Shown here: positions 1-35,217 of the stretch, piece after piece | Layout: every line of letters starts with the position of its first letter | Position numbering within the stretch: the first letter of the stretch is position 1 | Origin: Woeseiaceae bacterium | Lineage (GTDB): Bacteria; Pseudomonadota; Gammaproteobacteria; Steroidobacterales; Woeseiaceae | Assembly (NCBI GenBank): GCA_030066735.1 | Contig: JASJBB010000054.1 | Span: 1-35,217 of the forward strand | Reading direction: 5' to 3' | DNA length: 35,217 nt | The notes under the pieces: model-generated | What the model saw: the letters and a program-made list of their open reading frames with translations, nothing else | What the model was told of the DNA's origin: nothing | Databases searched by the model: none | Translations under genes and position numbers: made by a program

Positions 1-2211
1 AAGCGCGGGGCTCGTGAGATCGTGCTGGCCCACGGGCAGTTCACGAATACGCACGCCGGTCGCATCGAAAATCGCGTTGACCAGCGCCGCCGCGATCGGG
101 GGCGTGCCGGGTTCGCCGGCGCCGCCGAGCGCCTCACCACTGTTGATGATGTGCGTTTCGACCGCCGGGGCCTTGTCCATGCGTAGCATCGGGTAGTCGT
201 GGAAATTCGACTGGGCAACGGCGCCGCGGCGAATCGAAATATCGCCATACAAGGCCGCCGTCATGCCGTAGGCGACGCCGCTTTCCATCTGCGCGGCCAT
301 GCCATCGGGGTGCATCGCATAGCCGGCGTCCACCGCACAGACGACGCGCGGTACCGTGAGTTCGCCGTCGATCACCTCGACATCGACGACTTCCGCGACG
401 ATCGTGCCGAAAGAGCGGTGTATCGAGATGCCGCGCCCCTGGTTGTCGTTCAGCGGTTCGCCCCATCCGGCCTTTTCAGCGGCGAGATCGAGCACGGCGC
501 GGAACCGCGGTGCATGCTCGAGCAGCTCCCTGCGGTATTCGTAGGGGTCCCTCGCGGCCGCAACGGCCAGTTCATCGATAAACGACTCGGTGAAGAATGC
601 GTGCAGAGAATGGTCGACGCTGCGCCAGAAACCCCAGGGCACGTGGGTGGCGCTGGCCGTGTAGACGATGCGCTGGTTGTCGATCGCGTAAGGAATGTGC
701 GGCGCTTCCTCCGGGTCGTACTTGTTGACGTAGTGGTTGTGCCACGCGACCGGCCTGCCGTCGGCATCGAGCCCGCCGCGGAACCGGCTGATGCTGGCCT
801 GGCGGTAATGGTCGTGACGGGTGTCTTCCTCCCGCGACCAGAGAAGCTTGACCGGGTACGGCACCTCCCGGGCGAGACGCGCTGCCTGCACGGCGTAGTC
901 GGAGAATGCGCGCCGGCCGAAACCGCCCCCGAGGTACTGGTTGTGAACGACAACCTGCTCGAGTTCCATATCGAGCGCCGCGGCCACATCCTTGGCGAAA
1001 CCGAGCGGATTCTGCGAGCCGGTCCAGAGTTCGCACTGGTCGTCGTGCACCCAGGCCGTGCAGTTCATGGGCTCCATCGGCGAGTGCGCGAGATAGGGCA
1101 CCCGGTACTCGGCCTCGACGAGCTGGCTCGCGCCCTCGAGCGCCGCCGGCGCGTCGCCGGACTCGAGATCGATCTCTTCGTCGCCGGCAGCGGCGGACCG
1201 ATCAAGGTCGCTTGCAAACTGGCCGAAGATGCCGGCCTGTTCGACCTCGCTGTTGCCGCCGTCGTCAAACTCGACGTCGAGCGCCTGCAGGGCGCTCCTG
1301 GCCTGCCAGTAGCCGTCAGCGATGACCGCGATGGCATTGTCCAGGCTGATGACCTTGCGCACGCCCGGCATGTCCTGCACGGATGCGGGATCGAAGCTGG
1401 TCACGGCGCCACCGAACACGGGGGCCGCCTTGATTGCCGCATGCTTCATGCCGGGCAGCGCGGCGTCGATGCCGAACATGGCGCTTCCGTCGACCTTGCC
1501 CGGAATGTCATTGCGCGGTTGCGACGTGCCCATGAGCCGGAATTCGTCCGGGTTCTTGAGCGTCGGCTTGGTGGGCAACGACTGCTGAGCTGCCGCCGGC
1601 GCGAGGCTGGCGTAAGTGGCAGTGCGGCCACTGGCCTCGTGCAGCACCATGCTGTCCCGGGTCGACAATTCGGCCACCGGTACCTGCCACTCGTCGGCGG
1701 CCGCCGCCAGCAGGGCGCTGCGGGCTGCGGCGCCCGTGATGCGCATGGCGAGCTGCCCGGTGGTCTTCACGGACGTGCTGCCACCGGTTATCTGCAGGCC
1801 CATCGCCTGCGTAGCGCGGAAAAAGAAGCCGTCCACGGTGTCGACGAGCCAGGCCGGAAAGTCTGCGTCACCGGCGGCGAAGCCGCGCGCCAGCGCGTAG
1901 TTGGCGTATTCCGCGGCGCCGGGCGCCTCGAGGATCTCGACCTGCGACCAGTCGGCGTCCAGTTCGTCGGCCAGCATCATCGCCAGCGTCGTATGGGCGC
2001 CCTGGCCCATCTCGGCGTGCGGCACGATCGCTGTAACCGTGTTGTCGGGTGAAATTTTCAGCCAGACGTCGAACAGCGTATCGCCCTCGTCGGCCACGAG
2101 GCCGTGGACCTTGTCAGACCGGTCCCCACGGCGAATGGCAACGCCGAAGACCACGACGCCACCGGCCAGGACGCCGGTCGTAATGAATGCGCGACGCGTC
2201 CACTTACCCAT
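1..2211 (-). CDS. Molybdopterin-binding large subunit of an IorB-type xanthine dehydrogenase-family hydroxylase (3' end missing)
   Basis: Reading the minus strand from ATG at 2211, the frame stays open for 737 codons to the left edge, so the stop lies outside the window. The family (isoquinoline 1-oxidoreductase beta, aldehyde oxidase type) carries the molybdenum cofactor and hydroxylates heterocycles or aldehydes. The N-terminus [18 protein letters not shown] is a Tat-type signal with the RRAFI core, so export of the folded enzyme is likely. Visible family motifs include the [18 protein letters not shown] segment and, near the end, [20 protein letters not shown], which holds the conserved catalytic Glu of GEPGTPP. 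The last readable residues (GVRIRELPV) match the usual C-terminal region, so only a few codons should be missing. It overlaps the IorA-type gene by 8 bases (ATGGGTAA), indicating translational coupling. Substrate is unknown. Confidence 0.9.
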
Positions 2212-2692
2212 TGCCGGTCTCCTCGACAGCCAGCGCATTGACGACCGCAGCGGCGCGCTTGATGCCCTTGCGGATTCGGGGGTACGTGCCGCAGCGGCAG
2301 ATGTTGCCGGCCATGGCGCGATCGATATCCGCATCCGAGGGCGTGGAATTGCTCTCGAGCAGCGCGGCGGCGGCCATGACCTGGCCCGACTGGCAGTAAC
2401 CGCATTGCGGCACCTGCTCGTCAATCCAGGCCTGCTGGACCGGGTGCAGTTCGCCGTCCTGGCCCAGGCCCTCGATCGTCGTGATTTCCTGGCCGGCCAC
2501 GGCCCGTACCGGGGTGACGCAGGAGCGGACCGGATTGCCGTTGAGGTGCACCGTGCACGCCCCGCACTGGGCGATGCCGCAGCCGAACTTGGTGCCCATG
2601 AGGCCCACGTGGTCACGAATGACCCATAGCAATGGAGTCGTTGGGTCGACGTCGATGGTGCGGGATTCGCCGTTGATGTTGAGTGTGATCAT
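2204..2692 (-). CDS. [2Fe-2S] small subunit of an IorA-type molybdenum hydroxylase
   Basis: 162 residues, the usual size for the IorA/CoxS-type electron-transfer subunit. The N-terminal plant-ferredoxin-like [2Fe-2S] domain shows [16 protein letters not shown] with the four-Cys pattern. The C-terminal helical [2Fe-2S] domain shows [13 protein letters not shown] and [11 protein letters not shown]. It passes electrons from the molybdenum site of the partner encoded immediately downstream (8-base overlap). I chose the ATG at 2692 ([17 protein letters not shown]) because family members start there; an in-frame ATG at 2728 would add 12 residues without similarity. A GGAG lies 13 bases upstream, a loose spacing. 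There is no Tat signal, so it probably travels with the Tat-bearing large subunit. No cofactor maturation gene (XdhC type) is in view. Confidence 0.92.
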
Positions 2693-2796
2693 GGGAATCA
2701 CGTTACTCCAAGGCATCAGGCTCGGCAAGCGCGGCCATGTGGCGCGGGGATGACAATTGGCGTAGATTGGAATTTCACCCGAATCAGGAAGTATCG

Positions 2797-3168
2797 ATGG
2801 CCCCCAGCCGCAGTTACGACACCGTAGCGTTCGACGTTCGCGACAACGCGGTGATGCTGTTCTTCGCCCGCACGACGGCGGAAGGCGACATCGATGACTA
2901 CCTGTTGCTGATGCGGACGATCGAGGAGGACTTCGATTCTTCCACGTACATCGAGATCAACGAGCAGCAATTCGGCGGCCACAACCTGATCCGCGAGGCC
3001 GCACTCATGGGCAACACGTTGACACTGCACCTGCACGAACCTGCCAACGAGCTGGGCGGCGTCAATGAAATCGTTCTCACCTGGGCGGATACGCCCGAAA
3101 ACGGCGCAAGTATCGAGGCCGGCGCCTTTCGCGTGCTGGGCGACACGATGACGGGCGGCAACGCCTGA
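2797..3168 (+). CDS. Small acidic protein resembling the Imm10 immunity family
   Basis: 123 residues, acidic, with no signal peptide or membrane segment. The central stretch [20 protein letters not shown] followed by [10 protein letters not shown] looks like the core of the Imm10 family (polymorphic-toxin immunity proteins and related stand-alone proteins): an acidic 'YIE-N-Q' strand, a helix, then an amphipathic strand. This is a visual resemblance only. The start at 2797 (MAPSRSY) is preceded by AGGAAG at good spacing; the longer frame from 2737 lacks one. No toxin-like gene is adjacent, so an immunity role is not supported by context. The GIY-YIG gene begins 5 bases downstream, so the two are probably co-transcribed. 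Could simply be a conserved hypothetical protein. Confidence 0.8.
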
Positions 3169-3173
3169 CGGTC

Positions 3174-3458
3174 TTGAGCGCAGGCGACTACAGCCTGTAC
3201 ATCCTGCGCTGCCGCGACGGCTCTCTTTACACCGGCATCGCCACCGATGTCGACCGGCGCATTCGCGAACACGAAACCGGGGTTCGGGGCGCGCGCTACC
3301 TGCGCGGCAAGGGGCCGCTGCAGCTCGAGTTTTCCGCCTGCCTGGGTGACCGCGCCACGGCGCAGCAATACGAGTACCGCGTGAAGCAGTTGCAGCGCGA
3401 GCGCAAGGAGGCGCTGATCGCGGGGCAGTTCCCGCTCGCGGAGCTGTTACCCGACTAG
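3174..3458 (+). CDS. GIY-YIG domain protein, UPF0213/YhbQ type
   Basis: 94 residues forming a single GIY-YIG domain. The first motif appears as YSLYILRCRDGSLYTGIATD, where the family GIY and YIG are YIL and YTG, the usual form in the YhbQ/UPF0213 subfamily. The conserved Arg and His follow in DRRIREHETGVRGARYL, and a Glu-bearing helix in ATAQQYEYRVKQL. Members are small stand-alone proteins of the GIY-YIG nuclease superfamily; nuclease activity has been reported for some homologues, but the cellular role is poorly defined. The start is TTG at 3174, 5 bases after the preceding stop, with no clear ribosome binding site, suggesting translational coupling. The stop codon overlaps that of the convergent hydrolase gene by 4 bases (CTAG). 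Confidence 0.9.
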   Translation: MSAGDYSLYILRCRDGSLYTGIATDVDRRIREHETGVRGARYLRGKGPLQLEFSACLGDRATAQQYEYRVKQLQRERKEALIAGQFPLAELLPD

Positions 3459-4501
3459 GCTTCGGGTCCTTCCAGCGGATACAGGATCAGCGTCTTGCCG
3501 AATTCCGGCAGGTGCAGCCGGGTGTCCGTATCCCACGTGTCGCGGATCCGTTCGAGCCACCTCGCGGTCGTAACGAAATTTCCCAGCGCTCGCGGATACG
3601 GGGCGACGTCGCCGAACGGCAGTGTCGGATCGTCAAAGTGCACCGGGAAGACGTGCCTGGCGCCGGTGCTCGTCACGACCGATTGCCAGTACTTCTCCGT
3701 GTATTCACGTCCCAGCCCTTCGATCAGACCGACGCCCAGGATGACGACATCCGCCGCTACGTCGTCAAGCGCATGTTGTGTGAAACCGCCGCTCGCGTGG
3801 ACCACGGTCGTGCCGTGCGGATGCACGATGACAATCGAGTAGCTCCGCCCTTCCCGGTAAGCCTGCACCGGGGCCGGCTGCTCGAGCGGTTCATCGATCG
3901 TCCCGGCCATCGGGACGTTTCCGCCCCAGCCGACCGGGCCATGGGGCGAAACCATCATCGTGACGACGAAGTTGCCGAACGTGTAGCTGGAGCCGGGCTC
4001 CACAACGAGAATCTGGTCTTCGGGCACGCCGGCGCCGCGAGCGATGTTGGCGGTCGACTCCGAGCCCAGGATCGATGCGCTGCTGCGGTTGGCCAGTGCA
4101 CCGACGTCCATCGCGTGGTCCCAATGCGAATGCGCGGGGATGATGGCTGCCAGGCGGCGCATGCGGTACTCGTCCATGACGAAGTTGATGGTCGCCGCAT
4201 CACTGCTGACCGGTCGCCTGAGGACAACGTCGAAGATCGACGGTCGCGAGAAAAAGCCGTCGATCAGGATCTGCGTTTCGCCGTCGTCGAACAGGATCGT
4301 CGTCGTGCCGAGCCAGGTCATTGTTACCGCGTCGATGCGCGGTTCGATGAACGGGTAGGGTGGCCAGGTGACCTCGTCCAGCGACACCCGGTCCCGCCAG
4401 AGCAGGACGACGGCTACCGTGCCCACCACGGCGACGGACGTCGTCACAATTGCCGCACGCCGTGCCCAGCGCTTGATACTTGCCAGGGACAGGTCGCCCA
4501 T
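3455..4501 (-). CDS. Membrane-anchored metallo-beta-lactamase-fold hydrolase
   Basis: 348 residues. An N-terminal hydrophobic segment at about residues 14-34 (AAIVTTSVAVVGTVAVVLLW) follows positive charges, giving a single-pass anchor or uncleaved signal with the enzyme domain outside the cytoplasm. The metal-binding signature HSHWDH lies at about residue 125; the preceding TWLGTTTILFDDGETQILID strands are typical of UlaG/RomA-like members. Later His residues (SPHGPVGWGG; VFPVHFDD) are plausible remaining ligands. Substrate unknown. The start at 4501 overlaps the stop of the DUF819 gene by one base (TAATG), so the pair is translationally coupled. The same frame stays open upstream to 5188, but that part is antisense-frame noise within the DUF819 gene. 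Confidence 0.88.
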   Translation of the reverse strand: MGDLSLASIKRWARRAAIVTTSVAVVGTVAVVLLWRDRVSLDEVTWPPYPFIEPRIDAVTMTWLGTTTILFDDGETQILIDGFFSRPSIFDVVLRRPVSSDAATINFVMDEYRMRRLAAIIPAHSHWDHAMDVGALANRSSASILGSESTANIARGAGVPEDQILVVEPGSSYTFGNFVVTMMVSPHGPVGWGGNVPMAGTIDEPLEQPAPVQAYREGRSYSIVIVHPHGTTVVHASGGFTQHALDDVAADVVILGVGLIEGLGREYTEKYWQSVVTSTGARHVFPVHFDDPTLPFGDVAPYPRALGNFVTTARWLERIRDTWDTDTRLHLPEFGKTLILYPLEGPEA

Positions 4502-5697
4502 TACTGACCTGCGGCCATCCTTGCCAGGTGCCCCGTGAGCGGCGCCAGGTAGTTGCCCAATGCGTAACCCAACAGCGCCATCAGGATCGAAGCGGGCACG
4601 AGGTTGGGACGGTGATGCGCGGCGACGATCGGCGCCGATGCCGCGGCGCCGATATTGGCGGCCGACGCGATCGCAACACTGTGCACGTCGACCCGGAACA
4701 GCCAGGCGCCGGCCAGGCAGAACAGGCCGTGGATCGCAATCCAGATGAAGGCGCCCGCGACGAACCAGCCGGCCTGGTCGAGCCCCTCGACCGATGCCCT
4801 GGCGCCCATGCCGGCAACGAAGATATAGATCATGGCCGTGCCCATTGCGGTCGAATTGGGGAGCTTCGAAACCGGCGTCGTCGACAGCAATAGCGCAATC
4901 GTAGTGACGAGCAGTATGCGCACCGTGGACACGCCAAAGACATCCTCGAGCACCGGGGCGCTCTGGGCAATCCAGCCGGCGATGACCGGCGCAAGCGCAG
5001 TGCCGGCCCAGGTAACGCCGATCACGATGGCGACCAGGAACAGGTACTGCGGCATCGTCGGCGCGTGATCGTCCTCGATGTGCAGTTCGGCGGCGGCGTC
5101 CATGGCTTCGAGGCGCTCGGCCGGCACCCGTGCCCAGCGATTGAAACGCTCCGCGAAGTCGCGCGACATCAGCAGCAACGGCAGCCATACGATGTAGATC
5201 ACGTTGTCCGCGATGACCGCGAGCCCGAACTGTTCCGCTGACGTGCCGAGCATCTCGGCCGTGGCGGCCATGTTCGCGGTGCCGCCGATCCAGCTGCCCG
5301 CCAGCGCCCCGTAGCCCGCCCAGGCGTCGGGCGACAGCTTGCTGTGCACGAACAGGTAGGCAACGACTGCGCCGACCATGACGCCGGCTGTCCCCATGAG
5401 CATGACGAGCACGCCCTTGCCCATCACGCGTACCACGGCGGGCACGTTGACCTTGATGAGCATGAGCACGATGAACGCCGGCAAAAGGTAGGCGCTCAGG
5501 CCGCCATAGACCGGCGAATCGCTGGGGATCACGTCGAAGTTGTTGAGAAACACCGGTGTCGCATAGATGAAGAGCAGCGGCGGCAGGTATTGAAAGAGCT
5601 TGGCTTGGGTCTTCTCCGCGATGGCGAAAAAGAAGGCGGCGACGAATGCCAGTACGGCAAGCACGCCAATCGGTGATGAAATCAGGGGTGCGTCCAT
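4501..5697 (-). CDS. DUF819 family integral membrane protein
   Basis: 398 residues, strongly hydrophobic with roughly ten predicted membrane segments (for example PIGVLAVLAFVAAFFFAIAE and VLVMLMGTAGVMVGAVVAYL). The segment GYGALAGSWIGGTANMAATA is characteristic of DUF819 (YjcL-like) proteins, which have a transporter-like repeat architecture; substrate is not known for most. I chose ATG 5697 (MDAPLISSP) because GGAG sits 10 bases upstream; an in-frame start at 5727 would add ten polar residues. A polar loop with several acidic residues (LHIEDDHAP) lies near the middle. It is the fourth gene in a minus-strand run and is coupled to the hydrolase downstream (TAATG). A possible own promoter with an inverted repeat lies at 5715-5734. 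Confidence 0.9.
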   Translation of the reverse strand: MDAPLISSPIGVLAVLAFVAAFFFAIAEKTQAKLFQYLPPLLFIYATPVFLNNFDVIPSDSPVYGGLSAYLLPAFIVLMLIKVNVPAVVRVMGKGVLVMLMGTAGVMVGAVVAYLFVHSKLSPDAWAGYGALAGSWIGGTANMAATAEMLGTSAEQFGLAVIADNVIYIVWLPLLLMSRDFAERFNRWARVPAERLEAMDAAAELHIEDDHAPTMPQYLFLVAIVIGVTWAGTALAPVIAGWIAQSAPVLEDVFGVSTVRILLVTTIALLLSTTPVSKLPNSTAMGTAMIYIFVAGMGARASVEGLDQAGWFVAGAFIWIAIHGLFCLAGAWLFRVDVHSVAIASAANIGAAASAPIVAAHHRPNLVPASILMALLGYALGNYLAPLTGHLARMAAGQ

Positions 5698-5714
5698 CGC
5701 TGCGGTACTCCGCG

Positions 5715-5734
5715 ACTCTTTGCGCAAGAGTATA
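5715..5734 (-). promoter_or_regulatory. Possible promoter -10 and operator before the DUF819 gene
   Basis: On the minus strand TATACT (5734-5729) is a good -10 match. It runs directly into an inverted repeat ACTCTT-TGCGC-AAGAGT (5715-5731) that would cover the transcription start. No convincing -35 hexamer is visible. The position 18-37 bases upstream of the ATG would give a short leader. This could let the DUF819-hydrolase pair be expressed separately from the genes upstream. Confidence 0.35.
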
Positions 5735-5779
5735 AAGGAATGGCGGCTGGGCAGGGTCAGGCGATTGGCCTGCCGGAGA

Positions 5780-6481
5780 TCAGGCGATCTGCGCCTGCAA
5801 GTCCTTGCGAGAAGCCTCGTCAGTCAGCGCCGCGGATTTCACCGTCAGCCATGCCGCGTCCCAGTCCTTGACCTTGCTCGGTCCGAACACGTGCTTGTCG
5901 ATAAAGCTGTTGAGGCGCCCCAGCCTGATGACGTTGTGCGGAGGCGGCGTCGGAAATTCCACGTTGCCCGTGAACACGACGACATTGTCGACCGGGACGT
6001 CCGGAACCACGTTTTGCAGGGCTCGCGTGCGTCCCTCGTTCTGGATCGTCGGGTTGAGAAAGCGTTTGCGCGTCGTGCCGTCTACGTTGGTCCACTGCGG
6101 CTCGTCGTGTTCGCCGAACACGATGCCACTGTAATGCTTGGTCTGGATGCAGAGAATGCCGCCGGCCGTCAGGATGGCGTGATCGATCTTGACCAGGCCG
6201 CCGTAAGCGCCCGGCAGGATGAAATCGTGCAGGACGTCGGGGCTGCGTGCTTCCAGCGCGCGCCGGATCCGGATCGCGCCAATGCGGCCCGTGACAATGC
6301 GCATCACGTGGCTGGCGACCGAGCGCAGCACGAGCGTCAGCAACAACGCACCGGCGATCGTGAACAGGAATGCGGCGGGTCCGACGCTCGTTATTCCCGT
6401 CGGCACCGGTGAGTCTGCCGCGAGTGCCGGCAATGCGATGAGGGGCAGGCTGGTAGCGAGAATGCGGATCAGCACGAACAT
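5780..6481 (-). CDS. Membrane-anchored NERD-domain (nuclease-related) protein
   Basis: 233 residues. The N-terminus has a signal-like segment (MFVLIRILATSLPLIALPALA) and a second hydrophobic span (FLFTIAGALLLTLVLRSVA, about residues 38-56). A NERD domain follows, about residues 65-190: GRIGAIRIRRALE, then DHAILTAGGILCIQTKHYSG. In typical NERD proteins the segment reads D...(I/V)E-x-K; here the Glu is Gln (IQTK), so a catalytic acid of the PD-(D/E)XK-like core may be missing while the Lys is kept. The family is linked to nucleic-acid processing, but most members are untested. The ABC ATPase stop is 43 bases upstream and the DUF819 gene starts 82 bases downstream, so operon membership is likely. 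Confidence 0.82.
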   Translation of the reverse strand: MFVLIRILATSLPLIALPALAADSPVPTGITSVGPAAFLFTIAGALLLTLVLRSVASHVMRIVTGRIGAIRIRRALEARSPDVLHDFILPGAYGGLVKIDHAILTAGGILCIQTKHYSGIVFGEHDEPQWTNVDGTTRKRFLNPTIQNEGRTRALQNVVPDVPVDNVVVFTGNVEFPTPPPHNVIRLGRLNSFIDKHVFGPSKVKDWDAAWLTVKSAALTDEASRKDLQAQIA

Positions 6482-6524
6482 GGCTCCAGCATAGGACTTT
6501 CCACGGCAGAATAATCGTAACAGG

Positions 6525-7334
6525 TCACGTTTTGTAAAATTCGCCGGGGTAGGCGAGGTAGTAGCCGTCGAACTCCGCGACCCGGACAGGGGTTTCGTAA
6601 ACCGAGCTCAGCAGCGGTCCGTCAAGGACGTCGGACTTGGGTCCGTCCGCCGCAATCCGGCCGGACTTGAGCACGATGACGCGCTCGACCTCGGGTGGGA
6701 TCTCGTTGAGGTGGTGCGTGACGAGCACGATGTTGTGGCCGCTCGACGACAGGTCGCGGATCCGGTCGAGGTAGTCGAAGCTCGCGGCGAAATCGAGACC
6801 CTCGGTAGGTTCGTCCAGGATCAGGGTTGCAGGATCATGTACCAGCGCCCGGCCGAGCAGACAGCGCCGCTGCTGCCCGGTCGACATGGACTGCAGCGGC
6901 GTATCCGCGAGCCCGCCGATACCCAGCCGGTCCAGTGCTGCGCGAGCCGCATCGATTTGTTGCTCGCTGACGCGTTGCGCAAGATTGCCGTGCACGCCGA
7001 TACTCGAGAAAAATCCGGATACCACAACTTCGACGGCGGTCGTCCTCGGCGTATAGCGCTGGTGCAGGTCGTGGGACACGATGCCGATTTGCCTGCGCAG
7101 CTCCCACACGTTCCAGTGCTCGCGGCCGAGAATCCTGACGCTCGCATCCGGGGCGACCACCGGGTAAAGCTCCCGGTTGATCGTCTTCAGCAGCGTCGTC
7201 TTGCCCGAACCGTTGGGGCCGAGAATTGCCACGCGCTCGTGCTGCTCGATGACCAGGTTCAAACGCTCGAACACAAGCGTATTGCCGCGCCATATCGTGG
7301 CATTGCGAATCTCGATGAGCGGTGCGTCGGGCAT
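6525..7334 (-). CDS. Stand-alone ABC transporter-type ATPase (ModF/YlmA-like)
   Basis: 269 residues with one complete ABC nucleotide-binding domain. Walker A is GPNGSGKTT at residues 39-47; the Q-loop region is RRQIGIVSHDLHQRY; the signature is degenerate (MSTGQQRR in place of LSGGQ); Walker B is TLILDEPTEGLDFA; the switch His is in VLVTHHLNEIP. No membrane segments are present and no permease gene is adjacent. Stand-alone ATPases of this architecture (YlmA, the ModF halves) are usually annotated as molybdenum-type or unassigned. The MATE exporter stop lies 30 bases upstream on the same strand, so the two are co-transcribed; a functional link between a secondary exporter and an ABC ATPase would be unusual and is not implied by family knowledge. 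Confidence 0.9.
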   Translation of the reverse strand: MPDAPLIEIRNATIWRGNTLVFERLNLVIEQHERVAILGPNGSGKTTLLKTINRELYPVVAPDASVRILGREHWNVWELRRQIGIVSHDLHQRYTPRTTAVEVVVSGFFSSIGVHGNLAQRVSEQQIDAARAALDRLGIGGLADTPLQSMSTGQQRRCLLGRALVHDPATLILDEPTEGLDFAASFDYLDRIRDLSSSGHNIVLVTHHLNEIPPEVERVIVLKSGRIAADGPKSDVLDGPLLSSVYETPVRVAEFDGYYLAYPGEFYKT

Positions 7335-7364
7335 GCTGCCCGGATAGTACTTCAGGGGCGCATG

Positions 7365-8792
7365 TCAGGCGATCTTGCGTTTCCACCGGCCGCTGCGGAA
7401 GACGATGACGCCGAGAACGGTCACCAGGGTTTCGGCGATCGTGATCGCCCAGAATGCCCCGTTCTGCTCGAGCCCTCCGGCAGTCGCAAGCCAGTAGGCC
7501 AGTGGAATCTGGACGACCCAGAATCCTATGAAGTCGATGGCCGTTGGTGTGTAGGTGTCGCCGGAGCCGTTAATGGCCTGCGTGACGATCATGCCGATTG
7601 CATACGCGGGTGCACCGATCGCCAGGATTCGCAGGCAGTCCGTGCCGATGCGCAGGACTTCCGGCTCGTTCGTGAACAGGCCGGCGATAAACGGCGCCGT
7701 CGTCAGCAGGAAGATACCGATGCAGGTCTGGAACACGATGTTGTAGCGAGCGGCAAGCCACGTGGATTTCTCGGCGCGCTCCGGCTGGCCGGCACCGAGA
7801 TTCTGGCCGACCAGGGTCGCCGCGGCATTGCCCAGCCCCCACGACGGCAACCAGACGAATTCGAGTATGCGCAGGCCGATGGTGTACGCGGCCACGGCCG
7901 GGCTGCCGTACATGGCGACGATGCGCATGATGATGATCCAGCTCGAGGTTGCGATCAGGAACTGGCTGATGCCGCCGGCCGAGATCACGAGCATTCGGGC
8001 CAGCATGCGGGGGTGCAGGGCAAGATTCCGGAAATGAAACTCCAGCCTGCCGCGGCCGTCCAGCAAGTGCCAGAGCTGGTACAGGACACCGACGCTCCTG
8101 CCGATCGTGGTCGCCCACGCCGCGCCCGTTACGCCGAGCTCCGGGAACGGTCCCAGTCCGAAAATCAGGCACGGGTCGAGAACGATGTTGAGCCCGTTGG
8201 CGAGCACGAGCGAACGCAGGGCGATCGACGCATCGCCGGCGCCGCGAAAAGCCGCATTGAGGAGGAACAGGTAAATGATGCTGGCGGAGCCGCCAAGCAA
8301 CACGGCCGCAAAACCCGTCCCGGTCTCGACGACACCTTCACTGGCGCCCATGAGGCGCAACATGTCGGCCGCATAGAATGCGCCGGGGACGCCGATTAGC
8401 AGTGACAGGGCGGCGCCGACCCAGATCGCCTGACCGGTGACCCGCGCCGCCGCCTCGCGTTCATCTGCGCCGATGCGACGCGACACCATGGCCGTGACGC
8501 CCATGCCCAGGCCGACGGCGATCGCGTACAGCACGGAGATCAGTGCTTCCGTAATGCCGACGGTCGCGATCGCGTCGGTGCCAAGCCTCGATACGAAAGC
8601 GATGTCGACGACCGCGAAGATCGACTCCATCGACATCTCGAGCATCATCGGGATGGCCAGCAACCCGAGCGCCCGGCGAATCGGGCCCTTGGTGTAATCC
8701 CTGTCGCTGTCGCGCAACGATTCGCGAAAGAAAGCGACGGACCGCGACACGATCGATCGCTCTTGTCCGATGCTAAACTTCCCCTGATCCAT
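7365..8792 (-). CDS. MATE family multidrug/organic cation efflux protein
   Basis: 475 residues, about twelve membrane segments in the two-bundle MATE arrangement. The first bundle starts with GLLAIPMMLEMSMESIFAVV and VDIAFVSRLGTDAIATVG. The internal repeat is recognisable: MVSRRIGADEREAA and, in the second half, LVGQNLGAGQPERAEKSTW, which is the hallmark VGQNLGAG loop. These proteins exchange cytoplasmic cationic compounds for protons or sodium. The N-terminal 40 residues before the first helix are longer than usual and polar. The ATG at 8792 is preceded by only a weak GGCGG. It is the first gene of a minus-strand run and lies just 17 bases from a divergent small gene, so its promoter must lie inside that gene. 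Confidence 0.93.
   Translation of the reverse strand: MDQGKFSIGQERSIVSRSVAFFRESLRDSDRDYTKGPIRRALGLLAIPMMLEMSMESIFAVVDIAFVSRLGTDAIATVGITEALISVLYAIAVGLGMGVTAMVSRRIGADEREAAARVTGQAIWVGAALSLLIGVPGAFYAADMLRLMGASEGVVETGTGFAAVLLGGSASIIYLFLLNAAFRGAGDASIALRSLVLANGLNIVLDPCLIFGLGPFPELGVTGAAWATTIGRSVGVLYQLWHLLDGRGRLEFHFRNLALHPRMLARMLVISAGGISQFLIATSSWIIIMRIVAMYGSPAVAAYTIGLRILEFVWLPSWGLGNAAATLVGQNLGAGQPERAEKSTWLAARYNIVFQTCIGIFLLTTAPFIAGLFTNEPEVLRIGTDCLRILAIGAPAYAIGMIVTQAINGSGDTYTPTAIDFIGFWVVQIPLAYWLATAGGLEQNGAFWAITIAETLVTVLGVIVFRSGRWKRKIA
8774..8779 (+). promoter_or_regulatory. Possible extended -10 element for the small membrane protein gene
   Basis: TGCTAAACT at 8771-8779 reads as TGN plus TAAACT (4 of 6 to TATAAT). 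It lies 30 bases before the ATG at 8810, inside the start of the divergent MATE gene. There is no strong -35 hexamer, as expected for an extended -10 promoter. Visual call only. Confidence 0.3.
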
Positions 8793-8809
8793 CGCTACCG
8801 CCCGAAATC

Positions 8810-8971
8810 ATGCCCGAAGGACTTCTCCCCATTCTGGTCATTATCGCAGCCGTCGTCGTCTATACGATCGCGAAAGTCGTCGAACACATGCGCCGCAGCG
8901 AACAGCAGTGGCGCGAGGTCGACAAGAGCAAGCTGCGCGAGTGGGACGACGACGATGACTGGGACAAGTAA
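8810..8971 (+). CDS. Small single-pass membrane protein, 53 residues
   Basis: The frame ATG 8810 to TAA 8971 encodes 53 residues. Residues 4-24 (GLLPILVIIAAVVVYTIAKV) form one membrane segment. An amphipathic charged helix follows (EHMRRSEQQWREVDKSKL) and then a striking acidic tail, REWDDDDDWDK. The layout (short outside end, one helix, charged cytoplasmic tail) recalls small envelope proteins such as PspB, but there is no sequence basis for assigning that family. The dienelactone-hydrolase-like gene begins 21 bases downstream, so co-transcription is likely. Its start lies 17 bases from the divergent MATE start. The even charge pattern and good codon use make me think it is real; function unknown. 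Confidence 0.7.
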   Translation: MPEGLLPILVIIAAVVVYTIAKVVEHMRRSEQQWREVDKSKLREWDDDDDWDK

Positions 8972-8992
8972 CGCTTGTACACTTAGCGCGTC

Positions 8993-9898
8993 ATGACCAC
9001 TAGTCAAAAGATCCCCGCGCTGGTCGCTCTTGCGGTCCTCGCGTTGGCCGGGTGCGAAAAGGAGTCGCCGCCGGGCGACGACGCTGACAAAGCTGCCGGG
9101 CGCGCGAACGCCGATGCAATGAGTCGCGAACATGCGGCCGACACCACCGAGCCGAGCCCGGCCACGGAGGTCGCACCGGCGCGTCCCGTCATATCCGAAC
9201 GACTGCCCTATGCCGAGGTCGACAACGAACTCGTCTACGGCCATTTCGCGTTTCCCGAAGACATGGTGGAGCCGCTGCCGGCGGTCATCATGATCCATGA
9301 ATGGTGGGGGTTGAACGACAATATCCGCGCCATGGCTGACCGGCTGGCCGGCGAGGGCTACATCGTTCTCGCCGTCGATCTTTTCGCGGGTTCCACCGCG
9401 ACCTCTCCGGAGCAGGCGCGCCAGCAGATGTTGAAAGTCGTGGAGAACCCGGTCCAGGCCGAAGAGAACCTGCGCCAGGCCTACGAGTTCGTCAGCCAGA
9501 CGGCAGGCGCGCCGCGGGTCGGCTCGCTCGGTTGGTGTTTCGGCGGTGGTTGGTCGCTGCGCGCGGCCATGATGTTCCCCGAAGAACTCGATGCCGCCGT
9601 GATTTACTACGGCCAGGTTACCGACGACGTGGAGAAATTACTGCCAGTCAGCGCGCCGATACTCGGTCTGTTCGGCGCCGAGGACAGGGGCATTCCCGTC
9701 GACTCGGTCAGGCAATTCGAATCCGCGCTCAATCGCCTGCGCAAGAACCACGAGATTCATATCTACCCCGGTGCGAAACACGCGTTCGCCAACCCGTCGG
9801 GCAGGGCCTACGACGCGGAGGCTGCCGACGACGCCTGGCAGAAAACCCTGGCGTTTCTCGAGCTTCACATGTCGCTCGATGCCGGCGCGACGCCCTGA
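8993..9898 (+). CDS. Dienelactone hydrolase family lipoprotein
   Basis: 301 residues. The N-terminus ends in a lipobox (LAVLALAGC, lipidated Cys at about residue 21), followed by an acidic low-complexity linker to about residue 70. The alpha/beta-hydrolase domain then shows the dienelactone hydrolase hallmarks: PAVIMIHEWWGLNDNIR (Glu that orients the nucleophile), the nucleophile elbow GWCFGGG with catalytic Cys, the acid in FGAEDRGIP, and the catalytic His in GAKHAFANP. Members cleave lactone or ester bonds; the physiological substrate is unknown. Lipid anchoring would place it in the periplasm, which differs from the classical cytosolic enzyme. No clear ribosome binding site precedes the ATG. 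The 3' end overlaps a convergent gene by 34 bases. Confidence 0.92.
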   Translation: MTTSQKIPALVALAVLALAGCEKESPPGDDADKAAGRANADAMSREHAADTTEPSPATEVAPARPVISERLPYAEVDNELVYGHFAFPEDMVEPLPAVIMIHEWWGLNDNIRAMADRLAGEGYIVLAVDLFAGSTATSPEQARQQMLKVVENPVQAEENLRQAYEFVSQTAGAPRVGSLGWCFGGGWSLRAAMMFPEELDAAVIYYGQVTDDVEKLLPVSAPILGLFGAEDRGIPVDSVRQFESALNRLRKNHEIHIYPGAKHAFANPSGRAYDAEAADDAWQKTLAFLELHMSLDAGATP

Positions 9899-10392
9899 AC
9901 GTCCGGATCGATTTCACACACGAGCGTCACGTCGAGCGGTTGCGACGCGTAGGTAATCGAGTCGCCGTCCTCTCCCGTGCAGCGCAGGGAAACCTGCGCC
10001 GTTACGGCATCGCGCAGCAACAGGCTGCTGCCGGCAACCTGCGACTCGGGGCAGAATCCATCGACGGCAACCGGCGCGAGCTGCCGTGCGGGTAACGTGA
10101 CGGCTGTACTGACAATCGAGACCTCCGGGATATCGTCGCTTTCCAGGGTTTTGCGGGTATCGGCAACGCTGATCGAAATGGACCTGACGGCCTGCTCCGG
10201 GCCGCAACGGGCCTCGATACCGAACTCGAACTCCAGCGCCGGCAGGCGGACGAGACGACGGCCCTCGGCCAACGGCTGAACCGGCGCCACGGCCGGCGGG
10301 ACTATAATCGTGAGAGTCGGCTGACTGCCCGGCCACGCAATACCGGCAAGGGTGAAGGAGGCCAGGAGCAATGACAGGCGCTGGAATTGCAT
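9865..10392 (-). CDS. Secreted hypothetical protein, 175 residues
   Basis: The N-terminus (MQFQRLSLLLASFTLAGIAWPG) is a clear signal peptide. The mature part is rich in beta-prone residues and contains four Cys (EARCGPE, DGFCPES, SLRCTGE, LVCEID), suggesting two disulfides in a periplasmic domain. I do not recognise a family. The Val/Pro-rich opening (TLTIIVPPAVAPVQP) may be an extended linker. It overlaps the end of the convergent lipoprotein gene by 34 bases, so the last residues could be less constrained. It diverges from the PGPGW-like gene with 84 bases between starts. The signal peptide and continuous frame support it as a real gene despite the overlap. Confidence 0.7.
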   Translation of the reverse strand: MQFQRLSLLLASFTLAGIAWPGSQPTLTIIVPPAVAPVQPLAEGRRLVRLPALEFEFGIEARCGPEQAVRSISISVADTRKTLESDDIPEVSIVSTAVTLPARQLAPVAVDGFCPESQVAGSSLLLRDAVTAQVSLRCTGEDGDSITYASQPLDVTLVCEIDPDVQGVAPASSDM

Positions 10393-10476
10393 GCAACAAA
10401 GCCTACGATAAGCTTGTCATAAAACAAAACGCCGGCGCGCGTTAGAATAGGCGCATCTCGTGACCGGGAAGAAATC

Positions 10477-10746
10477 TTGATCCAGGACACACTACATCTG
10501 ACCTACAAGGCTGCGCGACGCATCGTGATCGCCGTCGTAGGCGCGACCGTCGTGCTGCTCGGCATCGTCATGATCGTGACGCCCGGACCTGCACTGGTCG
10601 TGATCCCGGTTGGGCTCGCCATCCTGGCGATCGAATTCACCTGGGCCCGGCGCTGGCTGAAGCGGCTGCGCGAGACCATCAGCAACGGCATGGCGAACAG
10701 TCGCGCCCGGCGCGCGGAGAATCATCGCGATCGCGTGCAGAACTGA
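10477..10746 (+). CDS. PGPGW-like small membrane protein
   Basis: 89 residues. Two adjoining hydrophobic stretches (IVIAVVGATVVLLGIVMIV and ALVVIPVGLAILAIEF) flank TPGPA, which sits where the family has PGPGW; the following GLAILAIEFTWARRWLKRLR is the conserved second helix and basic tail of this family (putative transmembrane PGPGW proteins). The final Trp of the name motif is not present here. Function is unknown. The start is TTG at 10477 with GGGAAG 7 bases upstream; there is no in-frame ATG before residue 1 or at a suitable place inside. The stop codon directly abuts the A-tract of the terminator serving the convergent small gene. Confidence 0.85.
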   Translation: MIQDTLHLTYKAARRIVIAVVGATVVLLGIVMIVTPGPALVVIPVGLAILAIEFTWARRWLKRLRETISNGMANSRARRAENHRDRVQN

Positions 10747-10818
10747 AAAAAGAAAGGCGCCGGAGTGCTGAATTCGATTGCGATCCAGCGGGCCTCCGAC
10801 ACGGAGGACTCCGGCGCC
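10746..10818 (-). terminator. Branched Rho-independent terminator of the sigma54 peptide transcript
   Basis: An 11-bp perfect stem, GGCGCCGGAGT at 10756-10766 with ACTCCGGCGCC at 10808-10818, encloses a second perfect hairpin (CCTCCG-ACA-CGGAGG, 10793-10807) that abuts the outer stem. Read on the minus strand the stem is followed by TTTCTTTTTT (10755-10746), so the element ends leftward transcription. The enclosed arm could make it a branched structure. On the plus strand no T-tract follows, but it may also slow rightward transcription from the PGPGW-like gene. Confidence 0.8.
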
Positions 10819-10951
10819 CAGGATTAAACGGCAGGGGGGTGCCGCCGGGCTTCCATGCCCTTAATCCACCAGCATTCCTGCTGGCATCGATGGCGACCGG
10901 GCGATCAGGCATTTCGGGGGGAGAGACTCCTGCGCCCAGCCACCAGAGTCG
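10819..10951 (-). other. Structured, apparently non-coding 3' untranslated region
   Basis: Between the stop of the small secreted-peptide gene and its terminator lie about 130 bases with no credible frame. Two perfect small hairpins are visible: CGGCA-GGGGGG-TGCCG (10829-10844) and CCAGCA-TTCC-TGCTGG (10869-10884). Together with the terminator, over half of the roughly 410-base transcript would be non-coding and folded. It could hold a 3'-derived small RNA, but I see no direct evidence of one. Confidence 0.4.
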
Positions 10952-11101
10952 TTAATTTGAGGTCGAAACCTCGACTTTCAAGTTGCCCTCGAGGAGTTCA
11001 ACCTCATCGGCGAGCGCCGTGCCGACCGCAGCGGAGACCGCGAACAGCACGATCAGAACGCCGATCAGCGCCAGGCTGTTTTCCAGCTTTCCAGATTTCA
11101 T
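10952..11101 (-). CDS. Sigma54-controlled exported micro-peptide, 49 residues
   Basis: ATG at 11101 (minus) to TAA at 10952. Residues 1-9 (MKSGKLENS) are a charged N-region, 10-27 a hydrophobic core (LALIGVLIVLFAVSAAVG), and TALA ahead of Asp32 is a good signal-peptidase I site. Cleavage would release only DEVELLEGNLKVEVSTSN, 18 mostly acidic/beta-prone residues; if uncleaved it would be a small membrane protein. A strong ribosome binding site (AAGGAA, 7-8 bases before ATG), a GG-N10-GC sigma54 promoter upstream and a Rho-independent terminator downstream frame it as a complete single-gene unit. It is divergent from the PAS-sigma54 activator gene. I recognise no family. Confidence 0.72.
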   Translation of the reverse strand: MKSGKLENSLALIGVLIVLFAVSAAVGTALADEVELLEGNLKVEVSTSN

Positions 11102-11169
11102 GATCACATTCCTTAGTTAGCGAACGCCGCCCAAGCGACGTGTAATGTTTGATACCACTAGTACCTAGT

Positions 11170-11185
11170 GCACAGGCCGTGCCAA
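11170..11185 (-). promoter_or_regulatory. Sigma54 (-24/-12) promoter for the micro-peptide gene
   Basis: On the minus strand TTGGCACGGCCTGTGCAC contains TGGCAC and TGCA with the invariant GG (11183-11182) and GC (11171-11170) exactly ten bases apart. Consensus is TGGCACG-N4-TTGCA; the only difference in the core is G for the first T of TTGCA. Transcription would start near 11158, leaving a leader of about 57 bases before ATG 11101. The divergent gene encodes a sigma54-dependent activator, which strengthens the call. Confidence 0.75.
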
Positions 11186-11232
11186 CCTTGGAATTGCATT
11201 AAAAACAGCAGGTTATAGGAAAAACAGTGATT

Positions 11233-11283
11233 ACGAAATTTCGTAAATAACGGAAAATCGTGTTGAAAGTCACGAGATTCCGT
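11233..11283. promoter_or_regulatory. Three copies of a 12-bp palindrome: candidate enhancer/operator of the sigma54 activator
   Basis: ACGAAATTTCGT (11233-11244, perfect, within a 16-bp perfect palindrome 11231-11246), ACGGAAAATCGT (11250-11261) and ACGAGATTCCGT (11272-11283) share the form ACGRRAWWYCGT with small departures; starts are 17 and 22 bases apart. They lie about 75-125 bases upstream of the predicted sigma54 transcription start, the usual enhancer range, and the third sits between the -35 and -10 of the activator's own promoter. A dimeric Fis-type helix-turn-helix, as encoded next door, binds such palindromes. Confidence 0.65.
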
Positions 11284-11290
11284 ATATACT
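11263..11290 (+). promoter_or_regulatory. Sigma70-type promoter of the PAS-sigma54 activator gene
   Basis: TTGAAA (11263-11268), a 16-base spacer, and TATACT (11285-11290). The predicted start of transcription falls at about 11297, which is the A of the ATG, so the mRNA may be leaderless. Two of the three palindromes overlap or flank these hexamers. Confidence 0.5.
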
Positions 11291-11296
11291 GCGGCG

Positions 11297-13102
11297 ATGC
11301 TCAAACCCGACGACTACCAGTGGCTGTTTCGCAAGTCACCGGCGATGGCGACGTCCATCGGCGAGGATGGCAGCTACCAGGACGTCAACGATGCGTTCCT
11401 CGCGCGGCTCGGCTATGACCGTGCCGACATGGTCGGCCGCAAGCCCAGTGAATTCGTGACCCCGGAATCCGCGCGCCGCATCGAGGAAGAATTCCTGCCG
11501 ACCCTGCGACGCACGGGCAAGCTGGAGAACAAGCCGATCGGTTTCGTCGCCTCGTCGGGCGAGGTTGTCGACTGCACGACGAATTCCATCGTGGAATACG
11601 ATCCGGACGGCACGTTCCTGCGCACGATCGCGTTGTACCGGGAATACGGCGACCAGGCGCGCGCCAACTACAAGTACCGCGAGCTGTACCGAACGACACC
11701 GGCGATGCTGCACACCGTCGATGGCGACGGCAACATCGTCACGGTAACCGACCGTTGGCTGGACAAGCTCGGCTATTCGCGGGACGAAGTGCTCGGCCGA
11801 CCGATCACGGACTTTTTCACCGAGGCGGAGCGCCGCCGCTTTGCGGGCGGTCACATGCAGGAGCTGCTCGAGCGCGGCGATTACGACAACGAGGACCGCC
11901 AGGTCGTCACCAAGGACGGCCGGGTGCTGGACCTGGTTGTTTCCGCGATCGGTCACCGCGATGCCGGCGGCAAGGTCGATCGCTTGCTGGTCGCGTCGAA
12001 GGACGTTACCGAGCGCCTTCGGACCGAGCGCAAGCTGCGCAACGCCCTGGCCGAGAACGCCCGCCTGCGCGAAGAACTCGAGCGAGAGCGCGATTACCTG
12101 CGCGAAGAAGTCAATGTCGCGATGAACTTCGGGCGCATCGTCGGCACGAGTCCGGCGCTGCAAAGAATGCTCAAGCAGGTCGAGGCTGTCGCCCAGACGC
12201 CCGCCAGCGTTCTCTTGCTGGGCGAATCCGGCGTTGGCAAGGAACTGGTGGCGCATGCCATCCACGGGCAAAGCGCGCGCGCCGACGGGCCGCTCGTCAA
12301 AGTCAACTGTGCGTCGATCCCGAAGGAGCTGTTCGAAAGCGAGTTCTTCGGCCATGTCAAAGGCGCGTTCACGGGCGCCCATCGAGACCGCGTGGGCCGC
12401 TTCCAACTGGCTGACGGTGGCACACTCTTCCTCGATGAGGTCGGCGAAATACCGCTGGAACTGCAGGGCAAGCTGCTGCGCGTATTGCAGGAGAGCGAAT
12501 TCGAGCGGGTGGGCGACGACGTGACCCGGTCGGTCAATGTGCGTGTTATCGCCGCGACCAACCGCGATCTCGAGCAGCTGATCGTCGACGGCGAGTTCCG
12601 CGAAGACCTGTTCTACCGCCTCAGCGTATTTCCCGTCGATGTGCCCCCGTTGCGTGAGCGCGGCGACGACATCGTGCAGCTGGCGCAGCACTTTCTCGAA
12701 CGCGCGGCGGCCGATTTCGGCCGCCCCGAGCTGACCTTGACCCGTTCCCAGGCTGAAAAGCTGTTCGAGTACGACTGGCCGGGCAACGTCCGGGAGCTCA
12801 AGAACGTCATCGAACGAGCGGTGATTCTGTCACCGGGCAATGTGCTGCGGCTGGACCTGTCCATGCCGAACGTGGCCCAGTACGAGCCGCGCCCGGCGAA
12901 CGTTGCATCCGCCGAACCGGACGGCATACTCACCGAGAAACAGATGCGCGATTTCCAGAAAAAAAACCTGTTGAACGCCCTGCGCGAGACCAACTGGCGC
13001 GTATCGGGACCGGATGGCGCGGCCGAGCTGCTCGGCGTCAAGCCGACCACGCTCGCCGACCGGATACGCGCGTTCGGACTCAGGAGACCGGCACGGCAAT
13101 GA
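11297..13102 (+). CDS. PAS-PAS-AAA+ sigma54-dependent transcriptional activator
   Basis: 601 residues. Domains in order: PAS 1 (about 8-110, [20 protein letters not shown] and [17 protein letters not shown]), PAS 2 (about 130-245, [19 protein letters not shown]), a coiled-coil linker rich in Arg/Glu (about 245-275), the AAA+ sigma54-activation domain (about 283-515) and a Fis-type helix-turn-helix ([21 protein letters not shown], about 575-598). Walker A is GESGVGKE (about 309-316), the sigma54-contacting loop GAFTGA is intact (about 356-361), and Walker B is [10 protein letters not shown]. There is no receiver domain, so the signal is sensed directly by the PAS domains; ligand unknown. Gene overlaps dacB by 4 bases (ATGA). 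No clear ribosome binding site precedes the ATG, and the -10 element ends 6 bases before it. Confidence 0.93.
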
Positions 13103-14511
13103 ACCGGGTGTTGCTCGCATTTGCCCTGGCTACCTGCGCCGCGGCGCCTGTCGCTGCCGCCGACCTGCCGCCGGCCGTGGCCAGCAGGCTGAGCCACCGC
13201 AATGTACCGCCCGAATCCACGAGCATTCACGTCCAGGACCTGGAGTCGGGAGAGGTGCTGGTCGACTGGAACGCGACGCTGCCGCGCAACCCTGGCTCCA
13301 CGATCAAGATGCTGACGACCCTGGCGGCGATCGACCTGCTGGGACCGACGTATACCTGGCAGACCGACATCTTCGCCCTCGGCCCGGTTGTGGACGGGAC
13401 GCTGCAGGGCGACCTGCTGCTGCGCGGCCAGGGTGACCCGTTCCTGGTGACCGAGCGGGTCTGGCAAATGTTGCGCCGCATACGGCAGGCCGGCATCGAC
13501 AAGATCGAAGGCGACCTGTTGCTGGACGACAGTTACTTCGACGTTGGTGACTACGATCCGGGCGCATTCGACCGCCAGCCGCTGAGGGCGTACAACGTCG
13601 CGCCCAACGCGCTGCTGATGAATTACAAGGTCGTGCGTTACTGGTTCGCACCTGCCGAGGAATCCGGCAAGGTCGACATCTGGACCGACCCGCCGCTGGA
13701 TAACCTCGAGATCGAAAACCGCCTCCGGCTGATCGCAGGTCCCTGCCGCGGTTACCAGCGTGGCATTACCGTAACGACCGACGAGCAGGTGAGCCGCATG
13801 ACGTTCAGCGGCGCGTTCCCGAGCGGCTGCGAGCGCTATGCCATGGATCGGGCCACGCTCAGTCACCGCAGTTTCGCTTACGGCTTATTCCGGTCGATGT
13901 GGCACGAGTCGGGCGGCGCGTTCGAGGGCGGCTGGGATGTAGCGACCGCGCCCGAGGACAGGGAGCCGGTCGTCGAGTTTCGTTCGCTGCCGCTCGCCGA
14001 TGTCATCACGCGCGTCAACAAGCACAGCAACAACGTCATGGCGCGGCAATTGCTCTACACCCTGTCCGCCGAAATTCTCGGTCCGCCCGGCACCGAGGCC
14101 GGCGGCCGCAAGGTTGTCGCCGACTGGTTGCGCAGCAAGGGGCTCGAGTTTTCCGAGCTGGCGTTCGACAATGGTGCGGGCCTGTCGCGCGATGCGCGGA
14201 TTACGGCTGCGGATTTTGCCGCCATGCTCGCGTTCGCCTGGCGGCAGCCGTACATGCCCGAGTACGTCTCGTCATTGTCGCTGGCCGGGCTGGACGGCAC
14301 TTTGCGGTACCGGATGCGCGAGGGGCCGCTCGAGGGATCGGCGCACCTGAAGACCGGCTCACTCGACCACGTTGCTGGTATCGCGGGATACCTGCAGGCG
14401 CGATCGGGGCGCAGGTTCAGCGTGGTCGTGTTGCAAAATCACACCGACATCCACCGCGGTTACGGCGACGAAACCCAGGAAGCGTTGCTGCGATGGCTCT
14501 ATGAGCAATAG
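13099..14511 (+). CDS. dacB: D-alanyl-D-alanine carboxypeptidase/endopeptidase (PBP4 type)
   Basis: 470 residues, the size of E. coli PBP4. A signal peptide ([21 protein letters not shown]) directs it to the periplasm. The three serine penicillin-recognising motifs are present: SxxK as STIK (about residue 67-70), SxN as SNN in [11 protein letters not shown], and KTG in [11 protein letters not shown]. The insertion between SxxK and SxN typical of class C PBP4 enzymes is present. It trims stem peptides and cuts cross-links of peptidoglycan. The ATG overlaps the stop of the sigma54 activator (ATGA), an arrangement that ties dosage of a wall hydrolase to that regulator. A YgiM-like SH3 protein follows after 40 bases. 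Confidence 0.95.
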
Positions 14512-14551
14512 GCTGTAGTAGACTCTCGCAGGATCGTTTGGGAGAACATCG

Positions 14552-15136
14552 ATGCGCAAGATGCTTTGGCTGCTGCTGTTGCCGGTAGCGGCGTTTGCAG
14601 AGACCGCCTACGTCACCGATACGCTGCGGCTCGGCCTGCACCAGGCCGCCGACACGAGCGACCGGCCGTTCCGCAATCTCGAAAGCGGGCAGGAAATGGA
14701 GGTGCTGTCGCGAACCCAGTACTACGCCAATGTCCAGCTGCCGGATGGCACGCAGGGCTACGTCAAGGCCGGCTTCCTGGTTAGCGACAAACCCGCGAAA
14801 CTCATCGTCGCCGAGACCCAGGCCGAGGTCGATCGGCTCACCGGGGAACTCGAGGAAACGCGGCAGGCGTTCGCGGCGCCGGCGGCGACGATCGATTCGC
14901 TGCGCGCACAGAACAACGACCTGCAGGCGCGGCTGGACACGAGCGAAACCAGTGCCGCCGAGCTGGCCGAGGAGAATGCGGAGCTACGCGAGCGCCAGGC
15001 GCAGAACCGCCTGCTTGTCCCGCTGCAGTGGGTGGGCGGCGTGGCGGCAGCCTGCCTGGTCGGTGGACTGCTGTTCGGCCTGTGGTGGACGGACTACCGC
15101 AGCCGCAAGCGCCACGGCGGCATTCGAATTTACTAG
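14552..15136 (+). CDS. YgiM-like SH3 domain protein with C-terminal membrane anchor (TIGR04211 type)
   Basis: 194 residues. Order: signal peptide (MRKMLWLLLLPVAAFA), a bacterial SH3 domain at about residues 18-75 (AYVTDTLRLGLH, MEVLSRTQYYANVQLPDGTQ, GYVKAGFLV), a coiled coil at about 85-150 (repeated Glu/Leu heptads, SAAELAEENAELRERQAQN), a membrane segment (WVGGVAAACLVGGLLFGLWW, about 159-178) and a short basic tail. This is exactly the YgiM/TIGR04211 architecture; SH3b domains generally bind wall peptides, but the role of YgiM is not settled. GGGAG lies 8 bases before ATG. It follows dacB on the same strand, consistent with a shared wall-related operon. Confidence 0.9.
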   Translation: MRKMLWLLLLPVAAFAETAYVTDTLRLGLHQAADTSDRPFRNLESGQEMEVLSRTQYYANVQLPDGTQGYVKAGFLVSDKPAKLIVAETQAEVDRLTGELEETRQAFAAPAATIDSLRAQNNDLQARLDTSETSAAELAEENAELRERQAQNRLLVPLQWVGGVAAACLVGGLLFGLWWTDYRSRKRHGGIRIY

Positions 15137-15152
15137 CTGAACACAGAATGGT

Positions 15153-15179
15153 GAGGCGGCCTCGTAGTCAGGCCGCCTC
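15153..15179. terminator. Hairpin between the convergent SH3 and cysB genes
   Basis: A perfect 10-bp inverted repeat GAGGCGGCCT / AGGCCGCCTC with a 7-base loop. It overlaps the last codons of cysB (Glu-Ala-Ala-stop). No U-tract follows on either strand, so it is a strong stem but an incomplete intrinsic terminator; it could block 3' exonucleases for both convergent transcripts. Confidence 0.5.
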
Positions 15180-16178
15180 GATAATGTCGTCATTGCAGCC
15201 GCCGCGAACCGGCAGGCGCGCATCCTTGAACAGGTTGTCGATTTCGTTCTGGGTACGCACATGCCGGGTCTTCTCGAGTTGGTCCGCCGTGATGTGCGGT
15301 GCGAACAGCTGCACGAAGTCGAGCATGTAGCGCCGCAGCACGACGTCCTTGCGAAAGCCGATCCACGTCGTGCTGCGCGGGAACAGGCCTTCCGCCTCCA
15401 GCGCGGCCAGGTCTTTGCCATCGGAACAGTCGTCGGCCATGCTTGCGACGATGCCGACACCGAGTCCCATGCGCACGTAAGTCTTGATGACGTCGGCGTC
15501 GCGCGCCGTGAACACGACGTCGGGATCGAGTCCCTGGTCGGCAAAGGCGCGTTTCAGCGATGACTGGCCGCCAAAGCTGAAGACGTAGGTGACGAGAGGA
15601 TGCTCGGCGAGATCCTCGAGCGTTACCTTGCGGTCCAGCGTCGTCAGCTCATGGTCCTTGGGGACGATGATCTTCCGGTCCCAGTGATAACTGGGAACGA
15701 GCAGCAGGTCGCCGAAAAGTTCGTGAGACCCGGTGGCGATGGCGAAGTCGATCTCGTTCGCCTGTACCATGTCGGCGATCTGTTCCGACGTGCCCTGGTG
15801 CAGGTTAAGGCTGACGTGGGGAAAGCGTTCGCGAAACTCGCGGATGACATCCGGCAGCACGTAGCGAGCCTGCGTATGGGTCGTGGCGATCGATAACGTG
15901 CCTTCTTCTTCGTGGTAGTAGTCCGAGGCGAGGCTGCGGATATTCTCGACCTCCGCCATGATCAGGCGTGCGCGCTCGATCACCTGTTCGCCGGCAGCGG
16001 TGATGCTGCCGAGGCTCTTTCCCTTGCGCACGAAGAGCTGCAACCCGAGTTCTTCCTCGAGCAGTTTGAGTTGTTTGCTCACCCCCGGCTGAGACGTGTA
16101 CAGCCTTTCGGCCGCTGCAGTTATATTCAGCCCGTTGTCGACGATCGCAAGCAAATACTTCAGTTGTTGTAGCTTCAT
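15168..16178 (-). CDS. cysB: CysB-type LysR family regulator
   Basis: 336 residues against 324 for E. coli CysB. The N-terminal winged helix-turn-helix is the family form (MKLQQLKYLLAIVDNGLNIT, then AAERLYTSQPGVSKQLKLLE), and the effector domain follows with the conserved opening TLSIATTHTQARYVLP, typical of CysB/Cbl. CysB activates sulfate assimilation and cysteine biosynthesis genes on binding N-acetylserine. It diverges from a cysteine synthase gene with 184 bases between, containing a palindromic LysR-type box, so direct control of that neighbour is plausible. The last residues (GGCNDDIIEAA) are encoded by part of a hairpin. Start at 16178 matches the family N-terminus. Confidence 0.95.
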   Translation of the reverse strand: MKLQQLKYLLAIVDNGLNITAAAERLYTSQPGVSKQLKLLEEELGLQLFVRKGKSLGSITAAGEQVIERARLIMAEVENIRSLASDYYHEEEGTLSIATTHTQARYVLPDVIREFRERFPHVSLNLHQGTSEQIADMVQANEIDFAIATGSHELFGDLLLVPSYHWDRKIIVPKDHELTTLDRKVTLEDLAEHPLVTYVFSFGGQSSLKRAFADQGLDPDVVFTARDADVIKTYVRMGLGVGIVASMADDCSDGKDLAALEAEGLFPRSTTWIGFRKDVVLRRYMLDFVQLFAPHITADQLEKTRHVRTQNEIDNLFKDARLPVRGGCNDDIIEAA

Positions 16179-16262
16179 TCTGAAAGTTGCGTCGTTGCGT
16201 CTCTTAATGTGACCGCTCGCCCCGGCATGGGTTTCACCCGAGTGCTGAAAATTCGGCTACAT

Positions 16263-16277
16263 ATAACACATGGTTAT
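16263..16277. promoter_or_regulatory. Palindromic T-N11-A LysR-type box between cysB and cysK
   Basis: ATAAC-ACATG-GTTAT is a perfect 5-bp-arm palindrome matching the classical LysR box (T-N11-A, T at 16264, A at 16276). It lies 85 bases upstream of cysB and 86 upstream of cysK, midway. Likely bound by the adjacent CysB-type protein, though CysB sites are often degenerate. Confidence 0.5.
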
Positions 16278-16303
16278 GTCGCCAGAAACAAGCGGTGTAT
16301 GCT
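16274..16303 (+). promoter_or_regulatory. Possible cysK promoter
   Basis: TTATGT (16274-16279), an 18-base spacer and TATGCT (16298-16303). Both hexamers are imperfect, as expected of an activator-dependent promoter, and the -35 overlaps the right arm of the LysR-type palindrome. The predicted leader would be about 53 bases. Confidence 0.35.
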
Positions 16304-16362
16304 GACCGTAGTGCAATCGAACTACCATTCGTCAACGCGAAAAGAACAACGAGGGCTGAAGG

Positions 16363-17316
16363 ATGATCTACGACAACATTTTGCAGACCATCGGTAACAC
16401 GCCGATCGTACGCCTCAATCGCATGGGTCCCGACCATGTCGACCTGTACGTCAAGGTCGAATCTTTCAATCCGATGGCGTCGGTCAAGGACAGGCTCGCT
16501 TACGCCATCATCAACGACGCTGAAGAAAAAGGCGAACTCGCGCCAGGACAAACCGTCATCGAAGCCACATCGGGTAACACCGGCATCGCGCTGGCGATGG
16601 TGTGCGCCGCGACGGGCCACCCCTTTGTTGCGACCATGGCGGACTCTTTCTCGGTCGAACGGCGCCTCGTCATGCGTGGGCTCGGCGCCAGGGTCATTCT
16701 CACGCCGGCGGCGGAACGCGGCAGCGGCATGGTGAAAAAAGCGGAGGAGCTGGCCGCAAAGCACGGCTGGTTCCTGGCCCGGCAATTCGAGAATCCCGCG
16801 AACCCGGACTTTCACGCGTGCACAACCGGGCCGGAGATACTGAGCGACTTCGCCGGCCGGCGCCTCGACTACTGGGTAACGGGCTACGGCACCGGCGGCA
16901 CGATGAGCGGCGCGGGCCGCACGATCAAGGCGGCAAGACCCGGCGTCACCATCGTTGCGACCGAGCCCGATGCGGCCATGTTGCTGGCCGGCAAAGAATG
17001 GAGTCCGCACAAGATCCAGGGCTGGACACCGGACTTCATTCCCGACGTGCTCGATCGCGAGGTGTTCGACGAACTCCGGGCCGTCTCCGACGATCGCTCC
17101 ATCGAAGTCTCGCGCGAGCTGGCCCGCAAAGAGGGCATCTTTACCGGGATCTCGGCCGGCGCGACCCTGGCCACAGCGCTGGATGTTGCGGCGGAGGCGG
17201 CGGAAGGGTCGGTCATCCTGGCGATGTTGCCGGACACCGGGGAACGATACCTGTCGACTCCCCTGTTCGAGGGTGTGCCCGAAGGCTCGGACGACGAGTG
17301 GCTGGCAGCGCTATAA
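16363..17316 (+). CDS. cysK: Cysteine synthase (O-acetylserine sulfhydrylase)
   Basis: 317 residues, fold-type II PLP enzyme making cysteine from O-acetylserine and sulfide. The PLP Lys is in MASVKDR (Lys42), the substrate-carboxylate loop is TSGNTG (about 69-74), and the phosphate-binding loop is GYGTGGT (about 175-181). The C-terminal region keeps ISAGAT and PDTGERYLST. Sequence features fit the CysK/CysM group; the split between A and B types (sulfide versus thiosulfate preference) cannot be fixed by eye, so the symbol is provisional. The ATG has GAAGG 1-2 bases upstream and GAGGGC 8-9 bases upstream, the latter likely the true ribosome binding site. Divergent from cysB, which probably regulates it. 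Confidence 0.93.
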   Translation: MIYDNILQTIGNTPIVRLNRMGPDHVDLYVKVESFNPMASVKDRLAYAIINDAEEKGELAPGQTVIEATSGNTGIALAMVCAATGHPFVATMADSFSVERRLVMRGLGARVILTPAAERGSGMVKKAEELAAKHGWFLARQFENPANPDFHACTTGPEILSDFAGRRLDYWVTGYGTGGTMSGAGRTIKAARPGVTIVATEPDAAMLLAGKEWSPHKIQGWTPDFIPDVLDREVFDELRAVSDDRSIEVSRELARKEGIFTGISAGATLATALDVAAEAAEGSVILAMLPDTGERYLSTPLFEGVPEGSDDEWLAAL

Positions 17317-17335
17317 ATGGGAATATTTTGCCCGA

Positions 17336-17349
17336 TTGACCCAAATCAA
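17336..17349. promoter_or_regulatory. FNR/Anr-like box upstream of the c-di-GMP gene
   Basis: TTGAC-CCAA-ATCAA differs from the FNR consensus TTGAT-N4-ATCAA at one position, and the flanking A and T extend the dyad. It lies about 110 bases before the downstream gene. No good -10 sits at the class II distance, so the call rests on the motif alone. Confidence 0.4.
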
Positions 17350-17382
17350 TAGCGGGAACGGTTTCAGCTGAGACACTGGTCA

Positions 17383-17396
17383 CAGCGGCGCCGCTG
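17383..17396. repeat. 14-bp perfect palindrome flanked by ACACTGG direct repeats
   Basis: CAGCGGCGCCGCTG is perfectly self-complementary. ACACTGG occurs on both sides (17373-17379 and 17399-17405). It lies in the leader or promoter region of the GGDEF-EAL gene and could be an operator or an RNA hairpin. Confidence 0.4.
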
Positions 17397-17450
17397 CAAC
17401 ACTGGCATCGTGGATGGTTCGCAACCTGCCAACAGACCGCGGAGCGAGTG

Positions 17451-19664
17451 TTGTCTGCCGACCTGCATGACCTGCAAACAATAAGGAACATTGGCAAGGC
17501 CAAGGGTCTGCTGCACTCGCTCGTCCCGCGCGCGCAGTGTTTCTGTTTCTATGATGCCGAGCGTGAGTGCGTCTGGAGTTCCGACGGCGCGGACGACTAC
17601 GAGATCGATAACTTCGTCACCGACCTGCCGGACGAGATCATCGCCGAGTCGGGCGACAAAGGGCATATTCGCCGCACACTGACGTCGGGTCGTACGCTGT
17701 TGCTACTGCCGGTACGAGCGGACGACGGTGGCCGGCTGGGACTGCTCGTGGCGGTGTTCTCCCGTAACGCGGGCAAGGCATCGTCATTCAATCCCAAGAT
17801 GCTGACCAACATCCTGCGGCCGGCCGTCGACCTGATCGGCGAAAGCCTGATCGTCGGCATGCAGCTCGAAGAGGTGCAGCGGCAGTCCACGGAGTCCGAG
17901 AAGGAACTGGCCCTCGTCTACGAGGTCGACGAGAAGATCCACGGTACCTCGCGCAGCCATGCCGGCCTGGCACAGCTCGTCGGACAAAGTGGCCGCTACC
18001 TGGGTATCGCTTACAGCGTATTGCTGATTCCCGGCAAGCGCATTCGCGTCAGCGCCACACACTCGAGCTGGAAGAACGTCAATCGCAAGGTGCTCGATCG
18101 TTACCTTATCGATCACATGCTGCCGAAGCTCGAGGACAATCGCTGGCCCGCAGTATTCGAGATTCCCGGGATCGAAGGCGAAGATAGCACTCCGGAATCG
18201 GGCTTCCAGACATTGCTGAGCCCGATTCTTGACCGGCACGGCAATCTCGAGGGCATCATGGCGCAGCTGGGACGAGTCGATGGCGGCGAGTTCAGCAAGG
18301 GCGAGCGCCGCTTCATGGCGCACATCGTGCGCAAGATCGAATACGTTATCGAGCAGTCCTTCGATGCCATGACCGGCCTGATGAATCGCTCCGGCTTCGA
18401 GGCGCAGCTGCAGGAATCGGCCAAGGCGCTCGCGTCTTCGAACGATGCCCATCAGCTCATCTATTTCGACCTCAATAACCTGCAGCTGGTCAACGATACG
18501 TTCGGTCGTGACGCGGGCGACAAGGTCATCGTGCGTTTTGCGCGCCTGCTCGAAGAGGACCTGTCGCGCCGTGCCGTGGTGTCGCGGCTGACGGGCGACG
18601 ACTTTTGTATTCTGCTGACGCATTCCGACCAGGAATCGGCCGTGGATCTGGCGCAGAAGCTGCGCGACAAGAGCCAGGCGCTGCGCTATCTCGAGGGCGA
18701 CAAGTCGCTGCAGATTACAACGAGTATCGGCATCGCGGAGTTCAGTGCCCGGCGCGACGACATCGGCCGCGCGTTAACCACGGCGCGCATGGCTTGCGAG
18801 GCGGCCAAGGATCACGGTCGTGATCGCATCGAAGTGTTCGACGACCAGAATCTCAGCATGGTTCGCCGCCATGACGACATGCAACTCGTGGCACAGATTC
18901 AGCAGGCGCTCGACGAAGACCTGTTCGAACTGCTCGCGCAGCCAATCGTCAGCCTGCGCGATGACAACGCCCCGCCGTATTACGAGATCCTGCTGCGCAT
19001 GAAAGACAGCGACGACCAGCTGATCCCGTCGACGGCGCTGTTCTCGGCTGCCGAACGCTACAAGTTCATGCCCCAGATCGATCGCTGGGTAACGTCGAAG
19101 ACGCTGGGCCAGCTTGCCGACCACAAGGAAGCGCTGGAGGCCAGCGGGGCGCTGTTCTCGATCAACCTGTCGGGGCAGTCAATGAGCGACGACGAGATCC
19201 TCGAGTTCATCGACGAGGAAATGCGCGAGAACGGCGTCCCGGCGAAGGGACTTTGCTTCGAGGTTACCGAGTCTGCGGCCGTTTCCCACCTTGCAAAGGC
19301 GCAGGCGCTGATCAATGAACTGCGCGACCGCGGTTGCCGGATCTCGCTGGACGACTTCGGCGCCGGGCTGAGTTCGTTTGCTTACCTGAAGAATTTCAAC
19401 GTGGATGCGCTGAAGATCGACGGCAGCTTCATTCGCGACATTACCGACAACCGCATCTCGGAATCGATGGTGGCGGCCATTACCCAGGTTGCCAAGGTCA
19501 TGGAGCTGAAGACCGTGGCCGAGTATGTCGAGAACGAAGAGACCCGCGACCTCATTGCCGAACTTGGCGTGGACTATGCGCAGGGGCACACGTTCGGCAA
19601 GCCACTACCCCTTGCAGAGGCACTGGCCTCCCTGGCCGGTACCGAGAAATCCTCGACCGGCTAA
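17451..19664 (+). CDS. Cyclic-di-GMP protein with GAF-like region, degenerate GGDEF and intact EAL domain
   Basis: 737 residues from TTG 17451 (GGAG 6 bases upstream); GTG 17448 is one codon earlier and equally possible. The first 290 or so residues look like one or two GAF-type sensory modules with no membrane segment. The GGDEF domain follows (YFDLNNLQLVNDTFGRDAGD) but its signature is RLTGDDF, so synthase activity is doubtful. The EAL domain keeps the key residues: YEILLRM (EIL in place of EAL), NLSGQ, FEVTESA, DDFGAGLSSF, LKIDGSF, AEYVENEE and the QG of YAQGHTFGKP. I infer a cytoplasmic c-di-GMP phosphodiesterase whose GGDEF domain may be a regulatory GTP or ligand sensor. An FNR-like box lies upstream. 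Confidence 0.9.
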   Translation: MSADLHDLQTIRNIGKAKGLLHSLVPRAQCFCFYDAERECVWSSDGADDYEIDNFVTDLPDEIIAESGDKGHIRRTLTSGRTLLLLPVRADDGGRLGLLVAVFSRNAGKASSFNPKMLTNILRPAVDLIGESLIVGMQLEEVQRQSTESEKELALVYEVDEKIHGTSRSHAGLAQLVGQSGRYLGIAYSVLLIPGKRIRVSATHSSWKNVNRKVLDRYLIDHMLPKLEDNRWPAVFEIPGIEGEDSTPESGFQTLLSPILDRHGNLEGIMAQLGRVDGGEFSKGERRFMAHIVRKIEYVIEQSFDAMTGLMNRSGFEAQLQESAKALASSNDAHQLIYFDLNNLQLVNDTFGRDAGDKVIVRFARLLEEDLSRRAVVSRLTGDDFCILLTHSDQESAVDLAQKLRDKSQALRYLEGDKSLQITTSIGIAEFSARRDDIGRALTTARMACEAAKDHGRDRIEVFDDQNLSMVRRHDDMQLVAQIQQALDEDLFELLAQPIVSLRDDNAPPYYEILLRMKDSDDQLIPSTALFSAAERYKFMPQIDRWVTSKTLGQLADHKEALEASGALFSINLSGQSMSDDEILEFIDEEMRENGVPAKGLCFEVTESAAVSHLAKAQALINELRDRGCRISLDDFGAGLSSFAYLKNFNVDALKIDGSFIRDITDNRISESMVAAITQVAKVMELKTVAEYVENEETRDLIAELGVDYAQGHTFGKPLPLAEALASLAGTEKSSTG

Positions 19665-19713
19665 CCGGACCACAAGGGTGGTAGTCCCGCGGCCGGGCCA
19701 ATAGACTCGGGGC

Positions 19714-22602
19714 ATGGCGGGCACGGTTTCGAACTCCTATTCCGACGCAATCGCGGCGCTGCCAGGAGCGCTGCAGGAGCCGAGCGCGCTCTGGTTCGAG
19801 CGGCTCGAGTCGCAGCATGCACCACTGACGTTGTCCGGCGACGTCGCCGACCGGCTGGTCCGGCTCGTGGCTTGCAGTGAGTTCGCGGCCGGTGTGGTGC
19901 TGCGGGACTGGGACTGGTTTGTGACACACTGCGACGCTTTCTGCGAGCCGCCGGATCGTCGCGCGCTGCAGGAATTCGTCGCGGACGTCGCAACGAGCAT
20001 CGACGACATGGATACGGCCAAGGCGCGTATTCGACGCTTCCGTCACCGCTGGATGCTGCATCTGCTGTGGCGCGAGGTTAGCGGGCAGGCGCGGCTCGAA
20101 GAGACCCTGGCGCTGACGTCGGAGCTGGCCGACGGCCTGCTGGATGCGGCCGCGCGCTTCGGTGAACGCCAGATGCACGACCGCTACGGCGTAGTGCGAA
20201 ACGCGGCCAACGAGCCCGTGTCCCTGGTCATCCTCGGCATGGGCAAGCTCGGCGGTCATGAGCTGAATTTCTCCTCCGATATCGATCTCATATTCGTTTA
20301 CCCGGACGCAGGTGACAGCGACGGTCGCAAGAGCGTCAGCGCGCAGGAGTATTTCACGCGCGTATCGCGTCACATTGTGGCGTTGCTCGATGAGGTGACA
20401 GCAGACGGTTTCGCGTTCCGTGTCGACACGCGGCTGCGGCCATTCGGCGACAGCGGCCCGCCGGTTACGAGTTTCGCGGCGCTGGAGTCGTACCTGTTAC
20501 AACACGGGCGCGACTGGGAGCGCTATGCGTACGTGAAGGCACGTATCGTTGGTCCAGAGCCGTCACCGGCGATTGCGGACGAGTTGCAGCAGGAACTGAT
20601 TACCCCGTTCGTGTTTCGCCGGTACCTCGATTTCGGCGTATTCGAATCGTTGCGCGAGATGCACCGCATGATCTCGGTCGAAGTCGAGAAACGGGAAATG
20701 GCCGACAACGTAAAGCTGGGTCCCGGTGGCATTCGCGAGATCGAGTTCATCGCGCAGTCGCTGCAACTCGTGCGTGGTGGCTCGCGCCGGGAGCTGCAGG
20801 AACGGCAGCTGCTCGTCGTTCTGCCGCGGCTGGTCGGCCGGCATGGCCTGGATGCGGTCGAGGCGGATGCGCTGGCCGATGCATACCGGTTTCTGCGCCG
20901 GCTCGAGAACTTCATCCAGGCAATTCGCGACCGCCAAACCCATGACCTGCCCGCCAACGATACGGACAGGGAACGGCTGCGACTGGCCATGGGTTTCGCG
21001 AGCTGGAGCGCGCTCGCGGCGCGGATCGACGAGGTGCGCAGGACGGTCAGCGATGCGTTCGGCGCCATCGCGTTTCGCGATACCCGGGAATCGGGCGAAG
21101 CGCCTCGGTTGCGGCTTGCCGAACTGTGGGAAAACGCCGCGGCGGAAGAGCTCTGGGAGCAGGCCCTGGAGCAACAGGGTTTTGCCGGCGCCGGGCCGAT
21201 TGCGCAGCAGCTCGCGGCGTTCGCCGCAGCGCCGGCGACGCGCCAGGTGGACGTAGTGGCAAGCCAGCGGCTGCAGGTTTTCATGCCGCAGCTGATCCTG
21301 GAGATTCGAGACTGTAACGAACCTGCGACCGCGCTGAGCCGGGTGCTGGGCATCGTCGAGCGCATTCTGCGCCGCAGCGCCTATCTTGCCCTTCTGAACG
21401 AGAACGCGCGCGTGCTGACGCGACTCGTCAGGTTGTGCGACCAGAGTAGCTACATCGCCGAGGAGATCGCGCGTTACCCCGTGCTGCTCGACGAGTTGCT
21501 GGACCCGACCGTGCATTCGTCACCGCTGGCGCTCGACGAGCTGGATGCCGAACTCGCTGCGCGGCTTGCCGAATGTGACGCCGGCGATACCGAGGCCCGG
21601 ATCTCCGCGCTGGGCCAGTTCCAGCGCGCCAACCAGTTCCGGGTCGCTATCGCGGACGTCGGCGGACACCTGCCGATCATGAAAGTCAGCGACAGCCTGT
21701 CGTGGCTCGCCGAGGCGGTACTCAAGCAAGTCCTCCGCATTACCTGGCAGGACCTGACGAGCAAACACGGCGAGCCGCATTACGTACTGGACGGCAAGCA
21801 ACACAAGGCCGGCTTCGCAATAATCGCCTACGGCAAACTCGGCGGGCTCGAGATGTCGTACGGTTCTGATCTCGACCTCGTGTTCCTGCACGACTCGACC
21901 GGGACGCGGCGCGAAACGACGGGCGACCGTCCGCTCGACAACGCCGTGTTTTTCACGCGCCTGGTGCGACGCCTGTCGCATTTTCTGACCGCGCAGACGG
22001 GCTCCGGAATGCTCTACGAGGTGGACACGCGCCTGCGGCCCGACGGCCAGTCCGGGGTCATGGTCAGCAGCATCGAGGCGTTCGAGCGCTACCAGGAAGA
22101 CAATGCGTGGACCTGGGAGCACCAGGCCTTGCTGCGCGCCCGCCCGGTGGCCGGAAGCGCGGCCATCGCGGCCGCGTTCAACCGGGTGAGGGCCGAGACG
22201 CTGTCGCAGCGCGTCCGGCGGGACAGCCTTCAGGATGACGTGCAGGGCATGCGCAAACGCATGCGGGCCAACCTGGACAAGAGCGGCGAGGACGTATTCG
22301 ATCTCAAGCAGGGCGCCGGCGGCATAGGCGACATCGAGTTCATCGTGCAGTACCTCGTCCTGTCGAACGCCGCGGCCGATCCGGAGGTCTACTTCTACTC
22401 GGACAACATCCGCCAACTCGACGCCCTCGCTGCGGGCGGGTTCATCGAGACCGACATTGCCAACCGGTTGCAGGATGTCTACAGGGACTACCGGCGCAGC
22501 CTGCATCACCTGGCGCTCGACGACAGGCAACCGCTGGTCGGGAAGGACGAGTTCGCAGCCGAGCGTCGCTATGTAGAAGACTTGTGGAAACAGGTCTTAT
22601 AA
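19714..22602 (+). CDS. glnE: Bifunctional glutamine synthetase adenylyltransferase/deadenylase
   Basis: 962 residues against 946 in E. coli. The two nucleotidyltransferase domains are both visible: the N-terminal deadenylylase core LGMGKLGGHELNFSSDIDLI (about 173-192) and the C-terminal adenylylase core YGKLGGLEMSYGSDLDLVFL (about 706-725). Each is followed by its GlnD/PII-responsive helical region, with KLGPGGIREIEFIAQ and KQGAGGIGDIEFIVQ as the repeated motif. It controls glutamine synthetase by adding or removing AMP in response to nitrogen status. Start ATG 19714 lies 49 bases after the c-di-GMP gene. A small zinc-finger gene begins 35 bases downstream. Confidence 0.97.
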   Translation: MAGTVSNSYSDAIAALPGALQEPSALWFERLESQHAPLTLSGDVADRLVRLVACSEFAAGVVLRDWDWFVTHCDAFCEPPDRRALQEFVADVATSIDDMDTAKARIRRFRHRWMLHLLWREVSGQARLEETLALTSELADGLLDAAARFGERQMHDRYGVVRNAANEPVSLVILGMGKLGGHELNFSSDIDLIFVYPDAGDSDGRKSVSAQEYFTRVSRHIVALLDEVTADGFAFRVDTRLRPFGDSGPPVTSFAALESYLLQHGRDWERYAYVKARIVGPEPSPAIADELQQELITPFVFRRYLDFGVFESLREMHRMISVEVEKREMADNVKLGPGGIREIEFIAQSLQLVRGGSRRELQERQLLVVLPRLVGRHGLDAVEADALADAYRFLRRLENFIQAIRDRQTHDLPANDTDRERLRLAMGFASWSALAARIDEVRRTVSDAFGAIAFRDTRESGEAPRLRLAELWENAAAEELWEQALEQQGFAGAGPIAQQLAAFAAAPATRQVDVVASQRLQVFMPQLILEIRDCNEPATALSRVLGIVERILRRSAYLALLNENARVLTRLVRLCDQSSYIAEEIARYPVLLDELLDPTVHSSPLALDELDAELAARLAECDAGDTEARISALGQFQRANQFRVAIADVGGHLPIMKVSDSLSWLAEAVLKQVLRITWQDLTSKHGEPHYVLDGKQHKAGFAIIAYGKLGGLEMSYGSDLDLVFLHDSTGTRRETTGDRPLDNAVFFTRLVRRLSHFLTAQTGSGMLYEVDTRLRPDGQSGVMVSSIEAFERYQEDNAWTWEHQALLRARPVAGSAAIAAAFNRVRAETLSQRVRRDSLQDDVQGMRKRMRANLDKSGEDVFDLKQGAGGIGDIEFIVQYLVLSNAAADPEVYFYSDNIRQLDALAAGGFIETDIANRLQDVYRDYRRSLHHLALDDRQPLVGKDEFAAERRYVEDLWKQVL

Positions 22603-22637
22603 TTCGCAACACCCGACACCCAGCTACAGGAAGCATT

Positions 22638-22856
22638 GTGACCAGCAGAGCCGGCACCGTTGATCAGGACCTGATCCCAGCCAACGCGCAGCATCGATAC
22701 CGGGTACGTCCCGGGGACCTGCCGCTGTCATGCCCGATGCCGGGCATGTACCTGTGGAATTCCCACCCCAAGGTTTTCCTGCCGGTCCAGGAGACCGGCG
22801 AGGCCAAGTGCCCGTATTGCGGCGCGCGGTACTTTCTCGAGGATGAAGAGAGCTGA
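22638..22856 (+). CDS. CHCC-type zinc-finger protein
   Basis: 72 residues. The zinc-binding residues are Cys32 (LSCPMPG), His43 (WNSHPKV) and the pair Cys58/Cys61 (CPYCGARY), which is the zf-CHCC pattern seen in small bacterial proteins related to the NDUFS6 subunit fold. The GTG start at 22638 has AGGAAG 7 bases upstream; the frame is open back to a GTG at 22584, but that would overlap glnE and lacks a ribosome binding site. Function in bacteria is not established. Likely co-transcribed with glnE. Confidence 0.85.
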   Translation: MTSRAGTVDQDLIPANAQHRYRVRPGDLPLSCPMPGMYLWNSHPKVFLPVQETGEAKCPYCGARYFLEDEES

Positions 22857-23163
22857 TTGGCATATCTTGCCGATAAAGTGCCCGATTTTGTTCCAAAAAA
22901 CGCCGAATTGTAATTATCTTGTCCACCGAACGACAGGTTGCGGGCGTTGCTGGCGCGCATGGCGCCGCCCACTGCCGATTCCTGGATGATTCGCGTGAAG
23001 GTTGTCGACATTTCGAGCGAATAACGGTGCAAAATCGTTAAAATGCGGTGAAAATCTGAAAAAGTGCAAAATGAAGATTTGCGAAATGCCGAAGGCCTCC
23101 CGGGAGAAGATTTTCCCGCAAAGTTTCATCAAATGTTCCGAAATATCGAAAAACAGGCATTAA
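22857..23163. other. AT-rich 307-base intergenic region with repeats before the Kdo kinase gene
   Basis: No convincing gene. The right half (about 23020-23163) is markedly richer in A and T than the rest of the window. GTGCAAAAT occurs at 23027-23035 and 23064-23072, with GTGAAAAT at 23048-23055 between them. A 30-codon frame (23071-23163, MKICEMPKASREKIFPQSFI and ten more residues) ends with TAA directly touching the kinase ATG; it has no good ribosome binding site, so a leader peptide is only a possibility. A 10-bp palindrome CTCCCGGGAG lies inside it. The region probably holds the kinase promoter. Confidence 0.45.
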
Positions 23164-23895
23164 ATGACGGAAACGGTCGATAAAACGCCGGATGGGGCGA
23201 TCCTGTACGATCGCCAGGTCATTCGTGAGATCAGCGCAGACCGCTTCCATCCGTCCGGCTGGCTGCACGCCGAGCCCGTAACCGGCTCGTTGCGATCGGC
23301 CGGGCGGGGCAACACGATGTTCGTGGGCAACGTGCCACGGCAGTTCGTGTTGCGGCACTACGTCCGCGGCGGGCTGATCGGCAAGCTGGTGCGCGACACC
23401 TACGTATGGACCGGAGAGGAGAGCACGCGGCCGTTCGTGGAGTGGCGCATGCTGGCTAAAATGGCCGACAAGGGGTTGCGCGTGCCGCGCCCCGCGGCGG
23501 CGAGGTACCGCCGCAAGGGGCCCTTCTATACCGCCGACATCATCACGGTGCGCATACCGAACGTGGTGTCGTTATCCGAGTACATTGCCGGCGACGCCCC
23601 GGCGGAGGGATTCTGGCAGTCCCTCGGCGCCGCGGTATACGGCTTTCACGAGCAGGGCGTTTTTCACGCCGACATGAATGCCTACAACCTGCAGATCGAC
23701 AACGATGGCGACCTGTGGATGCTCGACTTCGATCGCGGCCGGCTGCTGTCGCCGGGTCCCTGGCAACAGCGGACGCTGGAGCGCCTGCACCGATCGCTGC
23801 GGAAAATCGTCGCGCTGGATCCGCGGCTGCACTTCAGGCAGCACAACTGGGAGCAGTTTCTCGAGGGCTACTTCGAGGCGTCCAGGTCCGAGTAA
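23164..23895 (+). CDS. kdkA: 3-deoxy-D-manno-octulosonic acid (Kdo) kinase
   Basis: 243 residues, matching the KdkA family length. It phosphorylates the 4-position of Kdo in the inner core of lipopolysaccharide. The kinase-like fold is seen in VLRHYVRGGLIGKLVRDTYV (family-specific N-lobe), the catalytic loop HADMNAYNLQI (HxD...N pattern, about residues 169-179) and the metal-binding MLDFDRGRL (about 187-195). No signal or membrane segment, consistent with action on the cytoplasmic face. ATG 23164 has no clear ribosome binding site. The last 28 bases overlap the end of the convergent acyltransferase gene, another lipid A/LPS enzyme. Confidence 0.93.
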   Translation: MTETVDKTPDGAILYDRQVIREISADRFHPSGWLHAEPVTGSLRSAGRGNTMFVGNVPRQFVLRHYVRGGLIGKLVRDTYVWTGEESTRPFVEWRMLAKMADKGLRVPRPAAARYRRKGPFYTADIITVRIPNVVSLSEYIAGDAPAEGFWQSLGAAVYGFHEQGVFHADMNAYNLQIDNDGDLWMLDFDRGRLLSPGPWQQRTLERLHRSLRKIVALDPRLHFRQHNWEQFLEGYFEASRSE

Positions 23896-24806
23896 TAGTC
23901 CGGATAACCCTCGGGCAGGTTCTTGAACTTGCGGTGCACCCAGAAGTACTGCTCGGGGCACTGCCGGATCTGCTCCTCGAGGATAGCGACGTAGCGCTGC
24001 GTATCTGCCACCGGGTCGCCACTCGGAAATTCCTCGAGCGCAGGATCGATCGTGTACCGGTAGCGGCCGTTCGGGAGCCGCCGCGGAAAGTACGGAATGG
24101 TCACCGCGCTGCCGAGCCGCGCCAGCGTCGAGGTCGCGGTCGTGTGCATCGACGGTATACCGAAAAACGGGATCACCTCGGCGCCCTTGCGGTTGTAACT
24201 CTGGTCCGGCGCGTACCACACGATGCCGCCCTCTCGAAGGCTGCGCACCATCTTCTTGATGTCGCGTTTCTCGATAGTCGCGGCGGCAGAGCGCTCGCGG
24301 CCCGAGCGCAGGACCTCGGTGGTGAAGTCGCTGCGGCTGCGGCGGTAAACGGCATCAAAGGGCGGAATATTGAGCTTGAGGATCCGGCCGCTGATTTCCA
24401 GCGTGGTGAAATGCGCGGCCAGCAGGATGACGCCCTTGCCGTTGTTGATGGCTTCGAGAACGTGTTCGACGCCTTCGATCTCCGACATCGACAGCAGATG
24501 CTCATCGGACGCCCAGCGCCCGAGTCCCATCTCGATCATCGACATGCCGAGCGCCGCAAAGTGCCGCCGGACGAGATCCTCCTGTTCGTCGGGCGACAGG
24601 TCGGGGAAACAGAGTTCGATATTGCGCCGCACGATTGCGCGCCGTTCGCCGCCGATGCGATACGCAACCCAACCGATCGCGCGGCCGACGGCCAGCGCCG
24701 CACGGTGCGGCAGCCAGCAGGCCACGCGCAACAGCCCGAGACCGATCCAGGTCGGCCAGGTGTCAGGAGTCAGGTAGCGGTGTAAAGGTTTGCGGCTCTC
24801 GGACAT
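23868..24806 (-). CDS. lpxL: Lipid A biosynthesis acyltransferase, LpxL/LpxM family
   Basis: 312 residues, close to E. coli LpxL (306). It transfers a secondary acyl chain to Kdo2-lipid IVA at the inner membrane. The HX4(D/E) active site is AAHFTTLEISG (His and Glu), followed by the family blocks YRRSRSDFTTEVLRSGRE, YAPDQSYNRKGAEVIPFFG and YFWVHRKFKNLPEG. One N-terminal hydrophobic segment (WIGLGLLRVACWLPHRAAL) anchors it. The order of acylation (LpxL versus LpxM) cannot be settled by eye. The gene starts 18 bases after the aspartoacylase-like gene on the same strand and converges on kdkA with a 28-base overlap. Confidence 0.9.
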   Translation of the reverse strand: MSESRKPLHRYLTPDTWPTWIGLGLLRVACWLPHRAALAVGRAIGWVAYRIGGERRAIVRRNIELCFPDLSPDEQEDLVRRHFAALGMSMIEMGLGRWASDEHLLSMSEIEGVEHVLEAINNGKGVILLAAHFTTLEISGRILKLNIPPFDAVYRRSRSDFTTEVLRSGRERSAAATIEKRDIKKMVRSLREGGIVWYAPDQSYNRKGAEVIPFFGIPSMHTTATSTLARLGSAVTIPYFPRRLPNGRYRYTIDPALEEFPSGDPVADTQRYVAILEEQIRQCPEQYFWVHRKFKNLPEGYPDYYSDLDASK

Positions 24807-24824
24807 CGCCGTGGCAGCTTAAAC

Positions 24825-26099
24825 CTATTCGGACATGCCGTCGATGTAATCACCGCTGTCATGGGTGTGCGATACAGCCGGACCGGTCACGTCCTCGGCC
24901 GGCGTCTCGTCGGTTTCGATGCCGACGTGAAAGGCTGCGAACCCGGGCATGACGACCTGGTTGCGCGCCATGCCGATGATCCGGCCCGCGTACGGCGAAC
25001 GCACTTCGGTGCGCGCGTTGTTCATCGGGTCGGTAATCGTGCCCAACAGGTCGCCCTTGCGCACCGAGCTGCCGAGGCTCACGTCCGACAGCAAAATTCC
25101 GCCATTGTCGGCACGCACCCAGGATGAGCGGTAGTACACCGGTTCCGGGTCGCCCCAGAGACGGTGTTTGCGCATCATGCCGAGCGTGTTGACGAGCGTC
25201 TCGATACCCTTGACGCCGTGCTTGACTTCGTTGAGCTCGAGCTGCGACGGCCCGCCGGCTTCCAGGGTAACGGCGGGAATTCCGGCACGCGTCGCCGCGT
25301 AGCGCAGTGTGCCGACGGCCGGTGTGCTGTGCAGAATCACCATGGAACCGAAGCCCTGCGTCAGCGTTACGACGTCCGGGTTACGCAAGTCGGCCCGGAT
25401 CTGCGGCAAATTGGCGCGTTCGAACGACCCGGTGTGCAGGTCGACGAGGGCGTCACAATGCGAGACGACGTTGGCAAAGAAAGAGTGAGCGATGCGTGCC
25501 GCAGCGCTGCCGTTCGGGTTGCCAGGAAAGTACCGGTTGAGGTCGCGGCGGTCGGGCAGGTAGCGCGACCCGCGGCGAAATCCCTGCACATTGACGATGG
25601 GAATCCCGATGACAGCGCCCGAAACCTTGCCCGGACTGAGGTCGTGCATGACGCGGCGGACCATCTCGATGCCGTTGAGTTCGTCACCATGGACGGCCGC
25701 TGTCAGGCAAAGCGTCGGACCCGGATAGGCGCCGTTGATCACCAGTACGGGGGTCGAAACCGGAACACCTTCGAACAACTCGGTTGCGGACCAGGACAGC
25801 CGCTGCGCCGTACCCGGCGCAACCTCGGTGCCAAGCAGCATCATGGGCTCGGCGGCACCCGCGGCCGCGGTCACGGCGTCGGCCAGCGGCACGTCCGGCG
25901 ACTCCGCCTCGGCGGGCGCCGGATCGACCAGGTGTTCGGCGGCGACAGCAACTTCGCTGGAACGCGAGTCTGCGTCTTCGGTCGTATCCTCAACGATGTC
26001 CGCGCCGTTATCGCCCGGATCGACCGATACCTCGCCACCCTGCGCCAGGCCGGCGATTAATATCCAGAACGTTATGACAAGTGCGCGAACTTGAGGCAT
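24825..26099 (-). CDS. Secreted succinylglutamate desuccinylase/aspartoacylase-family protein
   Basis: 424 residues. Signal peptide (MPQVRALVITFWILIAGLAQG), then an acidic, Ala-rich linker of about 70 residues, then an M14-like zinc hydrolase domain. Metal ligands are visible in AAVHGDELNGIEMV (His and Glu of HxxE) and DLHTGSFERAN (His), and the catalytic Glu probably in VTLEAGG. The C-terminal part (ILLSDVSLGSSVRKGDLLGT, EVRSPYAGRIIGM) is a barrel-sandwich-like domain usual in this family. Cytosolic relatives deacylate amino acids; an exported form suggests a periplasmic amide or peptide substrate. Upstream of lpxL by 18 bases, so probably co-transcribed. Confidence 0.9.
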   Translation of the reverse strand: MPQVRALVITFWILIAGLAQGGEVSVDPGDNGADIVEDTTEDADSRSSEVAVAAEHLVDPAPAEAESPDVPLADAVTAAAGAAEPMMLLGTEVAPGTAQRLSWSATELFEGVPVSTPVLVINGAYPGPTLCLTAAVHGDELNGIEMVRRVMHDLSPGKVSGAVIGIPIVNVQGFRRGSRYLPDRRDLNRYFPGNPNGSAAARIAHSFFANVVSHCDALVDLHTGSFERANLPQIRADLRNPDVVTLTQGFGSMVILHSTPAVGTLRYAATRAGIPAVTLEAGGPSQLELNEVKHGVKGIETLVNTLGMMRKHRLWGDPEPVYYRSSWVRADNGGILLSDVSLGSSVRKGDLLGTITDPMNNARTEVRSPYAGRIIGMARNQVVMPGFAAFHVGIETDETPAEDVTGPAVSHTHDSGDYIDGMSE

Positions 26100-26114
26100 T
26101 GTGCAAAATAGCCT

Positions 26115-26144
26115 TTTACAGCGGATTTTTCCGTGAACTAATCA
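26115..26144 (+). promoter_or_regulatory. Possible promoter of the lytic transglycosylase gene
   Basis: TTTACA (26115-26120), 18-base spacer, TAATCA (26139-26144), in an AT-rich 77-base divergent gap. GTGCAAAAT (26101-26109), the repeat also found twice before kdkA, lies just upstream. Weak but the best candidate in this gap. Confidence 0.35.
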
Positions 26145-26176
26145 AGAATTTACGATTGAAACTTGAATTAAAGTAA

Positions 26177-28078
26177 ATGACAAGAAAAAGTCGACTCGGC
26201 CTGTTTTTCCTTTTGTTCATCGGCGTGCCGGCGGCAGCGGACGATCTTTTCCCCGTTCCTGACGGATTGCAACCTGACGTCGACTTCTGGATCGACATTT
26301 TCAGCCATTACACGACCGCGCAAGGCGTGCTGCATGACAACCGAAACCTGGCGGTGGTGTACGAGCGCATCGATCTGCCGGCCGCGCTGGATCGACGCGA
26401 ACGCCAGCGGCGTGTCGCCAAACGCCGCGAGCACTACCAGGCGATCCTGCGCACCCTGGCCAACGGCAAACGCGACAATCTCAGCGACGACGAAGCGCGG
26501 GTCCTGGCGTTGTGGCCAGAGGACGTCAGCAACTCCACGCTGACTTCGGCCGTGCGCCAGGTCCGCTATCAGCAGGGCCTGCGAGACCGGTTTCGCGAAG
26601 GTCTCGTTCGGTCGGGCCGATGGCGTTCCTACATAGAAGACGAGTTTCGCGCGCTGGGCGTGCCGGTCGAACTCGCGGCGCTGCCGCACGTCGAGTCCTC
26701 GTACAACCCCGAGGCGCGCTCGCACGTCGGCGCGTCCGGAATCTGGCAGTTCACGCGCAGTACGGGACGGCGCTTCATGCAGATCGATCACGTGCTCGAT
26801 GAGCGCAACGATCCGTGGACGGCTTCGCGAGCTGCGGGCCGGCTGCTGGCTTACAACTACTCAATCGCGGGCAACTGGCCGATGGCCATTACGGCCTACA
26901 ACCATGGCCTCGCCGGCGTGCGCCGCGCCATGCGGCAGTTTGGCGATAACGCTTACAGCGACATCTTCAGAAACTACAAGGGCAGGACTTTCGGGTTTGC
27001 GTCGCGCAATTTCTACGTCGCGTTTCTTGCGGCGAAGCACGTTGACCAGAACGCGCAGACGTATTTTCCCGGCGTGGCGCTGGAAACGCCGACCAACTAC
27101 GCGATATTCAAGCTCGACGGCTACATCGCTGCCGACGACCTGAGCGACGCGCTCGGCATTACGTCGCGACAGCTCGCAGCGCACAACCTGGCGCTACAGT
27201 CGACGATCTGGCAGGGCAGCAAACACCTGCCCAGGGGACTGAACGTGCGCTTTCCGGCCGACCGGCTCGATGCGCCCGTGGATGCGCTGCTCGCGGGCAT
27301 TCCCGCCGATCGCTGGCAGGCGGAACAGCTGCCCGATCTCTTTCACACGATCGCTCGCGGCGACACGCTCTCGCAAATAGCCGCAACGTACAAGACGAAC
27401 GTCTCGACGCTCGTGGCGCTGAACAACCTGAGCAGCTCGAACCGGATACGCGCTGGCCAGAGGCTGCGCCTGCCAGCGGCTGGTCCGGCCCCGGCTGTAC
27501 CGCCACCAGCGCCGGTCGTGGTCGCGGCCGCCGATGCGCCGGCTGTCGAGGCGCCGGCAGTGGTTGCCGAGCAGACGCCCGGGGCGATGGCGGGCGATCT
27601 CGCTGCAACGCTGCTGGGTACGATCCAGACGGCGCTGTTGTCGGATCCGAGCGACTACAGCGTCTCGCCCGACAATTCGATCGAGGTGCACCCGCTCGAG
27701 ACCCTCGGCCACTACGCAGACTGGCTCGGCATCCGGACGCAGCGCCTGCGCGACATCAACGGACTGGCGTTTCGGACGCCCGTCGAGGTCGGGCAGCGCA
27801 TCAAGCTCGATCTCCGCACGATCGATGCCCAGACGTTCGAGGATCGTCGCGTTGCGTACCATCGGGCGCAGCAGGACAGCTTCTTCCGCGAAAACGTCAT
27901 CACCGGCGTCGCCGATCACGTGATCCGGCGCGGCGAGTCCATCTGGGTCCTGGCGCTGCGCGACTACGACGTCCCGGTATGGCTGTTTCGGCAGTACAAC
28001 CCGGAAGTCGACCCCCACAGTGTCCGGCCAGGCACGACCGTGCAGTTTCCCGTTCTGGCGCCGGCCGGAACGGGTTGA
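26177..28078 (+). CDS. MltD-like membrane-bound lytic transglycosylase with LysM domains
   Basis: 633 residues. Signal peptide (MTRKSRLGLFFLLFIGVPAAA) without an obvious lipobox Cys. An SLT (goose-lysozyme-like) domain spans about residues 150-290; the catalytic Glu is in PHVESSYNPEARSHVGASGI, followed by the typical GIWQF and AYNHGLAGVRRAM. After a helical region, a clear LysM occurs at about 393-436 (HTIARGDTLSQIAATYKTNV), then a Pro/Ala-rich linker, a divergent LysM at about 500-545 and a third at about 580-625 (HVIRRGESIWVLALRDYDVP). It cleaves peptidoglycan glycan strands with 1,6-anhydro formation. The start has no strong ribosome binding site. The next gene begins 3 bases after its stop. 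Confidence 0.92.
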   Translation: MTRKSRLGLFFLLFIGVPAAADDLFPVPDGLQPDVDFWIDIFSHYTTAQGVLHDNRNLAVVYERIDLPAALDRRERQRRVAKRREHYQAILRTLANGKRDNLSDDEARVLALWPEDVSNSTLTSAVRQVRYQQGLRDRFREGLVRSGRWRSYIEDEFRALGVPVELAALPHVESSYNPEARSHVGASGIWQFTRSTGRRFMQIDHVLDERNDPWTASRAAGRLLAYNYSIAGNWPMAITAYNHGLAGVRRAMRQFGDNAYSDIFRNYKGRTFGFASRNFYVAFLAAKHVDQNAQTYFPGVALETPTNYAIFKLDGYIAADDLSDALGITSRQLAAHNLALQSTIWQGSKHLPRGLNVRFPADRLDAPVDALLAGIPADRWQAEQLPDLFHTIARGDTLSQIAATYKTNVSTLVALNNLSSSNRIRAGQRLRLPAAGPAPAVPPPAPVVVAAADAPAVEAPAVVAEQTPGAMAGDLAATLLGTIQTALLSDPSDYSVSPDNSIEVHPLETLGHYADWLGIRTQRLRDINGLAFRTPVEVGQRIKLDLRTIDAQTFEDRRVAYHRAQQDSFFRENVITGVADHVIRRGESIWVLALRDYDVPVWLFRQYNPEVDPHSVRPGTTVQFPVLAPAGTG

Positions 28079-28081
28079 TCC

Positions 28082-28474
28082 GTGACGCGGCTGTTCCTGG
28101 TTCGGCTCGCGCCGGTCGTCATGCTCGTCGTCGCGGCGGCGGCCTGGTTCAACGACGTTCAGCAGGGCGGCCCCTGGGTTGCGCGCAACCTGCTGCCGCC
28201 GCTCGTTCTCGTTGGACTGTGCGCATTGACGTTGCACCGCGGCAACGGCACCTGGACGGGTTCCGGCTGGCGCCTGCCGCTCGGAACCCTCGGGTTTGCC
28301 ATCCCGGCGCTCGGCCTGTCGATCTACCTGCACTATGCCTACTCGGTCAATCTCAATGGCCTGTTCAGCGACGCCTCGAATCCGGAGGGCCTGTTTCGAT
28401 TCCTGCCCGCCTACACGCTCGTTGCGGGCGCGATCGGCTTCGCGATCGGCTGGATCGTGGGCAAGAACGTGTAA
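28082..28474 (+). CDS. Small integral membrane protein, 130 residues, unknown function
   Basis: About four hydrophobic segments (LVRLAPVVMLVVAAAAWF, LLPPLVLVGLCALTL, GTLGFAIPALGLSIYLHYAY, AYTLVAGAIGFAIGWIVG). The loop after the third carries SVNLNGLFSDASNPEGLF. I do not recognise a family. GTG start at 28082, three bases after the stop of the transglycosylase gene, with no ribosome binding site of its own, so translation is probably coupled to it. The neighbours on both sides act on peptidoglycan, so a partner role at the envelope is possible but unproven. Confidence 0.8.
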   Translation: MTRLFLVRLAPVVMLVVAAAAWFNDVQQGGPWVARNLLPPLVLVGLCALTLHRGNGTWTGSGWRLPLGTLGFAIPALGLSIYLHYAYSVNLNGLFSDASNPEGLFRFLPAYTLVAGAIGFAIGWIVGKNV

Positions 28475-28517
28475 CGGTCGCTTTTTTTTGATGACGAAGT
28501 TTTGCTAACCTCAGCGC

Positions 28518-29015
28518 ATGCGTAGCCTGGGTATCGTGATGATTCTGCTGTTGCCGTTGCTGGACGGCGGCTTGCAGGCGAGCGGCTTCCCGACGGCTGA
28601 AAGAGTTCTCGTCGATAAATCAGATCGCAAGCTGCACCTGCTCATCGATGGCGAGGCTTTTCGCACCTTCGACATTGCGCTGGGTATTCGCCCGCTGGGG
28701 GACAAGGAATACGAAGGCGATTTTCGCACGCCCGAGGGGCAGTACCTGCTCGATGCGCGGAATCCGAACAGCGAGTATTTCCTGTCGATCCACGTGTCCT
28801 ATCCCAACGGCCAGGACATCCGTGAGGCGCGCGCCAGGGGCGTCGACCCGGGCGGCGCCATCATGATTCACGGCCAGCCGAACGAACCCACACGATCCGA
28901 GACCTATTACCGCACGCAGGACTGGACCAACGGCTGCATTGCAGTGTCGAATTCCGACATGATCGACATCTGGCTCATGACCGCGGACAACACACCGATC
29001 GAGATCCGGCCCTGA
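28518..29015 (+). CDS. L,D-transpeptidase (YkuD fold) family protein
   Basis: 165 residues with signal peptide (MRSLGIVMILLLPLLDGGLQA). The YkuD core has the strand pattern VLVDKSDRKLHLLIDGEAF, the first conserved His in GAIMIHGQPN, and the catalytic Cys in DWTNGCIAVSNSDM; the usual S(H/K)GC is NGC here, as in the YafK-like subgroup. These enzymes form or cut 3-3 cross-links, or release the Braun lipoprotein linkage, in peptidoglycan. Third gene in a wall-related run starting with the lytic transglycosylase. A T-rich gap of 43 bases separates it from the gene upstream. Precise reaction cannot be told from sequence. Confidence 0.9.
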   Translation: MRSLGIVMILLLPLLDGGLQASGFPTAERVLVDKSDRKLHLLIDGEAFRTFDIALGIRPLGDKEYEGDFRTPEGQYLLDARNPNSEYFLSIHVSYPNGQDIREARARGVDPGGAIMIHGQPNEPTRSETYYRTQDWTNGCIAVSNSDMIDIWLMTADNTPIEIRP

Positions 29016-29035
29016 CCACCACCGTCGATGCCGAG

Positions 29036-30376
29036 GTGCGCCCCGAGGGCAGTCTCGAAGTTATGTCACAGCTCGAGGTCGACCAGCTGCGTTCGAGCGG
29101 CGAGGGCGGCCTGTACCGGTTGCTGCGGCGCTGCATGCTCGCGGTCCTCAACTCGGGCAGCGAGATCGACAACGCCCAGACAATGCTCGATACCTACCCG
29201 GATTTCGAGCTCGGTTTCATCCAGCAACACCGCGGCGTGAAGTTGTCCCTGCGGGGAGCGCCGGGCGACGCATTCGTCGACGGCAAGATGATCCGCGGCA
29301 TTCGCGAGTTGTTGTTCGCGGTGCTGCGGGACATCGTCTACACGCGCAACGTCATCATCGATAGCGGTCGCTTCGACCTGCGATCGGGTCCCGGAATTAC
29401 GGATGCGGTGTTTCACATCGTCAGGAACGCCGGACTGCTGCGCCTGCCTGCCGATGCCAACCTGGCGGTCTGCTGGGGCGGGCACGCCATCAGCCGCGAA
29501 GAATACGACTATACGAAGCTGGTCGGTTACGAGCTGGGACTGCGCGGACTCAACGTCTGCACGGGATGCGGGCCTGGCGCCATGAAGGGGCCGATGAAGG
29601 GCGCCACGATCGGCCATGCCAAGCAGCGCATTCGCGACGGCCGCTACGTTGGCATCACCGAGCCGGGCATCATCGCGGCCGAGTCGCCAAACCCGATCGT
29701 GAACTCCCTGGTCATCATGCCGGACATGGAAAAGCGGCTCGAAGCATTCGTCCGGGTGGGCCACGGCATCATCGTCTTCCCGGGCGGCGTCGGTACGGCC
29801 GAGGAGATCCTGTATCTGCTGGGCATCCTGCTGAATCCGGAAAACCGCGCACAGCCGTTCCCGGTCATCATGACCGGGCCGGCATCGGCGGAACCGTATT
29901 TCCGGCAGATCGATGAATTCGTCGGGGCGACGCTGGGGGCAGAAGCACGGCAGCGTTATTCGATCGTGATGGACGATCCGCCCGAGGTGGCGCGGCAGAT
30001 ACGCGAGGGACTCGACGCGGTCCGTAATTTCCGGACAGAGCAGGGCGATGCCTACTACTTCAACTGGCACCTGTCCGTGACCGAGGATTTCCAGCGGCCG
30101 TTCGTGTCCACGCACGAGTCGATGCGTGAGCTCGATATCCGTGAGGACTTGCCCAGCCACGAACTTGCAGCCAACCTGCGCCGGGCGTTCTCGGGCATCG
30201 TGTCGGGCAATGTTCGCGAAGACACGGCGGCGCTGATCGAGCGCGACGGGCCGTTCGAGATCAAAGGTTCGGCCGGCATTATGCGGCTGCTCGACGACCT
30301 GCTCGCGGCCTTCGTCGAGCAAAAGCGCATGAAAATCTCCGGGAATGATTATGTGCCGTGCTACCGGGTGAGTTGA
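29036..30376 (+). CDS. ppnN: Nucleotide 5'-monophosphate nucleosidase PpnN (YgdH)
   Basis: 446 residues against 454 for E. coli. It splits purine and pyrimidine nucleoside monophosphates to base and ribose 5-phosphate and is a (p)ppGpp target. The N-terminal domain matches closely (MSQLEVDQL, LAVLNSGSEIDN, RGVKLSLRGAPGDAFVDGKM). The LOG-like Rossmann core has CGPGAMKGPMKGATIGHAKQ and the active-site loop FPGGVGTAEE. Start taken as GTG 29036 on family alignment (RPEGSLEVMSQLEVD); CTG or a later ATG at 29063 are alternatives, and no ribosome binding site stands out. 20 bases after the L,D-transpeptidase stop; the link to wall genes is probably only transcriptional. Confidence 0.93.
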   Translation: MRPEGSLEVMSQLEVDQLRSSGEGGLYRLLRRCMLAVLNSGSEIDNAQTMLDTYPDFELGFIQQHRGVKLSLRGAPGDAFVDGKMIRGIRELLFAVLRDIVYTRNVIIDSGRFDLRSGPGITDAVFHIVRNAGLLRLPADANLAVCWGGHAISREEYDYTKLVGYELGLRGLNVCTGCGPGAMKGPMKGATIGHAKQRIRDGRYVGITEPGIIAAESPNPIVNSLVIMPDMEKRLEAFVRVGHGIIVFPGGVGTAEEILYLLGILLNPENRAQPFPVIMTGPASAEPYFRQIDEFVGATLGAEARQRYSIVMDDPPEVARQIREGLDAVRNFRTEQGDAYYFNWHLSVTEDFQRPFVSTHESMRELDIREDLPSHELAANLRRAFSGIVSGNVREDTAALIERDGPFEIKGSAGIMRLLDDLLAAFVEQKRMKISGNDYVPCYRVS

Positions 30377-30554
30377 CGCGTTATTGTCAAAACGCCAGTC
30401 GCCATGCGGCCCCGGGCCGGCTAATTAAGTAAAAAAACCTCCTAACATCCTGAAAATTATGTGAAAAATCACGTTCTGCACTGTGATGCAGTTCCTGTGA
30501 TTAGCGCCGGGGTGCACATAGCATGTACTCAAAGGACTGACAGAGCATTGAGTG
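30377..30554. other. Intergenic region with dyad elements after ppnN
   Basis: No gene seen. It holds a GC hairpin (CGGCCC-C-GGGCCG near 30410) with no T-run, and two short dyads in AT-rich sequence: ATGTGA-AAAA-TCACGT (30459-30474) and CTGCA-CTGTGA-TGCAG (30476-30491). The latter two may be protein sites for the small gene at 30555; neither matches a known consensus well. Confidence 0.35.
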
Positions 30555-30815
30555 ATGCCGGATAGCAAACATCTCAAATGGCAGGAAGACTTCAACACGG
30601 ATGGCGAGTCAACTGCCGACGCCGGAACGGTAACCCCGTCCCAGCCCGCAGCCAACGACGCGGATGGCTGGCAGCAATATCGCCAGTGGATCTCCAAGGC
30701 GCCTGCGCCGCGCGGTCGTCGCAGCGGCATCGACCCCTCGCTGTATACCTGGAAAGGCTATCGAAGCTGGACCGAACAGGTAAAACGCAACTGGGATGCC
30801 GACGAGCCCGAGTAG
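30555..30815 (+). CDS. Hypothetical cytoplasmic protein, 86 residues
   Basis: Polar, no signal peptide or membrane segment. The first third is acidic and probably disordered (DFNTDGESTADAGTVTPSQP); the rest is Trp-rich with a regular look: DGWQQYRQWISKAP, RSGIDPSLYTWKGYRSWTEQ and VKRNWDADEPE. Six Trp in 86 residues is high. I do not recognise a family. Start ATG 30555 has a GAG-like weak site; GTG 30552 is one codon earlier. It forms its own unit: 178 bases of likely promoter region before and a strong Rho-independent terminator 28 bases after the stop, which supports it as real. Confidence 0.75.
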   Translation: MPDSKHLKWQEDFNTDGESTADAGTVTPSQPAANDADGWQQYRQWISKAPAPRGRRSGIDPSLYTWKGYRSWTEQVKRNWDADEPE

Positions 30816-30843
30816 TCGCGCACGCGATGACACCGATAGCAAG

Positions 30844-30870
30844 AACGCCGGCAACGCCGGCGTTTTTTTT
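30844..30870 (+). terminator. Rho-independent terminator
   Basis: A perfect 9-bp stem AACGCCGGC / GCCGGCGTT with loop AAC, followed by eight T (30863-30870). It ends the transcript of the small gene at 30555-30815 and isolates it from the CRP-like promoter that follows. Confidence 0.93.
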
Positions 30871-30953
30871 GTTGACGGAGTCGCCGCAGCGGACCGGTAC
30901 TGCGTCTGATTTTTGGAGATTGCGACCAAAATTTCACAAGTTGTAAATGAAGC

Positions 30954-30969
30954 TGTGATCTGTCTCACG
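30954..30969 (+). promoter_or_regulatory. CRP/Vfr-like box at class II position
   Basis: TGTGA-TCTGTC-TCACG matches the TGTGA-N6-TCACA consensus at nine of ten core bases. Its centre (30961.5) is exactly 41.5 bases upstream of the start predicted from the TATAGT -10 element, the classical class II activation distance. Confidence 0.6.
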
Positions 30970-30990
30970 GAGGCTGTTAATTCGCCTCAC

Positions 30991-30996
30991 TATAGT
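30991..30996 (+). promoter_or_regulatory. -10 element of a CRP-type class II promoter
   Basis: TATAGT (5 of 6 to TATAAT) predicts transcription from about 31003 and a 30-base leader to ATG 31033. No -35 hexamer is present where expected, as is usual when CRP occupies that place. Confidence 0.5.
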
Positions 30997-31032
30997 CACA
31001 CTTACTGTCACCTGACGGCTTGAAAAAAGAGT

Positions 31033-31224
31033 ATGTCAAACAAGTGCAAGGAAGCAGAATCGCCGGTGGTATTTCTCAAGGACGAATCGGCACGGCAACG
31101 CTGGGAATTGTTTCATCGGGCCATCGCCCATGCGAAGCAGTCGAACGTTGCTGCTCTGGATGAAACGGATTCCGACGCGGGCGACCCGCAAAGTGGCGGC
31201 CCTGTGCTGTCGATCGTTCGCTGA
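31033..31224 (+). CDS. Hypothetical small soluble protein, 63 residues
   Basis: Polar protein without signal or membrane segment. The N-terminal half is likely helical (VVFLKDESARQRWELFHRAI); the C-terminal half is acidic and low in complexity (ALDETDSDAGDPQSGG). No family recognised. ATG 31033 has a short GAG-type site in AAAAAAGAGT. A CRP-like class II promoter lies directly upstream and a second small gene starts five bases after the stop, so the two probably form a two-gene operon. The good promoter context is the main support. Confidence 0.6.
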   Translation: MSNKCKEAESPVVFLKDESARQRWELFHRAIAHAKQSNVAALDETDSDAGDPQSGGPVLSIVR

Positions 31225-31229
31225 CATCC

Positions 31230-31475
31230 GTGGAACGCTTCGCCCAGCTACTCGACGATCTCGACGACCTGGTCTTCATGGCCAGGATGGCGTGCGAGCG
31301 CTTTCGCAAGATCCTCTTGCTGGTGCTCCTGGGCCCGCTGGCGGTTGCGCTGCCAATAGCCGCTGTCGGTCTGGCGCTCGTCCACCCGCCGCTGGCTCTG
31401 GCGACGGCAATCCTGTTGTTTGTATTCCTGCTGTATCACACGGTCACCTCGCCGCCTCTTGAAATAAGCCTGTAA
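31230..31475 (+). CDS. Small two-helix membrane protein, 81 residues
   Basis: N-terminal amphipathic region ([20 protein letters not shown]) followed by two membrane segments ([20 protein letters not shown] and [18 protein letters not shown]). The loop between has a Pro-Pro turn (VHPPL). No family recognised. GTG start at 31230, five bases after the previous stop and without its own ribosome binding site, so coupled translation is likely. The sigma32-like -35 element of htpG lies within its last codons. Topology suggests an inner-membrane hairpin with both ends in the cytoplasm, possibly a partner of the soluble protein before it. Confidence 0.7.
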
Positions 31476-31483
31476 GGCCCTAT
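31458..31483 (+). promoter_or_regulatory. Sigma32 (heat-shock) promoter of htpG
   Basis: CTTGAAA (31458-31464) and CCCTAT (31478-31483) with 14 bases after CTTGAA match the RpoH consensus CTTGAA-N13/14-CCCCAT with one change in the -10. Transcription would begin near 31490. The -35 is inside the end of the preceding gene. Confidence 0.6.
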
Positions 31484-31485
31484 CG

Positions 31486-31507
31486 TGTCTGCCTGTCGTT
31501 GCAGACA
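31486..31507 (+). repeat. Perfect 7-bp inverted repeat before the htpG ribosome binding site
   Basis: TGTCTGC (31486-31492) and GCAGACA (31501-31507) with an 8-base spacer lie just downstream of the sigma32-like -10 and end a few bases before the GAGGGA ribosome binding site. Could be an operator, or a leader hairpin if transcription starts at its left edge. Confidence 0.5.
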
Positions 31508-31524
31508 AGATGAGGGATATTCGC

Positions 31525-33408
<1,884 letters not shown>

Positions 33409-33416
33409 AACGGGCC

Positions 33417-33833
33417 ATGAGCAATTCCAACGCACCGGACAAAGAGCTGCGCGGCAAGCTGACCGCCGAGCAGTACGAGATTACCCAGAACAAGGGCACC
33501 GAGCGGCCGTTTACCGGCGCGTACGTGGATCACAAGGCGGACGGCACCTACCGTTGCGTGTGCTGCGATGCGGAGCTGTTCTCGTCGGATCACAAGTATG
33601 ACTCGGGGTCCGGGTGGCCGAGTTTCTGGTTGCCGCTGGCCGGCGACGCCGTGCGCATCGAGAGGGATACGAGCCACGGGATGATTCGCGACGAGGTGTT
33701 GTGTTCGGCATGCGGAGCGCACCTGGGTCATGTATTCGAAGATGGACCGCAGCCTACGGGCCTGCGCTACTGCATCAATTCGGCGTCACTCGATTTCGAG
33801 GGCTCCGACCCGACCAACAAGACGAAAGGTTGA
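33417..33833 (+). CDS. msrB: Peptide-methionine (R)-S-oxide reductase
   Basis: 138 residues, the standard single-domain MsrB. It reduces methionine R-sulfoxide in proteins. The structural zinc site is complete ([11 protein letters not shown] and [12 protein letters not shown], two CxxC pairs), the substrate pocket GSGWPSFW is present, and the catalytic Cys is in RYCINSASL. No signal peptide, so cytoplasmic. Follows htpG by 8 bases and precedes an FKBP lipoprotein by 4, so it may ride on the heat-shock transcript; a protein-repair link with HtpG is sensible but inferred. Confidence 0.96.
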
Positions 33834-33837
33834 TTTC

Positions 33838-34359
33838 ATGAGATTCATATTCCCAGCAAGCGTGGCTGTACTGGCCGTTGCCATCGGCGGCTGCGGGCAG
33901 AAGAGCCCCGAGCCGGTTGACGAGAGCACAGCGGCACCCGCCGCGGAGGAGCAGGCAGTGACAGAAACAGCCAACACCGAGGCCGAGGCGTTCGAGATCA
34001 CCCCGGGTCTGTCCGCGAAAATTCTGAGCCGGGGTTACGGCCGCGCGGCCGAGGCGGGCGATTACGTGGAGGTGCACTACACGGGCTGGCTGCACGACCC
34101 CGAAGTCGACGGCAACCGCGGGACGAAGTTCGACAGCTCGGTGGATCGCGGCGAGACTTTCCACTTCACACTCGGCGCACGCCAGGTTATCCAGGGCTGG
34201 GACCAGGGCGTGGCAGGAATGCTGCTGGGCGAGACGCGCGAACTGACGATTGCCCCGGAAATGGGCTATGGCGACCGCGGGGCGGGCAACGTCATTCCGC
34301 CGGGCGCAACGCTCGTATTCGAAGTCGAGCTCAAAGGGCTCGAGGCGCCGTCCGATTAA
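33838..34359 (+). CDS. FKBP-type peptidyl-prolyl isomerase lipoprotein
   Basis: 173 residues. Lipobox VAIGGC (Cys about residue 19) marks a lipoprotein; an acidic, Ala-rich linker runs to about 55. The FKBP domain keeps the active-site pattern: [65 protein letters not shown]. It speeds proline isomerisation during folding in the periplasm. The ATG at 33838 follows the msrB stop by 4 bases; the longer frame from 33730 overlaps msrB and lacks the signal at its start. The stop overlaps that of the convergent OmpA-family gene (TTAA). Confidence 0.93.
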
Positions 34360-35198
34360 CGCAGTTCGAACTCGATCCGGCGATTGAGTTCGCGGCCATG
34401 AACGGTCGCGTTGTCGGCGATGGGTTCGGCGGATCCCGCCCCGGCCACGAGCAGTCGCTGCGGGTCGATGCCGAATCGTGCAATCCGGTCGGCTACGGCG
34501 CGCGCACGCGCCAGGCTCAATTGCCGGTTCCACGATTCGTCGCCCCGCGCATCCGTGTGGCCCGTAATGAGAATGGTCACGGACGGGCAGTCCCGGGCGA
34601 AGTCGGTAATTCGGTCCAGGGTCGCGAACGATGCGGGGCGCAATTCGGCGCTCGACTGCGCAAACGAAACCGGTCCCAGGACCAGGGCTGCGAAGGCCTT
34701 GCGGCACAATTCATCGAGCGACTCGGTTGGGCGGACGACAATGATGTCGGTGTGCAGTTCCGTGTGCGGCGGAGCCTGCTCGCGCAGGAAATCGACGCGC
34801 GTCGTGGTCACGGCGGAGTCCGCCGTTACGCCGCGTAATTCGATACGGTCCGCCGTCATCCGCGCCTCGGCCGAGGCCATCGACGCGACGGCATGGAGCA
34901 ACCCGCTGCTCGTTGCTTCCCAATCCTTGCCGATAACCACGCCGGGCCGGAAATCCGCACGCAGTTCGGTATCCCCGAACTGTTCACTCACCAGGCGCTG
35001 CAGCTCGGCCTCGTGGACGGATGACGCGCTGGTTCCCGCGATCGAAAGCCGCTGCGGACCGAAGCTGATCGTGAACTGCGGGGTGGCAAGCGGCGGAACG
35101 GGTGCTGTCGCCGAGTCGCCAGGCAGGCTGCCGCGGTGAATATTGACCGACAGCAGGATACCGGCGACGAGGGCGAGAATTGAGAACCTGAACCGCAT
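34356..35198 (-). CDS. OmpA-family protein with N-terminal BON-like region
   Basis: 280 residues. N-terminal hydrophobic segment ([17 protein letters not shown]) acts as signal or anchor. Residues about 45-155 look like tandem BON-type repeats ([40 protein letters not shown]), as in ArfA-like proteins. The C-terminal OmpA domain (about 175-280) has the peptidoglycan-binding pattern [20 protein letters not shown] and NRRIEFEL, including the Asp and Arg that contact diaminopimelate. It probably links membrane and peptidoglycan. No beta-barrel is evident. It is convergent with the FKBP gene, sharing 4 bases at the ends; its promoter is beyond the window edge. Confidence 0.85.
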
Positions 35199-35217
35199 CG
35201 ACGCGGTACTACCGGCT

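Follow-up and report, generated by a model that had tools for sequence, protein, structure and literature searches.

A divergent transcript beside a PAS-domain sigma54 activator in Woeseiaceae is predicted to be a regulatory RNA with C-rich loops, usually fused to a small protein

Analysis of a 35,217-nucleotide stretch of DNA from the family Woeseiaceae (the window) indicated that the divergent locus studied here probably encodes a sigma54-dependent, sX13-like regulatory RNA, in most lineages fused with a small protein that is secreted or sits in the membrane, a reading to which we assign a probability of roughly 0.7 from the sequence. As predicted from its C-rich loops, the RNA appears to belong to a class that acts by silencing other genes. 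Woeseiaceae are little-studied marine sediment bacteria known mostly through metagenomes, and among open-licence full texts we found no paper on sRNAs in the family and none on Woeseia with sigma-54. An initial annotation had described the sequence features of this locus, and the domain matches, motifs, promoter, palindromes and terminator were all found again. Of its interpretation, the conserved unit of activator, palindromes and divergent promoter stood, but an exported peptide as the purpose of that unit did not.

The activator (11297-13102, plus strand; 601 aa) is a PAS-PAS-AAA+-Fis protein in which Pfam and NCBIfam searches identified two PAS stretches, Sigma54_activat, an AAA lid and HTH_8, with profile matches to PF00158 (E 1.8e-71) and PF02954 (E 3.3e-05). 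The GAFTGA motif, intact as initially annotated, and the Walker motifs, including LFLDEVGE, were readable in the translation; an AAA+ sigma54 interaction domain with these motifs, together with HTH_8, is the composition of a sigma54 enhancer-binding protein (bEBP). Orthologues were present in 42 of the 60 relatives searched, and a search of 369 genomes of the class recovered the activator at E <= 1e-150 in three, all inside the window's order. At one locus (L114) where the activator was 47% identical, the promoter, small ORF and C-loop hairpin were all present. The activator gene has its own sigma70-type promoter, located by promoter scan (TTGAAA N16 TATACT, 11263-11290, plus strand). Its -10 box lies only 6 nt upstream of the ATG, so the activator mRNA may be leaderless. 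A CGT-ATA...-start arrangement was seen at 52 of 80 distinct loci.

Three palindromes, all ACG-N6-CGT, were located between the activator and the divergent gene, as initially annotated, and two of the three also appeared in an inverted-repeat scan. Palindrome 3 (ACGAAATTTCGT on the minus strand, 11233-11244), the closest to the sigma54 promoter, and palindrome 2 (ACGATTTTCCGT on the minus strand, 11250-11261) are putative upstream activating sites. Palindrome 1 (ACGGAATCTCGT on the minus strand, 11272-11283) lies inside the spacer of the activator's sigma70 promoter and, from this position, is probably an autorepression site, as activator bound there would repress its own gene. The triplet was present in 36 of 60 genomes, once in each and invariably at this promoter; a reversed control pattern gave one match in total. 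Because the triple site is unique in each genome, the activator looks dedicated to the divergent promoter, in agreement with the initial annotation; the count covers triple sites, and the activator may have other targets at single or paired palindromes.

The -24/-12 element (TGGCACGGCCTGTGCA, 11184-11169, minus strand) has the form GG-N10-GC, and its position predicts a +1 near 11158, in agreement with the start proposed earlier. Of 80 distinct activator loci, 79 had it on the expected strand, pointing away from the activator, compared with 14 of 16,000 base-shuffled windows, and the single miss (L099) showed the element once the locus was anchored at the first match position. Loss of the element or of the small ORF in relatives that keep both the activator and dacB had been named as telling against the system; the promoter was not lost. 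The PAS activator, palindromic enhancers and divergent sigma54 promoter are one conserved unit. The window's own genome also contains rpoN (PF04552, E 4.1e-71), which together with an element conserved across orthologous loci is the sequence mark of a sigma54 promoter, and we infer that the transcript is sigma54-dependent.

Downstream of the activator, dacB (PBP4, D-Ala-D-Ala carboxypeptidase; 13099-14511, plus strand; Peptidase_S13 / TIGR00666) starts in an ATGA overlap with the activator and is followed by a gene for an SH3-domain membrane-anchored protein (14552-15136, plus strand; TIGR04211), as the initial annotation had it. Activator, dacB and SH3 gene followed one another in the window and at most Woeseiaceae loci examined, an order that would suit a cell-wall stress operon in which the three form an envelope-response unit served by the divergent RNA. 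However, the ATGA overlap and the activator-dacB distance were not conserved among relatives, a VTT-domain gene intervenes in some members of the window's genus, and at nine loci of other families (L037-L040, L042, L100-L102 and L109) dacB was not found beside the activator although the divergent unit was kept. The proposed coupling to peptidoglycan genes is seen as linkage in the window and most Woeseiaceae loci examined but is lineage-specific, and we regard a stress operon as very improbable. The neighbouring genes were also considered as targets of the RNA, which was not supported by counts of G-rich ribosome-binding sites (activator 0/27, dacB 0/22, SH3 gene 6/25).

On the minus strand, a small ORF of 49 codons runs from an ATG at 11101 to a stop ending at 10952. 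AAGGA precedes it, and its hydrophobic N-terminus extends to ALA. The signal peptide, ribosome-binding site, sigma54 promoter and terminator that had been claimed for this divergent gene were all recovered. The explanation originally offered was that the activator exists for a micro-protein that is exported or sits in the membrane; under it, the 3' hairpins would do no more than terminate and stabilise the mRNA. Consistent with this, the ORF was present, with its start, purine-rich ribosome-binding site and hydrophobic N-terminus, at all 56 loci of one set, its longer forms have a common C-terminal motif (LDLDIxL...TS), and its pN/pS in frame was 0.51, the two alternative frames giving 1.03 and 1.65. 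The ORF is therefore truly coding where present, and such purifying selection indicates that most lineages cannot spare the protein, a point against the reading that centres on the RNA.

The layout of the protein is a hydrophobic helix or signal peptide followed by a poorly conserved 18-residue tail. Within the genus, the tail beyond the AxA site was under weak constraint (pN/pS 0.81), and the ORF stopped at the helix at 9 of the 56 loci (30-37 aa), other versions reaching up to 115 aa. The small proteins had no convincing Pfam match; 84 long-form homologues had no Pfam domain, and the names shown for them were almost all "hypothetical protein". A conserved mature peptide, as would mark a secreted peptide signal, was not found. 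In one genus of another family (g301), three distinct sequences with transcripts of ~170 nt had frame-breaking indels and no shared ORF, yet retained the promoter, the three palindromes, a C-loop hairpin (loop CUCCCCC) and the terminator, with folding z-scores of -5.45 and -3.35. As the full regulatory apparatus is kept there without a shared ORF, the exported peptide is not what the locus conserves. In addition, C-rich loops are unnecessary for stabilising hairpins, yet they have been retained. We consider it unlikely that the activator exists for the micro-protein, and an exported peptide of ~18 residues as the point of the system was not borne out by the tail, the helix-only forms or the g301 sequences. 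The conserved product, judging by these comparisons, is a structured RNA, a feature absent from the initial annotation.

The 3' part of the window transcript, which has a predicted length of ~400 nt, folds with z = -5.04 into a series of hairpins, all on the minus strand. Hairpin 1 (10951-10888), identified by fold prediction and alignment, has the loop UCUCUCCCCCC with six C residues at 10921-10916. Fold prediction also identified hairpin 2 (10885-10868), whose loop contains GGA, hairpin 2b (10867-10846), with a GGGC/GCCC stem and an AUGGAA loop, and hairpin 3 (10845-10828), with the loop CCCCCC (10839-10834). Stable stems with apical C4-6 loops, as in C-rich-loop sRNAs, are present. A branched, GC-rich, Rho-independent terminator with a U tract (10819-10745, minus strand), evident from fold prediction and inverted repeats, consists of a long branched hairpin (10819-10755) and, after it, UUUCUUUUUU; it was not listed by a simple terminator scan because of that scan's loop limit of 8 bases. 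Rfam gave no match in the window above the gathering score and, at E <= 1, nothing on the minus strand and one chance match on the opposite strand.

Across the window's genus, the predicted hairpins of the 3' half have C-rich loops in the first and last positions and, in most cases, GGA loops in the interior, and they show compensatory changes in their base pairs. Alignment A1 comprises 30 of the 36 genus loci, its rows selected by hairpin 3 and its structure derived from A1 itself; L021, L028, L030 and L036 had no match to the hairpin-3 pattern (L021 being cut by a contig end), and two further loci, L034 and L035, fitted the pattern but were omitted. In A1, 93.8% of cells pair versus 21.6-44.5% with partners slid, and 38 cells were changed on both sides versus a shuffle mean of 12.2 (0/500 shuffles); weak measures of covariation were further pair types (229/500 shuffles) and pairs changed on both sides (8/500). 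Hairpin loops of C4 or longer averaged 1.97 per sequence in the 30 genus sequences versus 0.24 in shuffles. At least one C-rich loop was predicted at 35 of the 36 loci in the genus and at 28 of the 32 outside it, with 140/720 and 113/640 of the corresponding shuffles having one (18-19%). The C4 loop was absent from the minimum-energy fold at L041, L042 and L127, and at L108 a chance 81-residue ORF hid a hairpin that is apparent in a separate fold, the count of 28 being left as computed. Of 296 genomes searched in the order, 69 gave a match to model R1, which matches the window at 10828-10951, at one place in each except for one genome in which the locus is split over two contig ends. Apart from that case no further copies per genome were identified at E <= 0.01, the large scans having stricter filters, and all 12 of the R1 places fetched were at the activator.

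GGA in hairpin loops is a feature of CsrA-titrating RNAs of the RsmY/CsrB type, and paired GGA loops in the present RNA might likewise capture a CsrA dimer. Of the 30 genus sequences, 26 had GGA in a hairpin loop and 19 had it in two loops, versus 10.4% of shuffles with any, and CsrA was identified in 15 of 20 genomes, including that of the window. However, outside the genus the GGA loops were patchy (9/32 loci) whereas the C-rich loops persist, and CsrA was undetected in three drafts that carry the locus (G003, G004 and G008). Unlike RsmY/CsrB, the RNA has up to two GGA loops, which are not conserved outside the genus, and two would be few for the CsrA-titrating class. Titration of CsrA thus seems to us improbable.

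In the preferred reading of a regulatory RNA with C-rich loops, the cytoplasmic PAS-domain activator would sense some cue, bind the three palindromes and drive sigma54 transcription of one divergent transcript (~400 nt, or ~170 nt in the ORF-less genus). The conserved product would be an RNA that is structured, ends at a Rho-independent terminator and carries one or two hairpins with C-rich loops, and it most likely acts in trans by kissing or pairing of those loops with G-rich ribosome-binding sites, as proposed for sX13. In most lineages the transcript would also encode the small membrane or secreted protein, the RNA being either a 3'UTR-derived sRNA, as is GlnZ, or a dual-function RNA; the predicted transcript has the coding ORF, conserved RNA element and own terminator expected of such RNAs. 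A scan for candidate targets (GGGGGGAGA-N3-9-ATG) gave 36 sites versus 7 for the reversed pattern, an unfair control because purines are ordinary before ATG. No conserved target was identified in the 30 of 36 sites checked, where only one gene recurred, in a pair of genomes from a single genus. Hfq went undetected in the window's genome, which is 85% complete, and was present in 18 of 20 genomes searched.

GlmY is under sigma54 control, and GlmY and GlmZ differ from the RNA described here in acting via RapZ and glmS and in not being known to have C-rich loops. Their likeness to it lies in an envelope-related small RNA logic (PMC7073468). The Qrr sRNAs of LuxO/SypG are similar in being sigma54-dependent, with a TGGCA-N7-TGC promoter and multiple upstream activating sites, but are controlled by response regulators and not a PAS protein, in V. 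fischeri are shared by a second activator and, in the excerpted source, are described without an ORF (PMC10162802). GlnZ, from the 3'UTR of the sigma54-driven glnA mRNA, is alike in that one sigma54 promoter and an enhancer-binding protein yield both a protein and a 3'UTR RNA; it differs in relying on the two-component NtrBC system where the present locus has a one-component PAS protein, and in being Hfq-dependent, RNase E-released from a large enzyme mRNA and without a C-loop array (PMC9731577). The sX13 RNA of Xanthomonas, also a gammaproteobacterium, is likewise highly structured with apical C-rich loops (4C/5C), and it is proposed to target G-rich motifs lying near starts (PMC3771888). It differs in having three C-rich loops and lying at polA, with no ORF or sigma54 control described in the excerpted text (PMC3771888). 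Given the different locus and the lack of an Rfam match at E <= 1, which is relevant only if Rfam covers sX13, the RNA was not placed in the sX13 family itself.

More tentatively, it is possible, though we think it doubtful, that the locus represents a self-contained sigma54 riboswitchboard with a one-component activator, deep in Woeseiaceae and related families, in which a single-promoter PAS activator drives an anti-Shine-Dalgarno C-loop RNA that would retune many genes with G-rich ribosome-binding sites. The activator would itself escape, since its mRNA, if leaderless, would offer the RNA no ribosome-binding site to block. The RNA gene would have arisen, or been retained, in bare form in one genus, and elsewhere would be fused to a fast-evolving membrane micro-protein. 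Such a locus would offer a natural series from plain sRNA to dual-function RNA. If the preferred reading is correct, the activator, promoter and enhancer sites of this RNA family are already named, and it is therefore inducible at will in a group known mostly from metagenomes. The ORF-less, bare-helix and full-length versions beside an unchanged regulator would allow one to ask how a regulatory RNA gains or loses coding sequence. The same reading suggests that sigma54 controls C-rich-loop riboregulators in a lineage far removed from Xanthomonas.

The window, which is an entire contig, is placed in the family Woeseiaceae. Its sigma54 activator (11297-13102) has two PAS stretches; alongside these it carries the domain for sigma54 interaction, the AAA lid and an HTH of Fis type. 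Near full-length matches of at least 52% identity were found in 42 of 60 relatives, which were 36 of the 37 genomes of the window's genus, counting its own, plus 6 of the 23 outside it, and across the class 3 of 369 genomes matched at E<=1e-150, all in the window's order. On the strand opposite the activator, a -24/-12 element (TGGCACGGCCTGTGCA, 11184-11169) is placed for a predicted sigma54 start near 11158. A minus-strand element of this type was identified in all loci of three overlapping sets (42/42; 40/40, at >=57% identity; 12/12). With duplicates removed, 79 of 80 distinct activator loci had it, compared with 14 of 16,000 base-shuffled windows, and the sole exception, L099, showed the element under different anchoring. 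The divergent promoter proposed in the initial annotation is thus kept in relatives.

The interval from promoter to activator contains three palindromes of the form ACG-N6-CGT, with centre-to-centre spacings of 22 and 17 bases. At least two palindromes were present at 73 of the 80 distinct loci and the exact triple at 52. When the full triple pattern was searched with one mismatch allowed, it occurred in 36 of 60 genomes, at a single place in each that adjoined the activator by coordinates, and a reversed-pattern control gave one match; at this setting the triple was not found in 6 of the 42 activator-bearing genomes (G001, G022, G032, G038, G050 and G055). The activator itself has a sigma70-like promoter, with palindrome 1 in its spacer. 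The -10 box of that promoter ends 6 nt upstream of the ATG in the window (11285-11297), with a like layout in many relatives, and 52 of the 80 loci conformed to a simple pattern for the arrangement. As the box is so close to the start codon, the activator mRNA may be leaderless.

Downstream of the predicted sigma54 start is a 49-codon ORF (11101-10952, minus strand), which had been annotated as an exported micro-peptide. In one set, all 56 loci yielded an ORF with a hydrophobic start, under search criteria that themselves required a hydrophobic run. Although pN/pS values are rough here, synonymous differences being near saturation, the helix part gave 0.51 in frame 0 for all pairs (0.55 for 565 less diverged pairs) versus 1.03 and 1.65 for the remaining two, and its variation was highest at third codon positions (0.62 versus 0.41 and 0.27). 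The part beyond the AxA site gave 0.81, and ORF lengths ranged from 30 to 115 residues, with 9 of 56 (30-37 residues) ending at the helix or just past it. Judged by these substitution patterns, the small protein is real, so the coding claim held; its exported part is the least conserved part in the genus, and that portion of the claim fared less well.

On the minus strand 3' of this ORF is a structured non-coding stretch of ~130 nt followed by a branched terminator ending in UUUCUUUUUU. The 207-nt 3' part in the window had a predicted fold of -105.8 kcal/mol (z = -5.04), and no Rfam match was obtained. An alignment of 30 of the 36 genus loci, selected by a search pattern for the third hairpin, contained three covarying helices, in which 93.8% of cells paired versus 21.6-44.5% with slid partners, and 38 cells had changed on both sides versus a shuffle mean of 12.2; two further covariation measures were weaker or flat (8/500 and 229/500). 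Loops with at least four C residues were present in these 30 sequences at the first loop (30/30) and the last (29/30). Of the 36 genus loci, 35 had at least one predicted C4 loop 3' of the ORF (140 of 720 shuffles), as did 28 of 32 non-genus loci (113 of 640 shuffles), or 24 of 32 when a four-pair stem was required at the loop. GGA loops occurred in 26 of the 30 aligned sequences, 19 having two, and in the window's genus it is possible that these loops capture CsrA. A CsrA gene was identified in 15 of the 20 genomes searched.

An RNA model of the 3' hairpin part (window match 10828-10951) had hits in 69 of 296 genomes from the order, including 57 of 63 of the genus, at a single place per genome except in G023, whose two places are at contig ends. 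All 12 matches that were fetched lay at the activator, with the promoter. One of these 12, from genome G571 (L187), which is filed under family f15, is a locus that looks genus-type and has a small ORF identical to that of a Woeseiaceae MAG (L085); the filing probably comes down to binning or labelling.

The best single argument for the C-loop RNA as the core product comes from genus g301 of family f15, whose loci somewhat raised the probability we give to that reading, to about 0.7. No plausible ORF was found in two of its loci, L105 and L108, where the predicted start and the end of the U-tract are 173 and 170 nt apart and the predicted folds have z = -5.45 and -3.35, respectively. A CUCCCCC loop sits on an 11-pair stem in L105, and the same loop is present in L108. 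A search of the 296 genomes with the L105 sequence identified three, all of g301: one identical to L105, one identical to L108 and a third with a distinct sequence. No ORF was common to the three sequences, in which insertions of 1-3 C disrupt any frame and two stem changes are compensatory. The promoter and palindromes are kept, the third palindrome with one mismatch. These transcripts speak against the earlier proposal that an exported peptide is the core product, since they retain promoter, palindromes and CUCCCCC hairpin with no shared ORF. A second C-rich stretch (ACCCC-CGTCUUCCCC) was seen upstream of the C-loop hairpin in L105, L108 and L201, its C run varying from 4 to 7.

The genes beyond the activator were variable. 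In the window dacB and then an SH3 gene follow it; several genus members have a gene for a VTT-domain (DedA/TVP38-like) membrane protein between activator and dacB (e.g., L086:4797-5507). The flank fetched for L037-L040, L042, L100-L102 and L109 showed no dacB close to the activator, and other loci (e.g., L018, L026, L081, L127) were too short past the activator to judge. In place of dacB, an unclassified protein of ~120-145 residues is encoded 3' of the activator in L038 (261-662), L100 (4724-5158), L101 (4941-5306) and L109 (5030-5398); the four are alike by eye, and the L101 copy had no Pfam match. Downstream of the SH3 gene, a CysB-type regulator is divergent from cysK (15168-17316), and a CysB-like gene is close to the locus in many Woeseiaceae relatives.

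Activators of the bEBP class respond to a cue by forming oligomers at activating sites, from which they drive sigma54 open complex formation. We infer every function of the locus from sequence: by class, a PAS-sensed cue would bring activator oligomers to the triple site and open the sigma54 promoter, with feedback via palindrome 1 in the activator's own promoter. The C-loop RNA would then pair with G-rich ribosome sites, a mode of action shown for sX13 (PMC3771888), and a small membrane or secreted protein would be a second output where encoded. Hfq was identified in 18 of 20 genomes searched and was not found in the window's own. The systems closest in logic are GlnZ (PMC9731577), Qrr1 (PMC10162802) and sX13; among the open-licence full texts covered, no literature on this locus was found.

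A locus from another lineage (L114:2400-3060), whose activator is 47% identical, likewise has a sigma54 element in divergent orientation, together with a short ORF that includes a signal peptide, and a terminator with a hairpin whose loop is TTCCCCCT. The unit may therefore predate the orthologues examined here.
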